Part shown: one piece after another, positions 1-64,000 of the stretch
How the letters are laid out: each line of letters opens with the position of its first letter
How positions within the stretch are numbered: the first letter of the stretch is position 1
Assembly (NCBI GenBank): GCA_019359435.1
Contig: JAHHHI010000073.1
Location: 1 to 64,000, forward strand
Direction of reading: 5' to 3'
Source of the DNA: Kaiparowitsia implicata GSE-PSE-MK54-09C
GTDB lineage: Bacteria; Cyanobacteriota; Cyanobacteriia; Elainellales; Elainellaceae
Length of the DNA stretch: 64,000 nt
Made by a program: the position numbers and the translations under genes
Notes under the pieces: model-generated
What the model was told of the DNA's origin: nothing
Database searches by the model: none
The model's input: the letters and a program-made list of their open reading frames with translations, nothing else

Positions 1-114
1 TTAATTCGCAGTTGGGCGGTCAATTTGTTTCGCTTGCAAGGGGAAACCTCGATTACCAAAGCACAACGGCGAGTTGCTCATGACATTGATGCTCTTATCC
101 TACTCATACAATGA
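1..114 (+). CDS. C-terminal fragment of a probable DDE transposase (partial at window edge)
   Basis: The frame is open from the window edge to TGA at 112-114 and encodes 37 residues ending AHDIDALILLIQ. The pattern (R-WAVNLFRLQG, then AQRRVAHDIDAL) resembles the C-terminal ends of IS4/ISAs1-like transposases, which is recognition by eye only. The rest of the gene lies outside the window. Its 3' end overlaps the convergent gene at 78-359 by 37 bases. No terminal inverted repeat could be confirmed because the other end is missing. It could instead be an unrelated short C-terminus. Confidence 0.4.
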   Translation, partial: LIRSWAVNLFRLQGETSITKAQRRVAHDIDALILLIQ

Positions 115-359
115 ATTGACCCTGCCCCTGCCCCTAACTCAGCTGCCCCTAACTCTACAACCCAAATCTTGATTCCGCCTTTCGCTCCGCCTTTGATTTC
201 AGTGCTGCGCTCAACTTCTATGTGAAACTCCATTGTGATTTCACCAACTTCAAACCGCAACCCTTTTGCCTGAGAAGCGATTATTGACTCGACTAACTCC
301 TTACGTAATGCTGCTATCGTTTCCTGTAAGCCAATTCGCCCTCTGCTTTCTCCCATCAT
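78..359 (-). CDS. trypco2 (trypsin-co-occurring domain 2) family protein, probably with a replaced C-terminus
   Basis: This 93-residue protein has the compact trypco2 pattern: IGLQETIAALRKEL near residue 9, then GLRFEVGEITMEFHIEVER and GGIKIWVVELG. The domain is found beside or fused to trypsin-like proteases in predicted conflict or signalling modules of bacteria, and its molecular role is not established. No protease gene is visible next to it here. The last roughly 20 residues are low-complexity and then run antisense through the end of the transposase-like frame at 1-114, so the natural C-terminus may have been replaced by an insertion. Starts at 359 or one codon later are both possible. 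Confidence 0.65.
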   Translation of the reverse strand: MMGESRGRIGLQETIAALRKELVESIIASQAKGLRFEVGEITMEFHIEVERSTEIKGGAKGGIKIWVVELGAAELGAGAGSIHCMSRIRASMS

Positions 360-1055
360 TTATCCTTTTTATCACTTATAAAAGTTCGCTTTACTAAGAT
401 CTTCGCATATAAATTTTGCTTTGGGCATCTGGCACCTTTCGGAGCCAGCTAACTACTGTTTAGACTGACTCTCTTTCCTAAATTCCGTCTAACACCCCAC
501 AGCAGGGTAGTTAGCCAGAATCAAAGTTGCATATCACCTCCTCTGGAGGGAGTTATACCGAATATTATCCGCATAACTATCTAAATTGGAGTGTTATGCC
601 GAATTCTGTCGGGCTATCTACCCGAATTCGGGTGTTATGCCGAATGAGGTCGTGATAGTTACTCTCATAGAGGTGTTTAGCCAGATCTTGCTCTGCATAC
701 TATGCCTACTGAGGGTGTTATGCCGATGGCTTCAGCAAATCTTCACCCTCGGTAGGAAGTATGAAGAGTTTTCACTACAAAATGTAGAGGAAAATACTTG
801 TTTTCTTTGACTAGTTGGTTTATTCTTTGCGATACCGGAATCGGATTCCGGTGATAAGTTAAACGCGCGCTTGGGGTTTTGGGCGCTGATTAGGAGTGTT
901 TGCACCACTCACTAACCAGCTGACCTGACTCCTGGCACGAGCAGGAGCCAGGCTTTGATGATTATCAAGCGCCTCGCGAATGCTGACAAGTGGTTGGGTC
1001 AACCACGTCCCCAAGCGCGTTTCCTCTACAACACGCATTAGCGAGGCAAAAACTC
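360..1055. other. Non-coding region containing the 41-nt array
   Basis: Apart from the array at 505-730, no convincing gene is seen. A 74-codon open frame at 586-810 runs through the array and has no recognisable features. A short inverted repeat, ACCGGAAT/ATTCCGGT, lies around 834-851, and another, CTCCTGGCAC/CAGGAGCCAGG, around 929-953. Confidence 0.5.
505..730. repeat. Array of six degenerate direct repeats with ~41-nt period
   Basis: A core close to GGTGTTATGCCGAAT recurs with its GTTA/GTTT step at about 510, 552, 593, 634, 674 and 716, so the spacings are 40-42 nt. Copies at 593 and 634 are almost identical over 14 bases. Copies at 510 and 674 share the variant GTTAGCCAGAATC / GTTTAGCCAGATC. 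The DNA between cores differs, with a partly shared CTATCTA. The period is not a multiple of three, so this is not a coding repeat. A partly complementary stretch AGCCAGCTAACTAC lies upstream at 444-457. Forty-one to 42 bp is close to four helical turns, which would suit a set of protein-binding sites. Function unknown. Confidence 0.6.
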
Positions 1056-1301
1056 ATGAGTTCAGAGATTAAGGCGCTGGTGCGATCGCACCAGGGCGAG
1101 AGCAACGCGCAGATTTGGATCATCGGCACGAGAGACCAGGTGATCCACTTAATGAACGAGCTGTATGTGAAAAAGGTGGCGACGGATCGAGCGCAGTTTA
1201 CGCCGATTATTCCTGCGCCGTTTGCGGATGGGCAGTATATGACGGTGTTGGTGCGATCGCCCTCTCCACCGTCCCGAGACTTGCCCTCGTCCACCCGCTA
1301 A
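1056..1301 (+). CDS. Small hypothetical protein, 81 aa
   Basis: The ATG at 1056 opens MSSEIKALVRSH and the following residues have normal coding character: a mixed alpha/beta composition with QIWIIGTRDQVIHLMNELYVKK, then PIIPAPFADGQYMTVLVR. The frame stays open upstream to 990, but those residues look non-coding. I do not recognise a named family. The conserved-looking core ends at VLVR and the last 15 residues are Ser/Pro-rich. The gene converges on tsaB, with a HIP1-centred palindrome at 1313-1334 in between. Confidence 0.55.
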   Translation: MSSEIKALVRSHQGESNAQIWIIGTRDQVIHLMNELYVKKVATDRAQFTPIIPAPFADGQYMTVLVRSPSPPSRDLPSSTR

Positions 1302-1312
1302 GCGCAAGGTGT

Positions 1313-1334
1313 GGCAGGGGCGATCGCCCCTGCC
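1313..1334. terminator. HIP1-centred 22-bp perfect palindrome between convergent genes
   Basis: GGCAGGGGCGATCGCCCCTGCC is perfectly self-complementary around the HIP1 octamer. It lies 12 bases after the stop of the upstream gene and 31 bases after the stop of tsaB on the other strand. There is no strong T-run, so a terminator role is an inference from position. Confidence 0.35.
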
Positions 1335-1364
1335 GCATTTCCATAACCCACGGGCTGAGAGTCC

Positions 1365-2051
1365 CTACCGCTGCTCCACAGGATGCTGGCCGTAATGAGG
1401 CACCGCGTCTTCCCAGGTGGGATATTGCCCTTGCGTCTGATCGTGCTGCCACTGTTGCCGTGCGATCGCCAGCACCTCTGCCGCAGTGCTGCCCAGCACG
1501 CCTTCCACCTGCACGCGGCGATAGGGCTGCAGCCATGCGTCTAGCTGCTGCTGCCACTGGTCTGGCGTCATCACACAGTCTGCAATGCGCGGACTCACGC
1601 CGGTTGCCTGCACTTGGTATAGGCCCACATGTAGCTGCCCCCGCTGAGCTAGCATTTCTACGGCTATATCTATGGAGTCGTTTGGTGACTCGCCGGAGAG
1701 GCTTGCCGAGTGGGATGCCGGGGGCGATCGCCCCTCTTCCATTGCCGCTCGACAGGCCACCGCCGCCAGCGACGAAACGGCATAAAGCGGAATCTCTAAC
1801 TGCTGCGCCAGCGTGCGTGCCGTCACCATGCCGATGCGGGTTCCGGTAAAACTGCCTGGCCCCTTTGCCACCGCCAAAAACGCCAGATCTGACCAGATTT
1901 GCGGCTGCAAAAAATTCGCCAAATGCAGATGCAGATGCGTTGAGAGGGCGTGACCCAGATCCCAGGTTTGACATCGGCGATCGCCCAGTCCGTTATCAAT
2001 CGCAAGGCCCAGATCGGGGCTAGACGTGTGGAGGGCAAGGGCGTAGGGCAT
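1365..2051 (-). CDS. tsaB: tRNA N6-threonylcarbamoyladenosine biosynthesis protein TsaB
   Basis: TsaB is the scaffold partner of TsaD in making the universal t6A37 modification of ANN-decoding tRNAs in the cytoplasm. The 228-residue protein has the ASKHA-type N-terminus ([13 protein letters not shown]) and the diagnostic loop [12 protein letters not shown] near residue 64, followed by [18 protein letters not shown]. Length matches the family. It lies 36 bases downstream of the ABC ATPase gene on the same strand, so the two may be cotranscribed although their functions are unrelated. Confidence 0.92.
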
Positions 2052-2087
2052 AAGGGGGTTATATGGAGGGCTAGACGGTAACGGGCG

Positions 2088-2825
2088 CTAATGGGAGGTG
2101 CGGTGAGTTGCACCGAGATAAAGTTCGCCCACGGTGGGGTTGTTAAGCAGGTCGGGGCCGAGCCCTTCGATGCGATCGCGCCCAGCATCTAAGACATAGC
2201 CCCGGTGTGACACCATCAGGGCGCGGCGGGCGTTTTGTTCGACCAGCATAATGGCTGTGCCCTGGGCGTTGATCTGCTGAATGCGCTCAAACACCTCGTT
2301 GACCAGCACGGGCGACAGCGCCGCCGAAGGCTCATCCAAAATCAGCAGAGACGGGCCTAACATGAGCGATCGCCCCATGGCTAACTGCTGCCGCTCGCCC
2401 CCCGAGAGGGTGCCCGCCTTTTGCCGCCGCCGTTCTGCCAAGATCGGAAACGCCTCAAACACGCGCTGCTTCATCGGTTTCACATTCCCCGTGCAGGTAA
2501 ACGCGCCCATTTCCAGATTTTCTTCTACCGTCAGCGAGGGAAACACATTGGCAATTTGCGGCACATAGCACATGCCCCGCTGCACAATCTGGTCGGGTCT
2601 GAGGCCGCTAATCTCGGCTCCGTTAAAGCGAATGCTGCCCCGACTGGGCGACAGCAGCCCAAAAATCGCCTTCGCCAGCGTGGACTTGCCCGCTCCGTTG
2701 GGGCCAATCACCGTCACCAGTTCCCCTGCATAAATTCGCAGGTTCACCCCTTGCAAAATATTGAGGTCGGCGATGTATCCGGCATGCACATTGTCAACAA
2801 CCAGAATAGGTTCAGCATCAGCCAT
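2088..2825 (-). CDS. natE: Branched-chain/neutral amino acid ABC transporter ATP-binding protein (LivF/NatE type)
   Basis: A cytoplasmic ATPase of a HAAT-family amino acid importer. Seen in 245 residues: Walker A GPNGAGKST near 43, Q-loop region YVPQ, signature LSGGERQQLAMGRSL near 140, Walker B LLILDEPSAALSP near 160, and the H-loop region MLVEQNARRAL near 195. The LivF-type YVPQIANVFPSLTVEENL segment distinguishes it from LivG. In cyanobacteria the N-I system subunits (NatA-E) are usually scattered, and no permease or binding protein is nearby. The symbol natE is by analogy; livF is equally defensible. Confidence 0.85.
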   Translation of the reverse strand: MADAEPILVVDNVHAGYIADLNILQGVNLRIYAGELVTVIGPNGAGKSTLAKAIFGLLSPSRGSIRFNGAEISGLRPDQIVQRGMCYVPQIANVFPSLTVEENLEMGAFTCTGNVKPMKQRVFEAFPILAERRRQKAGTLSGGERQQLAMGRSLMLGPSLLILDEPSAALSPVLVNEVFERIQQINAQGTAIMLVEQNARRALMVSHRGYVLDAGRDRIEGLGPDLLNNPTVGELYLGATHRTSH

Positions 2826-3077
2826 GGGTGAAGAAGAATGCGTGAGAAAGCTCTAGGGCGATCGCGTCAACTGTTCCAAATTCTAGCGTGAGTTCGTGTG
2901 CGCTCCGTGATTCCCGGACTTTGCCAGACTGCAACTGAAGTTAGGTAAAACGGGGCACTCTACTCCTATGGGGCTCTATTTATCCGGCGCTCCACACTGT
3001 AAACTTGCAAACCCCTACCGGCAGGTGCTCGCTGCGGCACAGAACTGCGTAGGGCATCACCACAGAGAACCAGACCT

Positions 3078-4514
3078 ATGCGAGTAGCTCAAGGATTGAT
3101 GGGTGGGGCGATCGCCACCGTGATTGCGATCAGTGCAGGGCTACCCGCCTCTGCCGTGACCGTGCGCGAGGTGATCAATCCTCGCCGGGCGAACGGGGGC
3201 TGGGTGACTGATATGGCTGGGGTAATGCGCCCTCAAACCCAAGCAGAGCTGAATCGCCTCATTTCGCAGCTAGAAGCCGCCAATGGCACCGAAATTGCCG
3301 TCGTTACCGTGCTGCAGGTTGACCCAACCCTGTCGCCCAAAGCCTTTGCAACCGAATTATTTAATAGATGGGGCATTGGCAAAGCCGGACGGAATAATGG
3401 AGTGCTGTTTTTGGTATCAGTGGGCGATCGCCGGGTTGAAATTGAGACGGGGCGTGGCATCGAACCCATCTTGCCCAACCACGAGGTGCAGACCATTATC
3501 GATTACACGGTGCTGCCTGCATTTCGTGAGCAACAGTATGACCAGGGCATTGCCGCAGGAACGCGAGCGTTAGTGGTGCGGCTTGATGGCTCCTATAACC
3601 CGCTGATGGCGGGGTTACGAGACGAATCTCCAATATCGCACCTGTTGGCGATCGGCAGCATTGTGCTGCTGGTTGGGTCGTCTCGGTTCCTCACTCGGTC
3701 AAAGTGCAAGCCCGTTCTGGCGGTGCCGGGCAGTATAGAGCGACTAGGCTGTCAGGATGCTCACAACACGCCCGTTCGGGTCTTGCTCTGGGCTCGGCTA
3801 GCGGCCACGGCAGGGCTGGCGGTGGTGGTTATCTTCTCGATCGCCAATCCCCACAAGCATTACGCCGCAACCGTTGCGGGAACGAGTGGCTTGCTCATCG
3901 CGCTGATCTATGGCGTCAACCGCCACGAAACAAAACGGCTCAATCTGGCAGACCAGGGGCGCTATCTGCTGCGCCCAGTCCACTGCCTGCGGTGCCAAAC
4001 TCCCATGCAGCGTTTATCGTCGCAGCAGCTTGAAGCCTACCTCACCCCTGCTCAGCAAACCTCAGCAGCGCTGGGTTCCACGCATTTTATGGCGTGGACT
4101 TGCGCTGCCTGTCAGCACCACACCGGCCCACGCCCGGCCAATCCCTATCTAGATCGCCTTGCAGAGGTATCCGACCAACACCGGAGCGATGCTAGCGCTC
4201 GTCCATCCCTCAAAGGGGTGCATATTCGCGCTTACGCTGGCCCCAAACGAGATCGCTATGACACCTGTGGAGACTGCCAAGAGCAGACGATGTTAATCAC
4301 TGAGACGGTGATTGAATCTGCGACTGAGCAGCGAGAAGGCCAAGGCGAGCGCACCAAGCAATGCCAGTGCTGCGGACAGGAGGCGATGGAGGTGTTCTCG
4401 ATTCCCCGCGTAGAGCCTGCTGACCACGCTAGTCATAGCCATTCTAGTTTTGGCGGCGGCAGCAGTTTTGGCGGCGGCAGCAGCTCGGGCGGGGGTGCTG
4501 GTGGGAGCTGGTAA
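3078..4514 (+). CDS. TPM-domain (Psb32/YgcG-like) membrane protein with Cys-pair C-terminal half
   Basis: The 478-residue protein starts with a signal peptide (residues 1-26, ending LPASA). A TPM domain follows at about 40-170 (GWVTDMAGVM, NGTEIAVVTV, NNGVLFLVSVGDRRVEIETGRGIE, IIDYTVLPAFR). Hydrophobic segments lie around 185-205, 240-260 and 265-282. After them come four Cys pairs (CLRCQT, CAACQH, CGDCQE, CQCCGQ) that look like two zinc-ribbon units. The tail is a His/Ser then Gly/Ser repeat (SSFGGGSSFGGG) ending GGSW, as in many YgcG-type proteins. TPM proteins such as Psb32 protect or repair photosystem II in phototrophs. The role of this longer form is inferred only. Confidence 0.75.
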   Translation: MRVAQGLMGGAIATVIAISAGLPASAVTVREVINPRRANGGWVTDMAGVMRPQTQAELNRLISQLEAANGTEIAVVTVLQVDPTLSPKAFATELFNRWGIGKAGRNNGVLFLVSVGDRRVEIETGRGIEPILPNHEVQTIIDYTVLPAFREQQYDQGIAAGTRALVVRLDGSYNPLMAGLRDESPISHLLAIGSIVLLVGSSRFLTRSKCKPVLAVPGSIERLGCQDAHNTPVRVLLWARLAATAGLAVVVIFSIANPHKHYAATVAGTSGLLIALIYGVNRHETKRLNLADQGRYLLRPVHCLRCQTPMQRLSSQQLEAYLTPAQQTSAALGSTHFMAWTCAACQHHTGPRPANPYLDRLAEVSDQHRSDASARPSLKGVHIRAYAGPKRDRYDTCGDCQEQTMLITETVIESATEQREGQGERTKQCQCCGQEAMEVFSIPRVEPADHASHSHSSFGGGSSFGGGSSSGGGAGGSW

Positions 4515-4566
4515 ACGCTCTGCCCGCAGTCCCTTCATCCTAAATTAACGTCGGCTCCGCACATGC

Positions 4567-4605
4567 CTAAGCCGTGCTGTCTATGTCGCGGGCAGCATGG
4601 CTTAG
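4567..4605 (+). terminator. Hairpin downstream of the TPM gene
   Basis: CTAAGCCGTGCTG (4567-4579) pairs with CAGCATGGCTTAG (4593-4605) apart from one G-U pair. It lies about 50 bases after the TPM stop codon. There is no T-run. A near relative, including a similar loop, occurs at 30288-30324, so this may be a dispersed hairpin repeat doubling as a terminator. Confidence 0.4.
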
Positions 4606-4640
4606 CCGTGCAGTGCAGGACTGACCAAGACTAACGAACT

Positions 4641-4684
4641 CACTGAACTCACGCCAGTTTCATCAAATTGGCGTGAGTTCAGTG
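4641..4684. repeat. 16-bp perfect inverted repeat
   Basis: CACTGAACTCACGCCA (4641-4656) and its exact complement TGGCGTGAGTTCAGTG (4669-4684) flank a 12-base loop. A 27-bp imperfect direct repeat (ATCCTACTGT-AACTCTCAGGGCTGCA) follows at about 4684-4709 and 4730-4756. Position is upstream of the giant adhesin gene. Confidence 0.55.
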
Positions 4685-4806
4685 ATCCTACTGTCAATTC
4701 TCAGGGCTGCAATTGGCTCTAACTTCGGTAATCCTACTGTGAACTCTCAGGGCTGCACGGGAACGCTAAGCCTGCCTTTTCCTAAATGTAGTGAAAAGGG
4801 CGATCG

Positions 4807-4874
4807 CCCAATGCCTTCAGCAGCCCAATGCCTTCAGCAGCCCAATGCCTTCAGCAGCCCAATGCCTTCAGCAT
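4807..4874. repeat. Four tandem copies of a 17-bp unit
   Basis: CCCAATGCCTTCAGCAG begins at 4807, 4824, 4841 and 4858; the copies are identical apart from the edge of the last. The array begins inside a HIP1 site and lies about 110 bases before the start codon at 4987. Such arrays change length by slippage and here could alter the promoter or leader of the adhesin gene. Confidence 0.75.
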
Positions 4875-4986
4875 GCTGGTGCTGTGGGTTGCTATGGACT
4901 GCAAACGAAGCTGCCACCGCGTTGCTCTTGCCCTTGCTGATTTCCGCACCCTCTGCAAAGACCCTTAGACGAGCATCTACCTTCTT

Positions 4987-7900
4987 ATGAGCTTTACGTT
5001 TGCCTCTGACATTTACGCCGCAGGCTCCTCGCCAACCTCTGTCGTTGCAGTGGATCTCAACGGCGATACAGTGCTGGATCTACTGGTGATCGATCCTGCC
5101 AGCAATGGCCTGAGGGTGCTGCTGGGGGATGGCTCGGGTGGGTTTACGCTGCAAGACAATTTTGCGATCGCCCCGTCTTCCTTTTCGATTGCGACCGGGG
5201 ATGTTAATGGGGATGGATTGGTCGATGTGGCGATCGCCCACAACGGCAGCCCTAACGGATCGCTGTCGATTTTGCTAGGGGATGGCTCGGGCGGCTTTAG
5301 CGCCTCTGAAAGTTGGTCGCTGGGGTTCAATCCAGGGGCGATCGCCCTCGGCGATTTCAACCAGGATGGGCGGGCAGATGTGGTGCTAGTGAATGAAAGC
5401 TCGGGCGGTGCTCTGCTGCTGCGCGATGCCACCGGAGGCTTTTCTACCGAAACGACGTTTGCTACGGGCTCCTCCCCCAGCGACATCGCCATTGCCGACT
5501 TTGATAGCAATGGCACTCGCGATCTGGCTGTGGTGAACCTCAACTCCGCCAGCGTGTCGGTGTTATTGGGAGATAGTAGCGGCGGACTCTCCTCTCAAAC
5601 CACCTTTGGGGTTGGCTCAACGCCCATTGCGGCTGCCGTGGGTGACTTTGACGGAGACAGCATCCCTGATTTGGTAGTGGCAAACGCCAATGGCAATAGC
5701 CTATCGCTGCTGCTCGGCGTCGGCGATGGCACCTTTGAGACCCAATCTGTGTTTGCGGTTAACGCCCCCAACGGCATTGCCGTGGGCGACTTTAGCGGAA
5801 ATGGCAACTTGGATGTTGCCGTGATCAGCGATATCGGAGAGCAAGTATCGGTGCTGCTGGGGGATGGCGCTGGAAATTTAGCGCTTCCCCTCAATACCTC
5901 CGTGTCTAGCGGCCTCAATGCGATCGCCGTGGGCGATTTCAATGGGGATGGGCTGGCCGACATTGCCACCAGCATCAGCGGCTATGCCAACAATGTGACG
6001 GTGCTGATCAACAAACCGGATCTGCCGCTTCCGGTCATCACGGGGTTTTCAAACGATACAGGAGTCTCAAATACAGACGGCATCACCAACGACACCACGC
6101 CAACCATTGTGGGCACCGCAGCCCTCAGTACGGGCGTTACGGTGTATTTCAACGGGAACATCGTGGGCACGGCCCCGGTGGATGGCGACGGCAACTGGAG
6201 CTTCTCGGTAGCCAGCGGCGATGCCCTGTCGGATGGGGTGTACTCGGTGACGGTGATTTCGAATGGCGGCGGCGGCGCGGTGAGCGAGGCCTCGGCCCCG
6301 TTGGTGATCACGATCGATGCCACAGCCGCCGCGCCCGTGATCACCACCCTGGTGGAAGATACGGGCGTGGTGGGCGATCGCATCACCAGCGACAGCACCC
6401 CGATGCTGAGCGGCACGGCAGAAGCAGGCAGCACGGTTGACGTGTTCCTGGGCGGCACGCTGGTGAGCAGCACCGCCGCCAACAGCAGCGGCAACTGGAG
6501 TTTTGGGCAGAGTACGGCCCTGAGCGATGGCTCCTATAGCTTCACAGCGCAAATCACCGACTTAGCGGGCAACACGAGCGCCCTGTCTGAGGCGTTTGTG
6601 GTTACCGTTGACACGGCGCTGCCAGTTGCGCCAGTGTTGGCGACGGTGGACGTAGACACTGGCGCGTCGGATAGCGATCGCATCACCAGCGACACCACTC
6701 CCAACCTCAGCGGCACGGCAGAAGCAGGCAGCACCGTCACCGTCTTTTTAGATGGGGCGGGGGCGGGGGCGGCGATCGCCAATACCAGCGGCAATTGGAG
6801 TTTTGGGCAAACCAATGCTCTCAGCGATGGCTCCTATAGCCTCACGGCGCGGGCTACGGATGTGGCGGGCAACACGGGTGAGCTTTCGAGCAGCTTTGTC
6901 GTCACCATCGACACCACCCCACCTGCTGCGCCCAGCATCACCAGCTTTACCGAAGACACGGGCATTCCCGGTGACTTTATTACCAGCGACACCACGCCGA
7001 CCATTGGCGGCACGGCAGAAGCGGGCAGCACCGTCACAATATTTTTAGATGGGGTGGAGGCTGGCACGGCGATCGCCAACAGCAGCGGCAATTGGAGCTT
7101 TAGCCAATCCACCGCCCTAGTAGACGGGGTCTATAGCTTTACGACGCAGGCCACCGATATTGCGGGCAATACGGGCAGCATTTCCACAGCCCTAAGCTTT
7201 ACCATCGATACGCAAGTGGCGGCCACGCCCATCATTGAAACGCTGATTGAAGACACCGGTATTTCTGATAGCGACGGGATCACCAACGACACCACGCCCA
7301 CCCTTCAGGGCACGGCTGGTGCAGGCGATACGATCACGGTGTTCCTCAACAGCACCTCTGCGGGAACCACCACCGCCAACAGCGCGGGCGCTTGGGCCTT
7401 TACGCGCACGACGGCGCTGAGCGATGGCTCCTATACCTTTACGGCGCAGGCCGAGGATGCCATCGGCAAAACCAGCGCCCTCTCGACGGCCTTCAACGTG
7501 GTGATTGATACCACGCCGCCCGTTGCCCCGGTGCTCACGGCAGTTGTGGAAGATACCGGAGTGCCGGGCGATCGCATCACCAACGACAGCACCCCCAGCA
7601 TCAGCGGCACGGCAGAGGCCGGCAGCATCGTCACCCTGTTTCAGGATGGCAGCGCCGTGGGCACCACCACCGCCACCACCAGCGGCAACTGGAGCTTTGG
7701 GCAGACCAATGTGCTCAGCGATGGCTCCTACAGCTTTACCGCTCGGGCAACCGATATTGCTGGCAACACGGGAGTGTTTTCTAGCGGCTTTGTGGTCACC
7801 ATCGACACCACCCCGCCTGCTGCACCCACGATCACCAGCTTTAGCGAAGATACAGGCACGCCCGACGACTTTATTACTAGCGACACCACGCCGACTATTG

Positions 7901-10900
7901 GCGGCATGGCAGAAGCCGGTAGCACCGTCACCGTACTGCTGAATGGGGCCGCTGCGGGAACGGCGATCGCCGACAGCAGCGGCAGTTGGAGCTTTACCCA
8001 AGCCACTGCCCTATCAGACGGCACCTATAGCTTTACGGCCAATGCGACGGATATCGCGGGGAATATCGGCAGCAATTCCACGGCCCTGCCCTTCACCATC
8101 GACACGCAGATTGCGGCCACGCCCACCATCACCACCCTGATCGAAGACACTGGGTTCTCTAACAGCGACGGGATCACCAACGACACCACGCCCACGCTTC
8201 AGGGCACCGCAGGCGCAAATGACACCGTAACGGTATTCCTCAATGGCACCGCTGCCGGAACCACGACAGCGGATGGTGCAGGGTCTTGGGCCTTTACGCG
8301 CACGACTGCTCTGAGTGACGGCTCCTATACCTTTACCTCGCGAGCGGTGAACGAGGTGGGCAATACCAGCGCCCTGTCTGCCGCATTTAATGTAGTGATC
8401 GACACGCTGCCGCCGCCCGCGCCTGTGCTTGATGCAGAGAGCTTTAGTGAGGATACCGGGGTGGTGGGCGATCGCATTACCAGCGATACGACGCCAAGCA
8501 TCAGCGGGGTGGCCGAGCCGAACAGCGTGGTTATGGTGCGGCTCAACGGCACCGCCGCCGGGACTGCGATCGCCAACAGCAGCGGCAATTGGAGCTTTAG
8601 CGTCTCGACCGCCCTGAGTGATGGCAACTACACCTTTACCGCCCAAGCGCAGGATACTGCGGGCAACGCCAGCAACGTCTCCAGTGCAGTGGCCTTCACC
8701 ATCGACACCACAGACCCTGCGGTTCCTGCCATTACAGGGTTCACGGAAGATACGGGGGCCTCGACCAGCGACGGCATCACGAGTGACGCCACGCCGACCG
8801 TGCAGGGCACCGCTGGCTCGGGCAATACGATCACCATCTTCTTAGACGGCTCGCCTGTGGGCACCACCACCGCCAGCAACGGCAGTTGGAGCTACACCCA
8901 ATCCACCGCTCTCAGTGACGGCACCTATAGCTTTACCGCACAGGCCAGCGACCTAGCCGGAAACACCAGCAGCGTCTCCGATGGTCTGGCGATCGCCATC
9001 GATACCCTGGCTCCGGCTGCGCCGATTATCGCGAGCTTTAGCGATGATTCGGGGCTTGCGGGGGATGGCATCACCAACGACAGCACGCCGACTCTCAGCG
9101 GCACGGCTGAGGCCAATAGCACCGTGACGATTCGCCGCAATGGCACTGTCGTGGGCAACACCCTCGCCGCTGGGGATGGCACGTGGGCCTTTACCAGCGC
9201 CGTCCTCACAGATGGCAGCTACAGCTTCACCGCCCAGGCAACCGATCTAGCAGGGAACGTCAGTCTGGCGTCTGCGCCCTTGGCAATTACCATTGATACC
9301 ACAACGCCCATGCCGATCATTACGGCACTGGTAGAAGACACGGGTGCATCGGATAGCGACTTTATTACGAGCGACAGTACGCCGACCCTGAGCGGCACGG
9401 CAGAAGCAGGCAGCACCGTTACGATATTTTTAGATGGGTCAAGCGTGGGCACCACCACGGCCAATAGCAGCGGCAACTGGAGCTATGCCCAGACGACGGC
9501 CCTGACTGATGGCACCTATGCCTTTACCGCCCAAGCGACCGATATTGCCGATAACACCAGCACCCTGTCGGCGGCGATCGCCTTCACCCTTGACACAACT
9601 CCGCCCGTTGATCCCACCATTACGGCCTTTAGTGAGGACTCGGGCCTGGTGGGCGATCGCCTCACCAACGACACCACCCCAACGCTCTCAGGCGTGGCAG
9701 AAGCCAACAGCACTATTACCGTGTTTCTCAATGCGCTGTCTGTGGGAACGGCGATCGCCAGCGCCAGTGGCACTTGGAGCTACACCGTCTCCAGCGCTCT
9801 CAGCGACGGCCCCTATGCCTTCACCGCCCAAGCCACCGATCTAGCAGGCAACACCAGCGGCTTCTCGTCAGCCTTTAACCTGACCATCGACGCAACGCCG
9901 CCTTTGGCCTCCAGTATTACCAGTTTGAGTGACGATACGGGTGTGTCTGACAGCGATCGCATCACCACCGACACCACCCCCACCCTCAGCGGCGTCGCCG
10001 AGGCAGACAGCACTGTCACCGTGTTCCGCAATAATGCCCTGGTTGGCACCACCCAAGCCGACAGCACCGGCAACTGGAGCTTTAACCAACTGAACGCCCT
10101 TGCCAGCGGCAGCTACACTTACACCGCTCGCGCCACCGATGCCGCAGGCAACCTCAGCCCCCTGTCGGGAGGGCTGGCCCTGGTGGTCGATGCGATCGCC
10201 CCCACCGTTAGCATCACGCCAGTGCAGCCCAACCCCAGAGAAACGGGCATTGGCACAATCACGCTGCAATTTAGTGAGGCGATCGCCAACTTTAGCAAAG
10301 CCAATCTCACCCTCACCCGCAACGGCACCGCACTGAATCTCAGCACTGCGGTGTTGTCGCCCCAAACCGCGACAACCTTCACCCTCAGCGGGCTGCTGCC
10401 GCTGACCACGCCGTTTGGCAACTATAGCCTTAGCCTCAACCCCGGCAGCGTCACCGACATTGCCGGAAACGCGCTGAGCAGTGGGGCTCTTCAAAGCTGG
10501 GTCGCGCGCGATCTCACCCCCCCTACCATCCTCAACATCCCGACGGTGGGGCCGCTGATTCAAGATCGCTTGGTGGATGCTCCCATCCCCGCGATTACGA
10601 TTCAGTTCAGTGAGGCGGTGACGGGGGTGACGCCTGCCGCCTTCACCCTCACCCGCAACGGCACCGTGCTCGATCTCAGTGGGGCGATCGCCAGCAGCAC
10701 TAACGGCAGCACCTGGCAACTGGGCAATCTAGCCAGCCTCACCGATCCCAATGGCGTCTACCGACTCACCCTTAACGCCGCAGGCTCTGGCATCACAGAC
10801 CTGGCCGGCAATCCCCTCGCCAATAGCGCCGTCAGCAACGAGTGGGATCGCAACCGCACCGGCAAACCGGTTGGCCGCGCCAACCACAACTCCGGCTCTC

Positions 10901-11532
10901 TCGGAATTGTCATCGACGGCACACCCCAAGCCGATGTGCTGCGGGGCAGCAACGGCAACGACATCATTCGCAGCTTTGCTGGCAACGACATCATTCGTGG
11001 GACGGGTGGCAATGACGTCATCTTTGGGCTGGATGGGCGAGATGTGATCTACGGCGGCGGCGGCAACGACCGCCTGAATGGTGGCCTTAAATCCGATACC
11101 CTCTATGGTGGCCCCGGTGATGACTGGATGAATGGCAAAGGCGGCAACGATGTCTTGGTCGGTGGCGCAGGGAATGACACCCTGATTGGCCGCCTAGGTG
11201 CTGACACGCTAGAAGGCGGCAACGGTCGCGACACTTTCCGCTACCTAGGGTTAGACGATGCTGGTGACACGATTATAGACTTCACCCCGGGCGAAGACGT
11301 GATCGATCTGCGCGCCATCTTCCGCGAACCGGCGTTTGCTGCGCGCACCCCCCACACACAATACAAGCGGTTTGTGCGGCTTGTGCAGGTGGGAGCCGAT
11401 ACGCAACTTCGCGTCAAAGCTGATGGCAGTGGGCCAGGAACGAGCTTTGTGACTATGGCTACTCTCAACGGGCTAACGCCTGCCGATCTGTCTCCGCAAG
11501 ACTTCATTATTCAGCATCCCATCCTGGCGTAA
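4987..11532 (+). CDS. Giant RTX surface protein: FG-GAP propeller, 14 Ig-like repeats, calcium-binding RTX tail
   Basis: A 2181-residue protein. Residues 1-340 hold seven FG-GAP/VCBS motifs (such as GDVNGDGLVDVAIA and GDFNGDGLADIATS), enough for one seven-bladed propeller. Residues ~345-1690 hold 14 Ig-like domains of ~98 residues, each with an EDTG-x-ITSDTTP-x-GTAEAGS start and a DGSYSFTAQATDLAGN end. Two different Ig-like units follow (ITLQFSEAIANF, ITIQFSEAVTGV). RTX nonapeptides (GGNGNDxI-type) occupy ~1975-2090, and a ~90-residue tail follows. There is no N-terminal signal peptide, as expected for type I secretion with a C-terminal signal; no secretion genes are adjacent. Role: probably cell-surface adhesion or S-layer/motility, inferred. 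The ribosome-binding site is weak. Confidence 0.88.
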   Translation: MSFTFASDIYAAGSSPTSVVAVDLNGDTVLDLLVIDPASNGLRVLLGDGSGGFTLQDNFAIAPSSFSIATGDVNGDGLVDVAIAHNGSPNGSLSILLGDGSGGFSASESWSLGFNPGAIALGDFNQDGRADVVLVNESSGGALLLRDATGGFSTETTFATGSSPSDIAIADFDSNGTRDLAVVNLNSASVSVLLGDSSGGLSSQTTFGVGSTPIAAAVGDFDGDSIPDLVVANANGNSLSLLLGVGDGTFETQSVFAVNAPNGIAVGDFSGNGNLDVAVISDIGEQVSVLLGDGAGNLALPLNTSVSSGLNAIAVGDFNGDGLADIATSISGYANNVTVLINKPDLPLPVITGFSNDTGVSNTDGITNDTTPTIVGTAALSTGVTVYFNGNIVGTAPVDGDGNWSFSVASGDALSDGVYSVTVISNGGGGAVSEASAPLVITIDATAAAPVITTLVEDTGVVGDRITSDSTPMLSGTAEAGSTVDVFLGGTLVSSTAANSSGNWSFGQSTALSDGSYSFTAQITDLAGNTSALSEAFVVTVDTALPVAPVLATVDVDTGASDSDRITSDTTPNLSGTAEAGSTVTVFLDGAGAGAAIANTSGNWSFGQTNALSDGSYSLTARATDVAGNTGELSSSFVVTIDTTPPAAPSITSFTEDTGIPGDFITSDTTPTIGGTAEAGSTVTIFLDGVEAGTAIANSSGNWSFSQSTALVDGVYSFTTQATDIAGNTGSISTALSFTIDTQVAATPIIETLIEDTGISDSDGITNDTTPTLQGTAGAGDTITVFLNSTSAGTTTANSAGAWAFTRTTALSDGSYTFTAQAEDAIGKTSALSTAFNVVIDTTPPVAPVLTAVVEDTGVPGDRITNDSTPSISGTAEAGSIVTLFQDGSAVGTTTATTSGNWSFGQTNVLSDGSYSFTARATDIAGNTGVFSSGFVVTIDTTPPAAPTITSFSEDTGTPDDFITSDTTPTIGGMAEAGSTVTVLLNGAAAGTAIADSSGSWSFTQATALSDGTYSFTANATDIAGNIGSNSTALPFTIDTQIAATPTITTLIEDTGFSNSDGITNDTTPTLQGTAGANDTVTVFLNGTAAGTTTADGAGSWAFTRTTALSDGSYTFTSRAVNEVGNTSALSAAFNVVIDTLPPPAPVLDAESFSEDTGVVGDRITSDTTPSISGVAEPNSVVMVRLNGTAAGTAIANSSGNWSFSVSTALSDGNYTFTAQAQDTAGNASNVSSAVAFTIDTTDPAVPAITGFTEDTGASTSDGITSDATPTVQGTAGSGNTITIFLDGSPVGTTTASNGSWSYTQSTALSDGTYSFTAQASDLAGNTSSVSDGLAIAIDTLAPAAPIIASFSDDSGLAGDGITNDSTPTLSGTAEANSTVTIRRNGTVVGNTLAAGDGTWAFTSAVLTDGSYSFTAQATDLAGNVSLASAPLAITIDTTTPMPIITALVEDTGASDSDFITSDSTPTLSGTAEAGSTVTIFLDGSSVGTTTANSSGNWSYAQTTALTDGTYAFTAQATDIADNTSTLSAAIAFTLDTTPPVDPTITAFSEDSGLVGDRLTNDTTPTLSGVAEANSTITVFLNALSVGTAIASASGTWSYTVSSALSDGPYAFTAQATDLAGNTSGFSSAFNLTIDATPPLASSITSLSDDTGVSDSDRITTDTTPTLSGVAEADSTVTVFRNNALVGTTQADSTGNWSFNQLNALASGSYTYTARATDAAGNLSPLSGGLALVVDAIAPTVSITPVQPNPRETGIGTITLQFSEAIANFSKANLTLTRNGTALNLSTAVLSPQTATTFTLSGLLPLTTPFGNYSLSLNPGSVTDIAGNALSSGALQSWVARDLTPPTILNIPTVGPLIQDRLVDAPIPAITIQFSEAVTGVTPAAFTLTRNGTVLDLSGAIASSTNGSTWQLGNLASLTDPNGVYRLTLNAAGSGITDLAGNPLANSAVSNEWDRNRTGKPVGRANHNSGSLGIVIDGTPQADVLRGSNGNDIIRSFAGNDIIRGTGGNDVIFGLDGRDVIYGGGGNDRLNGGLKSDTLYGGPGDDWMNGKGGNDVLVGGAGNDTLIGRLGADTLEGGNGRDTFRYLGLDDAGDTIIDFTPGEDVIDLRAIFREPAFAARTPHTQYKRFVRLVQVGADTQLRVKADGSGPGTSFVTMATLNGLTPADLSPQDFIIQHPILA

Positions 11533-13294
<1,762 letters not shown>

Positions 13295-13443
13295 CCAGAT
13301 GCAGGTGCTGCAATCTACCCTTGCGGGCGCGACCGACACCTGCAGCCCTACGTTGCTGGCCCGGTTCAAAATTGTCATGCCCCAAGGAACGGGATTGCCA
13401 CTATACAATAGAGGAATTAGCTGAATGTTTACAAAGGTTTACT

Positions 13444-14535
13444 ATGTCGGTATTGGCGGCAATTTCGGTTTTGGCCTTGTTAATTGTGGTGCATGAGCTG
13501 GGGCACTTTCTGGCAGCACGGCTCCAGGGTATTCATGTCAATCGCTTCTCAATTGGCTTTGGCCCGATTTTGTTGAAATACCAAGGGCCAGAAACTGAGT
13601 ATGCCCTGCGTGCTATTCCCTTAGGTGGGTTTGTCGGCTTTCCCGATGATGATCCCGACAGCACCATTCCGCAGACTGACCCTGACCTGCTAAAGAACCG
13701 CCCTGTTTGGGATCGCGCTATTGTGATTAGCGCTGGGGTAATTGCTAACCTAATCTTTGCCTACTTCATTTTTGTCGGGCAGTTTGCCACTGTGGGTGTG
13801 CCCCAAGGCTTTAACTTTCAGCCGGGTGTGGTGATCCCCCAGGTGATGACCAGTGATTCTCCTGCTGGTCAAGCTGGCATTAAGGCCGGGGACATCGTAA
13901 CGGGCGTGAATGGGCAAGCGCTGGGCAATGGCGAAGACGCGGAACGAGTCTTGATGGAAGCGATCAGTACCAGCCCGAATCAGTCTCTGGTGCTAAACAT
14001 TCAGCGGGGCGAAACTGCGCTAGATGTGCCGGTGATCCCTCGCCCAGACACCGATGGCCGAGCCAAAATTGGCGTTGTGCTGAGCCCTAACGGCACCGTT
14101 GATTTTCGTCGGCCTAACAGCCCGGTCGAAGTCTTTACGATGGCTGCGCGCCAGTTCCAAGACATGTTTTTGCGAACGGCCCAGGGCTTTTACACCTTAA
14201 TTACTGACTTTGGGTCAGTGTCTGACCAGGTGGCTGGCCCGGTGAAGATTGTGGAGCAGGGTGCAAACCTCGCCGCTAGCGACTGGATCAACCTTTTCCC
14301 CTTCACAGCGATCATCAGCATAAACCTGGCGATTATCAATATTCTGCCCTTGCCTGCGCTGGATGGCGGTCAACTCGCCTTCTTGCTAGCAGAAGCAGTG
14401 CGTGGCAAGCCGCTGCCCTCTCGCTTGCAGGAAGGGGTGATGCAAACCGGGCTGTTTTTGCTGCTGGGCCTTGGGGTGTTCTTGATCGTCCGTGACACCA
14501 CCCAATTGGATGCGATCCAGAATTTGTTTCAGTAG
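13444..14535 (+). CDS. rseP: RIP metalloprotease RseP (site-2 protease)
   Basis: An intramembrane zinc metalloprotease that cleaves membrane-anchored regulators. The HELGH active site is near residue 19 inside the first membrane segment. A PDZ domain lies at about 125-205 (MTSDSPAGQAGIKAGDIVTGVNGQ). The second conserved motif NILPLPALDGGQ lies near the C-terminus, followed by a last hydrophobic segment. The ATG at 13444 follows the sequence AGGTTTACT and places HELGH at the expected depth; the upstream frame to 13321 looks non-coding. It lies between serS and nth, all on the same strand. Confidence 0.95.
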   Translation: MSVLAAISVLALLIVVHELGHFLAARLQGIHVNRFSIGFGPILLKYQGPETEYALRAIPLGGFVGFPDDDPDSTIPQTDPDLLKNRPVWDRAIVISAGVIANLIFAYFIFVGQFATVGVPQGFNFQPGVVIPQVMTSDSPAGQAGIKAGDIVTGVNGQALGNGEDAERVLMEAISTSPNQSLVLNIQRGETALDVPVIPRPDTDGRAKIGVVLSPNGTVDFRRPNSPVEVFTMAARQFQDMFLRTAQGFYTLITDFGSVSDQVAGPVKIVEQGANLAASDWINLFPFTAIISINLAIINILPLPALDGGQLAFLLAEAVRGKPLPSRLQEGVMQTGLFLLLGLGVFLIVRDTTQLDAIQNLFQ

Positions 14536-14566
14536 CAGTTCAGCAGCAGTTCAGCAGAGGTGAGGG

Positions 14567-15382
14567 ATGCCCCGCAAACGCGCGAGCAAAAAACAGCGCG
14601 CCCTAGAAATTCTGGTGCGGCTCAAGCAGGAGTATCCCGATGCCGTCTGCTCGCTGGATTATGAAACGCCCGTGCAGTTGATGGTTGCGACGATTCTCTC
14701 GGCGCAATGCACAGACGAGCGGGTCAATCTGGTCACGCCAGAGCTGTTTCGCTGCTTTCCCGATGCGGCGGCGATCGCCCAGGCCGATTTAGCAGAGATT
14801 GAAGCCTTGGTGAAGTCCACCGGCTTTTTTCGCAACAAGTCAAAGAATATTCAGGGTGCCTGCCGCCGGATTATGGCGGAGTTTGATGGCGAGGTGCCGC
14901 CGCGGATGGAGGACTTGCTGACGCTGCCCGGCGTAGCCCGCAAGACGGCGAATGTGGTGCTGGCTCATGCCTTTGGCATCAATGCTGGGGTTACGGTAGA
15001 CACCCATGTGAAGCGGCTGACCAATCGCTTAGGATTAACTCAGGAATCTGACCCCATCAAAATCGAACGGGATTTGATCAAGCTGCTGCCCCAGCCAGAT
15101 TGGGAGAACTGGTCGATTCGGTTGATCTATCACGGGCGCGCTGTGTGCAACGCTCGAAAACCGGCGTGCGATCGCTGCATGTTGGCAGATCTCTGTCCGT
15201 CTTCTGGGTTGGACAGAGGGGCGATCGCTCCTAGGTTCGATACAGCTATAGACACAGCGTCAGACACAGCGTCAGACACAGCGTCCGTTGCGATCGCCCC
15301 TAGCATGCCTATCTCCACCCAGGTGAGCAGCGGAACGGGAGCGCAGCCGCAACCCAAGTCGAAAAAATCGCAAAAAGCCTAG
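14567..15382 (+). CDS. nth: Endonuclease III with a low-complexity C-terminal extension
   Basis: A DNA glycosylase/AP lyase for oxidised pyrimidines. The helix-hairpin-helix LPGVARKTANVVLAHAFG near residue 125 is followed by VDTHVKRL with the catalytic Asp. The 4Fe-4S cluster ligands follow Cx6Cx2Cx5C in CNARKPACDRCMLADLC. After the cluster the protein continues for about 60 residues of low complexity, including a repeated DTASDTAS encoded by a GCGTCAGACACA repeat at about 15250-15290. This tail is not part of the enzyme fold. The stop codon TAG at 15380-15382 is part of the CTAG end of a MITE-like insertion. Confidence 0.93.
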   Translation: MPRKRASKKQRALEILVRLKQEYPDAVCSLDYETPVQLMVATILSAQCTDERVNLVTPELFRCFPDAAAIAQADLAEIEALVKSTGFFRNKSKNIQGACRRIMAEFDGEVPPRMEDLLTLPGVARKTANVVLAHAFGINAGVTVDTHVKRLTNRLGLTQESDPIKIERDLIKLLPQPDWENWSIRLIYHGRAVCNARKPACDRCMLADLCPSSGLDRGAIAPRFDTAIDTASDTASDTASVAIAPSMPISTQVSSGTGAQPQPKSKKSQKA

Positions 15383-15507
15383 GCATATCATCAATTCCGA
15401 CCAAAAGCCTGATGCTATGAGCGTTGCCACGCCCGCCCAAAAAACAGGCTAAGGGCTATGACCGTTGATTTCCGAATCATTAGAGGCTAATTAATGACAG
15501 CCCCTAG
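15379..15507. mobile_element. MITE-like element, family A copy 1 (on the nth stop codon)
   Basis: A 129-bp non-coding element with CTAG at both ends and terminal inverted repeats. It shares the internal landmarks GATGCTATGAGCGTTGCCAC and GAGGCTAATTAATGACAGCC with the copies at 25267, 27146 and 33701, and is the most diverged of the four. Its left CTAG supplies the TAG stop of nth. Confidence 0.8.
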
Positions 15508-15570
15508 AGCCCAAACTGGGGTTTCATAATAAAGACAGGTAAAGACAGGGCAATTCAGAGAGGTGTGCAC

Positions 15571-16596
15571 ATGGCTCCAGCCGTCTTGATTGAAAATCTG
15601 AAAAAACGCTACGGCACTGTAGAAGCGGTCAAAGATGTTTCGCTGCAAATTGAGCCAGGAGAAATTTTTGGACTGCTTGGCCCCAATGGTGCCGGTAAAA
15701 CAACGACCCTGCGCTGCCTCTGCACACTCTCCACGCCAGATGCAGGTCGGCTCGAAGTTTCCGGTATTTCGGTGCTTGACCAGCCTCGCCAAGTGCGGCA
15801 AAAGTTAGGATATGTCGCTCAAGAAGCGGCTCCTGATAAGGTCTTGACTGGGCGCGAGCTGCTGCAACTGCAGACGGCACTGTATCACTTGCCGCGCGAC
15901 TATGCTAAAGCCCGGCTTAACCAAATCATCGAGTTATTGGGGCTGTCGGAGTGGGCCGATCGCAGGTCTGGCACGTATTCTGGGGGCATTCGCAAACGGC
16001 TAGATTTGGCCTCGGGACTGCTGCACCAGCCAGATTTGCTGGTGCTCGATGAGCCGACAGTCGGGCTTGATATTGAAAGTCGCTCGGCGATCTGGCAGTT
16101 TTTGCGCCAGCTAAAAGCAGACGGCACAACGGTGCTGCTCACCAGCCACTACTTAGAAGAAGTCGATGCTCTGGCGGATCGGGTGGCGATTATTGACCAA
16201 GGGCGGGTGATTGCTGCGGGCACCCCGTCTGATTTAAAGGATAAGGTGGGGGGCGATCGCATCACCCTACGCCTCCGCGAATTCACCGCTCCTGAAGAAG
16301 CCGAGCAGGCAAAGACCATGCTGCAGGCTCTGCCCTTTGTGCAAGACATCATCATTAACGAGGTTCAGGGCAATTCGTTGAATTTGGTGGTAGACACCCA
16401 GAGCGACGCCCTGCTGACGATTCAACAACAGCTCAAAGAATCGGGGTTGCCGCTGTTTGGGGTGTCGCAGTCGCGCCCCAGTCTGGATGATGTATACCTT
16501 GCTGCGACGGGCATTACTTTGCTGGATGCCGATATCGCTGCTGCAGCCTCCCGCGATCCCAAAAAAGAGAAAAAGCAGGCGATGAAAGGCAGCTAG
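15571..16596 (+). CDS. ABC-2 type (DrrA-like) transporter ATP-binding protein
   Basis: The cytoplasmic ATPase of an exporter of the daunorubicin-resistance type, handling drugs, lipids or polysaccharide. In 341 residues: Walker A GPNGAGKTTT near 38, signature YSGGIRKRLDLASGL near 138, Walker B LLVLDEPTVGLD near 158, and TSHYLEEVDALADRV near 195. A C-terminal regulatory domain of about 110 residues follows, and the protein ends in a Lys-rich tail. ATG at 15571 has AGAGAGG eight bases upstream; a GTG at 15565 is possible. The permease partner is not adjacent, so the substrate is unknown. Confidence 0.88.
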   Translation: MAPAVLIENLKKRYGTVEAVKDVSLQIEPGEIFGLLGPNGAGKTTTLRCLCTLSTPDAGRLEVSGISVLDQPRQVRQKLGYVAQEAAPDKVLTGRELLQLQTALYHLPRDYAKARLNQIIELLGLSEWADRRSGTYSGGIRKRLDLASGLLHQPDLLVLDEPTVGLDIESRSAIWQFLRQLKADGTTVLLTSHYLEEVDALADRVAIIDQGRVIAAGTPSDLKDKVGGDRITLRLREFTAPEEAEQAKTMLQALPFVQDIIINEVQGNSLNLVVDTQSDALLTIQQQLKESGLPLFGVSQSRPSLDDVYLAATGITLLDADIAAAASRDPKKEKKQAMKGS

Positions 16597-16639
16597 TTCT
16601 GGAGCGTTAACGTCAGTCTGTGAAATCTGGGAGCAGAGG

Positions 16640-17455
16640 ATGGATTGGGATACAGTTCTAGCATTTGCTGAAACCACCACGCATCAGGTGGGGCAGCAAT
16701 TGATCAAAGACTTTGGGCAGGTGCAGGCCGATGAAAAAGCGGATGGCAGTCTTGTTACCCGAGCCGACCGCTGGGCCGATGCGACGCTCAGAGGGGCGAT
16801 CGCCCAGCAGTTTCCCGATCATGGCGTGCTCAGCGAAGAAGTAGAGCACATCTTTCCTGCCACCGACTGGTGCTGGATTATTGACCCTGTGGATGGCACC
16901 ACCAACTTTACTCGGGGCATCCCGCTTTGGGGCATTTCCTTGGGGCTTCTCTATCAGGGAACCCCTGTGTTTGGCTATGTAGCGCTCCCATCTATGGGCA
17001 TCGCATTTCATGGCTACTGGCCGGGCGAGTCGGGGTTGGCGATGCCGATCGGCGCGTTTCGAGACAGAACACCCATTTACAGCAGCAGCGCCGATCCCGG
17101 CGGCAATCAGTTCTTGAATGTATGCGCCCGCAGCCTTGCGGTGTTGCGGCAGCCAGTGCCCTGCAAAGTGCGGATGCTGGGAGTCGCCACCTATAACCTG
17201 CTGACCGTCGCTCAAGGATCGGCGATCGCCAGCATCGAAGCCACCCCAAAAATTTGGGACATTGCGGCAGTGTGGGCCATCACCCAGGCATCGGGAGCCA
17301 TCTGGACACCGTTAGAAGCGCAGCCCATTTTTCCGCTGGAACCGGGTGTGAATTATAGCCAGCGCCCCTACCCTACCTTAGTCACCAGCCGCGCCCAGCT
17401 GGTTCCTACTTTTCTGCCCTTAGCCAGCGTGGTGGGATCTAGCCCGTCGCGCTGA
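16640..17455 (+). CDS. Inositol monophosphatase family protein
   Basis: A Mg2+-dependent, Li+-sensitive sugar-phosphate phosphatase family enzyme. The metal sites are visible in 271 residues: SEEVEH near 73 (the Glu of motif one), then WIIDPVDGTTNFTRGIPLWGISLG near 86, and IWDIAAVWAITQASGAIW near 205 with the third Asp. Family members in cyanobacteria act on inositol-1-phosphate, histidinol phosphate, or PAP/FBP-type substrates; the sequence alone does not decide which. A GAGCAGAGG ribosome-binding site precedes the ATG. Confidence 0.88.
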   Translation: MDWDTVLAFAETTTHQVGQQLIKDFGQVQADEKADGSLVTRADRWADATLRGAIAQQFPDHGVLSEEVEHIFPATDWCWIIDPVDGTTNFTRGIPLWGISLGLLYQGTPVFGYVALPSMGIAFHGYWPGESGLAMPIGAFRDRTPIYSSSADPGGNQFLNVCARSLAVLRQPVPCKVRMLGVATYNLLTVAQGSAIASIEATPKIWDIAAVWAITQASGAIWTPLEAQPIFPLEPGVNYSQRPYPTLVTSRAQLVPTFLPLASVVGSSPSR

Positions 17456-17626
17456 GCGTGGGAGATGCTTACCCACCTACGCGTAAACGGCAACCTGACC
17501 CGTAATAAAGATTGCGATTTGGGCTGTGATTTGGGCGGGGCTGTCGACCATGCCGCTAGCCTCAGTCCAAATCTACTCAGCGTCAAGCGTTTAACCCACA
17601 CTGAAAGCCCATACTGGAGGGGAAAT

Positions 17627-17884
17627 ATGGCAACCGTTGAACTGTATACCTGGAGCACCTGCCCCTTTTGCCAGCGGGCCAAACGCCTGCTCGACCAAAA
17701 GGGCGTCGCCTATACCGAGCATGTCATTGATGGGGATGAAGCCGCTAGAGATGCCATGGTGGCGCGAGGCACAGGAGGCCAGCGCAGCGTACCGCAAATC
17801 TTCATCAATGGGCAACATATTGGCGGTAGCGACGCCCTCGCTCAGCTCGATCGCCAAGGAGAGCTGGATGCACTGCTGCAGTAG
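17627..17884 (+). CDS. grxC: Glutaredoxin 3
   Basis: An 85-residue dithiol glutaredoxin using glutathione to reduce disulfides and mixed disulfides. The CPFC active site is at about residues 12-15 (YTWSTCPFCQRAK). The GSH-binding TVP-like segment is SVPQIFINGQHIGGSDAL. The ATG at 17627 follows GGAGGGG, a good ribosome-binding site, and excludes the longer frame. A HIP1-centred GGGGCGATCGCCCC palindrome follows the stop codon. Confidence 0.95.
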   Translation: MATVELYTWSTCPFCQRAKRLLDQKGVAYTEHVIDGDEAARDAMVARGTGGQRSVPQIFINGQHIGGSDALAQLDRQGELDALLQ

Positions 17885-18015
17885 AGCCGGGGCGATCGCC
17901 CCGCCCCGCCCCGTCACGTCACGTTACTCCAATGAACAGCAAAATAGTCTTTATCAGTATCAGTCTTGTCTTCAGCATCCTTTAAGAGAGATAGAAAAAG
18001 AGATAGAAACAGCCC

Positions 18016-18675
18016 ATGAAACTCCATGCAGACGTGAATCAGCGCGTTGTGGTATTTAGCAACGAACTGGCTTGGATAGATTCTCCAATGCCAGGAGTAC
18101 AACGCCGAATGCTTGAGCGCAATGGCGATGAAGTCGCGCGAGCCACGTCTATTGTGCGCTATGCACCCGGCAGTGCCTTCTTAGCCCACACTCACGGCGG
18201 CGGCGAAGAATTCTTCGTGCTATCGGGAACGTTCTCCGATGAGCGGGGCGACTACCCTGCTGGAACCTACGTTCGCAACCCAGTGGGGTCAACGCATCGG
18301 CCCCATAGCGATGGCGGCTGCACCATTCTGGTCAAACTATGGCAAATGCAGCCTGAGGATCAGCAGCGGGTTGTGCTCAATACAGCACAAACGCCCTGGG
18401 TGCCGGGTTTAGTGGCCGGGTTAAACGTCATGCCGCTGCATGCCTACGGAACCGAGCAGGTAGCGCTGGTGCAGTGGGCGGCGGGCACCCAGTTTCAGCA
18501 ACATCGCCACTGGGGGGGCGAAGAAATTTTTGTGCTGGAGGGAGTATTCGACGATGAGTATGGGTCATACCCAGCCGGAACTTGGCTGCGCAATCCGCAT
18601 GGGAGTCAGCACACCCCATTTAGTCGCTCAGGGTGCACAATTCTAGTCAAAACTGGGCATCTGGAGCAGTCATAG
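18016..18675 (+). CDS. Double cupin (ChrR-like) protein
   Basis: The 219-residue protein contains two homologous cupin domains. The first has HTHGGGEEFFVLSGTFSDERGDYPAGTYVRNP (His-His-Glu metal ligands) near residues 57-90, and the second has HRHWGGEEIFVLEGVFDDEYGSYPAGTWLRNP near 160-195; both end with GCTILVK. Pairs like this are annotated as ChrR-like or anti-ECFsigma cupins. No sigma factor or zinc-finger domain is present, so an enzyme or stress-protein role is as likely. Substrate not predictable. Confidence 0.82.
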   Translation: MKLHADVNQRVVVFSNELAWIDSPMPGVQRRMLERNGDEVARATSIVRYAPGSAFLAHTHGGGEEFFVLSGTFSDERGDYPAGTYVRNPVGSTHRPHSDGGCTILVKLWQMQPEDQQRVVLNTAQTPWVPGLVAGLNVMPLHAYGTEQVALVQWAAGTQFQQHRHWGGEEIFVLEGVFDDEYGSYPAGTWLRNPHGSQHTPFSRSGCTILVKTGHLEQS

Positions 18676-18920
18676 CGCCTCACTCACCTGCTGGATGACA
18701 TCTACACCAAGGCCCCTCTCCGAATTAGGATGCAGTGCTTGCCTTCTGCAGAATTTAGCTTGGTCTACCCGTCTTATCGAAGTGATAATAACAGGCTGAG
18801 TCTCTAGACCGCGAAGCCTAGTGGGAGCAGGTTTATACTGTTTGAGGAGAGATTTGGCGCAGAGCGTTGCTTCTACGCCATTGCGCACTAAGCCTACATA
18901 TTGTCGTTTTTATTGCACTC

Positions 18921-19406
18921 ATGACTACCACTGTTTCAGATATCTCCGTGAATACCATCACGGGCGACGCCAAACCCCTCAGCGATTACGCTGGCAATGT
19001 TCTGCTGGTCGTCAACGTGGCCTCTTACTGTGGCTATACGCCTCAATACACGGGGCTAGAAAAACTGCATCAGCAGTATAAAGATCAGGGACTGCGTGTT
19101 CTGGGCTTTCCTTGCAATGATTTTGGAGCACAGGAACCAGGCACCAATGAGGAAATTTTAGACTTTTGCACGGTCAACTATGGCGCTAGCTTTGAGCTGT
19201 TCGACAAAGTCCACGCAAAAGGTGCAGAGCAGCATCCCCTATACGCGCGGCTTACCACAGGCAGCATCCCCGCTGGCGAGGTGTCCTGGAACTTTGAGAA
19301 GTTCTTGATTAGCAAAACGGGTGAGGTAGTTGGGCGGTTTCGCAGTGCCGTTGCGCCTGATTCACCCGAACTAATTGCAGCGATTGAGGCAGAACTTGCC
19401 AAGTAG
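18921..19406 (+). CDS. Glutathione peroxidase family protein
   Basis: A thiol peroxidase of the GPx fold that reduces H2O2 or lipid hydroperoxides, in cyanobacteria often using NADPH or thioredoxin. In 161 residues: VNVASYCGYTPQY carries the peroxidatic Cys near residue 33, FPCNDFGAQEPGTNEEI follows with a second Cys, and SWNFEKFLISKTGEVVGRF holds the catalytic Trp-Asn. The ATG at 18921 gives MTTTVSDISVNTITGD; the 18 residues upstream are outside the family. Confidence 0.92.
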   Translation: MTTTVSDISVNTITGDAKPLSDYAGNVLLVVNVASYCGYTPQYTGLEKLHQQYKDQGLRVLGFPCNDFGAQEPGTNEEILDFCTVNYGASFELFDKVHAKGAEQHPLYARLTTGSIPAGEVSWNFEKFLISKTGEVVGRFRSAVAPDSPELIAAIEAELAK

Positions 19407-19412
19407 TGCCGC

Positions 19413-19441
19413 ATCGGCTTGCAACAGGATTGCAAGCCGAT
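19413..19441. terminator. 12-bp perfect hairpin after the glutathione peroxidase gene
   Basis: ATCGGCTTGCAA and TTGCAAGCCGAT flank a five-base loop, starting six bases after the stop codon. It is followed by A8 rather than a T-run, so it is not a classical terminator in this orientation. Confidence 0.4.
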
Positions 19442-19781
19442 CCAAAAAAACTACTGCATGAATAGGACAAACAATGGATGATTGCACTTATGTAAATCCC
19501 ATCACATTTTCGTCTTCTAAAAACCTGTTCACTGATTCAGTCATTCACATATCCGTAGCTATTGCTGTGATGGCACCGACGCCATGACGTTTGAGAGTGT
19601 TGGCCCAAGCTAATACTTTCAAACGTGTAACTCAAGCGTGTAAACAGCATCAAGCGATAGCGGTGGGTTTTGGTGACAGTTGCTGGGTGTGACGCTGAAC
19701 ATTAGCTGGGCATGAGTTTGGTCAGCCAACAAGCCTAACGCGCAGTGGCAATGACTTTATTACAGGGATTGTGGATTAGGT
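19442..19781. other. Intergenic region before the acetamidase gene
   Basis: No gene is recognised. An inverted repeat of about 11 bp, CGTTTGAGAGT with ACTTTCAAACG, spans roughly 19583-19625. Confidence 0.35.
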
Positions 19782-20939
19782 ATGAAATCGTTAAGACGTT
19801 CGACACGGCTGTATCCTCGTCGCGTTTCGGCAACGCTGCTTTGGTCAGGGATAGGGGGAGCGTTGGTGCTTCTCCTGTGTGTATCATTTTCGTCGGTTTG
19901 GTTTGCTGCAGCGCAGGAATCACCCACGACATACGATGTAGAATCTGTGCCGGGCAATGTGATTTGGGGCGAGCTGTTTAAGCCTGACAGTGCGCCCATA
20001 CTAACGGTGAAATCGGGCGATCGCATTCGCATGGAGACGATTTCCCATGAGGGAATCTTGGATGATCAAGGGGACACGACTGAATTTCTTACCAGTAACG
20101 GCATTGCTCAGGCCGACATTCTCCCTGATCAGCTTACAGTTCGGGCGGAAGTAACCAAGTCTGGGCCTGGCCCTCACGTGATCACCGGCCCTATCTTCGT
20201 GGAAGATGCAGAGCCTGGAGATGTTCTAGAGATTAAGACTATTGATATTGACTACCGCGTTCCCTATGGGGTGATTTCCAATCGGCATGGTCGGGGGTCG
20301 CTGCCTGGGGAGTATCCAGACGACGGCTCGCCTATCTATACCAAGGTGATTCCAATCCGAATGGAGGAGGAAATTGGAGTTTTTCGCCCTTCGAACGGGT
20401 TGCCAGATTTGGAAATTCCGTTGAAGCCTTTTATGGGTGTGATGGGTGTTGTGCCTGCTGACCCTGAGGAGGCTGTCAACTCGGTGCCACCTGGACTATA
20501 TGGCGGCAATATTGACATTAAGTATTTGGGTCGAGGCAGCAGCCTTTATTTGCCCGTGCAGGTGCCCGGAGCGCTGTTTTACTCAGGAGATCCCCATTGT
20601 GCGCAGGGTAACGGCGAGGTGGCGCTGACGGCTATTGAGTGTTCTCTGACGCCAACGTTTGAGCTGGTGTTGCATAAGGGGATGGAGTTGCCTGCTCCCA
20701 TGGGTGAGACTGAGGATTCGTGGATTGCAGTGGGGTTGGATGTTGACCTGAATGAAGCCATGAAGAAGTCGGTGCGGGAGTATCTGCGAATTATGAACGA
20801 AAAATATGGGCTAACTAAGCCTGATGCGTTGCTGTATGGCAGTGCCGACATTGACTTCGAAGTTTCTCAAGTTGTAGATATTGTCAAAGGAATTCACGGG
20901 GTGATACCGAAGGACAGATTTAGGGCACTTGAGGAGTAG
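19782..20939 (+). CDS. Exported acetamidase/formamidase family protein
   Basis: The 385-residue protein begins with a basic region and hydrophobic stretch (about 20-45, LWSGIGGALVLLLCVSFSSVWFAAAQ) that looks like a signal peptide or anchor. The FmdA/AmdA fold follows: GNVIWGEL, GDRIRMETISHEG, GPGPHVITGPIFVEDAEPGDVLEI, PLKPFMGVMGVVPA, PPGLYGGNIDIKYLGRGSSLYLPVQVPGALFYSGDPHCAQGNGEV. These are the conserved segments of zinc-dependent acetamidases. Family members hydrolyse formamide or short amides to ammonia and acid; most are cytoplasmic, so the export signal is notable. Its true substrate is not known. Confidence 0.85.
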   Translation: MKSLRRSTRLYPRRVSATLLWSGIGGALVLLLCVSFSSVWFAAAQESPTTYDVESVPGNVIWGELFKPDSAPILTVKSGDRIRMETISHEGILDDQGDTTEFLTSNGIAQADILPDQLTVRAEVTKSGPGPHVITGPIFVEDAEPGDVLEIKTIDIDYRVPYGVISNRHGRGSLPGEYPDDGSPIYTKVIPIRMEEEIGVFRPSNGLPDLEIPLKPFMGVMGVVPADPEEAVNSVPPGLYGGNIDIKYLGRGSSLYLPVQVPGALFYSGDPHCAQGNGEVALTAIECSLTPTFELVLHKGMELPAPMGETEDSWIAVGLDVDLNEAMKKSVREYLRIMNEKYGLTKPDALLYGSADIDFEVSQVVDIVKGIHGVIPKDRFRALEE

Positions 20940-21111
20940 GTTCTGCGTCTTTGCCTAGAAGGGCGCAGCCGTACACGCTGTGATATCCAACCGTTGGGTT
21001 AAGTTAGGCTCTGTTAGTTGCAGGCATTCATTCACTCAATGGGCCGATCTGCATTGCCGACTGGGCGATCGCTCTCAATCTAGGCTGAGTTCGCTGGTTG
21101 CGGGATGGCAT

Positions 21112-21152
21112 AATCCTGTGAAATGCTCCCTCAGAGAGCATTTCACAGGATT
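21112..21152. repeat. 17-bp perfect inverted repeat upstream of the CDF transporter
   Basis: AATCCTGTGAAATGCTC (21112-21128) is the exact inverse complement of GAGCATTTCACAGGATT (21136-21152), with a seven-base loop. It lies 65 bases before the chosen start at 21217. It may be a metal-responsive operator, a transcript hairpin or a mobile palindrome. There is no T-run. Confidence 0.6.
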
Positions 21153-21216
21153 GACGCTTACACCTGATGAAGATACTGAACGTAGATTATTACTAGACCT
21201 GTACAGCTTGGAATTT

Positions 21217-22206
21217 ATGGTTGCTCACCCTGCCAATTGCTACTGCCCCCAGCACTCTGCGATGATGCCGATTGACAGTGCGAAAAAAGCGCGGCTGCTG
21301 TGGATCGCGCTAGGGCTGATTGGTGGCTTTTCAGTTGTGGAATTATTGGTAAGCCTGTCTAGCGGCAGTTTGGCGCTGTTGGCTGAGGCCGGGCACATGA
21401 TTTCAGACTGTGGGGCACTGGCGATCGCCCTTCTCGCAACTTGGATTGCACGGTTTCCGGCCTCGGCGCGTGCGCCCTTTGGCTACCGCCGGGTTGAAAT
21501 TTTAGCGGCCTTGGTGAATGGACTGGGCTTGGTGGCGATCGCCTTTTGGGTAGGGTCAGAAGCGATTGCGCGGCTACAGGCTCCCGCGTCTGACATTGTG
21601 GCGCTACCCATGCTGCTGACGGCCATTGCGGGTTTGGGCGTGAATTTGCTCAACATTGCGCTGCTGCATAACCATAGCCACCACGACCTGAACTTGAAAG
21701 GCGCGTTTTTGCATATGGTGGCCGATGCGGCAGGGTCAGTTGGGGTGATTATAGCGGCGATCGCCGTATGGGCTTGGGGCTGGGCTTGGGCTGACAGCGC
21801 GATTAGCCTCGTGGTTGCTGTATTCATTTTGATCGGGGCGATTCCCCTCGTGCGTCAGAGCCTTAACGTCTTGCTAGAAACGACCCCCCGCCATCTGGAT
21901 GCGGCACAGGTGCAGGCGGCGTTAGAAGCAGCGTCAGGCGTACTGCGGGTGGAGCAGATGCGGCTCTGGGCGATCGCACCGGGTCAAGAGGCTATTGCGG
22001 CTCGCCTGTGGGTTGATAGGGCAGATGGGGCAGCGCGCGATCGCCTGTTGCAAGAATTGCACACCCTGCTTCAAGTAGAGTTTGGCATGGCCGATATCTT
22101 TTTAGAACTCAGCGCACCCCTGTTGCCTCACTTGGTTAGCCTATCTCAGCCGGCATCGCTCGATCAGTTGGCGATTATGCCCGTGTCCCTATCCTCAAAC
22201 CGTTGA
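21217..22206 (+). CDS. Cation diffusion facilitator family transporter
   Basis: An inner-membrane divalent metal/proton antiporter (Zn2+, Co2+, Cd2+ or similar). Six hydrophobic segments are visible from LLWIALGLIGGFSVVELLV to ISLVVAVFILIGAIPLV. The first HxxxD metal site is HMISDCGALAIA in TM2 and the second is HMVADAAGSVGV in TM5. A His-rich loop HNHSHHDLN sits between TM4 and TM5. A cytoplasmic C-terminal domain of about 100 residues follows. The start at 21217 would add a short Cys/His N-terminus (HPANCYCPQH) that could bind metal; the ATG pair at 21262/21265 is the alternative. Confidence 0.88.
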   Translation: MVAHPANCYCPQHSAMMPIDSAKKARLLWIALGLIGGFSVVELLVSLSSGSLALLAEAGHMISDCGALAIALLATWIARFPASARAPFGYRRVEILAALVNGLGLVAIAFWVGSEAIARLQAPASDIVALPMLLTAIAGLGVNLLNIALLHNHSHHDLNLKGAFLHMVADAAGSVGVIIAAIAVWAWGWAWADSAISLVVAVFILIGAIPLVRQSLNVLLETTPRHLDAAQVQAALEAASGVLRVEQMRLWAIAPGQEAIAARLWVDRADGAARDRLLQELHTLLQVEFGMADIFLELSAPLLPHLVSLSQPASLDQLAIMPVSLSSNR

Positions 22207-22340
22207 GGCGATTCTGTAGATTCTGCACAGTCCGTAAGGTTTATTCATCCATCGCTTGGCTCGGCCTAGGCCGGGTCTACGGCCTTTCTCAACCGGGCGT
22301 GAGGGCGATCGCGTTGTTTCAGCCCCGCAGTGCGAGGCTA

Positions 22341-22462
22341 ATATCAATTCTCTAAATCAGAACGACGGATTGTTTGAGGAGGGGGGTGGGGAACTGCGTT
22401 CCCCACAAGGGGGCAAAGCCCCCTTGCCCCCCATTTGTAGCCCAAATTTTCGGAATTGATTT
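22341..22462. repeat. Hairpin-rich dispersed repeat (ATCAATTC...GAATTGAT ends)
   Basis: The ends ATCAATTC and GAATTGAT are inverted complements. Inside are two strong hairpins, TGGGGAAC-TGC-GTTCCCCA (22387-22405) and CAAGGGGGC-AAA-GCCCCCTTG (22406-22426). Elements with this G-run/C-run layout are common in filamentous cyanobacteria, from general knowledge. Confidence 0.55.
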
Positions 22463-22472
22463 AAAACAACGC

Positions 22473-22539
22473 TAAACCGTGTTGCCCGCGATGCGCGGTG
22501 CCCCAAAACCTCCTTAACCCGAACTGACATTAACGTTAA
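22473..22539 (-). repeat. Partial family B repeat
   Basis: Read on the minus strand it gives TAATGTCAGTTCGGGTTAAG followed by GAGGTTTTGGGGC, matching the left half of the complete element at 39370-39495. The right half is absent. Confidence 0.55.
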
Positions 22540-22582
22540 CCAGGGTGCAGTACCGTAAATCCAACGAGTTTTATCGAATGCT

Positions 22583-24331
22583 ATGCGTGGGTGGGTTGCT
22601 TCTCGTGTTTGGTTGCTAGGTTTTTTAGCAGCGGTGACGGTACTGATGCTGTCCTGTTTGCCCCAGACCCCCTCCAGCCCGCCACCACAGTTGCTAACCG
22701 ACCCGTTTTTGCAATCACCCACCGCAGAGAGCGTCACGGTCGTCTGGTTTACTGAATTTCAGGGGACTGAGCATCGGGTTGAGTTTGGCGATGATTTTGA
22801 GCAGCGGGCGATCGCCACCACCACCCAGCCCAATCGACTGCGGGAAGATCAGCAATCGCGCGTAGGCAACCAGGTCGAAGACGGGCAAGTTTACACAGCA
22901 CCCACATTCCGCACCGTTTGGCGACATGAGTCTACTGTCAGCGGGCTGACGTCGGGTCAGCGCGTTCCCTATCGCGTCATCAGCATTCGCAATGATGGAC
23001 AGGCCGTGAGTAGCGCTGCATTTACATTGTCAGCAGCCCCCCCCTCTGGCACCCCCCTCAAAATCCTCCTGACCTCTGACCACCAGCAAATGCCTATGAC
23101 AGCCGCAAACCTGCAAAAAGTGCAGGAAACTGTCGGCCAAGTCGATGCCGTGTGGCTAGCTGGGGATCTAGTCAACATTCCCGACCGCGCTTCTGAATGG
23201 TTTGACCATAACCAAGGCAATGCCTTCTTCCCGTGTTTGCAGGGCCATGCAGCCTATACGCTCGAGCGAGAGGGCATCGCCCCACGCACTTACCAGGGAG
23301 CAGCACTAATTCAGTCTGCGCCGCTGTTTACCGCAATCGGCAACCATGAAGTCATGGGCCGAATGGGGCTGTCAGATGGGCTTAACGATGAATTTAACGA
23401 TGCGATTCCCCGAGAGGCTGCGCTGCGAATTTATGGAGATGTCGCCGCGCGATCGCTCAAAGACTACTCCTACAACACCGACACCTACGAAGCCCTCTTC
23501 ACCCTTCCCCAAAGCCCCGATGGGGGCGAAACCTACTACGCCACAACCTTTGGCGATATCCGCCTCGTTGTGCTCTATACCGGAAACATGTGGCGCGTCC
23601 CCAACACTGACCCCGACCGCAGCGGCAAATATCAAGAAGCACAGGATGCGCTCACCCAGCGGGACAAATGGGGCTTTGGGCAAGTTATTTTTGAATCCAT
23701 CGCCCAAGGCAGTCTGCAATACAATTGGCTCAAGCAAGAACTCACGAGCCCAGAGTTCCTTCAGGCGCGTTACCGCGTTGTCATGCTGCATCATCCCCCC
23801 CATTCCTTGGGGGATAATGTGGTTCCTCCTTACACTGACCCAGTCCGAGTCGTAGAGTGGGATGACACAGGGGCGATCGCCGCCGTCCGCTACGACTATT
23901 CCAAAACCGACGACTACCTCATCCGCGATGTGATGCCACTGCTCGAAGCCGCGAATGTACAGCTCGTCTTTTACGGACACTCCCATATTTGGAATCGCTT
24001 CCGCACCCCCAGCGGCGTAGAACTACTGGAATCCTCGAATGTGGGCAACACCTACGGTGCCGCTTGGGGTGACAATCCTCGCGATGTGCCAGAGAACAGT
24101 TCGAACTATGCTGCTCTAGGCGACCCCTATGGGCTAGAGCCTATTCTGCCTACTCTGGCGCCCCTCGCAACTGACCAAGGGGAATTAATGCCTTTTGTAG
24201 CAGACAATAACATCACTGTATTTAGCATCTTGGACACTGCTACAGGCACCGTCAGCAGCTACCGCTTTGATACTCGCACTCCCGATTCTGCTGCCATAAA
24301 ATTTGATGAATTTGCCCTCAGTTTTGGCTAG
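22583..24331 (+). CDS. Secreted/lipoprotein metallophosphoesterase with N-terminal FnIII-like domain (purple acid phosphatase-like)
   Basis: A 582-residue calcineurin-like phosphatase. The N-terminus (WLLGFLAAVTVLMLSCLPQ) is a signal peptide with a possible lipobox Cys. An FnIII-like domain covers about 35-150 (QSPTAESVTVVWFTE...SGLTSGQRVPYRV). The metallophosphoesterase domain has TSDHQQ, AGDLVN, IGNHEV, LHHPPHS and YGHSHIW in order, so all metal-binding motifs are present, although the first is DxH without the usual preceding Gly. It probably releases phosphate from organic phosphoesters at the cell surface or periplasm. No Pho box was identified upstream. Confidence 0.88.
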   Translation: MRGWVASRVWLLGFLAAVTVLMLSCLPQTPSSPPPQLLTDPFLQSPTAESVTVVWFTEFQGTEHRVEFGDDFEQRAIATTTQPNRLREDQQSRVGNQVEDGQVYTAPTFRTVWRHESTVSGLTSGQRVPYRVISIRNDGQAVSSAAFTLSAAPPSGTPLKILLTSDHQQMPMTAANLQKVQETVGQVDAVWLAGDLVNIPDRASEWFDHNQGNAFFPCLQGHAAYTLEREGIAPRTYQGAALIQSAPLFTAIGNHEVMGRMGLSDGLNDEFNDAIPREAALRIYGDVAARSLKDYSYNTDTYEALFTLPQSPDGGETYYATTFGDIRLVVLYTGNMWRVPNTDPDRSGKYQEAQDALTQRDKWGFGQVIFESIAQGSLQYNWLKQELTSPEFLQARYRVVMLHHPPHSLGDNVVPPYTDPVRVVEWDDTGAIAAVRYDYSKTDDYLIRDVMPLLEAANVQLVFYGHSHIWNRFRTPSGVELLESSNVGNTYGAAWGDNPRDVPENSSNYAALGDPYGLEPILPTLAPLATDQGELMPFVADNNITVFSILDTATGTVSSYRFDTRTPDSAAIKFDEFALSFG

Positions 24332-24811
24332 CGCAGTCCTCTGACATCGCGAATTTAATAAGCGCCAAACAGATAGGGGATCTGCGGGTTAATGATGTAC
24401 CAAAGGCCTGCCCTGTCTTAACCCGAACTGAGTTCACGTTATAAAAATTTATGCTGGGATCTGGGATCTGGCTGAAATGACTCGTTGATGCCGCTCTCCG
24501 CGTCGCCGTTTCAACGCTTCATCCCCTCACATTATGTTAAAAAGACCTAATTACTCTCCACAGATTATGGTCAGAGTGTCATAACTAGAAGATAGGGCGG
24601 TGTTGCACGGAGTAACTTGTCCATTGTTATGGGCGGTTCGTCTGAGCAGATTGCCCTAGCAGACTGTGCTAGACACTGTGCTTTAGACCGCGCCCTAGAT
24701 GAATAGGAAGCTCTGGTCTGTGCCGTCTACTCTCGCTAACCTGCACCAGGGCAGCAATTTTAGCGCTGCGCTGGCTTAAAATTACTAAACGCTGAGGACT
24801 GAACATCATTA
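24332..24811. other. Intergenic region before rsfS with a family B end fragment
   Basis: Positions 24417-24442 (CTTAACCCGAACTGAGTTCA...) match one end of the family B repeat. No gene or convincing terminator was recognised in the remaining DNA. Confidence 0.4.
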
Positions 24812-25270
24812 ATGACAAATTTCCCCCATGCATCTCGTTCCCAAGTCTCTAAACCTTCGGCTCCACTGACGCAAGAGGCCCTGTCATCCCCATTGGATGA
24901 GTTGGATGATACCTATCGCTTGGCGCTGACGGTGGTTGATGCCGCTGACGATCGCAAAGGTTTAGACATTGTGCTGCTCAAGGTCACAGATGTCTCGTAC
25001 CTGGCAGATTACTTCGTCATCATCACGGGTTTGTCGATGCCGCAGGTGCGGGCGATCGCCAACTCCATTGAGGCTAAAGTCGAAGAGCAATGGGATCGCG
25101 TGCCCCTGCGCAAAGAGGGACAGGCAGATGGGAGATGGCTGCTGATTGACTATGGCGAGGTCGTGGCGCATATCTTTATGCCTGACGAACGCGATTTTTA
25201 TAGCCTAGAAGCGTTTTGGGGCCATGCCGAGCGAGTGCCGTTGTCCATTGCAGGCGACTCGGTCACCTAG
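24812..25270 (+). CDS. rsfS: Ribosome silencing factor RsfS
   Basis: RsfS binds uL14 and blocks subunit joining when translation should be reduced. The 152-residue protein has a variable 30-residue N-terminus, then the RsfS fold: AADDRKGLDIVLLKVTDVSYLADYFVIITG, VRAIANSIEAKVEE, and GRWLLIDYGEVVAHIFMPDERDFYSLEAFWGHA. It heads the cluster rsfS-CGLD27-asparaginase. Its TAG stop codon (25268-25270) lies within the CTAG left end of a MITE-like element. Confidence 0.93.
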   Translation: MTNFPHASRSQVSKPSAPLTQEALSSPLDELDDTYRLALTVVDAADDRKGLDIVLLKVTDVSYLADYFVIITGLSMPQVRAIANSIEAKVEEQWDRVPLRKEGQADGRWLLIDYGEVVAHIFMPDERDFYSLEAFWGHAERVPLSIAGDSVT

Positions 25271-25397
25271 GGCGTGTCATCAATTCCAACCAAACGTCTG
25301 ATGCTATGAGCGTTGCCACGCCCGACCCAAAAACCAGGCTAGGGGCTGTGACGGTTGATTTCTAGGATATCAGAGGCTAATGGATGACAGCCCCTAG
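25267..25397. mobile_element. MITE-like element, family A copy 2 (on the rsfS stop codon)
   Basis: A 131-bp element with CTAG at each end. The left end CTAGGGCGTGTCATCAATT and the right end read on the other strand match over 19 bp with few differences. It is nearly identical to the copies at 27146 and 33701. Confidence 0.85.
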
Positions 25398-25551
25398 AGT
25401 GTCACCGCTGGCGCATCTGCAAGATCGGCAATTTGGGATATGGTCATACTATGGAATGCATCCTGTTTGGTGCAGGTGCATCTGGGTTGCTGTTTTCATC
25501 TGTGTACCCCTTGCCCCGTTTACCATCTTGACCTTGGATAGTTGACCCTGG

Positions 25552-26061
25552 ATGATGAAGCCCTCTGCTCCTGTCTGCCCCGTTCCATCTGAGCAGCAGC
25601 CCCTCAATGAGTTTCGCGACCTAGCAGAATCTTGGTATTTTCGCTGGGCAACGCTGGGGTTGGTGTCATACCTTAAGCCGATTGTGGTGCTGTGGGGCAT
25701 GAGTTGGCTGCTGTCGGCCCCGGTGGCAGCGGTGAGTTTTCCGGCTCAAAAACACCCCGGTCAATTTGTGCTGTGCGCAGCAGCGGGGGCGCTGGTGCTG
25801 CCAGGGTTGGCGCTGGTGCGGCTGCTATTGGGCTGGCTCTATGTGCGCGATCGCCTGCTGCGTGAAACCATTTTTTATGAAGAGTCTGGCTGGTATGACG
25901 GGCAAACCTGGACGAAGCCCGACGAGGTGGTTCAGCGCGATCGCCTGATCGTGACCTATCAAATCAAACCGATTTTGCAGCGGCTGTTGCTCACCTTTGC
26001 GGCCTTTGGTGGGGTGCTGGTGTTGGGAGCCAGTGTGTGGATTGTGCTATTCGGCTTTTAG
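25552..26061 (+). CDS. CGLD27 family protein (DUF1230)
   Basis: A 169-residue integral membrane protein with two pairs of hydrophobic segments: about 45-65 (LKPIVVLWGMSWLLSAPVAAV), 75-100, and 145-168 at the C-terminus. The DUF1230 signature is seen in QQPLNEF-DLAESWYFRWAT and RETIFYEESGWYDGQTWTKPDEVVQRDRLI. CGLD27 is conserved in cyanobacteria, algae and plants, and the plant protein is linked to iron deficiency. It lies between rsfS and the asparaginase gene, a neighbourhood common in cyanobacteria as far as I recall. Confidence 0.85.
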   Translation: MMKPSAPVCPVPSEQQPLNEFRDLAESWYFRWATLGLVSYLKPIVVLWGMSWLLSAPVAAVSFPAQKHPGQFVLCAAAGALVLPGLALVRLLLGWLYVRDRLLRETIFYEESGWYDGQTWTKPDEVVQRDRLIVTYQIKPILQRLLLTFAAFGGVLVLGASVWIVLFGF

Positions 26062-26145
26062 ACGGATGATGGAACCGGCGATCGCCCAGAGTGATGGGCA
26101 ATGAGCGCGGAATTACGTGACGGAAATAGGTCACAGGTGAGAGCT

Positions 26146-27099
26146 ATGAGTATGGGAAAACGCACATGTACAGCAGAGTTAGAAGTTCGGCTCTTGCGCG
26201 AGGGCATTGTTGAATCGACCCATTCTATTCAGGCCGCCGTTGCAGATGATCGCGGTCGGGTGCTATCCGTGGCGGGTAATGCCGAAACAGCAACCTTTGT
26301 CCGCTCTGCCCTAAAGCCGTTTCAGGCGCTGGCAGTGACCTCGTCAGGCGCGTTAGAGCGGTTTCAGTTGAGCGATCGCGACCTAGCCATTATGTGCGCC
26401 TCGCATCAGGGATCGGTTGAGCAAGCTCGACAGGCCTTCAACATTCTCTGGCGTTGTGATGTTGACCCGGCTATGTTGCAATGCCCCATCCCCGAGGGCA
26501 AGCATAGCCCGCTACAGCACAACTGCTCGGGCAAGCACGCGGGGATGTTAGCCGTATGCCAGCTCTGCAATTTTTCGCTGGGCTCTTACCTGCATCGCGA
26601 CCACCCAGTTCAGACCATGATTCTCTCTAAAATGGCCGAGCTCTTGAAGATGCCCGCCGCTGAGTTCATTGGCGTGCGCGATGACTGCGGAGCGCCTACC
26701 TACTTCTTGCAACTCAGCCAAATGGCGACCCTTTATGCACTGCTGGCCTCGGGCTCTAGCCTCGATCTAGAGCGGGTAGTGCGCGCCATGACGCACCATC
26801 CAACCCTAATTTCGGGTGAGGGGCAGTTTGATACAGAACTGATGCGGCTTACCAATGGTGAATTGGTGAGCAAGTCGGGTGCAGAAGGCGTGCAGTGCAT
26901 TGGCCGCGTGGGCGAAGGGCTGGGGATCGCAATTAAGGTTAACGATGGGGCACGGCGCGCTAAATACGCGGTGGCGGTGCATTTGCTGCGTCAGCTGGGG
27001 TGGATTACTCCGGCGATCGCCGAAACCTTGTCTGAGCGCTATATGCTTCTCAGCGACGTGAAGCGGCTGGATGTCGTTGGCGATCTCACGCTGCTCTAG
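26146..27099 (+). CDS. L-asparaginase II family protein (Rhizobium AnsA-like)
   Basis: It converts asparagine to aspartate and ammonia. The conserved motifs of the Asparaginase_II (PF06089) family are present in 317 residues: FVRSALKPFQALAV, CASHQGS, LQHNCSGKHAGMLAVC, GVRDDCGAPTYFLQ, and KSGAEGVQCIG. The family is unrelated to the classical E. coli type enzymes. The start at 26146 (MSMGKRT) has GGTGAG just upstream; an in-frame ATG at 26101 lacks a site. It is the last gene of the rsfS cluster. Confidence 0.9.
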   Translation: MSMGKRTCTAELEVRLLREGIVESTHSIQAAVADDRGRVLSVAGNAETATFVRSALKPFQALAVTSSGALERFQLSDRDLAIMCASHQGSVEQARQAFNILWRCDVDPAMLQCPIPEGKHSPLQHNCSGKHAGMLAVCQLCNFSLGSYLHRDHPVQTMILSKMAELLKMPAAEFIGVRDDCGAPTYFLQLSQMATLYALLASGSSLDLERVVRAMTHHPTLISGEGQFDTELMRLTNGELVSKSGAEGVQCIGRVGEGLGIAIKVNDGARRAKYAVAVHLLRQLGWITPAIAETLSERYMLLSDVKRLDVVGDLTLL

Positions 27100-27145
27100 C
27101 GACTTCTCTTAAGCGGCTTCCCGCAATAGCCAGAACTTATGCACT

Positions 27146-27276
27146 CTAGGGCGTGTCATCAATTCCAACCAAACGCTTGATGCTATGAGCGTTGCCACGC
27201 CCGACTCAAAAACCAGGCTAGGGGCTGTGACGGTTGATTTCTGGGATATCAGAGGCTAATTGATGACAGCCCCTAG
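27146..27276. mobile_element. MITE-like element, family A copy 3
   Basis: A 131-bp element with flanking CTAG on both sides, 47 bases downstream of the asparaginase stop codon. It carries an internal second copy of the end sequence (GGCTAGGGGCTGTGACGGTT) in the middle. Confidence 0.85.
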
Positions 27277-27406
27277 TAGCAGATTGGGTAGGTGGACGAT
27301 TTTTGAGAGGCTATGCACCCTAACGATCGCCCAACTGCGAAAGTCCTAATTGTGTTTTATCTGAATTTGATGCCAAATTTGATAGAGTCTACTGACGCCC
27401 TGTACG

Positions 27407-28216
27407 ATGACGCATCCCCAACTTCTGCTATCGATTGACTTGCTAGCGTTCTATCGCCAAGCCAGCCAACAGACCTTTACGGTAGTGGATGTGGAAACCA
27501 CTGGCAGTCGCGCCTCTAGCAGCCGCATTACCGAGCTGGCGGTGGTGCAGGCGACTCTGGCCGACGGCATTCAGCACCAGCAGAGCACGCTGATTAACCC
27601 AGAGGCCGTCATTCCGCCGAATATTGTCTCTATCACGGGCATTACCCAAGCCATGGTGGCGGATGCTCCGACGGCAGCGGTGGCACTCCCCCAGTTTCAA
27701 CCGTGGCTGCAGGTGGGGCTGCTGACGGCGCATAACCTAGACTTTGACTACGGCTTTTTGCAGGCGGAGTATGAACGGCTCGGTGTTTCATTTATGCGCC
27801 CTACCGCCGAGCATTTGTGTACGGTTCAACTCGCGCGGCTGATGCTGCCGCATCTGCGCTCTCGCAGCCTGCCCGACTTGGTGCAGCATTTTAGCTTTCC
27901 GGTGAATACGTCGCATCGGGCCGAGGCGGATGCGATCGCCTGTTGGCTGCTTGCCGAGCGATTGCTGACCGACATTTTGCAGTTGCCCGATGCCGAAATT
28001 CTGCAGCGGTTTGCCCAGCAATGGCTCTCTGTTACCGATGCGGCTCATCTGTTGGGATGCTCCACTGCAGAGGGGCGATCGCACCTCGCCGCCGCAGGCA
28101 TCACAGGCCGCACAGTCAAACGCTACAAACGGATGACTGAACTCTATCGCCGGGGTGACGTAGAACGGGTCATAGCCCAGCGCTCTGATGGGCAACAGTT
28201 GTCTTTATTCCACTAA
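27407..28216 (+). CDS. DnaQ-like DEDDh 3'-5' exonuclease
   Basis: The 269-residue protein has the DEDDh active-site motifs: TVVDVETTGS (Exo I) near residue 25, AHNLDFDYGFL (Exo II) near 107, and HRAEADAIAC (Exo III) near 170. About 80 residues follow, with a region (WLSVTDAAHLLGCSTAEGRSHLAAAGI) resembling a small helix-turn-helix. It is a stand-alone proofreading- or repair-type exonuclease, not an epsilon subunit clearly tied to PolIII. A MITE-like copy separates it from the asparaginase gene. Confidence 0.85.
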   Translation: MTHPQLLLSIDLLAFYRQASQQTFTVVDVETTGSRASSSRITELAVVQATLADGIQHQQSTLINPEAVIPPNIVSITGITQAMVADAPTAAVALPQFQPWLQVGLLTAHNLDFDYGFLQAEYERLGVSFMRPTAEHLCTVQLARLMLPHLRSRSLPDLVQHFSFPVNTSHRAEADAIACWLLAERLLTDILQLPDAEILQRFAQQWLSVTDAAHLLGCSTAEGRSHLAAAGITGRTVKRYKRMTELYRRGDVERVIAQRSDGQQLSLFH

Positions 28217-28374
28217 GGGACTTTCTCGACCAGAACATTCTCACTTTAGACAAACAACCGGTTGCCCCACAAAAAAACGGTGGATTAATGTGGGAAAGTC
28301 CTGATTAGGACTCTCCTAACGGCGATTCAAGGGTTGCAATCGCTAGGTCGGTTAACCTGAGTCGTGACTGCTTG

Positions 28375-29457
28375 CTATTCTACGGAGGCTGGCGTGGTGG
28401 GGGATGCGATCGCACTGGCTGGCAGCAGATCGGGTGGTGTGCCTTGGCTAGCAATGTCCTCTGCGCAACTGCGGTGTTCAATCTGCCCATCGGGCATGGT
28501 GGTATTGCACAGGTAGGCGTCTGCTAGGTTAGCATCCGTCAGATTGGCGTCTGTCAGGTTTGCTCCCTCTAACCGAGCCTGACTCAGATTGGCACGCTGG
28601 AGGTTAGCGCCGCGCAGATCGGTATTGCGGAAATTAGCTTGACTTAGGTTGGCGCGGGCTAGATTGGTGCGTTGCAGATTCGTATATTGCAAGTCGGCCC
28701 CAGACAGATCGGCCCGAACTACGTCTGCCCCGACTAATTTGGCCCCGCGCAAATCGGCCTGACTGAGGTTGGCACGGGATAGGTTGGCGCGGGTTAAATT
28801 CGCATTATTGAGGCGCACATAGGGCATATGAGCATCGCCCAGGTAAGCTCGACGGAGGTCGGCATTGGTTAAGTCTGTGTGGCTGAGGTTTGCCTCTGCC
28901 AGATTGGCGCCGAGCATTTGCACGCCCGTCAGGGTGGCATAGCTGAGGTCAGCGCGACTAAAGACCGCCTCTTCTAAATAGCTATCTGTCAGATTGGCGC
29001 GAATCAATGACGCATCGCCTAGATAGGTGCTGCGGAGTTCTACCCCACTCAAGTTAGCTCGATCTAGAAGGGTGCGGCTGAGTAGGGCATTGTTAAGATG
29101 CGCTTGCTGCAGGTTGGCCTGGGTTAGATTGGCTTGATCCAACACGACTCCGGCTAAGCTCGCGTCAACCAGGCTAGCTCCTTGCAAATCGGCTCCACGC
29201 AGGTTGGCATACTCCAGGTTTACGTCTTGTAGGCTGGCATTGCGTAGATGTACGTTCTCTAGGTCGCAGCCGACGCACTCGCGCTGGCTGAGTAGCTGGC
29301 TGATGCGGTTATCTTTAGCGGCACTGGCCGATCTCCACACGCCTACAACCGCCGCAATGGAAACTAGAAAAGCGGCAACTGTAGCCAAGGCCATGACATC
29401 TTTTCTGTCGATAGGATACTGAGGGGAGGCCATAGGATACTCAGGGGAGGCTGACAT
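28375..29457 (-). CDS. Membrane-anchored pentapeptide repeat protein
   Basis: The 360-residue protein has an N-terminal transmembrane helix (about 20-42, VMALATVAAFLVSIAAVVGVW), then a CxxC-like ECVGCDLENV start and some 40 consecutive pentapeptides of the A(D/N)Lxx type from about residue 65 to 325. Such repeats fold into a right-handed quadrilateral beta-helix. Cyanobacteria have many; functions range from thylakoid-lumen proteins to gyrase mimics. No enzyme domain is visible. The ribosome-binding site is not strong. Confidence 0.9.
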   Translation of the reverse strand: MSASPEYPMASPQYPIDRKDVMALATVAAFLVSIAAVVGVWRSASAAKDNRISQLLSQRECVGCDLENVHLRNASLQDVNLEYANLRGADLQGASLVDASLAGVVLDQANLTQANLQQAHLNNALLSRTLLDRANLSGVELRSTYLGDASLIRANLTDSYLEEAVFSRADLSYATLTGVQMLGANLAEANLSHTDLTNADLRRAYLGDAHMPYVRLNNANLTRANLSRANLSQADLRGAKLVGADVVRADLSGADLQYTNLQRTNLARANLSQANFRNTDLRGANLQRANLSQARLEGANLTDANLTDANLADAYLCNTTMPDGQIEHRSCAEDIASQGTPPDLLPASAIASPTTPASVE

Positions 29458-29564
29458 GTCCTTCCCAGTCTACTTAAGGGTTAGGCTAAGCAGGTCGTGA
29501 CTACTATAAAAGACATCAAACCATACCGAGTTGTAACTACGACCAAACGAACACCAAACTAACA

Positions 29565-30011
29565 ATGGATAGGTCTGCAACCCTACGACCATTTCATGTA
29601 GTGTTTCCAGTGATGGATTTGGCAGCTACCCGATATTTTTATGAGACTGTGTTGGGCTGTCCGGTGGGGCGTCAGAGCGATCGCTGGATAGATTTCAACC
29701 TATTTGGGCACCAGATTACGGCGCATTTGGTAGATGTCCCTGTGGACTCTCCGACTAAAAATTTGGTGGATGGCAAGGCGGTGCCGATCCAGCATTAGGG
29801 GGTGATTTTGCCAATGCCGATGTGGACGTAATTGGGCGATCGCCTTCGAACCCATCACATCACGTTCATCATTGAGCCCTATGTGCGTTTTCAGGGTGAA
29901 GTCGGTGAGCAGGCTACGATGTTCTTTTTCGACCCCAGCGGCAACGCGCTGGAGTTCAAAGCCTTTGGGGACGATGACGCAATTTTTAGTACTGCTGAGA
30001 TGCCTGGCTAA
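29565..30011 (+). pseudogene. VOC/glyoxalase family gene broken by two in-frame stop codons
   Basis: A single frame of 148 codons reads as one VOC-fold protein: [27 protein letters not shown] at the start, [10 protein letters not shown], then after the stops [19 protein letters not shown] and [20 protein letters not shown] with the metal-ligand Glu near the end. TAG at 29796-29798 and TAA at 29829-29831 interrupt it without any frameshift. The first stop occupies the place where relatives have a Phe after QH. The 77-residue first part alone would lack the second half of the fold. Two nonsense changes make a single read error unlikely. Confidence 0.85.
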
Positions 30012-30112
30012 CGCTATCTAGACGGGCAATAGCTGAGTGGGTGAGGACAAGTGTTTTAGTGGAATCCTGGCACGGTGGGAGTTCCACCAAACCATAAACA
30101 CCCAGCACAAGA

Positions 30113-30140
30113 AAGAGACGGGTCAACCTGCCTCTTTTTT
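30113..30140 (+). terminator. Probable intrinsic terminator after the VOC pseudogene
   Basis: AGAGACGGGT-CAA-CCTGCCTCT forms an imperfect stem and is followed directly by T6. It lies about 100 bases after the end of the pseudogene. Confidence 0.5.
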
Positions 30141-30142
30141 AC

Positions 30143-30225
30143 AACCTCAGTTTGAGTCAAGGCAGGTTTTGGGGCGCTGCGCGATTCGCACGGCAGGGTG
30201 TGAGCTTAATCTTTAACTCAGGTTT
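30143..30225. repeat. Degenerate family B repeat
   Basis: The left end AACCTCAGTTTGAGTCAAG and right end CTTAATCTTTAACTCAGGTT are inverted relatives of one another and of the ends of the element at 39370-39495. The shared GGTTTTGGGGC follows the left end. The internal hairpin is partly decayed. Confidence 0.5.
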
Positions 30226-30287
30226 TCTATTAGCGCGAGTTTGATCGCGTTGTTTAAGCTCCGTCGCGCGAGGGCTGAAACAATGCG

Positions 30288-30324
30288 AAAGCCGTGCTAC
30301 CCACGTCGCAGGCAGCACGGCTTT
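30288..30324. repeat. Dispersed hairpin related to 4567-4605
   Basis: AAAGCCGTGCT (30288-30298) pairs perfectly with AGCACGGCTTT (30314-30324). The loop CCACGTCGCAGG resembles the loop of the 4567-4605 hairpin (CTATGTCGCGGG), so they are likely copies of one element. Confidence 0.5.
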
Positions 30325-30513
30325 AGGAATTGGCTGAGATTTTACGAAGTTACAACACGAGGTCAGAGGCTGCTTTAGACAGAGCTAACGTTGCCAGAGC
30401 AAACATGGATTTGCCCAAGCCACTAGTGGGAGAACAACGCTTTGCAAGGTGCCTGAAACCCTATAGAACGGGACTAAATGCTGACACACTGAGCACCGTT
30501 TCAACATTGGAAC

Positions 30514-30993
30514 CTAGCTCAAAATGTCGCCAAAGGTTTGCAGCACGCCAGAGTTAAAAATGGCAAATATCACATAGGCAAAGGCTGCACCGCCGATACC
30601 ACCCACCAAAAACATCCCAGCAAACTCGCTCCAGCCCTCGGAGGTGCCGAGCGCGGCGGGAGGGTTGGGATTGGTGACTGTCGCGATGGGTTTTTTGACG
30701 CCCACACCACCATAAAGAGACAGGCAGAGTGTCAAAATGACCACTAGAATAATGGCTTCAATCAACCCTACGACTGGGCCATAGGAGGTGTTGCGAAATT
30801 GACTGGTCAGCGCAAACGGCCCATAGAGCAAGTAGCCATGCGCCATGCCAATTTCTAATCCGCGCCGCTGTGCCGACAACCCAGGGCGATAGGCCGGTAG
30901 GTTGTTGATTAGCGCTTTGGTGAACTCTGAGGAATTAATAGGGGTGGCAAGATTGCCAATTTGAGGATCGCCAGCGGGTTTAATTATGTCCAT
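30514..30993 (-). CDS. psaL: Photosystem I subunit XI (PsaL)
   Basis: PsaL is the thylakoid membrane subunit needed for photosystem I trimers. The 159-residue protein reads MDIIKPAGDPQIGNLATPIN at the start, then LPAYRPGLSAQRRGLEIGMAHGYLLYGPFALTSQFRN (the chlorophyll-binding region), and two long hydrophobic segments. The start at 30993 has AAGGA six bases upstream and matches the usual PsaL N-terminus; upstream ATGs would add non-family residues. It lies 148 bases downstream of psaI on the same strand, the common cyanobacterial psaI-psaL arrangement. Confidence 0.96.
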   Translation of the reverse strand: MDIIKPAGDPQIGNLATPINSSEFTKALINNLPAYRPGLSAQRRGLEIGMAHGYLLYGPFALTSQFRNTSYGPVVGLIEAIILVVILTLCLSLYGGVGVKKPIATVTNPNPPAALGTSEGWSEFAGMFLVGGIGGAAFAYVIFAIFNSGVLQTFGDILS

Positions 30994-31141
30994 CGTCATC
31001 CTTGAATATCTCTCTTGAACAACTCTGTTGAGCAACTCTCTTGAGCACTGGTTCAGAACACTTGGTCTGAACGACTGTCAATGGGAGTCAACTAAGGGGG
31101 GCTGCCCAGAGGCAGCACAGCGCCGCAGCACAGGTGAAATG

Positions 31142-31246
31142 CTACGCGTCGCTCTCAATGTAAATAAAGAGGAACGCCATCACTAGGGCAGGAAAAACCC
31201 AGCCAACAATGGGCACAAAAATGGAAGGAAGATAGGAGGCTGCCAT
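31142..31246 (-). CDS. psaI: Photosystem I subunit VIII (PsaI)
   Basis: A 34-residue single-pass membrane protein, too short for ordinary gene-finding. It starts [19 protein letters not shown] and ends [10 protein letters not shown], which is the typical PsaI pattern with a central hydrophobic helix. PsaI helps hold PsaL in the trimerisation domain, which fits its place just upstream of psaL. The Shine-Dalgarno signal (GTAGGAATC) is weak but plausible. Confidence 0.92.
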
Positions 31247-31383
31247 ATTGAGATTCCTACTATGCAGGTAAGTACAAGCTTCAGAACCAAACTTACTGCG
31301 AATTAGAGACAAATTGCGGAACGCTAAGAATTTTTAACAAACATCTAACCACCATCGTGGGGCGATCGCCCAATTCACACGGC

Positions 31384-33084
31384 TTAAGGCTTTAACACGG
31401 TCACAAGCTTCAGCCCATAGGTCGATTCAAAACAGCTCTTTTTCTGATCGAGCCCCCACAGTTCTAACAGGCACTCATCCTGAGGGTCTTGCGGCACTAG
31501 ATGCATCATCAGCTTGCCATCGTCAGGCTGATGATGCACCTGCACCCGACGAATAGCCCCGATCTGACGGCGATCAAGCGCTACGGCCAGCCGCAATAGC
31601 GGACTGAGCTGATCCACCATGAGTCGATGGGGTTTGCTGTCGAGACTGCGGTAGGTGTCGTGTTTTTTCTTAGGGCAGCTTTTGCGATGGTAGCGGGCTA
31701 TGTTGGCGATCGCCTCAATTTCGACTTCTGTAAACCCGAGCAAATCACCATTGCGAATCAAATAGTAGGAATGCTTGTGGTGAGCCGAATGGCTCACGTA
31801 ATGGCCGCAGTTGTGCAGCATGGCTGCCGCCCAGAGCAGTTCGCGGGCATCGTCACCCCATTCATGCAAAACGCCCTGAGTTTGATCAAACAAACTCAGG
31901 GCGTGGCCAGCGATGCACTCAGCATAGGGCAGGTTGACATGATACTTCTGTGCCGTCCGAAGAATGCTGCGCTCCCGAATGGAGCTTTGATACCGCAGTC
32001 GGTCTTCAATCAGCCCGTGGGTCAGCATCCAGTCCACCACGACGCCTTCTCGGAGCGATCGCTCACAAATCGTCACCGATTTTAGATCCAGCAGCGACAT
32101 CGCCTCTAGCAAAATCACCGCGCCCGCCACAATAATTTCGGCTCGGCGATCATTCATCCCAGGCAGGTCGCAGCGCTCGTCATAGTCCATGCGGCGCAGC
32201 TGCGATACCAGGTCGCGTAAGTCGCGCAGGGTGAGCTGATAGCCGTGCAGTGGGTCAGGCACCGTCCCCAAGTTGTCGCGGGCGTGCAGGGCGGCTAACG
32301 CCTCAATAGTGCCCGAGGTGCCCACCAACCGGGGCAACTCGTCCGGTCGCAGATTTTGGCGCACTTCTTCTATAGGCCGTTCTAGCATGCCTCGCACATA
32401 GGCTTGCAGAGCCGTGAACTCCGTGTTGCTGATCGGGTCGGTAGACACTAGCTCGGTGGTCAGCCGCACGGCCCCCACCTTCGTGCTGCTGAGCGTGCGC
32501 GGCTCATGACCATCGCCCAAAATGAGTTCAGTAGAGCCGCCGCCAATGTCGATAATCACATGGGGCTGGTTGTTGAACTCCACCCCCGACAGCACACCCA
32601 GATAAATCCGACGCGCTTCTTCCTGCCCTGCAATCAGATTAATGGTGAGACCCAACTCTTGTTCAATATGCTGCAAGAAGTCGCGCCCGTTAGGGGCTTC
32701 TCGAGTGGCACTGGTGGCGACCGCCACGATTTCTTCCACATTCAAGCTTTTGGCGATTTCTCGACAGCGACGTAGCGCTAGAGTGGCGCGCTCCATTGCA
32801 GCAGGCGTCAAGTTGCCAGTATTGCGATCGCGATCGCCCAACCGCACGGTGGCTTTCTCTTTCGCAATAATCGTGAATGAAGGCAGGGTGGGTTGAATCT
32901 TTACTACCACCATGTGAATGGAGTTTGTGCCCACATCAATGGCCGCGAGAATGCGATCTTGAGCAAGGTGGGGCAGGCTTAACAGACGCTCTCTGCTATA
33001 AGTCAACGTAGTCATCCAGGAAATCACTAAGGGGTGGGCAGTCAGACAAGGGGATGCGACGTCAGACGGCTCAGGCCAAGACAT
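31384..33084 (-). CDS. ppx: Exopolyphosphatase (Ppx/GppA family) with C-terminal HD domain
   Basis: It hydrolyses terminal phosphate from polyphosphate, or pppGpp in GppA-type members. The Ppx/GppA ASKHA domain covers about residues 45-350: AAIDVGTNSIHMVVV, VAVATSATREAPNG, VIDIGGGSTELILG, LVGTSGTIEALAAL and DRRAEIIVAGAVILLEAM. The HD-type C-terminal domain covers about 360-510 (AAMLHNCGHYVSHSAHHKHSYYLI). The first ATG gives 566 residues; an ATG at 33015 (MTTLTYSRERLLSLPHLAQD) is equally plausible and closer to family length. Confidence 0.9.
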   Translation of the reverse strand: MSWPEPSDVASPCLTAHPLVISWMTTLTYSRERLLSLPHLAQDRILAAIDVGTNSIHMVVVKIQPTLPSFTIIAKEKATVRLGDRDRNTGNLTPAAMERATLALRRCREIAKSLNVEEIVAVATSATREAPNGRDFLQHIEQELGLTINLIAGQEEARRIYLGVLSGVEFNNQPHVIIDIGGGSTELILGDGHEPRTLSSTKVGAVRLTTELVSTDPISNTEFTALQAYVRGMLERPIEEVRQNLRPDELPRLVGTSGTIEALAALHARDNLGTVPDPLHGYQLTLRDLRDLVSQLRRMDYDERCDLPGMNDRRAEIIVAGAVILLEAMSLLDLKSVTICERSLREGVVVDWMLTHGLIEDRLRYQSSIRERSILRTAQKYHVNLPYAECIAGHALSLFDQTQGVLHEWGDDARELLWAAAMLHNCGHYVSHSAHHKHSYYLIRNGDLLGFTEVEIEAIANIARYHRKSCPKKKHDTYRSLDSKPHRLMVDQLSPLLRLAVALDRRQIGAIRRVQVHHQPDDGKLMMHLVPQDPQDECLLELWGLDQKKSCFESTYGLKLVTVLKP

Positions 33085-33700
33085 AGCCCAGTGTTATCAG
33101 GGCGATCGCCCCCTCTACATCGGCTGACGGCACCTTTTAAGACACCGTGAGCACCGCAGGGGGCCAACGCGCTAATTCGTCTTAAATCTCTTAAATCTAG
33201 TCAATTGCGGCGGTGCGGCTTGCTTGAATTGCACCTTGCTCAAGCAGGCTTAGACGCGATGCAGCAACTAAGAACATGCTTCAAAAACAGACGCACTGCA
33301 TCCGGCAATGTTTCAACCAAACCTGGCGCATGCCAAGCCTTGAGTCCGGCGCTAGCAGGCATCGGCTAGAGGTGACATACCCTGTGATGAGCGCAGATCA
33401 GCACGCTAGAGATGACACTCGGGATAACCCTGACAAACATCTCGATTTTATATCGCATCGGATTTTTTGTGACGCGCATTACAGTCAAGTTCCTGTAAGG
33501 TTTCTAAAACCCAAGACACCGCAGGTTGCTGTTGTTTAATTTGAGCTGGGGGATGCTATTGCTATCCCATTAAGCCGATTGATTTAATCTAAGACACATA
33601 AGCCCGAATTCAGCCGGGATCAAGGCGTTCGTCACCCCCAACGGCGCTAGCCAAAGCAGGTGCGCATGGACGATGGAGCGGGGCGATCGCCCGCCTAATT

Positions 33701-33831
33701 CTAGGGCGTGTCATCAATTCTGACCAAACGCCTGATGCTATGAGCGTTGCCACGCCCGACCCAAAAACCAGGCTAGGGGCTGTGACGGTTGATTTCGGGG
33801 ATATCAGAGGCTAATTGATGACAGCCCCTAA
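33701..33831. mobile_element. MITE-like element, family A copy 4
   Basis: A 131-bp element with CTAG at the left and CTAA at the right end. It is nearly identical to the copies at 25267 and 27146. Confidence 0.85.
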
Positions 33832-33982
33832 AATTCCAATGCTTCTCAACGCCCTCTGAGCGCCTCGCTATGGAACATCACTATGGGGCAAACCCCTGCC
33901 GCGCTGGGCCTTCCCGCTCGAAGGTCGCAGGCTGCTCAGCCGCCCGCATAGACCTCTTAGAATAGAGACAGTCGATACGCGC

Positions 33983-34011
33983 TTGACACCCCTGACGTAG
34001 GTTCATTCATT
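33983..34011 (+). promoter_or_regulatory. Candidate sigma70-type promoter upstream of hslO
   Basis: TTGACA at 33983-33988 and TTCATT at 34006-34011 are separated by 17 bases. The -10 match is weak. A transcript from here would have a leader of about 180 bases before the hslO start. Confidence 0.3.
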
Positions 34012-34198
34012 TCATCGAAGCATCGAAGAACGGGAGGACGTTCGATTGGGTCGCGGCTAAAGGTCTCTTTTTAACTTTAAATTAATTTAATTAAGGAACA
34101 CCACACGTCGCAAAGCGTTGCCGGTTTAGCCGATTAAGCAACGCCAAAAATGGTGCAAGATGTGAGTATCACAGTATTAAGAAGTGTAAAGGCAGTTC

Positions 34199-35107
34199 AT
34201 GGCGGATCATCTTATTCGAGCAACGGCAGCAGAAGGTGGTATTCGAGTCGTCGGTGCCATCACCACACGACTCACCGATGAAGCCCGACAGCGGCACCAA
34301 TTATCCTATGTCGCTACCGCAGCCTTGGGGCGCACCATGACCTCGGGGCTATTGCTAGCCTCCAGCATGAAGCGGGCTGGGTCGCGGGTCAACATTCGCG
34401 TGAAGGGCGATGGCCCTCTAGGCGGTGTGTTTGTGGATGCGGGCCTAGACGGCACCGTGCGGGGCTATGTGGATAATCCGGCGATAGAGTTGCCGCCCAA
34501 TGCCCGAGGCAAGCTCGATGTGGGCGCAGCAGTGGGGCACAATGGCTATCTGCATGTGATTCGAGATATCGGGTATGGCTATCCCTACGCCAGCACAGTC
34601 GAGCTGGTATCGGGCGAAATTGGGGAAGATGTAGCGTCGTACTTGGTGACCTCCGAGCAAACTCCCTCCGCGCTGGTAGTGGGCGTGTTTGTGGAGCCGG
34701 ACGGAGCCACTGCCGCTGGCGGACTGCTGGTGCAAGTGTTGCCCAAGGCTGCACGCGATGAGTCTTTAGTGGAACTGCTGGAATCGCGCATTGGGGGTCT
34801 CTCTGGCTTTACGCCCCTGCTGCAAGCCGGGAAAACGCTGCCGCAGATTTTTGAGGACCTGATGGGAGATCTGGGGCTACAGGTGTTTTCAGACACACAG
34901 CTGCTCCGCTTCCACTGTGGTTGCTCGTTTGATCGCATGCTGGGCGCGTTGAAGATGCTGGGTGAAGAAGAACTGCGTGACATGATTGTCAAAGATGATG
35001 GGGCAGAGGCAATCTGCCACTTCTGCAATGAGGTGTATCAGGCTGACAGTGACCATTTAGAGAATTTGATCGAAGAGCTGAAAGCGAATGCGTTGAGTAA
35101 CGGCTAA
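34199..35107 (+). CDS. hslO: Redox-regulated chaperone Hsp33
   Basis: Hsp33 holds unfolding proteins during oxidative stress in the cytoplasm and is switched on by disulfide formation with zinc release. The 302-residue protein has the Hsp33 N-domain (DHLIRATAAEGGIRVVGAIT, LLASSMKRAGSRVNIRVKGDGPLGG, GAAVGHNGYLHVIRDIG, TSEQTPSALVVGVFV) and the C-terminal zinc switch CGC at about 241-243 and CHFC at about 271-274. All four redox Cys are present. A HIP1-centred palindrome follows the stop. Confidence 0.96.
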   Translation: MADHLIRATAAEGGIRVVGAITTRLTDEARQRHQLSYVATAALGRTMTSGLLLASSMKRAGSRVNIRVKGDGPLGGVFVDAGLDGTVRGYVDNPAIELPPNARGKLDVGAAVGHNGYLHVIRDIGYGYPYASTVELVSGEIGEDVASYLVTSEQTPSALVVGVFVEPDGATAAGGLLVQVLPKAARDESLVELLESRIGGLSGFTPLLQAGKTLPQIFEDLMGDLGLQVFSDTQLLRFHCGCSFDRMLGALKMLGEEELRDMIVKDDGAEAICHFCNEVYQADSDHLENLIEELKANALSNG

Positions 35108-35443
35108 GGGTGTGGATCAGGGCGATCGCCCGATGTCCCAGCTACGATGCTCCGGGCATCATGCGCCGGTTCTCTATCGGTCTTTTAGACGCATGCGCTA
35201 ATCTGCAGCAATAAATCTCGTCCCGAAACGCTAGAAAGCCCATAGAATTAACCGTTAGAGTGAGGTCGATTGGGCGAAGCATGGGAGCGGTTTGCGGGTT
35301 CTAGCCTTGCAGATGCCTGATCAAGTCTCTGTACGGCTGCGGCAGACTGGGATATGACTCTTGAATTCAGAAGGCTCGCTAATCTGAGGGCATGGGCCTG
35401 AGGGCATGGGGGCGAGGGACGACAGCGTAAGGAATGAACGGGT
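35108..35443. other. Intergenic region before the repeat membrane protein gene
   Basis: It begins with GGGCGATCGCCC, a HIP1-centred palindrome just after hslO. The rest, including a GGGGGC/GAGGGAC-rich leader with CTGAGGGCATGGG repeats at 35387-35410, shows no gene. Confidence 0.35.
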
Positions 35444-37567
35444 ATGAGCAACGAGCGAAAGGGAGTGGCTTCGAGGCAGCCGTCGCGGCGATCGCCCCAG
35501 CCGGGTAGCCAGCGGCAAGCACAGACGGTGCCCCCTGTGCCGCCCAAGACGACCGTTCGGCCCCAGGCCAGCCGCCAGGCGGAGCGTCAGCCTAGGCCTC
35601 AATCTGGGCGATCGCCCCAAGCTACCGCTTCAACCGGATATGAAATGCCCGAGCCTTGGGAGTCGGCCCGCGCGACTCGGTTCGCGCCGCTGCGGCGAGT
35701 CGTGACGCAAACCATGGGTGCTGCAACTAGCTGGCAGTCGCTGTTGCTCGTGGGCTCAGCCTCGGTGCTAGGGGTTGGCTGGCTGAGTGCGGCGCTGCTG
35801 TTTAAGCTGCCGTCGTTGCCCAACTGCCCTGCAACCTTCTGGCCGACCTCATCGGCGTCGCTGCGGCTCTATTGCGCCCAGCTCGCCGCGAATAAACAAA
35901 CGGTAGATGACCTGCTAGCGGCGATCGCCACCGTCAACGACCTGCCCCAAAATCATCCGATGCGTCCAGAGGCAGAGCGCCACATTCAGCAATGGGCCAA
36001 CGACATTCTTGATCTGGCCGATGAGACCTTTCATCGCGGCGAACTGCAGGGGGCGATCGCCATTGCCCAGCGCATCCCTCAAGATACCGATGCGCATCAG
36101 GATGTCTCTCGGCGCATTGAGTCTTGGCGAGAGGTCTGGGCCTCTGCTGAGTCGCTCTACGGCGAGGCAGAAGATCTGCTGTTTGATGGGCAAGACCCTC
36201 GCAAGGCCTTTGACCTAGCTGTGCAGTTGCTCACCGTGGGCAACCGCTATTGGGAAACCACTAAATACCAGCAGTTGCAGGACTTGATCACCGCTTCGCG
36301 GGAAGACGGCAGCCGCCTAGCAGAGATTCGTCAACTTGCGCGGCAAGGCGGGTTAACGAATCTGCTAAAAGCTGTTGAAATGGCCCGCGAGATCAAGCCC
36401 AATAGCCCCATTTACTCCTCGGCTCAGCGGCTAATCGATAGCATTGGGCGAGACATGATGGCCGTGGCTGAGGCGTCGCTAGACCGCCGCAACTTGGAAG
36501 AAGCGTTAGCAATCGTGGACGAAATTCCCAATACACCGGCTTTGCAGCAGGATGTGCAGGACTTTAAGACCGTGGCCCAGGCGCGAGCGCAGTCTTGGCA
36601 GGGCACCGTGGCTGATTTGCAGGCGGCAGTGGTGCAGCTGCAGCGGATGCGGAGCGATCGCCCCCTCTATGGCAAAGCCCAAGAGTGGATTGCCCGCTGG
36701 CAGCTTGAGATTCAGGATGTCGGCACTCTAGCGCGAGCAAGGGAAGTGGCCGCGCTCGGCACCCTCGGCGATTTGCGTGCTGCCATTGCCGAGGCTCGTG
36801 CCGTGCCCCGCGGTAATCCCCGATCTGATGAGGCCAATGAGCTGATTCGCGAGTGGACGACCGAGATCGAAACGACTGAAGATCGCCCACTGCTGACCCA
36901 AGCCGACTCCTATGCCAGTGTAGGTGACCTGCCGTCAGCGATCGCCGTGGCTCAACGAATTCGCTCAGGGCGCGCCTTACACGACGAGGCCCAAACCCGC
37001 ATTCAGGGCTGGACGAATCAAATTCAGCGGGCGCAAGATCAGCCGGTGCTTGATCGGGCGCGGCAGTTGGCCTCATCTGGGGATCTAACGGGGGCGATCG
37101 TCACCGCAGAGCGCATCCGAGCCGGACGCGTGTTGCATACGGATGCTCAAAACGAGCTACGCGCCTGGCGCACCCAGGTTGAAGCCCAATCGCAAATGCA
37201 GCAAGCTCGCAGCCTTGCCACTGCCCGCACGCCCGCCGCATTGCTAGAGAGTATTCGGCTTGCAGGGCAGGTGCCTGCGGGCACCTCGGTGTCTGCTGAG
37301 GCCACCCGCATGGTGAATCAGTGGAGCAGCGAGGTGCTGCAAGCCGCGCAAAGCCGGGCCGGGTATGACTTGGTTGGGGCGATCGCCCTGATGGAGCAAC
37401 TGCCACCCAACACGCCAGCCTATGCCCAAGCGCAGTCGCAACTGACTGGCCTGAGGCAGTTGCGCGACCAAATGGCACGTCCCGCCCGCGACTATTCGAT
37501 TGAGACAGAGGCAACAGAGACGCTGGAGCCCCTAGACGATGTGCTGCCGTTAGAAGAAGGGCAGTAG
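35444..37567 (+). CDS. Single-pass membrane protein with ~45-residue alpha-helical repeats
   Basis: The 707-residue protein starts with a Pro/Arg/Gln-rich cytoplasmic-type region (about 1-90). One transmembrane helix follows at about 100-127 (SLLLVGSASVLGVGWLSAALLF), and then a long helical part. There, units of about 45 residues recur, as in DQPVLDRARQLASSGDLTGAIVTAERIRAG and DRPLLTQADSYASVGDLPSAIAVAQRIRSG, each ending with a Trp helix. These resemble degenerate TPR/HEAT-like repeats. Similar proteins in cyanobacteria are called hypothetical or chromosome-segregation-ATPase-like, but no ATPase motif is visible here. Function unknown. Confidence 0.75.
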   Translation: MSNERKGVASRQPSRRSPQPGSQRQAQTVPPVPPKTTVRPQASRQAERQPRPQSGRSPQATASTGYEMPEPWESARATRFAPLRRVVTQTMGAATSWQSLLLVGSASVLGVGWLSAALLFKLPSLPNCPATFWPTSSASLRLYCAQLAANKQTVDDLLAAIATVNDLPQNHPMRPEAERHIQQWANDILDLADETFHRGELQGAIAIAQRIPQDTDAHQDVSRRIESWREVWASAESLYGEAEDLLFDGQDPRKAFDLAVQLLTVGNRYWETTKYQQLQDLITASREDGSRLAEIRQLARQGGLTNLLKAVEMAREIKPNSPIYSSAQRLIDSIGRDMMAVAEASLDRRNLEEALAIVDEIPNTPALQQDVQDFKTVAQARAQSWQGTVADLQAAVVQLQRMRSDRPLYGKAQEWIARWQLEIQDVGTLARAREVAALGTLGDLRAAIAEARAVPRGNPRSDEANELIREWTTEIETTEDRPLLTQADSYASVGDLPSAIAVAQRIRSGRALHDEAQTRIQGWTNQIQRAQDQPVLDRARQLASSGDLTGAIVTAERIRAGRVLHTDAQNELRAWRTQVEAQSQMQQARSLATARTPAALLESIRLAGQVPAGTSVSAEATRMVNQWSSEVLQAAQSRAGYDLVGAIALMEQLPPNTPAYAQAQSQLTGLRQLRDQMARPARDYSIETEATETLEPLDDVLPLEEGQ

Positions 37568-37639
37568 CAGGCCAATAGCGGGCTAGTAGCGGCCCTCAAA
37601 AGCAGGCGCGTCGCCAGAGTCAAAGAAGGGTAGAACAGT

Positions 37640-37681
37640 GTGACTGCGGCGTTGTGACTGCGGCGTTGTGACTGCGGCGTT
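37640..37681. repeat. Three tandem copies of a 14-bp unit
   Basis: GTGACTGCGGCGTT occurs at 37640, 37654 and 37668. The last copy runs into the stop codon region of the TPR gene at 37680. Confidence 0.75.
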
Positions 37682-38726
37682 AGCTTCTGGGCTTAGTCTT
37701 GCTATATTGGCTGGCTCGGGCATAGTCGCCAATGGAGCAGCAGAGGGCTTTGAGGCTATTGAGCGCTTGCTGCATCAGACTGCTGTCGTTAGCAGTTTGC
37801 GCCAGCTTGAGCCGCTGTTCGCAGCAGTTAATGGCTAGCTCGTAGTTGTTCTGGGTTTCGTAGATCGCGCAGAGGCTTTCGAGTGCTTGATCCTCATTGC
37901 GGCGATCGCCCAGTTCCTGCGCCAAAATCAGCCGCTGACGGTGATAGCCAATCGCTTTGTCATAAGCTTCTACGGAATGACAGGCGATCGCCAGGTTTTT
38001 TAACACTTGCCCTTCTAGCGCTCGGTCGCCATGCTGCTGGGCGAGGCTATGCAGCCGTTCATAACAAACAATAGTTTGTTCATGATCCGCCTTGGCATGG
38101 TACGCATTGCCCAAGTTGCGTAGCACCTGCACCTGCACCTGCACCTGCACCTCGTCTAGATCTTTCGCTAATTCGAGGGCTCGGCTGTAGTAGGCGATCG
38201 CGCGATCGCAATCGTTCATCGCTTTGAACACCATGCCGAGGTTATTGAGCGCAGCCACTTCGCCCCGGCGATCTTGAATTTCGCGGGCAATCTTCAAACT
38301 TTCCAGCTTGTATTCCACCGCTTTGTCGTAATAGTGCAAGTGGCGGTAAGCGTTCCCCAAATTGCCCAGCGCCTGTCGCTCGGTTTTGCGATCGCACACC
38401 TGCCGAGCGATCGCCAACGCTTGATAGGAATGGGCGATCGCTTTCTGATAATGCGCTAGCGCATAGTAAGTCAGCCCAATGCCGCTGAGGGTTGCGCCTT
38501 CCCCCTGCATATCCGGCAGCCGTCGATAGTGCACCAGCACCTGTTGAAACGTGTTCAACGCTGCTTCATAATCTCGAATTTGATATTGCTCAATCGCCTG
38601 TTCTAGCAGCGCATCCAGCTCCAGTTTAGTTGTGTCGGGCACCAAGCAACCCGGTTCGCCTCGGTCAAGAATTCGCTCCGTAGGGGGCACAAACGTTTCA
38701 TGATAGGCATCTGGTGAGTTCACCAT
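37680..38726 (-). CDS. TPR-repeat protein with a hexanucleotide microsatellite
   Basis: The 348-residue protein has about seven tetratricopeptide units of ~40 residues from residue 35 onwards, such as GNLGNAYRHLHYYDKAVEYK, NNLGMVFKAMNDCDRAIAYY and KNLAIACHSVEAYDKAIGYH. The spacing suggests a Kinesin-light-chain/Fis1-type solenoid for protein binding. No enzyme domain is attached. Between units four and five, five copies of GCACCT (38123-38152 on the plus strand) encode a VQVQVQVQV insertion in an inter-repeat segment. Six-base changes would keep the frame, so repeat number can vary without breaking the protein. Confidence 0.88.
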   Translation of the reverse strand: MVNSPDAYHETFVPPTERILDRGEPGCLVPDTTKLELDALLEQAIEQYQIRDYEAALNTFQQVLVHYRRLPDMQGEGATLSGIGLTYYALAHYQKAIAHSYQALAIARQVCDRKTERQALGNLGNAYRHLHYYDKAVEYKLESLKIAREIQDRRGEVAALNNLGMVFKAMNDCDRAIAYYSRALELAKDLDEVQVQVQVQVLRNLGNAYHAKADHEQTIVCYERLHSLAQQHGDRALEGQVLKNLAIACHSVEAYDKAIGYHRQRLILAQELGDRRNEDQALESLCAIYETQNNYELAINCCEQRLKLAQTANDSSLMQQALNSLKALCCSIGDYARASQYSKTKPRS

Positions 38727-39614
38727 AGCTCAGCCTCCGTTCGGGGTAACGCGGCAACATCCCCCAGCCATTGAGGAGATGATCCGCCTGGGTTTTGCTT
38801 AGACTGACCCCATAGGGTGCGAGGAGTAGATGCCTGTAAGCCCTGATGGCCGTTTCCCTTTAGGGCTAGGCCGATGGTTCTGGCACATCTGAACCTCAGA
38901 GGAGTTCCCCTATAGCATCCAGAGAATCCGATGCCCTGTGTGGACAGAGTGACCCAATTGAGTGCCCCAAAGCGCTGATGCTCTGCGGGGCTGAGCATGG
39001 TAGCGCTGCAGGGCGCAGCAATGGGATGGAGGATGGGGAAAGGGATATACATGGCGTTACTAAGACAGACAAGATGGTAGCTAACAGCGCCAATTCGGCC
39101 CTTGAGCACTCTACTCAGCGAGGAAGGATGTGAGGGCAAGTATGGCTGAATAGGCCTGGAGTGCTAACGCCTGATTGCCAGCTTCATCATTCCGTCACAA
39201 AAGTTGCGTGTATCTTTTTATTTTTATCGACTTTTCTAGAGTATTCAATCGATCGCGAAACCTACAGGGTAGATGCCCTGATATTTACAGGTCTTGCTCG
39301 ACGATCCCAGTGAAAATGCATCCGTGTATCTCCGTAAGTGACATTATATTTTTCAATGGAAAAGATACCTAACGTCAGTTCGGGTTAAGAGGGTTTTGGG
39401 GCATCGCGCGTCGCGCGATGCCCCAAAACCCTTAATGTGCCGTGCGCGTCGCGCACGGCACATTAAGGGTTTGAGCTTATCCCGAACTCAGGTTACCTAA
39501 ATACTAGGTTGTCTCAGCCAGTGGTCAGCATCGACGCTGTGTTTGCAGGCCGGTCAGGCTGCGGCTGCGGTGCTAGGCTGAAGGGGTGAGTCTTCTCAAG
39601 AGTTCAAGATTATT
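38727..39614. other. Intergenic region with a complete family B element
   Basis: The family B element occupies 39370-39495. A 139-codon minus-strand frame at 38720-39139 overlaps the TPR gene start and has no recognisable features, so it is not called. AT-rich DNA at 39200-39365 shows no gene. Confidence 0.4.
39370..39495. repeat. Complete family B element: terminal inverted repeats around two perfect hairpins
   Basis: The left end TAACGTCAGTTCGGGTTAAG (39370-39389) and the right end CTTATCCCGAACTCAGGTTA (39476-39495) pair at about 16 of 20 positions. Inside, a 20-bp stem (39391-39410 with 39412-39431) and a second 20-bp stem (39428-39447 with 39451-39470) are both perfect, with loops of one and three bases. 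No coding capacity. Confidence 0.8.
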
Positions 39615-41255
39615 GTGAGTTCCGTATTTGCTGACGAGCATCTGCTGTTTTCCCCTGTGACGCCTCAGGCAGATGCCATCCCCACCATCTTTGCGTTTCC
39701 CAATGAGTACACCGTTGGCATTACTAGCCTCGGCTATCAGGTGGTGTGGGCAGCGTTAGCTCTCAATCCCAGGGTGCAGGTGAGTCGGCTGTTTACCGAT
39801 GTGCAGGAGAGCTTGCCGTCCCGGCCTGAGCTGCTGGGTTTTTCAGTGTCTTGGGAGTTGGACTATGTCAATATTCTGAGCTTGCTAGAGCGGCTAGAGG
39901 TTCCCCTGCGGGCGGCAGATCGCACCGATGCTCATCCCCTAGTATTTGGGGGTGGCCCGGTGCTAACGGCCAATCCAGAACCCTTTGCCGATTTTTTTGA
40001 TGTGGTGCTGCTGGGGGATGGTGAGCATCTGCTGGAGGCGTTTGTTGCGGCCTATGACGCGGTGCGAGGCGCGAGCCGGAGGGAGGTGTTGCGGCATCTG
40101 GCACAGGTGCCGGGGGTCTATGTCCCCAGCTTATATACGGTGACCTATGAGGCGACGGATGGAGCGATTGCTTACATCCTGCCGATCGATTCGGCCATTC
40201 CCCCTGAGGTAGAAAAGCAGACCTATCGCGGCAATGTGCTGTCTGCGTCTACGGTGGTGACGCCACGGGCAGCCTGGGAGAGTATTTATATGGTGGAGGT
40301 GGTGCGGAGCTGCCCAGAGATGTGCCGCTTTTGTCTGGCGAGCTATCTCACGCTGCCGTTTCGCCCTGCCAGTTTCGAGGCGTCGCTGATTCCGGCGATT
40401 GAGCGCGGGCTAACGGCCACTCGCCGCTTGGGGCTGCTGGGAGCCTCGGTGACGCAGCATCCTGAATTTGAGGATGTATTGGACTATCTTGATCAGCCTC
40501 AGTTTGATGGCGTGCGCGTTAGCCTATCCTCTGTTCGCACCAATACCGTGACCGAAAAGCTGGCGCGGGTGTTGGTGAAGCGGGAGTCGCGGTCTATCAC
40601 CATTGCGGTGGAAAGTGGGAGCGATCGCCTGCGCCGCATCATCAATAAAAAGCTGGAGAATGACGAAATTGTGCAAGCTGCGGTTCACGCCAAAGCGGGC
40701 GGTCTTAGCAGCCTCAAGCTGTATGGCATGGCGGGCATCCCCGGCGAAGAGCCCGACGACATCGCGGCAACTGTGGCGATGATGCAGCAGCTCAAGCGCG
40801 CTGCCCCCGGACTGCGACTGACGCTCGGGTGCAGCACCTTTGTGCCCAAGGCTCACACGCCGTTCCAGTGGCAGGGAGTAAACCCCCAAGCAGAAAAACG
40901 ACTGAAGCTCTTGCAGAAACAGTTGCGCCCAATGGGGGTGGATTTTCGACCTGAAAGCTACAACTGGTCGGTGATTCAAGCGCTTATCTCTCGGGGCGAT
41001 CGCCGCCTCTCACCCCTTTTAGAGCAGGTGCGCCACTATGGCGACACGCTGGGGAGTTATCGCCGCGCCTTTAAGGAATTTCGCGGTCAACTGCCGCCGC
41101 TTGACTATTATGTGTTTTCTGATTGGGATACTGACCAGATGCTGCCGTGGGATCATCTGCGGGGCCCCCTCCCCAAATCGACGTTGGTCAAACACAGAGA
41201 CAGTGCCCTAGTCGTTGACGCCCCGCTGCTTGACGCCCAACCGGCACTCACCTAG
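39615..41255 (+). CDS. B12-binding-domain-like radical SAM protein
   Basis: The 546-residue protein has an N-terminal region like the cobalamin-binding domain of radical SAM enzymes (residues 20-160, with LGFSVSWELDYVNILSLL and LVFGGGPVLTANPEPFADFFD). The radical SAM core contains the iron-sulfur motif RSCPEMCRFC near residue 232, followed by ESGSDRLRRIINK and KLYGMAGIPGEEPDDI. The layout matches uncharacterised cyanobacterial proteins related to TIGR03960-type enzymes. The chemistry is unknown; methylation or another radical reaction is possible. Translation starts at GTG 39615, which fits the N-terminus. Confidence 0.85.
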   Translation: MSSVFADEHLLFSPVTPQADAIPTIFAFPNEYTVGITSLGYQVVWAALALNPRVQVSRLFTDVQESLPSRPELLGFSVSWELDYVNILSLLERLEVPLRAADRTDAHPLVFGGGPVLTANPEPFADFFDVVLLGDGEHLLEAFVAAYDAVRGASRREVLRHLAQVPGVYVPSLYTVTYEATDGAIAYILPIDSAIPPEVEKQTYRGNVLSASTVVTPRAAWESIYMVEVVRSCPEMCRFCLASYLTLPFRPASFEASLIPAIERGLTATRRLGLLGASVTQHPEFEDVLDYLDQPQFDGVRVSLSSVRTNTVTEKLARVLVKRESRSITIAVESGSDRLRRIINKKLENDEIVQAAVHAKAGGLSSLKLYGMAGIPGEEPDDIAATVAMMQQLKRAAPGLRLTLGCSTFVPKAHTPFQWQGVNPQAEKRLKLLQKQLRPMGVDFRPESYNWSVIQALISRGDRRLSPLLEQVRHYGDTLGSYRRAFKEFRGQLPPLDYYVFSDWDTDQMLPWDHLRGPLPKSTLVKHRDSALVVDAPLLDAQPALT

Positions 41256-41335
41256 GTAACCGGAGTTTAGGTTAGACCGGTTGTGGGCTCTAGTGTGCCA
41301 ACGGAATTCGCCAAACGAACGTTCAAATAAAGAAC

Positions 41336-41372
41336 AAAAAAGCGCGTCCTGATTGCAATCAGGACGCGCTTT
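41336..41372 (-). terminator. Intrinsic terminator of glpX
   Basis: A 17-bp perfect stem (AAAGCGCGTCCTGATTG with its complement, 41339-41372) is followed on the minus strand by TTTTTTG. It lies just downstream of the glpX stop codon and could also slow plus-strand transcription from the radical SAM gene. Confidence 0.85.
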
Positions 41373-41408
41373 GTAGAACCTACTAATTGTGAATTAGGGG
41401 CGAGCGTT

Positions 41409-42449
41409 CTACCGCAGCTGAAGCGCCTTGGTTTTGTCTGCCATGTGGATGGTATCGACAAACCGCACCGTTTTGGACTGGGTAGAGATGACCAGGCTCT
41501 GGGTACGAGAACCGCCCCCAAAGAAGCGCACTCCTTCCATCAGCACGCCGGGGGTGATGCCGCAAGCAGCAAACAGCACCGTCTTGCCCGAGGCCAGCTC
41601 TTCTGTTTCGTAGACCTTGTCAGGATCGCTGATGTTCATTTCGGATAGGCGGGCTAGGTTGCCTTCTTTGGTCATGTTGGCCCATTCCTTGGTTTTCACC
41701 ACGGCAGGGTCATAGACCAATTGCCCTTGAAAGTGACCGCCTAGGCACTTCATTGCAGCGGCAGAAATGACCCCCTCAGGAGCCGCACCGATGCCCATCA
41801 GAGCGTGGGTGTTGGTGCCGTTAAAGGCGCAGGAAATGGCCGCAGACACATCGCCATCGCTGATGAGTCGCACGCGAGCACCCGCCTCGCGAATCTCAGC
41901 AATTAGCTCATCGTGACGCTCTCGCTTCATCACGACCACGACGAGTTCATCAATGGAACGGTCAAGGCACTCCGACAAAATCTTGAGGTTTTCGGTGGCG
42001 CTCTTGCGAATGTCTACTTTGCCTTTTGCAGCAGCGGGTGCCGCGAGCTTTTTCATGTAGAAGTCGGGTGCGTTGAACAGGCCGCCTTTTTCGGCGATCG
42101 CCAGCACTGCCATTGCACCAGGCTGACCATAGGCGCAGAGATTGGTGCCTTCGCAGGGGTCAACGGCGATGTCAATTTCCATCAACTCTTCAGGGTTGCA
42201 GAAATCTTTGGCATCAGGCTGGGTGCAAATGCCGACTTCCTCCCCAATGAAGAGCATCGGAGCATCATCCCGCTCCCCTTCCCCAATGACGATGCGACCG
42301 CGCATCTGAATCTTGTTCATGCGCTCGCGCATGGCTTCTACTGCTACTCGATCGGCTTCATTTTTGTCGCCTTTTCCCATCAACCGGGCAGAGGCGATCG
42401 CCGCCTGTTCTACCACCTCAATAATTTCTAAGCCAAGAGTCGCTTCCAC
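41409..42449 (-). CDS. glpX: Class II fructose-1,6-/sedoheptulose-1,7-bisphosphatase
   Basis: This is the bifunctional F/SBPase of cyanobacteria, which dephosphorylates FBP and SBP in the Calvin cycle and gluconeogenesis. The 346-residue protein has the GlpX-family motifs: [51 protein letters not shown] with the metal-binding [16 protein letters not shown], and [20 protein letters not shown]. Its length and ending match the family. Upstream is the usual light-regulated cyanobacterial context in general, though no redox Cys pair can be assigned. It has its own strong terminator. Confidence 0.96.
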
Positions 42450-42574
42450 CTGAGATCGCCTCCAACTGCTGAGTTTGCGTCACTTTCCAGACCGTGTTTC
42501 AGTGTATGAGTTTACCAGACTGAGGGGATCGGCAACACACCTTGACGATCTCTCTTGCTAAACTGGCGCGCTGG

Positions 42575-43351
42575 CTAACCCTTGAAATGGGCAGGGGCCA
42601 ACTGCTCCCGCGCAACTAGCACGCCGGGTTCGTGCTGCATCGGCAGTGTCGTGACCTGATCTAACTGGGCGCAAAATACCAAATCTTCATGGCAGTTCAG
42701 CCGCATCAGCCGCTTGCCGTGGCTGGCATGTTGCAGCAATTCAAGCAGGCGATCGCCCCATTCCACAAACAGTGCCGTGGCGGCGATCGCCTCATCATTC
42801 CCCGCCAGATCCCCCAGTGCCAGACCTGTCGCGGACTGCAAGGCATCCAAAATCGCGCCCGCGCAAACAGTATCTTCTAGCGCAAAGGTTCCTTCCCAGC
42901 CTGAGCCTACAATCCACACGGTCTCCGGGCGCGTTGCGGCGAGGTAATCGACAGCGGCCTGTCGATTGATCAGGGCCACAGCCAGCACGGCGGTGGCCCC
43001 TTTGACACTGGTGAGGGCGCGAGTGCCGTTGGTGGTGCTGATGAAGAGTCGCCGCCCCGCCATGCGGTCGGGCGTGCAGGCGAGGGGCGAGTTGCCAAAG
43101 TCAAACCCGTCGACTTGGCTACCGCCCCGCTCTCCGGCGCGCAGACGCTGGTGAGCCGGCCAGGCATCACTGACTCGAATCAGCTCGTCTAAATCACTGA
43201 AGGCTTGGACGGCCTCTGCTCCGGCATGTAGGGCTGCAGTGATAGTGGTGGTAGCCCGCAGCACATCGATGGCGATCGCACAATCGGGTGTGCTATCTGT
43301 AGGAATTTGCTCAGGGGTGTGGAATACGGAAACCTTCACAAGGGCGCTCAC
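42575..43351 (-). CDS. comB: 2-phosphosulfolactate phosphatase family protein
   Basis: A Mg2+-dependent phosphatase named after coenzyme M biosynthesis, where it converts 2-phosphosulfolactate to sulfolactate. In 258 residues the family motifs are [17 protein letters not shown] near residue 25, [17 protein letters not shown] near 75, [11 protein letters not shown] near 103, and [19 protein letters not shown] near 150. Cyanobacteria do not make coenzyme M, so the product is probably sulfolactate or a related compound, or another substrate; this is inference. Confidence 0.9.
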
Positions 43352-43655
43352 TTATCACAATTGTTGCCAAACTTAATCATACGAGCTAGTGGCAGCACTC
43401 GCAGGTTTAAAGCAATTGAGCACTCCCAAAAGAGGCTGAGGCGCGGGTTGACGTGGGCAAAGGGCGATCGCCCCATAAGCACCCTCTGGCCTATCTAAAG
43501 GCAGATTGCAGCGTGAGTCAGTGGGGAGACTATAGAATTGGGAGAGAAATTATGAGGATTGCATGAAGCCTAAAGAAGGGGAACTCTGCCTGGTGGAGTT
43601 GCCTGCTTAGGGCTTTTTTCGGAAAGGCCATCCCTCTTCTAAGAGCAGCCCTGCA
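43352..43655. other. Intergenic region upstream of comB and the Cys-rich gene
   Basis: It contains the comB leader, a HIP1 palindrome (GGGCGATCGCCC near 43461) and a sequence near 43564-43615 that ends in GGGCTTTTTTCGG after CTCTGCCTGGTGGAG, which could be a weak terminator. A 15-codon frame MKPKEGELCLVELPA starts at 43563; I do not call it a gene. Confidence 0.3.
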
Positions 43656-44081
43656 TTGAGTGAACAATCATGCATGCCCACAAAAAAACTGCTGATTGAT
43701 GGGGGGTGTTCTTCGTCCGAAGTCTCCTTACCTGTATTCAGTCTGTCCGCATCTGGTTTATCCGAGTTTTTGCGCGTTGTGTGGGTGTCGATGCCAGTTC
43801 CTCGCGTCCCATTTCAAACCGCCAACGACTGCTTTCGCAAGGCAGACCATGCGCGCTGGCAGCGACTGCAAAGCAAGCGCCATATTTTGCGATCGCAGCT
43901 TGGGTTCAATGACGCGCTTACCTCGCAGCCCCCAGGCTGTCAAAGCTGTCGGCATCATCACGGAGTTGCCTATGGGTATGGCGATCGCCGTACTGTATTG
44001 GTCTGCGGAATGCACCCCTATGGCTGGCAAGGACGCACCTGCCCCGACTGGCAAGCCGAGCCAAGTTCATACATTTCATAA
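43656..44081 (+). CDS. Small Cys/His-rich hypothetical protein
   Basis: The C-terminal half looks like a conserved cyanobacterial protein: GCQSCRHHHGVAYGYGDR then LVCGMHPYGWQGRTCPDWQ, giving a C-x2-C-x2-HHH and C-x2-H-x9-C set suitable for one metal site. The N-terminal 45 residues look less certain; a start at 43791 (MPVPRVPFQTANDCF) is likely. Two other frames are open across the same DNA, but only this one shows the motif. Function unknown. Confidence 0.6.
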   Translation: MSEQSCMPTKKLLIDGGCSSSEVSLPVFSLSASGLSEFLRVVWVSMPVPRVPFQTANDCFRKADHARWQRLQSKRHILRSQLGFNDALTSQPPGCQSCRHHHGVAYGYGDRRTVLVCGMHPYGWQGRTCPDWQAEPSSYIS

Positions 44082-44366
44082 ATTGTAAGACTGGCGCATT
44101 GCATGCAGCGTCTTGGGAATGTTGGGCAATGTTGCAGAGGCTTAGCCGCCCCAAAATCGCCCCGCTGCGTTAGTCCTAAAATCTTCTGATCTCAAAGACC
44201 TGCTCAATGCAGGGGTTCTGACGGTTGCCGATGGACTGATGGCGTTCTCTAGTCGCGATCCCAGTACTCCCAGTGCTCCCGGAGCTGAGAAGGGTGCGAT
44301 CGCCCAGCCTGCCGAAATGTGCCATGCAGTGGGAGAATGAAAGCGACAGATTTACCAGTTCTCCCC

Positions 44367-44906
44367 ATGCTGAAGCGAATTGCAGCGGTCGTCCTTCTTG
44401 TGTTAAGCCTCAGCCTTCAAGGCTGCATTGCTCCAGCCGCAGGCTTAAAAAGCTACGTTGATAGCTATGATGGGTATCAGTTTCTCTACCCCAATGGCTG
44501 GCTACCGGTGCAGGTGTCGGGTGGGCCAGACGTGGTGCTGCACGATTTGATTGAGGAAACAGAAAATGTCAGCGTGGTGATTAGCCCTGTGCCCGATGGC
44601 AAAACCTTAGAAGACATCGGCACGCCTAGCGAAGTGGGCTATAAGCTATCCAAAAATGCGATCGCCCCCCCCGACTCAGGCCGCACCGCAGACCTCATCA
44701 ACGCCGAAGCCCGAGAACTGCACGACGTCACCTACTACCTGCTGGAATATGCCGTGCAGTTGCCCAACCAGGCCCGTCACAACTTAGCCAGTGTGGTTGT
44801 GCGACGCAACCAGTTGTATACCCTCAACATATCCACTACCGAAAAACGCTGGGACAAAGCTCACGAGCTGTTTCAACAAGTCGTGGACTCGTTTGAAGTG
44901 TATTAG
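44367..44906 (+). CDS. psbP: CyanoP / PsbP-like lipoprotein
   Basis: Cyanobacterial PsbP homologue on the lumenal face of thylakoids, associated with photosystem II assembly. The N-terminus MLKRIAAVVLLVLSLSLQGC is a lipoprotein signal with lipobox LQGC. The mature part begins GLKSYVDSYDGYQFLYPNGW, typical of PsbP, followed by NVSVVISPV and HNLASVVVRRNQLYTLNIS and ends with QQVVDSFEVY. ATGs at 44337 and 44319 are also in frame; the one at 44367 gives the most normal signal peptide. Confidence 0.9.
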   Translation: MLKRIAAVVLLVLSLSLQGCIAPAAGLKSYVDSYDGYQFLYPNGWLPVQVSGGPDVVLHDLIEETENVSVVISPVPDGKTLEDIGTPSEVGYKLSKNAIAPPDSGRTADLINAEARELHDVTYYLLEYAVQLPNQARHNLASVVVRRNQLYTLNISTTEKRWDKAHELFQQVVDSFEVY

Positions 44907-45109
44907 CTCGCATTCCCAAACCTACCGGAAGACTTGCCGCAAGAATGGGCAACCTAGCAGTAGTGCGAGGGGCGAGTGCATTAGGGAAAATCGTTGTGTG
45001 GAAGGGTAAAACCCTTGCAATGCCAGGGTTCCACAACGCCATGAACCGGATGACTCTTCGCCAGCGCTCTGTGCGTCACGGGTTTGTGCGGTTTTTTAAG
45101 GGGATTGGG

Positions 45110-45589
45110 ATGATTCGATCTGTCTTACTTGGTCTGTTGTGCGCGATGGTGCCCATGCAGGTGGCGGCTCAGCCCATCGTGGCAAGCATTCTGTCTACAG
45201 GAGATGGAGACACGCTGCGCATTAACCAAAACGGGCAAACAGTGATTATTCGGCTGGCCTGCATTGACAGCCCAGAGCCCGATCAACCCGGTGGCACTGC
45301 GGCAGCACAGCGACTGGCTCAGCTCTTGCCGCGTGGGCAGTCGATTCAGCTCATTCCGGTAGATACCGATACACATGGGCGCACGGTGGGCGTGGTGTTT
45401 GCCAATGGCCGCTCGGTCAATATGCAAATGGTGCAAGAGGGTCACGCGGCAGCCTATCGCTATCACCTCTCGAGTTGCCCTAATTCGCGCAATGACTTGT
45501 TAGCTGCGGAATCGAGCGCTCGTGCAGCCCGTCGAGGTTTTTGGGCACAGGCCAACCCCATCATGCCGTGGGACTGGCGACGCAGGTAG
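45110..45589 (+). CDS. Secreted thermonuclease (staphylococcal-nuclease family)
   Basis: A 159-residue SNase-like protein. The start at 45110 has AAGGGGA directly upstream and yields a clean signal peptide (MIRSVLLGLLCAMVPMQVAAQ). The SNase motifs are GDTLRINQNGQTVIIRLACIDSPE with metal and catalytic residues near 35-55, DTHGRTVGVVFANG near 95 with the catalytic Arg, and AYRYHLSSCPN. Two Cys may form a disulfide. It probably degrades extracellular nucleic acids, or acts in the periplasm. Confidence 0.9.
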   Translation: MIRSVLLGLLCAMVPMQVAAQPIVASILSTGDGDTLRINQNGQTVIIRLACIDSPEPDQPGGTAAAQRLAQLLPRGQSIQLIPVDTDTHGRTVGVVFANGRSVNMQMVQEGHAAAYRYHLSSCPNSRNDLLAAESSARAARRGFWAQANPIMPWDWRRR

Positions 45590-45979
45590 TGCAATTCTAG
45601 AACCCCCAATGACAGGTTTAAATGACGGGCTTAGGATAGGGGTACGGCTGGGTGGGCTGACAAGCTAGCTGAGGATTGCCTGGGTTGATCTCCCCTAGCC
45701 CCCTTAACAAGGAGGGAACCGGGTCAGGAGTCCCCCTTGCAAAGGGGGATTGAGGGGGATCGCAACGGATTTGCCATAGTCACGGATTTGCCATAGTCAC
45801 GGATTTGCCATAGTCAGGGCAATTTGTGTGTATTTAGGAGCTACTCGGGAGAGGTCTAGGGTGAAGGCGTTCGGGCTGTTAGCCTAGACGTGTTGTTGGT
45901 CAGCCCGCAATCTGGGGTAATGTCATGCCGGTAATGTAATGCCTGCCACACGAGTGGCGATAAGCAGGATGGAGCAACT
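45590..45979. other. Repeat-containing intergenic region
   Basis: It contains the CCCCCTTGC-AAAGGGGG hairpin near 45731-45748, the 17-bp tandem array, and nothing recognisable as a gene. Confidence 0.4.
45765..45815. repeat. Three tandem copies of a 17-bp unit
   Basis: ACGGATTTGCCATAGTC occurs at 45765, 45782 and 45799. Immediately upstream (45690-45760) is a CCCCCTT/AAGGGGG-rich hairpin of a type that recurs in cyanobacterial genomes. Confidence 0.75.
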
Positions 45980-46192
45980 ATGACGCAATCAGAACGGGTG
46001 TGGGATCATAAGCCGTGGTGGTGCCAACCCTGGTCGATTTTGTTGACGGGGTTTGGGGCGATCGCCACGAGTTGGCTATTATTTCGGCTCATCTGGCTCA
46101 CCGCGTTAGTGGCGATTCCGCTGCTGCTGTGGATGGGGTTCTTTTTGGTAATTTATCCCCAAGCGGTGAAGCAGGCGCAAGCAGACGAATAA
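45980..46192 (+). CDS. Small two-helix membrane protein (DUF6737-like)
   Basis: A 70-residue protein with VWDHKPWWCQPWSILLTG at the start and two hydrophobic segments (about 18-38 and 40-60) ending in VIYPQAVKQAQADE. The WWCQPWSI block is typical of a cyanobacteria-specific small membrane family that I associate with DUF6737. Function unknown. A HIP1 palindrome (GTGGCGATCGCCCAC) lies just after the stop. Confidence 0.75.
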   Translation: MTQSERVWDHKPWWCQPWSILLTGFGAIATSWLLFRLIWLTALVAIPLLLWMGFFLVIYPQAVKQAQADE

Positions 46193-46278
46193 CCCACTGT
46201 GGCGATCGCCCACAGATCTTCAGGGCTAGGAGGCTGCATCGCTAGCAGGTGAGCTTAACTGCGCTGATGGTGCGCTGA

Positions 46279-47397
46279 TTAGTAGTTGGAACTGGCCAGA
46301 TCGCTGGTGATCCACGGCTGCTGCTGCCGCTGTTGCAGTCGCTTGCGCCAGCCGCGAATTTGCTCTGCAGTTTTGCTGAAGGGGGAGGGAGGAAAGGGCG
46401 ATCGCCCCAAGCCGTGATCCGCGACTAATGAGGGTCTAGCCGTGGCCTCTTCCGTCAGATTCAGGCGGCGGGGACGGTTTAAGCACTCCGACAGGTTGTC
46501 TAGATAGGGTTCTAGCTCTAGGACTCGCAGCAACTGATCCGCCGATTGATAGCGATCGCGCACCGAGATTCGTAGCATTCGCCGCAGGATATTGCCAAAG
46601 TGTTCGCTGACGTTTACCTCGTCTTCCCACCGCAACTCGCCCGTCACGGGATCGTAGTCAAACTCCATAGGAGGCTTGCCCGTAAGCAAGAATAAACAGG
46701 TCACCCCAATGGCATAAATATCGCTGGCATAGCTGGGGCGCAGCGCCAACTGCTCCGGCGGCGCAAACCCAATCGTGCCGACAAACTGCGTCGTTGCACC
46801 CCGATGGGCGGTGTCTTCTAGTTCTACGATGCGCTCTTTGACTGCGCCAAAGTCAATCAGCACCAGTCGTCCATCATCCTGACAACGAATGATATTGGGC
46901 GGCTTGATATCTCGATGGATCACCTGCTGCTGATGCACAAACGTCAAGACAGGCAACAGCTCTAGCAAAAACCGCTTTACCCCATATTCCGAGAGGGGCC
47001 CCTGCTGGCGAATTTCCTTTGCGAGCGTCCATCCCCGCACATATTCCTGCACGAGATAAAACTGATCGTCTACCTGGAAGTAGTCCAGCAGTTGAGGAAT
47101 GTGGGCGTGGCTTCCCAACTGGCTAAGGGTCTTGGCCTCACGCTCAAACCGTTCGCACGCCCGTGCCAAGGTGGATGGGTTGCTAACCTTGGGGCAGAGC
47201 TGCTTGATCACGCAAACAGGCGACCCCGGCAGCGCGGCGTCCCGAGCCAAAAATGTAACGCCAAAGCCCCCTCTACCCAGGGCTTTGATGACGCGGTAGC
47301 GATCGCGAAATAGCGTATCGTCTCCGCAGTACTGATGCAGGCGATCAGTGGGTGAACTGGCTGGGGGCTGAGGTGTCGTTTCGAGAGAGAGTTGCAT
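46279..47397 (-). CDS. Serine/threonine protein kinase (Hanks type)
   Basis: The 372-residue protein has an N-terminal kinase domain at about 33-300: GRGGFGVTFLARD (glycine loop), CVIKQL (Lys), IHRDIKPPNII (catalytic loop), LIDFGAVKE (DFG) and GTIGFAPPEQLALRPSYASDIYAIG (activation segment). There is no membrane helix. The C-terminal 70 residues are Pro/Arg-rich and end without a known sensor domain. The cyanobacterial SpkB/SpkC-like class of cytoplasmic kinases is the closest general description. Targets unknown. Confidence 0.92.
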   Translation of the reverse strand: MQLSLETTPQPPASSPTDRLHQYCGDDTLFRDRYRVIKALGRGGFGVTFLARDAALPGSPVCVIKQLCPKVSNPSTLARACERFEREAKTLSQLGSHAHIPQLLDYFQVDDQFYLVQEYVRGWTLAKEIRQQGPLSEYGVKRFLLELLPVLTFVHQQQVIHRDIKPPNIIRCQDDGRLVLIDFGAVKERIVELEDTAHRGATTQFVGTIGFAPPEQLALRPSYASDIYAIGVTCLFLLTGKPPMEFDYDPVTGELRWEDEVNVSEHFGNILRRMLRISVRDRYQSADQLLRVLELEPYLDNLSECLNRPRRLNLTEEATARPSLVADHGLGRSPFPPSPFSKTAEQIRGWRKRLQQRQQQPWITSDLASSNY

Positions 47398-48265
47398 GGC
47401 GGGTGCAGAGGGGATAAATCTAACGCAATCTCAAAGCAGTAGAAGACTATAGCTCAATGCATTCGTCTGGGCTGCCCTAAGGTTTCGTTAAGGGCTCAGG
47501 AGAGGGGCCGCATGAGCTTGCGAGTTAAGCCAACTCCGCATCCTTTCAAACTACAAGCAAGGAGACCACAGACATAGACTAAACGCAATGCAGTTGCACC
47601 CTGCTCAATACAATCTTTATACTCGTCCTAATATGCCCACATCTTCTTTGAAAAGCGGACTGCATCGCCTCAGTATTTATGGTGAACTAGGGCTGTTGGA
47701 GTTGACTCCATTAAACGTTAGTCACCTAGATGCCGCCCTGAGTTGAACTCTAAACTGAGGGAGAGCGATCGCCCAAGCGGCAGAAGCCCAAGATTACAGA
47801 CTATCGCAAACCCATGGTTTGAACATGCCACCATCCGATCAGTGCGGCTGTTCTCAGACAACTAAAGCGATTAACTCCAGCTTAGGACTGGATTTAGCCA
47901 ACGGTTACATGAGGCAACCGCTCGATTTCTCCTCACCTTATACCAGCTTTATGGTGTTTCATGCGTTGATATACGTAGACCCTAGCACACTTGACCCAGC
48001 GCTGGCTGGGCAGAAACATATCGTCAATTCTGGGGAATCAAAGACCTAAGACACAGGTCTAAGAGCTAGTTGAGGCACAACCGCTGAAACGGCCCATATC
48101 GCTTGCAGGCTGGGGCTGTCAGCGCAGCTTAGGTTTAGCGATCGCCCATCCATTGGTTCAACCATTGAGACCGTGCAGACCCATACAGTCCCTAGCGGGA
48201 GAAAGTGCCTGGCTCATCTGCAACACTCGGATCAAACCTGCTCTGTGGCAAACTGCGGCAAAGAG
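47398..48265. other. Long intergenic region between kinase and DUF1003 genes
   Basis: About 870 bases without a recognised gene. A 76-codon frame at 47819-48049 has no clear features and may be a decayed fragment. HIP1 sites occur at about 47766 and 48139. Confidence 0.35.
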
Positions 48266-48940
48266 CTATACCGAGTTACGGGCTTCCATGTTACGGGCTT
48301 CCACGTCATCTTGTTGATCGAGATTGCAGTCTTTATTGATTAGCGGCGCAATGACCTCCGATGCAATTTCTTCTTTTAGGTTTTGCTTGAGGGCTTCGAG
48401 CACCGTCAATGGGTTGGTTGCTTCTTTCATCACCTCAGCTTCAGGATCGTAGCGTTGCTCCATATGGGGCAGATCTTCGCGAAATTCTTCCAGTAGGGCA
48501 ATAATTTTGGCAATTTTTTTCTCTGAGAGCAAGCTAAGCTGCAGCATTAGCTGGGTTCGCTGTTTGGCAAAACTTTCTTCTCGGCTTTGGCGAATGAGCA
48601 CCCCCGTCGAAATGAGCAGGGCGGCTGCATCAAGCCCTTGGTCAGTCCAGCTGAAGGTGGGTAGTGCAAAGGGCAGCAGCTCTGTGTGGTTAATCAAGTC
48701 GCCAGAGAGCCACAACCCCAGCACGATGGTCAAGGTATATAGAAAAACTGGGCGGCTAAAGAATGCAGCAATAGACCCGAGAAGCCGTTCGTGAACTGGG
48801 ATGTCTTGAGTTTCTTGACGGTGAATTTCGATGATGGCTTCGATATTTTCGGCAATCGGCTCTGGGAGTGGGGCGGTGATGATGCGCTGTGGTTGCATTT
48901 GCCACTGTGCGGCTGCATTTGCCTTAGCAACGTCAGTCAT
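48266..48940 (-). CDS. DUF1003 family membrane protein
   Basis: The 224-residue protein has the DUF1003 pattern: NIEAIIEIHRQETQDIPVHERLL before two hydrophobic helices (about 66-84 VFLYTLTIVLGLWLSGDLI and 102-120 AAALLISTGVLIRQSREESF). A C-terminal cytoplasmic coiled-coil-like part follows with SLLSEKKIAKIIALLEEFREDLP. The tail repeats VEARN-MEARN from a 15-bp duplication at 48280-48310. Function unknown; the family is widespread. Confidence 0.82.
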   Translation of the reverse strand: MTDVAKANAAAQWQMQPQRIITAPLPEPIAENIEAIIEIHRQETQDIPVHERLLGSIAAFFSRPVFLYTLTIVLGLWLSGDLINHTELLPFALPTFSWTDQGLDAAALLISTGVLIRQSREESFAKQRTQLMLQLSLLSEKKIAKIIALLEEFREDLPHMEQRYDPEAEVMKEATNPLTVLEALKQNLKEEIASEVIAPLINKDCNLDQQDDVEARNMEARNSV

Positions 48941-49316
48941 GTGACAGGCTCCGGTTCAAAGGGCTAAGCACTCGTGCGTCTATGTTAGGACGCAGCAGGT
49001 TAAGTGTGGGTTGTAGAGGGGTGAATGGGTGGATTCGTAGGCGTGTGGAACCGTTGTGGCGTGCAGATTCCATCAGGTTCAGTCTAACCCAGTTCATCCA
49101 GGCAGATGAGATTCTAATTTGCCATGCGTTTGGCGCTGAGCAGGGTTTGGCTGGGGCAACGACTGGGGGGCGATCGCTCCCCGGTATTTATGATATGGTC
49201 TTACTTTTTGACAGGATCAACTTTGATCGGGGTATATTCAGCCCTGATTTTAATGCAGCCTGAATGCAGCCTGTGGGACAGCCATAAGCCGGACTTGATA
49301 CAAGCAGAGGAAGGAG
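48941..49316. other. Intergenic region before the epimerase pseudogene
   Basis: No gene is called. A 93-codon frame at 48982-49263 lacks recognisable features. A 9-bp direct repeat TGCAGCCTG occurs at 49254-49273. Confidence 0.3.
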
Positions 49317-49985
49317 ATGGCGACGAGTGTGGTGACTGGTGCCGCTGGGTTTATTGGGTCGAATTTAACCGATGCGCTGCTCCAGAGGGGCGATCGCGTC
49401 ATTGGCATTGACCATTTCAACAACTATTACGAATCCGCCCTCAAGCTCAGAAACCTGGTGCTTGCTGAGCAGCATCCTAACTTTCAGTTGATTGAGACAG
49501 ATCTAGAATCGCTGAACTGGGCCACGCTGCTGGCAGATATGGCATTTCACCTGTTCTTTAAAGCGGTTCTTGAAGGAGGAGCCATCCGCATCTATGGCGA
49601 TGGTCAACAAACTCGAGACGATACGTTTGTTCAAGATGCGATCGCCGCAAATCTTACAGCTGCGACCGTTCCAGACGCGATTGGGCACGTGTTTAATATT
49701 GGCGGCGGAGTCGTGTGGTGCTCACTGAGCGACACAATGGAAGCGATTGTGGGGCAACCCATTCTTCGCCAGCATGTAGAAACGGCGGTGGGCGACGCGC
49801 GCCATACCGCGGCAGATGTTACAAAAGCAGCGCAGGTGCTGGGTTATCATCCCAAGGTGTCTCTAAAAGACGGACTGACTCAAGAGTGGGAGTGGATTCA
49901 AACGCTGTACTGCCAACATCGGGTAAGTCTGAAAAACCCGCAATCCCCACGCGCCCCAGCACGTTCAGGTACATCAAGCCGGTGA
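49317..49985 (+). pseudogene. NAD-dependent nucleotide-sugar epimerase with a large internal deletion
   Basis: The N-terminal Rossmann motif VVTGAAGFIGSNLTDALLQRGDRVIGIDHF and the C-terminal part FFKAVLEGGAIRIYGDGQQTRDDTFVQDAIAAN...HTAADVTKAAQVLGY match the UDP-glucuronate/GDP-sugar epimerase family. The junction LLADMAFHLF joins residue ~76 of a normal enzyme to a point about 100-120 residues further on. The missing part holds the conserved SSxxVYG and the catalytic Tyr-x3-Lys. The deletion keeps the frame, so a 222-residue product could still be made but should not be catalytically active. A gene with AAGGAG upstream. Confidence 0.82.
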
Positions 49986-50062
49986 TGGATTAAGGGAGGT
50001 GGAGCTTGCATGATGCAAGGGTTCGCCCTACTGGTTGTTCTTACCCACTCGACTGTTACACT

Positions 50063-51052
50063 ATGACGAGCCTTTCTCAACCCGATCCTCTGCTGTGGCA
50101 CGACTGGCATGTAGTGGGTCGCATGGCTGACCTACCGCCAGAAACGGTGCAGGCGGTGCAGCTGCTGGGGGTGGATTTGGTGCTGTGGCGTGGGTCTGAC
50201 GGGGGCGTGCAGGTGTGGGGCGATCGCTGCCCCCATCGCAGCGTCCGCTTCTCGGCAGGGCGTGTGCGCCAACAGGCACTGGTGTGCGCCTACCACGGCA
50301 TGGCCTTTGGACAAGATGGACGATGCCTCAATGTGCCAGTGCATCCCGGCTACGAACCGCCATCCCAGGCTTGCGCCCAAGTCTATGAAGTCAAAGAACG
50401 CTATGGGCTGATCTATGCCTGTTTAGGCAATCCGTCTGCTCCGCCGCCGCCGTTTCCAGAATGGGACGATGTGGCCTATCGCACCTATAGCACTGGCCCG
50501 TACCACATTCGGGCAAATGGCTTGCGCGCGGTAGAAAATTTTTTAGATGTGGGGCATTTCCCCTATCTGCATTCGGGAATTTTGGGCGATGTGGCCAAGC
50601 CCCAGATTTCAGACTACGACGTCACACTAGATGCCGATGGTGTTCGGGCCCGTGATATTCGCGTATGGCAACCCAATCCACTGGGGACGGGGGCGGGCGC
50701 TTATGTCACTTACGAGTATTGGGCCATGCGGCCCCTCTCAGCCTACTTTCGCAAGACAAACCCGACGGGGGACTGCTTAACATTTTTGCTCAACGTGACC
50801 CCCATCGATGAGACCCAGTGCATCGCTTGGTTCAGCGGCGCGATGAACTATGGCGTTGACCTACCCCTGACGGACATTACCGCCTTTCAAAATCGGATTG
50901 TGGCACAGGACTTGGAGAACCTAGAGGCGCACAATCCGCAAGCGTTGCCGTTAGAGGGCGGGCTGGAGTTTCATGTGCCGAGCGATCGCACCTCGCTCAT
51001 GTACCGAAAATGGCTGAAGCAGTTGGGGCTCACCTACGGGGTCTATCGCTAG
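50063..51052 (+). CDS. Rieske-type aromatic ring-hydroxylating oxygenase, alpha subunit
   Basis: The 329-residue protein has the Rieske 2Fe-2S ligands CPHR (about 57-60) and CAYHG (about 75-79), and the mononuclear iron motif ENFLDVGHFPYLHSG near 158. The C-terminal domain resembles chlorophyllide a oxygenase, pheophorbide a oxygenase and Tic55-like enzymes rather than bacterial benzene dioxygenases. It hydroxylates an unknown ring compound, perhaps a pigment or its breakdown product. ATG at 50063 follows the junction after the epimerase remnant; the longer frame from 50006 is not family-like. Confidence 0.88.
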   Translation: MTSLSQPDPLLWHDWHVVGRMADLPPETVQAVQLLGVDLVLWRGSDGGVQVWGDRCPHRSVRFSAGRVRQQALVCAYHGMAFGQDGRCLNVPVHPGYEPPSQACAQVYEVKERYGLIYACLGNPSAPPPPFPEWDDVAYRTYSTGPYHIRANGLRAVENFLDVGHFPYLHSGILGDVAKPQISDYDVTLDADGVRARDIRVWQPNPLGTGAGAYVTYEYWAMRPLSAYFRKTNPTGDCLTFLLNVTPIDETQCIAWFSGAMNYGVDLPLTDITAFQNRIVAQDLENLEAHNPQALPLEGGLEFHVPSDRTSLMYRKWLKQLGLTYGVYR

Positions 51053-51056
51053 CGCA

Positions 51057-51725
51057 CTACCACAGGCCGCGTACAGGCTGTGGGGCTGGGGTGGCTGCTG
51101 GCGCTGGCGCTGCTGCCGGAGCCGCTGGCTCTGCTGGGGCAGGCTGACGTGCCTGCAACTCTTCCACTAAGCCTATTGGAATCAGCACTCGGTTGATGGC
51201 GTGAATCACGCCGTTGCTGGCAGGCACATCGGGCAGAATCACACTGGCATTGTTAACCACCACTTGGTCTGGCGTAACCTGAACAGCTAGTCCACCATTT
51301 AAGGTATCCAATCCGCCGGTCTCTAGTTGATCAGCCATGAGCGCATCGGGCACAACATGGTAAGCCAGTACAGAAGCTAGTAAATCCTGATTTTCGGGCA
51401 ACAACAGTGCATCAAGCACACCCGCAGGCAGGGCTGCAAAGGCCTCATCGGTCGGTGCAAACACCGTGAACGGGCCAGGGCTAGAGAGCAAGTCCACTAG
51501 GTCAGCCGCTTGTACGGCGGCAACCAGCGTTTGAAACGCATCATTGCCGCTTGCAACCTGCACAATTGTCTCGTCAGTTTCGTCAACCTGGGACAGACGG
51601 ACAGGTGTGGAAGGTTCTGCTGTATCTGCCAAGGCGGGAATAATCAGGGCGGTGGCCATGACTAGGCTTGCGCTCCACAGGCTAGTGAGAGCTAATCGTC
51701 GCCAGGCGAACTGTAAGTGAACCAT
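51057..51725 (-). CDS. Fasciclin-domain secreted protein
   Basis: A 222-residue exported protein with a signal peptide (ending about residue 33, PALADTAEP). The single FAS1 domain covers about 55-190 with AVQAADLVDLLSSPGPFTVFAPTDEAFAALPAGVLDALL near residue 75 and VNNASVILPDVPASNGVIHAINRVLIP near 165. The C-terminus is Ala/Pro-rich. FAS1 proteins mediate adhesion or cell-surface interactions. It converges with the Rieske gene, with four bases between the stop codons. Confidence 0.92.
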   Translation of the reverse strand: MVHLQFAWRRLALTSLWSASLVMATALIIPALADTAEPSTPVRLSQVDETDETIVQVASGNDAFQTLVAAVQAADLVDLLSSPGPFTVFAPTDEAFAALPAGVLDALLLPENQDLLASVLAYHVVPDALMADQLETGGLDTLNGGLAVQVTPDQVVVNNASVILPDVPASNGVIHAINRVLIPIGLVEELQARQPAPAEPAAPAAAPAPAATPAPQPVRGLW

Positions 51726-51877
51726 GAAACCTCTAATAAAGATTGCAAATTTTTGTAACTCGTACCGTGCATATCCTACTGAATCTCATTAGGTATTGCA
51801 GGGAGCTGAGAGAAAAAAGGGCGATCGCCCAGATCAATGCTCACAGAACTGACTGGGACACACCCTACAAGATCCAT

Positions 51878-51912
51878 AAAAAAACTGCTCAAGCACGCTT
51901 GAGCAGTTTTTA
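51878..51912 (-). terminator. Bidirectional intrinsic terminator near the RRM gene
   Basis: AAAAACTGCTCAAG and CTTGAGCAGTTTTT form a 14-bp perfect stem with a four-base loop. It lies about 100 bases downstream of the RRM protein stop codon on the minus strand and ends in a T-run there. Confidence 0.85.
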
Positions 51913-52014
51913 TTTACGCAAGTCTAATTAACTAGCGCATCCATCAACCAACCAGCACTTGCCAAGGCAAAGGGCAGTTGTTCCGATGGAATAGTATTGG
52001 ACTTAATATTGGAC

Positions 52015-52332
52015 TTAGTAACGACGTGATGAGAAGCTACCGTTGCGATCGCCACCGCCACCGCCACCGCCACCAAAGGAGCTTCTGTTCTCACGAGGCT
52101 TAGCTTTGTTGACTTTCAGGTCACGACCCATCCAGGCAGCGCCATCTAGCGCATCAATGGCAGCTTGCTCTTCAGAGTCTGCGCCCATTTCAACAAATCC
52201 AAATCCACGCACGCGACCGGTGTCACGGTCAGTAGGGATTTGAACCCGGCTCACAGAGCCGTACTCTGCAAACACAGAAGTTAGGTCTGCCTCTGTAACA
52301 TCGTAAGACAAGTTGCCTACATAAATCGACAT
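52015..52332 (-). CDS. RNA-binding protein with one RRM and Gly-rich tail
   Basis: A 105-residue cyanobacterial Rbp. RNP2 is IYVGNL at residues 3-8, and RNP1 is RGFGFVEM near residue 42. The C-terminal tail SSFGGGGGGGGDRNG is Gly-rich. Members of this type in Anabaena and Synechocystis are cold-induced or linked to mRNA localisation at thylakoids. The long gap upstream fits a regulated 5' leader, which I infer rather than see. Tail Gly codons are a run of CCACCGCCACC on the plus strand that could slip. Confidence 0.92.
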   Translation of the reverse strand: MSIYVGNLSYDVTEADLTSVFAEYGSVSRVQIPTDRDTGRVRGFGFVEMGADSEEQAAIDALDGAAWMGRDLKVNKAKPRENRSSFGGGGGGGGDRNGSFSSRRY

Positions 52333-52801
52333 AGATTTTCTCCAAAATCAAGGGAATGTAGAGATTGAGATTTCGGGGAGAACCTTGTCAATACCAAACG
52401 TGAAAAACCCGTTAATACTAAAAACAAATGCTGCTACCGATCACTTAACTCTCAGGCCCTATCCTAACACTCCATATTGAATCGTCACGCAGAGCTGCCA
52501 AAATATTGGGGGCAGAATCCGGTCAGGCTACCCATAGTTAATAGCAAAACCACTTAGCCAATGCAGGTCAAATCTATGCAGCGAGCGACATAGACGTACA
52601 TCCAACAAGTCTCAGAAGGCACCTGAATGAATATTAAGATTTGTATCATTGCCTCTGCGTCAAGTCCTACACTAAAACAGGTAGGGTGAATCGAATCGGT
52701 GAATCGAGCTACTAGATGAACAGAAAGAATCATAAGAATTATCGTGCCTCGATTGTCATCGAGCCCACTCAGTTGTTTTTTCGTGAGGGGCCTTAGCGCT
52801 C
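52333..52801. other. Intergenic region between divergent rbp and ykgJ-like genes
   Basis: It probably contains the leader and promoter of the RRM gene and the promoter of the cluster protein. Both are read outward. GGTGAATCGA occurs twice near 52685-52710. No further gene is seen. Confidence 0.35.
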
Positions 52802-53155
52802 ATGGCAACTTGGCAATGTGTAAAGCAGTGTGGCGCATGCTGCCATCTCGACCCTGCCGATCGCCCCGATTTAGATGAGTATTTGTCTCCTACAGATTTA
52901 GAGCTATATCTGAGCCTGGTAGGTGACGATGGATGGTGCATCAACTTTGATCGCCAAACCCGAGAATGCCGCATTTACGATGATCGCCCGTTGTTTTGCC
53001 GGGTTGAGGCAGCAACGTTCGAAGCAATGTATGGGATTGAGCCGGATGAGCTGAATGGATTTGCTATCGACTGCTGTCGACAGCAGATTGAAGGCGTGTA
53101 TGGCGATCGCAGTTTGGAAATGCTGCGCTTTGACGGAGCTGTAGGCATTGGCTGA
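52802..53155 (+). CDS. YkgJ-family Fe/Zn cysteine-cluster protein
   Basis: A 117-residue protein. The YkgJ pattern CVKQCGACC at residues 6-14, then CIN, ECRIYDDRPLFCRVEAATFE and IDCCRQQ, gives eight Cys of which the CxxCxxCC-like set at the start and CxxxxRPxxC later are typical of the family. Members bind iron or zinc, and function is unknown; some may be oxidoreductases. It follows a divergent promoter region. Confidence 0.82.
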   Translation: MATWQCVKQCGACCHLDPADRPDLDEYLSPTDLELYLSLVGDDGWCINFDRQTRECRIYDDRPLFCRVEAATFEAMYGIEPDELNGFAIDCCRQQIEGVYGDRSLEMLRFDGAVGIG

Positions 53156-53259
53156 GGACCGCTAATCCGGGACTAGCCGCCAGTCGCAGCAGAACGTCGG
53201 GCTAGAGCGGCGAAACAGGACGTGCCATTGGCGATAGATTGGCGATAGTTGGTTAAACC

Positions 53260-53367
53260 TAACGTCAGTTTGGCAAATCCCTACAGCCGTACTCACATCA
53301 AACCCGAAGCGGGATAGGCGCTCAGCGCCTATCCCGCTTCGGGTTTAGTATTGTCAAACGCAGGCGT
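53260..53367. repeat. Family B-like element with a 23-bp perfect palindrome at the ftsH 3' end
   Basis: The ends (TAACGTCAGTTTGGCAAA and TTGTCAAACGCAGGCGTGA) are degenerate inverted relatives of family B termini. The core at 53300-53346 is a 23-bp perfect stem around a single base. It sits six bases past the ftsH stop and ends about 100 bases after the YkgJ gene, so it may terminate both. Confidence 0.7.
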
Positions 53368-53372
53368 GATAG

Positions 53373-55214
53373 CTAGGCGATAGACGCCATTTTCACATCA
53401 CTGTTTGCCAACAGATCCTGAAGCTCTTCAGAGTCCACTGTCTCCCGCTCTACCAACATTTTGGCTAGTGTATCCAAGATATGGCGGTTCTCTTGAAGCA
53501 CCAGCTTTGCTCGGCGATACGCTTGATCCACCAGGTTCCTCACCTCGTCATCAATAGCCGCTGCAGTTTCTTCAGAGAAATCGCGCTCCGACATGATGTC
53601 GCGTCCCAAAAACATGCCGCCTTGGCTGCGACCCAAGGCCACAGGCCCCAGCCGCTCACTCATGCCAAACCGAGTCACCATCTGGCGAGCGACTCGAGCC
53701 ACTTGCTGCAGGTCATTCGAGGCCCCTGTAGTCACCTCTTCTTCCCCAAAGATAATCTCTTCAGCAAGGCGTCCACCGAGGGCTACCGCCATCTGGTTTT
53801 GCAGATACGCGCGAGAATACAGGCCAGAATCCATCCGATCCTCACTGGGCGTAAACCAGGTAAGCCCCCCTGCACGACCACGAGGAATAATGCTGATCTT
53901 CTGCACAGGGTCATAGTCAGGCATTAAAGCGCCCACCAACGCGTGTCCCGCTTCGTGATACGCCACTAGTTCCTTACGCTTCTCGCTCATAACGCGATCT
54001 TTCTTCTCTGGCCCAGCCAGCACCCGGTCAATGGCGTCGTTTACTTCATCCATCGATACCTCAGTGAGGTTGCGACGTGCGGCCAGAATTGCGGCCTCGT
54101 TCAGCAGATTTGCCAGGTCAGCTCCCGTAAAGCCAGGTGTACGGCGGGCAATCTTCTGCAAGTCCACATCCTTCGCCACGGTTTTGCCCCGAGCATGCAC
54201 TTTCAGCACATCTAAGCGTCCCTGGTAGTCAGGGCGATCGACGACCACTTGGCGGTCAAAGCGACCCGGACGGAGCAGTGCTGCATCCAACACATCGGGT
54301 CTGTTCGTTGCAGCAATAAGGATAATACCCGTGTTGCCTTCAAACCCATCCATTTCGGTGAGCAACTGGTTCAGAGTTTGCTCTCGCTCATCATTGCCCC
54401 CACCCAGGCCAGCACCCCGCTGACGCCCAACCGCATCAATCTCGTCGATGAATACAATACAAGGCGCATTGGCTTTAGCTTGCTCAAACAGGTCACGAAC
54501 GCGGGACGCACCAACCCCAACGAACATTTCCACGAACTCAGAACCGGAGATAGAGAAGAACGGCACACCAGCTTCACCCGCGACCGCCCGAGCCAACAGA
54601 GTTTTACCTGTTCCAGGAGGCCCAACGAGCAGCACGCCTTTGGGAATCTTGGCACCCACCGCTGTGAAGCGATCGGCATTCTTTAGGAAGTCCACGACTT
54701 CGGTTAGCTCTAGCTTGGCCTGCTCGATCCCAGCTACGTCGCTAAAGGTAACCTGCGTTTGGGGCTCCATCTGCACTCGAGCTTTCGATTTGCCAAAGTT
54801 CATAGCTTGGCTGCCCGGCCCACTTTGGGCACGGCGCAGCACAAAGAAGAGAACCACAAGCAGCAAGAAGGGAATCAGCAGCGTGCTTAAGACCCGACCC
54901 AGCACGTTTTCTTCGGCTTGGGGTGCAACGGCGATGTCTACGTTGTTTGAGGTTAGGATATCAAGCAACTCGGGGTCGTTAGGCAGGTTCACGAAAGCGC
55001 GCTCACCGTCGTCAGACTGCACCTGCGCCCGAGTCCGATCAGAGCTAATCGTAATTTTTTCGACCCGGCCTTCGCGAACGGCGCTAATAAACTCGGGGTT
55101 ATATTGCCAGGTTGTAATGTTGGCAGGCGGGCGCTCGATCAGGGTTGTCGCCAAAAATACGACGACGATTACCAAGAGCGCGTATAGCCCTGCATTTCTC
55201 CAACGTTTATCCAC
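53373..55214 (-). CDS. ftsH: ATP-dependent zinc metalloprotease FtsH
   Basis: FtsH is a membrane AAA+ protease; in cyanobacteria it degrades damaged D1 and other membrane proteins. The GTG at 55214 gives (M)[21 protein letters not shown], the start of the FtsH1/FtsH3 group, preceded by AGGAGG. Two transmembrane helices flank a lumenal/periplasmic domain. Walker A is GPPGTGKT, Walker [10 protein letters not shown], the second region of homology [19 protein letters not shown], and the zinc site HEAGH. At 613 residues all regions are present. An ATG at 55250 in frame is the alternative start. Confidence 0.97.
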
Positions 55215-55697
55215 TGAGGATCTTCCTCCTAATCTATAAACAGAACCCAATCTTTTAAATAGGAATAGGCGCGCTTGATATACCTAGTGCTGTTGACATG
55301 CGACCAGTCTGAACTGATTTGCATAGACCTTGCCTGCATCGCTGTTTGAGTCTTCGGCTGTAGGCAACGTCACCAGGTATTGCTACTCGCTATACCAAAA
55401 TCAAAAGAGCAGCCGATATCAACTAATTGCTTAGTACTGAACTTAACGGTATGAGAGATGGTGAATACATCGAGTTCACACCTAATTCACACACCTAATT
55501 CAATAGAATTTGCCGATACGCCGCACGTAAACTATTTCATAATCTTAACGTAATTTTACATTCCTGCGGATGTGACAGGGTCGCCGTGACTAGGAGCAAT
55601 GCTTCCCAGTCAAGAACCTCAGCAGAATGCAGAGATGCCGCCTGTTAGAGACGCATTTCTGCATTATAGAGCTTGGGTGAGAACGGCAGCAGAGCGG
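55215..55697. other. Intergenic region between the surface operon and ftsH
   Basis: This holds the ftsH promoter and leader. The DNA at 55420-55570 is AT-rich, with ACCTAATTCACACACCTAATTCA at 55481-55504 as a direct repeat. No gene is recognised. The surface operon ends at 55698; no clear terminator for it was found. Confidence 0.35.
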
Positions 55698-58600
55698 CTA
55701 GGGAATGCGGGTGTTGAAGCGCACTAGGCCTGGTTGGCCGACGGGCACCTCGCCCAGATTCACAAAGACAGCACCGTTGTTATCATTGGTTCCACACGGG
55801 TCGGGTAATGGGGCGAGGGGCGTAAAGAATCGCCCCGGATCGTTATCCGCCGTATTGGTGAGCGCTGTGGGATTGGGGCTGCCAGGAGCACGGTATTGAA
55901 TGCCCTGCTGTGGGCCGAAGGTATTTGGTATAAAGTCTGTGCCGACTGGGATTTGGTCGCAGAACTGCACATTGCTGGCGGATGTGGTGCCGTCTGACGA
56001 GAAGTAGAGGGTGTACTCTACAATGTCGCCACTTTGCAGGCGGGTTTCTTCGGGAATTTGCAGTAGCCCGATGGGAGTAAGCCCAGCACTGTTGAGCGTG
56101 GCAGCATCTTCAGAATTGTTGGTGAACTGGCCAAAGTTGAGCCCCGGCAACGGCACACCGTTACGCACGACATTGGTAATGCGCTTCACTAGGCGGAAGC
56201 TGGTGTCTAAGTCAAACCGAATGGGCGTTGGCGTACTGTTGTTGCTGGGGTCGCCATCGCTATCTGGGTCAGAGGTGGGCACCGTTTGACCGGTTTGGTC
56301 GGTAGAAATATCGTTGACGGGTGTTCCGCTGGGGCTGAGTCCGGTGCCGATGGCGTTGTTTTGATAGACCAGACGCTGGGTTCCGGGGTTAACCTGCACA
56401 ATGAAACGAATAATGGCTCGTTGGCCTACAGCTAGCGTTTCAGTTCCTGAGAGCAGATTCCGATCGCCATTTCCATCAAAGTTGGGGTTGGCAGCGGTGA
56501 GGGGCCCGCTCTCGATGCGAGGGGAAAGGGCGATCGCCACTGACTCTGCCTGATCGAAGGTGCTAGTAGCACGACCAAACAGATCATCCTCGATCTGAAT
56601 GTTCTGAATTGGCACATCTCCTAGGTTTTCGACCAGGATATTGAAGGGAACGTTGAAGGTGCCGTCGCCATTGGGAGTCACAGTACCCCGCTGTTTGGCG
56701 ACACCCAGCACTGGCCCTTCGGGAAATACCACAGGGGTTGGATCATCCTCACCAGGGTCATTGGGGATGCCATTGCCGTTGGGGTCTGGGTTAATGCTGG
56801 GGTTTGACAGGTCGGATACGGGAACATTGGCCGGGCTGATGCCTGTGGCGATCGCCTGGTTGAGATAGGGCCCTAAGTTAGCGCCAGGGGTAACCTGCAC
56901 CACCACCCGAATTGTGGAGGTTGCGCTGATGGGTAAACTCTGCCCCGGGGCTAGTAAATCTAGGTCGGCGACACCATCGTAAGCAGGGTTAGCCGCGAGT
57001 CCGCCGCTGACCACTTGGCTTTGAAGCACCTCAAACTGAACAGCCTCGTCAAAGGTGTCACTAAAGTCGTCGGTGACTTGCACGTCGTTCAGCAAAATGC
57101 CGCCCAGGTTTGTCACCACAATGTCGTACACCACATCGTAGGTGCCGTCGTTGTTGTTGGTGATTTGCGTGGCTTGCTTGGCGGTACCGATGACGGGCGT
57201 TTCCGCAAACTGCACGGGGGTGGGCACATCCTCATCAGGGATGCCGTCGCCGTTGGGATCGGGATCGTCACCGTTGGTAGACAGATCGTCAGTGGGCACG
57301 CCGGAGGGGGTTTCGGCTTCGCCTAGCACCGAGTTCAAGTAGGGGCCAAGGTTAGCGCCAGGGGTGACGCGGATGGCAAAGGCAATGGTTTCACTCTGGC
57401 CCAGTCCCAATGTGCTGCCTGGGTTCAGAAGGTTGGGGTTGGTATCGCCATTGAAGGCGGGATTAGCAACCAGCGACCCAGTCGTGCTTGGGGAGGTGAG
57501 GATGGTGTATCCCACAGCTCCGCCAAACTGAGTGGCTAGATCGTCTAACAACTGAATATTTTGCAGGGGAATGTTGCCATAGTTCTGCGCTCGTAGTTCG
57601 TACTGCACGTCGTAGGTGCCGTCGCCATTGTTGACGACATTAACGACGCGCTTGGCAACGCCCAAACTCGGTACTTCGGGTAGGCTCACCACCGTTGGCG
57701 TGTTTTCGCCCGGTTCGTTAGGGTTGCCGTTGCCGTTGGGGTCTACCTCGGTGCCATCGTTGGAAATATCGGTCGTGGGCTGGTTGGTAGGGCTGGTGGC
57801 GTTGGCGATCGCCGAATTTTCAAACGGGCCTAAATTACCATTCGGCACCACCCGGACATTAAACTGCACAGTGGCCGTGCCGTTGACCGCCAGAGTTTGT
57901 CCCGCTGTCAGCAGGTTAGTGCCTGCGCCCGAGCCCGTAAAGTTGGGATTGGCCGCAATTCCGTTACTCGCCACCGAGCCAGGGATGATGGTGAAGCTCG
58001 CCGGTGCCAGGAATGTACTGGTCAGATCTTCCTCAATCTGAACATTGACGAGGGGCGTGTTGCCCAAGTTAAAGAGCTGCATCGAGTAGGGAATTGTGAA
58101 ACTACCGTCCCCGTTATTAATGGGCGTGCTCGCCTGCTTGGTTAAGCCCACAACTGGATTAGAGGGCACTAACTGAGCCACATCTGTCGCACTCTCCGTC
58201 TCGTTGGTGCCGCCGCTATTGTCATTATCAATCGGGTCTGTGACATCAGCAGGGCGGCGAATGGTGGCCGTATTGATCAAGTCACCTGTGGCATTAGGGG
58301 CGATATCAGCCGTGATGGTATAGGTGGCGGTGCCATTCGTTAGCAGGTTAACGGCTGGGTCTACGATGGCATTGCCGCTACCGCTGTCGGTGCAACTCGA
58401 CCCCAGAGACGCCACACAAGTCCAGGTGACATTCGAAAGACTCGGAGGCAATGTATCGGTAAATTCAGCGCCTAGCGCATCGCTGGGGCCATTGTTTTGC
58501 ACTACGACCGTGTAGGTGATGGAGCTACCCGGAACGGGATTGGGTACGTCGCGGGTTTTGCTAATGATTAAATCGGCTTCGCGTACCAGAATACCGCCAG

Positions 58601-60137
58601 GTAATGCCACTGGCGGCGCAGGAAACAGCACCCAAGTGTCAATACCGCGATTATCGCCAAAATTACTAGTAAATGCGTGCCCGCCGCCAGCGCTACTGAC
58701 CCCCTGCGGCGGCAAGGCTTGAATCGGGTTAGGCGCTCCTGCCCCAGTCAAATCACTGTCATCATAGAAGATGGTGAAGGGGTCAACGGACAGTGCGCCG
58801 GGCGGTTGATTCAGCCGTTCAATGACAATGCCACTGGCGTTGTTTTCGGCATCGAGGAAGGGAAAGTGCGCCTCCCCGGCCGTCAATTCAATCTGGGTAT
58901 CGTAGGGTGCGGCTCCTGCGGGAGCCGGGTTGCCATTGCCATCATTGCCATCCCAAAAAATGGTGTTGGCTCCGGGTGTGACGGGGCTTAGCAAAATCCG
59001 GTCGTTGGCGTTGCCAAAGATGCCATCCCCATTTAGGTCGATCACAATGGTGGCTGTGCCCGACGCAGTGGCGTTAAAGCTGAAGGTTCCTCCTAGCGGG
59101 TTGTTGCCAGATGCGCCGGGGGTGCCCTCAATCCCAATAAATTCAAAGTTGGTGGCCGTTGGCGGCGGCGTGGGGGGATTATTGAGCCAGGTAATGCCGC
59201 TAGGCGATGAGGCAACAGACGGGAGGTCTGCAGCAGGCGGGTTCAAGAACAGTTTGTGCGTAATATCGTTGGTGGCTTCGTTGTCGGGAAGTGCTGGGCT
59301 ATGCACTGGAATGGGCTGCCCGATGGGTGCGGGGATAGAGCGAAATAGGGAGGTGCCGTCGGCATCTAAAAAACCCTCGCGATTAGCAAAGAAAATAAAG
59401 CCGAAGGGGTCAAGCCCGTTGCCCTCAACGCGGTAACGGTAGCCGTCGCGCGTGAGGACTGTAACTTCACCGTTAAATAAGCTGCCTTGTCCGCCCATGT
59501 TGAGCGCTAAGTAATTGGCAAAGACGCGCCCCAGCACGGGCGTGCCGCCTGCTCCCAGCGCACCGCCCTGGCTGACGGTCACATCCCAGGCGACCACCCA
59601 GCCCTGATCGTTGGCTTGAGCCCAATCCCCACCTGCTGCAATAGGCGGTGGATCTTGGTTGCTGTTGGGGTTGGGGCTTTGAAAGTCAATCTCCCAGATG
59701 CCGCCTTGCCCCGCTTCGACCTCAATGCTACAGGGGGTATAGCCGATGCCCGGCCCAGCCAGTTCGGCTGCTCGGTCGGGAATGTTGCCTACGCCGGGGC
59801 CGCAGGTGCCGCTTGAGCCATCGGGGCGGCGAAACGCGATGTCGGTGATGCCGGTCACGCCTGTGGCGCTTGAACCCAAGTTGATTGTTTCTCCAGGCTG
59901 AGCGAAGACCTGAATGACCGTGCGACGCAAAATACCAGAGGTCTGGTCGTTGCGGAACTCGAGGTAGGGTCGGCTACCTGGGTTGTCGGTGAGGTCACGG
60001 CTGCCTTCGGCACGGGCGGCAGGCGCAAGTCCCCCCATCCCCATGCCCAAGACCAGCAGGATGCCGATGAGACGGCGATCGCCCCTAGTGCGAGCAACAC
60101 CCCAGCGAATTAAAGCTTTTGTCAGCCAGTTGATCAT
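55698..60137 (-). CDS. DUF11-repeat giant secreted protein
   Basis: A 1479-residue exported protein, third gene of a surface operon. The signal peptide covers about residues 1-43 (LIGILLVLGMGMGGLAPAARA). Residues ~45-540 are a Gly/Asn-rich beta domain ending GIDTWVLFPAP. A canonical DUF11 unit follows at ~545-660 (ADLIISKTRDVPNPVPGSSI). Four related units of ~155 residues each start like PSLGVAKRVVNVVNNGDGTY and end with NGDPNGNG-type Asp/Asn linkers resembling calcium loops. A last DUF11-like unit ends in RFNTRIP. No sortase motif or membrane anchor is seen at the C-terminus. It is probably a cell-surface fibre or matrix protein, inferred from domains and context. Confidence 0.85.
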   Translation of the reverse strand: MINWLTKALIRWGVARTRGDRRLIGILLVLGMGMGGLAPAARAEGSRDLTDNPGSRPYLEFRNDQTSGILRRTVIQVFAQPGETINLGSSATGVTGITDIAFRRPDGSSGTCGPGVGNIPDRAAELAGPGIGYTPCSIEVEAGQGGIWEIDFQSPNPNSNQDPPPIAAGGDWAQANDQGWVVAWDVTVSQGGALGAGGTPVLGRVFANYLALNMGGQGSLFNGEVTVLTRDGYRYRVEGNGLDPFGFIFFANREGFLDADGTSLFRSIPAPIGQPIPVHSPALPDNEATNDITHKLFLNPPAADLPSVASSPSGITWLNNPPTPPPTATNFEFIGIEGTPGASGNNPLGGTFSFNATASGTATIVIDLNGDGIFGNANDRILLSPVTPGANTIFWDGNDGNGNPAPAGAAPYDTQIELTAGEAHFPFLDAENNASGIVIERLNQPPGALSVDPFTIFYDDSDLTGAGAPNPIQALPPQGVSSAGGGHAFTSNFGDNRGIDTWVLFPAPPVALPGGILVREADLIISKTRDVPNPVPGSSITYTVVVQNNGPSDALGAEFTDTLPPSLSNVTWTCVASLGSSCTDSGSGNAIVDPAVNLLTNGTATYTITADIAPNATGDLINTATIRRPADVTDPIDNDNSGGTNETESATDVAQLVPSNPVVGLTKQASTPINNGDGSFTIPYSMQLFNLGNTPLVNVQIEEDLTSTFLAPASFTIIPGSVASNGIAANPNFTGSGAGTNLLTAGQTLAVNGTATVQFNVRVVPNGNLGPFENSAIANATSPTNQPTTDISNDGTEVDPNGNGNPNEPGENTPTVVSLPEVPSLGVAKRVVNVVNNGDGTYDVQYELRAQNYGNIPLQNIQLLDDLATQFGGAVGYTILTSPSTTGSLVANPAFNGDTNPNLLNPGSTLGLGQSETIAFAIRVTPGANLGPYLNSVLGEAETPSGVPTDDLSTNGDDPDPNGDGIPDEDVPTPVQFAETPVIGTAKQATQITNNNDGTYDVVYDIVVTNLGGILLNDVQVTDDFSDTFDEAVQFEVLQSQVVSGGLAANPAYDGVADLDLLAPGQSLPISATSTIRVVVQVTPGANLGPYLNQAIATGISPANVPVSDLSNPSINPDPNGNGIPNDPGEDDPTPVVFPEGPVLGVAKQRGTVTPNGDGTFNVPFNILVENLGDVPIQNIQIEDDLFGRATSTFDQAESVAIALSPRIESGPLTAANPNFDGNGDRNLLSGTETLAVGQRAIIRFIVQVNPGTQRLVYQNNAIGTGLSPSGTPVNDISTDQTGQTVPTSDPDSDGDPSNNSTPTPIRFDLDTSFRLVKRITNVVRNGVPLPGLNFGQFTNNSEDAATLNSAGLTPIGLLQIPEETRLQSGDIVEYTLYFSSDGTTSASNVQFCDQIPVGTDFIPNTFGPQQGIQYRAPGSPNPTALTNTADNDPGRFFTPLAPLPDPCGTNDNNGAVFVNLGEVPVGQPGLVRFNTRIP

Positions 60138-60170
60138 GGTCGTCGGTCAGTCCTAAGGGCTAGCAGAGGA

Positions 60171-62279
60171 TTAGGGTTCGATCTGTAAGTCGTCTTCTTG
60201 GATGATTAGCTCAAAACCGCGGGCATCGCTGAAAATCAGCTCAACCCGGCGATCGCGCGCATAGTCAAGGCGGGTGGTGCCGTCTGATAGCCGCTGCTCG
60301 AACCCAAAGGCGCGAATCGCCATCCGTTCGGGTGCGATGCCCTGCTCCAAGAGATAGTTGCGCACCGCTAGCGCTCGCCGGTTCGACAGCGCTAGGTTGT
60401 AGGCTGCGCTGGCGCGGGGGTCGGCATGCCCCTGGAGTTCCACCGTGATGGAGGGGTTGTCGCGCAGCACAACGGCCACTCGATCTAGCACTTGGCGGCT
60501 GGCAGGACTCAGGGTGTCGCGATCGAGAGCAAAGTGAACGTTGGTGGGCACTTGTAGCTGCAAGGGCTCAGGAGTTGGCTCTGGCTCTGGTACCGGCTCT
60601 GGCTCGGGAACAGGGGCAGTGGTGCAGCGGGGGATTTCGCCAATGGGCGGCACGGGGGACTGGGTATCTTGGGTGAGAATCACGGCGGGTTCGGAGGTGC
60701 CATAGCGCGAATCGGTGGCGATCGCCCCGACCCCCTGCCCGGGCGGCAGCTCAACCGTCGCGGCAAATTCACCACTGCCATTGACGGCAACGCTGCCGAG
60801 GGGTTCTGCCAATGCCCCATAGGGGTTGTCCACTTCTACCACGCGGTACAGTTCTACTTCAGAGCCAGGATCCGCCATCCCCACCACGGTGAAGCCTGAT
60901 CCAGCAGGCGTCAGGCTAATTAACTCAGGCGCGTTGATGTTGCCGTTGCCGCTATCGTTGCGCTGCTGGCGCGATCGCCGGGGTGGATTCGGCCCATCCC
61001 CCACCTGATAATCCTGCGGAGTGACGTTGTGCTGCGTCACCAAGTCAATGCTCAACCCATCGAGCGCCTCAAACTGGTTCTGGGTAATCACGTTGCGATG
61101 GCTGGTGGGATAGGCTGCTACCACCACCCCCGGCCCTGGCTGCTGGCGAATCGTGTTGCCCGTGACCTCGTGATCGCTGCCCATGAGATAAATAGCAGCG
61201 CGCTGAAAGCGGCGACTGTTGTAGCTAAACTGGTTGTCGCGGATGGCAACCGAGCCATCTGGCTTAAATAAATAGACGCCGCTGCCGTCGCTCCCGCAGA
61301 TTAGGTTGCCGATAATCAGGGTCTCATTCACCTGGCCTTCGAGCCGAATAGCGTCGGGCATCCCGGCGACCCCATTGCCCACTAAAATGTTGCTCTCGAC
61401 CCGCATGCCCTCGGCGCGCGCCCCGGTGATAATGGCGCTGCCATCGTGCTGTTCTATCCGGTTGTTGCGAATGACGGGATTCACCGCATTGAACACCACC
61501 ACTCCAAAGGCAGAGCGTGGGGTTGGCGGCAGAACGGATTCACCCGGTTCGCTGGGCGGCAAGCCCAACCAGTTTTGCTCAATCACCACATCGGCAGGCG
61601 GAATATCGCTCTCGCTAAAGGAGGCACGGCGCGATGGAACGGGGCGCGGCACCGCAGGCGGCGGCGCGGCATGGGCAATCAAAATATCGGCGGGTGGGGT
61701 AGAAGCGGTCGCTCCGTGTTGCGACGTAAAGCCGTAGAGGCTGAGCCCCCGCACCGTGACGCCATCAGCGGTAATGGTGAGTCCGCGCAGAAGAATTTGC
61801 CCTGGGGCAGGGGTGAGGCTGACCACGGGAATGGGCACCGCGATTTCGGCAGTGGCGCTGCGATCGCCATCGTAGCCGGGTTGCGTCGTGCCATCGAGCA
61901 CCAGCCCTGGCGCGGCCAAGTCTGGCAGCACCGTCTGCAACAAAATGGTCGTGTCGCCCGGTGCCAAGTTAAATTCGATGCGGGAAGACCCAGCATCGCT
62001 GGGCAAAACTTGGGCCTGTTCGGCACTGCTCAGCGACTCCAGCGTGAGGGTGCCATTGGCCAGTTCAATGGCTTCGCGCAGGGTCAGCCCAGCGTCGGGT
62101 TCAATCGTATCGGCCGCACTGTTGACGATGAGCCGCAATGCGGGAGGCGCCGAGTCGAGTGCATCAGGCGTCCCGTCTTGGGCGATCGCCCCTGGCACCA
62201 GCAGCGCCCCTGCCGTGAGCAGCAGCCCTGTGGCGGCGGTCGTGATGGATGAAATGATTCGAATCTGGGTGTGTGTCAT
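60171..62279 (-). CDS. Beta-helix protein with C-terminal OmpA (peptidoglycan-binding) domain
   Basis: A 702-residue protein. The ATG at 62279 is one base after the stop codon of the upstream gene, with AGGGGAA before it; earlier in-frame ATGs overlap that gene. A signal peptide covers ~1-33. Residues ~40-420 form a right-handed beta-helix with recurring PDIRLEGQVNETLIIGNLI-type turns. One Ig-like domain covers ~435-530, then a PEPEP linker. The OmpA-like domain at ~580-690 has VHFALDRDTLSPASRQVLDRV, VELQGHADPRASAAYNLALS and NRRALAVRNYLLEQGI, including the peptidoglycan-binding Asp and Arg (YARDRRVEL). It probably fixes the complex to the cell wall. Confidence 0.85.
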   Translation of the reverse strand: MTHTQIRIISSITTAATGLLLTAGALLVPGAIAQDGTPDALDSAPPALRLIVNSAADTIEPDAGLTLREAIELANGTLTLESLSSAEQAQVLPSDAGSSRIEFNLAPGDTTILLQTVLPDLAAPGLVLDGTTQPGYDGDRSATAEIAVPIPVVSLTPAPGQILLRGLTITADGVTVRGLSLYGFTSQHGATASTPPADILIAHAAPPPAVPRPVPSRRASFSESDIPPADVVIEQNWLGLPPSEPGESVLPPTPRSAFGVVVFNAVNPVIRNNRIEQHDGSAIITGARAEGMRVESNILVGNGVAGMPDAIRLEGQVNETLIIGNLICGSDGSGVYLFKPDGSVAIRDNQFSYNSRRFQRAAIYLMGSDHEVTGNTIRQQPGPGVVVAAYPTSHRNVITQNQFEALDGLSIDLVTQHNVTPQDYQVGDGPNPPRRSRQQRNDSGNGNINAPELISLTPAGSGFTVVGMADPGSEVELYRVVEVDNPYGALAEPLGSVAVNGSGEFAATVELPPGQGVGAIATDSRYGTSEPAVILTQDTQSPVPPIGEIPRCTTAPVPEPEPVPEPEPTPEPLQLQVPTNVHFALDRDTLSPASRQVLDRVAVVLRDNPSITVELQGHADPRASAAYNLALSNRRALAVRNYLLEQGIAPERMAIRAFGFEQRLSDGTTRLDYARDRRVELIFSDARGFELIIQEDDLQIEP

Positions 62280-62280
62280 C

Positions 62281-64000
62281 TCATTCCCCTCCCTGCGGCG
62301 CATCTGGTGTAGTCGCCTGGATAATTTCGGACTCCTGCTGTTGAGGCGGGGCAATGCGCTGCCGACCAAACCCGCCAAACAGCTCGTTCACCTTGAGACT
62401 GATGTTGAGGAACACGCCACCCGCCGAGCGATCGCTCCCCAAATCACTGTCGTTGGCCTCGCCAAAGCTATAGCCCACCCCAATGCGCAGATCCGGCGTG
62501 GCGTAGTAGCCCACTTCTGCAGACAGCCCCACCTCGTCAAAGTTATTGGTGGTCTGGTGAATCCAGCGGGCCTCACCGGCCAAATCCCAGCGATAGCCAA
62601 GGCGGTAGGCAGCACGCGCTTGGGCCAGGGTAATGGTGTTATTCACGGTTAAGTCGTTGGCGAGGAACGAGTTGGAATGACGCAGGGCAAACTTGCCGTA
62701 GAACTCCCAGCGCCAGTCAGGGGCAAAGAGCGCCTCTGCCGATAGGGTGTGGTCTTCAGACCCCGTACCGGTGTTGACCAAGATATTAGAGGGCGTCAGG
62801 GCTGGATTTGTGCGGTAGCGGTAGCTCAGCAGGGCATTGAAGCGATCGCTCCGGGGATTGCGATAGGCCAGCCCCAGGCGCGCTTCGCTGGTGTCGCCCA
62901 GTTGCCCCGTCAGCAGCGAGTTGCCGTAGTTGGCCTGGCGATAACGCAGCAGCGCCGTTAGCTCTGGCGTCAGCCGCCCCGCTGCGCCCGCTGTCCACAC
63001 GGTGTTGTTGCCTGTGGTAGACACGCGTCGCTCTAGGCGGGCGCTCGCCTGAAAGTTGGGATTGTCTGTATATTCCAGCCCGACGCTGTAGCTTTCGCCC
63101 GACGAGAGACCCAGCGCCGATGCGCTCTGCCCCACCGCAAAGGGCTGCTCAAACTGCTGCCCCGCACCCGTTTCTAGCAAAATATCTTCGGCAATGCGCT
63201 CATAGTTCAGCGAGAGCCGAAGCCCTGGTGCCACCGTGACCCCGTGCTGAATCCCCACCGATTGTTGCCCCATCATGCCGTTGATGCCGCCCACAATGCT
63301 ATAGCGACGACTGAGGGTAGTGTCTTCGGTGAGCTGACGACTGAAGTTGGTGCCCAGGCTGGTGATGGAGTTGGTGCCAAACACACCGCCGTAGAAGAAT
63401 TGCTGACTCACATCCAGCGTCGTGAACTGATCCATCTGCCAAGACAGGCCCAGCGCAGTTCGCCCAGGATAGATGGGGTCTTCGTCACCGCTGAGGGTGA
63501 GGTCGTTTTGTGCCCGCACAGTCAGGCGATCGCTCACGGGCCAATCTACCCGCGTCACCAGTTGGCTTGAGTCCACATTGAGGGCGGTGTCGCCCGTGCG
63601 GTCGTTGCGGTTGCGGTTCACAAACTCTAGCCCCAGAGTGGCGGTGCCCACCTGCTGCAGTGCCCCAACGCTAACGGTGGTCAGCGTATTATTCACGGCC
63701 GCACCGGGCTGTGCCACTAGCCCCGGACTCAGCAACGCCGCCAAGTCCGTCAAGATCAGGGGCGATGTGCCAAAGTTTTCTTCAAAGTCGTAGCGCACCT
63801 GAAGCTGGGTGCTGGGGCTGAGAGTTGCCGCCAGCGCCGCCCCTAGTCGCGTTTGCCCCGGACGAAAACTGGTGGTGGCGTTGTTGATAAAGGTGTCGTC
63901 TACCGAGCGATAGAGCAGCTGAGCCCGCAGGCTATCGCCCAGCGGGGCATTGGCCTCTAGCCGATAGGCCGTGCCCGACACATTGCCCAGCAGCGGCAGT
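62281..64000 (-). CDS. Large outer-membrane beta-barrel protein (partial, N-terminus outside window)
   Basis: The frame is open to the window edge; at least 570 residues are visible. They consist of alternating strands such as RLGAALAATLSPSTQLQVRYDF, VGTATLGLEFVNRNRND, VRAQNDLTLSGDED and DLRIGVGYSFGEANDSD, typical of a porin or usher-like barrel with aromatic girdles. The true C-terminus continues after a barrel-like end (VFLNISLKVNELFGGF) with 30 disordered residues. It is followed one base later by the OmpA-domain gene. Likely the translocator or anchor of the surface apparatus, an inference. Confidence 0.75.
   Translation of the reverse strand, partial: LPLLGNVSGTAYRLEANAPLGDSLRAQLLYRSVDDTFINNATTSFRPGQTRLGAALAATLSPSTQLQVRYDFEENFGTSPLILTDLAALLSPGLVAQPGAAVNNTLTTVSVGALQQVGTATLGLEFVNRNRNDRTGDTALNVDSSQLVTRVDWPVSDRLTVRAQNDLTLSGDEDPIYPGRTALGLSWQMDQFTTLDVSQQFFYGGVFGTNSITSLGTNFSRQLTEDTTLSRRYSIVGGINGMMGQQSVGIQHGVTVAPGLRLSLNYERIAEDILLETGAGQQFEQPFAVGQSASALGLSSGESYSVGLEYTDNPNFQASARLERRVSTTGNNTVWTAGAAGRLTPELTALLRYRQANYGNSLLTGQLGDTSEARLGLAYRNPRSDRFNALLSYRYRTNPALTPSNILVNTGTGSEDHTLSAEALFAPDWRWEFYGKFALRHSNSFLANDLTVNNTITLAQARAAYRLGYRWDLAGEARWIHQTTNNFDEVGLSAEVGYYATPDLRIGVGYSFGEANDSDLGSDRSAGGVFLNISLKVNELFGGFGRQRIAPPQQQESEIIQATTPDAPQGGE

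Follow-up and report, generated by a model that had tools for sequence, protein, structure and literature searches.

A phased array of palindromic units, probably the attI region of an integron without its integrase, in the cyanobacterium Kaiparowitsia implicata

Introduction

The integron attachment site attI1 combines a simple site, made up of L and R boxes, with two direct repeats, DR1 and DR2, over about 65 bp, and direct repeats of attI have been proposed to act as topological filters, as described in the accessible parts of two papers (PMC8946536, PMC4792948). The attIA site of Vibrio cholerae is, like the site considered here, the attachment site of a chromosomal integron, but according to the accessible part of PMC8946536 it is reported without such repeats. 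In the accessible parts of the papers cited here, the attI sites described belong to mobile integrons and to those of Vibrio. The literature covers chromosomal integrons of cyanobacteria and includes models of attC for this phylum (PMC2426708, PMC8352920, PMC9668308), along with further accounts of cyanobacterial integrons or attC sites (PMC9176274, PMC8618304, PMC3108266).

Here we analyse a stretch of 64,000 nt from Kaiparowitsia implicata, referred to as the window, in which an earlier note had pointed to an array of six regularly spaced repeats. The array resembles attI1, as the accessible parts of PMC8946536 and PMC4792948 describe it, in its position directly upstream of intI (in homologous loci), in a G^TT entry point and in putative extra integrase sites between the crossover and intI. 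It differs from attI1 in extending over about 290 bp with six palindromic, phased units at 40-42 nt, where an attI1-type site has exactly two direct repeats within about 65 bp. The accessible parts of the published accounts of cyanobacterial integrons contain no description of an attI array of this kind, and the present genome further differs from the integrons described there in holding many integrase-less platforms.

Results

Six cores on the plus strand start at positions 506, 548, 589, 630, 672 and 713, at intervals of 42, 41, 41, 42 and 41 nt, so that the regular spacing claimed in the earlier note is present, and matches to the core are more numerous in the window than in shuffles. By their sequence they fall into the two subtypes noted before, A (core 1, GGTAGTTAGCCAGA, 506..519; core 5, GGTGTTTAGCCAGA, 672..685) and T (core 2, GGGAGTTATACCGA, 548..561; core 3, GAGTGTTATGCCGA, 589..602; core 4, GGGTGTTATGCCGA, 630..643; core 6, again GGGTGTTATGCCGA, 713..726), although their order, A-T-T-T-A-T, is not the strict alternation that had been proposed. 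With at most one mismatch, GTTATGCCGA has 9 matches across the 64 kb, including 5 inside 552-726 of which one is on the minus strand, against a chance level of 3.6 per whole window; a count of 9 was reached in 0 of 100 shuffles. The units are imperfect inverted repeats, in which a half-site scan (at most 3 mismatches to TCGGCATAAC) places clear reverse half-sites on the minus strand between the forward cores, within 484..741, at starts 484, 568, 609, 692 and 732; those of the remaining units are too degenerate for the scan. Tandem Repeats Finder has no entry at the array, because the units are too diverged. The array first noted at 505-730 is thus real, but alignment with DNA upstream of intI genes shows the actual feature to be larger, comprising a crossover site followed by imperfect palindromic units with a period of about 41 nt, at about 453-745.

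The array has counterparts both in the same genome and upstream of intI genes in other cyanobacteria. Within the genome, the six-core array recurs with its order unchanged at 4 further places (contigs C46, C48, C43 and C97; intervals 40-43 nt), and a further, sixth copy seems to be cut at the edge of contig C100. The DNA common to the copies begins abruptly at AACTACTG (window 451) and continues through the array into a repeated element that we call module B. Among the close copies (19 sequences), identity to the window is 80% for the DNA between cores and 86% for the cores, so that the earlier impression that spacing had been kept and sequence had not fails at short range, while it holds across distant integrons. 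A segment of about 31 nt that surrounds the palindrome CTACAAAATGTAG (window 764-794) is inverted in the C46 and C43 array copies relative to the window, and apparently also in the copy at the C100 edge. When plasmid DNA was searched with the array, one piece of a cyanobacterial plasmid was recovered, along with weak matches in enterobacterial plasmids. Elsewhere in the window, a 17-nt unit stands in four perfect tandem copies at 4806-4873, and another, ACGGATTTGCCATAGTC, in three at 45765-45816; the latter is also present downstream of a module-B copy in L050.

Several familiar kinds of repeat were set aside. The period is no multiple of 3, which speaks against a coding repeat and agrees with the non-coding status previously assigned. 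The units are diverged throughout, with no identical repeats separated by unique spacers and with intervals conserved between copies, and a CRISPR array was rejected, as it had been in the earlier note. A structural RNA was dropped because a search of window 1-3000 at a limit of E=1 gave no Rfam match, and a transposon end once remnants of intI had appeared. The iteron-like replication function suggested before did not hold up, as no rep gene was recognised by eye among the ORFs of window 1-6000 and the context is that of an integron; nor is the array a by-product of coding or IS sequence, given its intI context and the same empty Rfam search. The tandem appearance of the cores is all that recommends replicon iterons, a CRISPR remnant or an IS or coding by-product, and set against the position, crossover, attC and integrase context, together with the period, this group of explanations is extremely improbable.

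The identity of the array emerges from its homologues. Over 289 nt and with a single gap, it is 84% identical to the DNA that precedes an open intI frame in another genome (L234, G153), and 72-83% identical to the upstreams of three further open frames (L294, L227, L229). In all four the array lies directly upstream of the integron integrase gene, ending about 70 nt before its start codon; a fifth matching locus, L244, has a frame interrupted by a stop. Since the same array precedes open intI genes elsewhere, the window copy can be read as an attI region joined to module B by loss of intI. The junction lies at 746..776 and is placed by comparison with two loci, one in the same genome (L037, C85) and one in another (L057, G002), in which a tyrosine recombinase of integron type is present in broken copies between array and module B. 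The order array, integrase, module B is seen in L060 (G009), and in L084 (G041) a long array lies directly before a 319-codon integrase, in a sequence that holds several N; the two proteins score 478 and 452 bits against the NCBIfam model of integron integrases, TIGR02249 (cut-off 265). Of the 22 module-B upstreams in the genome, 17 match attI regions of other intI genes; the count is 2 of 22 when a downstream database is searched, and 0-1 of 22 when the search starts from the downstream flanks of module B. The window copy has no intact intI, and the genome as a whole has no TIGR02249 match over the cut-off, so the locus is not a complete integron. We therefore consider it fairly probable that the array represents attI of a cyanobacterial chromosomal integron that has undergone deletion of its integrase gene, with the units as accessory IntI sites, in place of the orphan array with a cognate protein of no named system that had been supposed before.

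The outer end of the array behaves like a point of cassette entry. A simple site, CTAAC-TACT-GTTTAG, lies at 449..463, placed by the divergence of flanks between copies: these become unrelated at one base, 452/453, and read outward from the G as TTAGCT in the window and as TTGTTC, TTGTGC, TTAGCC, TTATGC, TTAGAC and others in the copies, with a substitution adjoining the crossover in C97. The predicted entry point is thus between 453 and 452, with G^TTAGCT as the outward minus-strand reading and, as at a G^TT crossover, unrelated DNA beyond. Such single-base divergence is what would be expected of an integron crossover carrying different first cassettes. Most arrays of other cyanobacterial intI genes have a (G)CTAACTAnnTATTA-like outer site at their outer end.

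For the cassettes themselves we used an attC covariance model built on 22 attC sites of other cyanobacterial integrons, picked by eye from 69 candidates and including none from this genome. At E<=1e-3 it finds 67 sites on 28 contigs of the genome; 28 sites are within 12 kb of a module-B copy, 25 of these being found towards the array in the expected, antiparallel orientation, and 11 of the 22 module-B copies have at least one attC within that distance. Matches were obtained in 33 of 35 genomes, this one included. At the window locus, the scan of 1-3000 gave nothing convincing, and the outward flank of 452 nt, which ends at the contig edge, is without attC. The same applies to the C46 copy, where the contig ends about 800 nt outward (about 450 nt in the window), while the sister copies on C48, C43 and C97 are attC-bearing. 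The flank in the window carries a minus-strand ORF of 93 codons with a Trypco2 domain (78..359; Pfam PF19631, E 5e-18), which we read as a candidate first gene cassette on account of its position at the crossover and its cassette orientation. No attC is found on its far side before the contig end at position 1, and the genome has no second copy of it. The earlier note had this neighbour right as a Trypco2 ORF; a transposase tail at window 1-113 has no Pfam support, and the other side, where an ordinary gene had been described, carries the separate repeated module B.

Module B (777..1301, plus strand) adjoins the attI region and is defined by its copies in the genome, 22 in number, others of which have other arrays upstream. 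It comprises a hairpin-rich leader and a small ORF, 1056-1301, for which no convincing Pfam, NCBIfam or PHROG match was found in the window, nor a convincing Rfam match for the module. At other module-B loci, an ORF of 65-67 residues follows a leader rich in hairpins, together with a TTGACA...TATGCT stretch that resembles a promoter. The encoded motif is IWIIGTREQV...FTPIVPAPF...MTVL. Covariation analysis of the leader gave no more than 4 pairs. A pairing of CTTAAGG...CCTTAAGCTTTTCTTC, which is conserved, is reminiscent of an attenuator. At least five classes of array precede module-B copies in this genome, and intI is absent or broken in every copy examined there. Among the best 80 of 134 module-B loci elsewhere, most of which come from Elainella saxicola E1 with its tens of copies, 5 have intI remnants upstream, and 10 hold between them 14 attC matches (E<=0.01), 13 of these on the minus strand. 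Conversely, module B follows downstream on the same strand in 3 of 130 intI loci. Module B is thus a frequent but not universal neighbour of integrons in this clade.

To see how general the period is, we turned to integron integrases across Cyanobacteriia, where TIGR02249 scores over its cut-off in 124 of 388 genomes. Our sample comprises 130 loci, 30 taken directly from this search and 100 selected from its list of matches, mostly full-length, with many partial ones omitted; 122 are distinct, and for 109 the upstream sequence is 300 nt or longer. Among lags of 15-99, the strongest self-match falls at 40-42 in 64 of 109 intI upstreams, compared with 6 of 111 downstreams and 4 of 109 shuffled sequences, and if lags of 39-42 or 79-84 are allowed, the counts are 79 of 109 upstreams versus 15 of 111 downstreams. 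When integrases are clustered at 75% identity, 15 of 29 clusters have at least one member peaking at 40-42. By autocorrelation, any period peak is absent or undetected in 30 of the 109 loci, including 10 of 10 in family f2, and the array is therefore common, but neither universal nor needed for every cyanobacterial integron. The period is present in a plasmid site of Kovacikia minuta (lag 40) and was not seen in three non-cyanobacterial plasmid sites, those of Gemmatirosa, Diaphorobacter and a class 3 integron. Anchored alignment of 98 arrays, with 24 of 122 loci lacking an anchor and doubtful anchors (e.g. L097, L103, L105, L202) retained, gives a consensus of CTAACTATtTATTA followed by alternating TTAGGC / GCCTAA-like half-sites. 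A Fourier test on the anchored information content had no 41-nt peak, although autocorrelation showed the period.

The distance from anchor to start codon ranges from 108 to 446 nt, and unit number varies widely, from about 2 to 10 per array as estimated from array lengths. This variation bears on the possibility that the attI-linked array is an operator, through which IntI or an integron-linked repressor would control intI or an outward cassette promoter. The array does stand ahead of intI, and between it and the start codon there is a match to RGTACNNNDGTWCB, which we take to be the motif of a LexA-like box: with at most one mismatch it occurs in 23 of 113 intI upstreams, mostly at -30 to -60 from the start, compared with 4 of the 113 downstreams and none of 113 shuffled sequences. 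This enrichment argues that the interval from array to start is regulatory, and SOS control of intI is possible on the strength of the motif. The array itself, however, reaches out to the crossover and, in the window's family, stops about 70 nt before intI, farther than an operator requires, and with the variable unit number this makes an operator unlikely, if still worth considering.

If the units are protein-binding sites, the question arises of what binds them. Array similarity rises with IntI identity over all pairs of 109 loci (Spearman 0.51), and equally so for pairs from different families (0.51), compared with 0.10 for downstream DNA; some of this correlation will stem from the physical proximity of array and intI, although the downstream DNA correlates far less. 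For genomes with two integrons whose IntI are less than 75% identical, 36 comparisons were tallied by hand; in 31 of them, the array resembled that belonging to the nearest integrase of another genome more than its companion in the same genome. An array motif that tracks the integrase lineage points to a binder encoded by the integron, with IntI as the obvious candidate, and disfavours a host factor. A period near four helical turns would be typical of architectural sites generally, and one could thus imagine a host nucleoid or regulatory protein binding and shaping the array; since integrons of the same genome differ in motif and resemble the arrays of related integrases elsewhere (the 31 of 36), we regard this as very improbable.

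One could also speculate that the units act as single-stranded hairpins, small and attC-like, each a possible recombination substrate. Both strands do fold better than dinucleotide shuffles (mean z about -4), complementarity within units slightly exceeds that between units in 47 of 74 arrays, with a control that is not independent, the attC model gives weak matches of 13-14 bits on two window units, and the window's own array family folds better on the minus strand. Across arrays, however, there is no strand preference (49 of 95), whereas attC is bottom-strand specific according to the accessible part of PMC8946536; covariation is almost nil in 14 aligned arrays, and the units are far shorter than attC. 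Hairpin substrates are thus quite improbable, and the lack of a strand preference favours binding of double-stranded DNA. The half-sites of a unit face inward and lie 16 nt apart, compared with a gap of 4 nt in the crossover site, and the units are therefore no simple copies of that site. Sites for an oligomerising DNA-binding protein, as the earlier note had proposed, appear to be the best reading of an array so constrained in its spacing.

Discussion

We propose that cassettes would be taken up at the array's outer end (453/452) through IntI-mediated recombination between attI and attC, and that the palindromic units behind the crossover, repeated every 40-41 bp or about four helical turns, would serve as accessory sites. 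IntI protomers would bind to them along a single face of the DNA, and a larger nucleoprotein complex would form and steer recombination, much as is thought for DR1 and DR2 of attI1. The binding of IntI, its architectural role and helical phasing as the reason for the period are what we infer from the arrangement of the sites. Without an integrase acting in trans, the attI site of this strain is probably inactive. Within the genome, intI seems to have been lost on several occasions, with arrays and cassettes left in place. The copies on C48, C43 and C97, with attC sites but no intact intI, resemble a CALIN (cluster of attC lacking integrase); they differ from it in keeping the attI array, and the window locus differs in showing no attC.

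Integrons and attC sites in cyanobacteria are known; the phased attI array is apparently new, in that no description of periodic attI arrays was found in the open-access literature searched, which is weak evidence of absence with subscription literature mostly outside the search. The chances are about even that a large share of cyanobacterial integrons uses a distinct attI, in which a phased palindromic accessory array supports a higher-order IntI complex and the motif co-evolves with the integrase lineage. If so, attI specificity, and perhaps a topological filter for cassettes, would be encoded in spacing no less than in sequence.

For this organism, array remnants at many places, together with attC sites and no intact integrase, suggest that integron platforms have been multiplying within the chromosome. 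For the phylum, a phased multi-site attI whose period is conserved across many families amounts to a set of natural variants in motif, unit number and phase, which could be used to test in what way additional sites for the integrase guide the capture of cassettes, and what makes a match between attI and integrase necessary.
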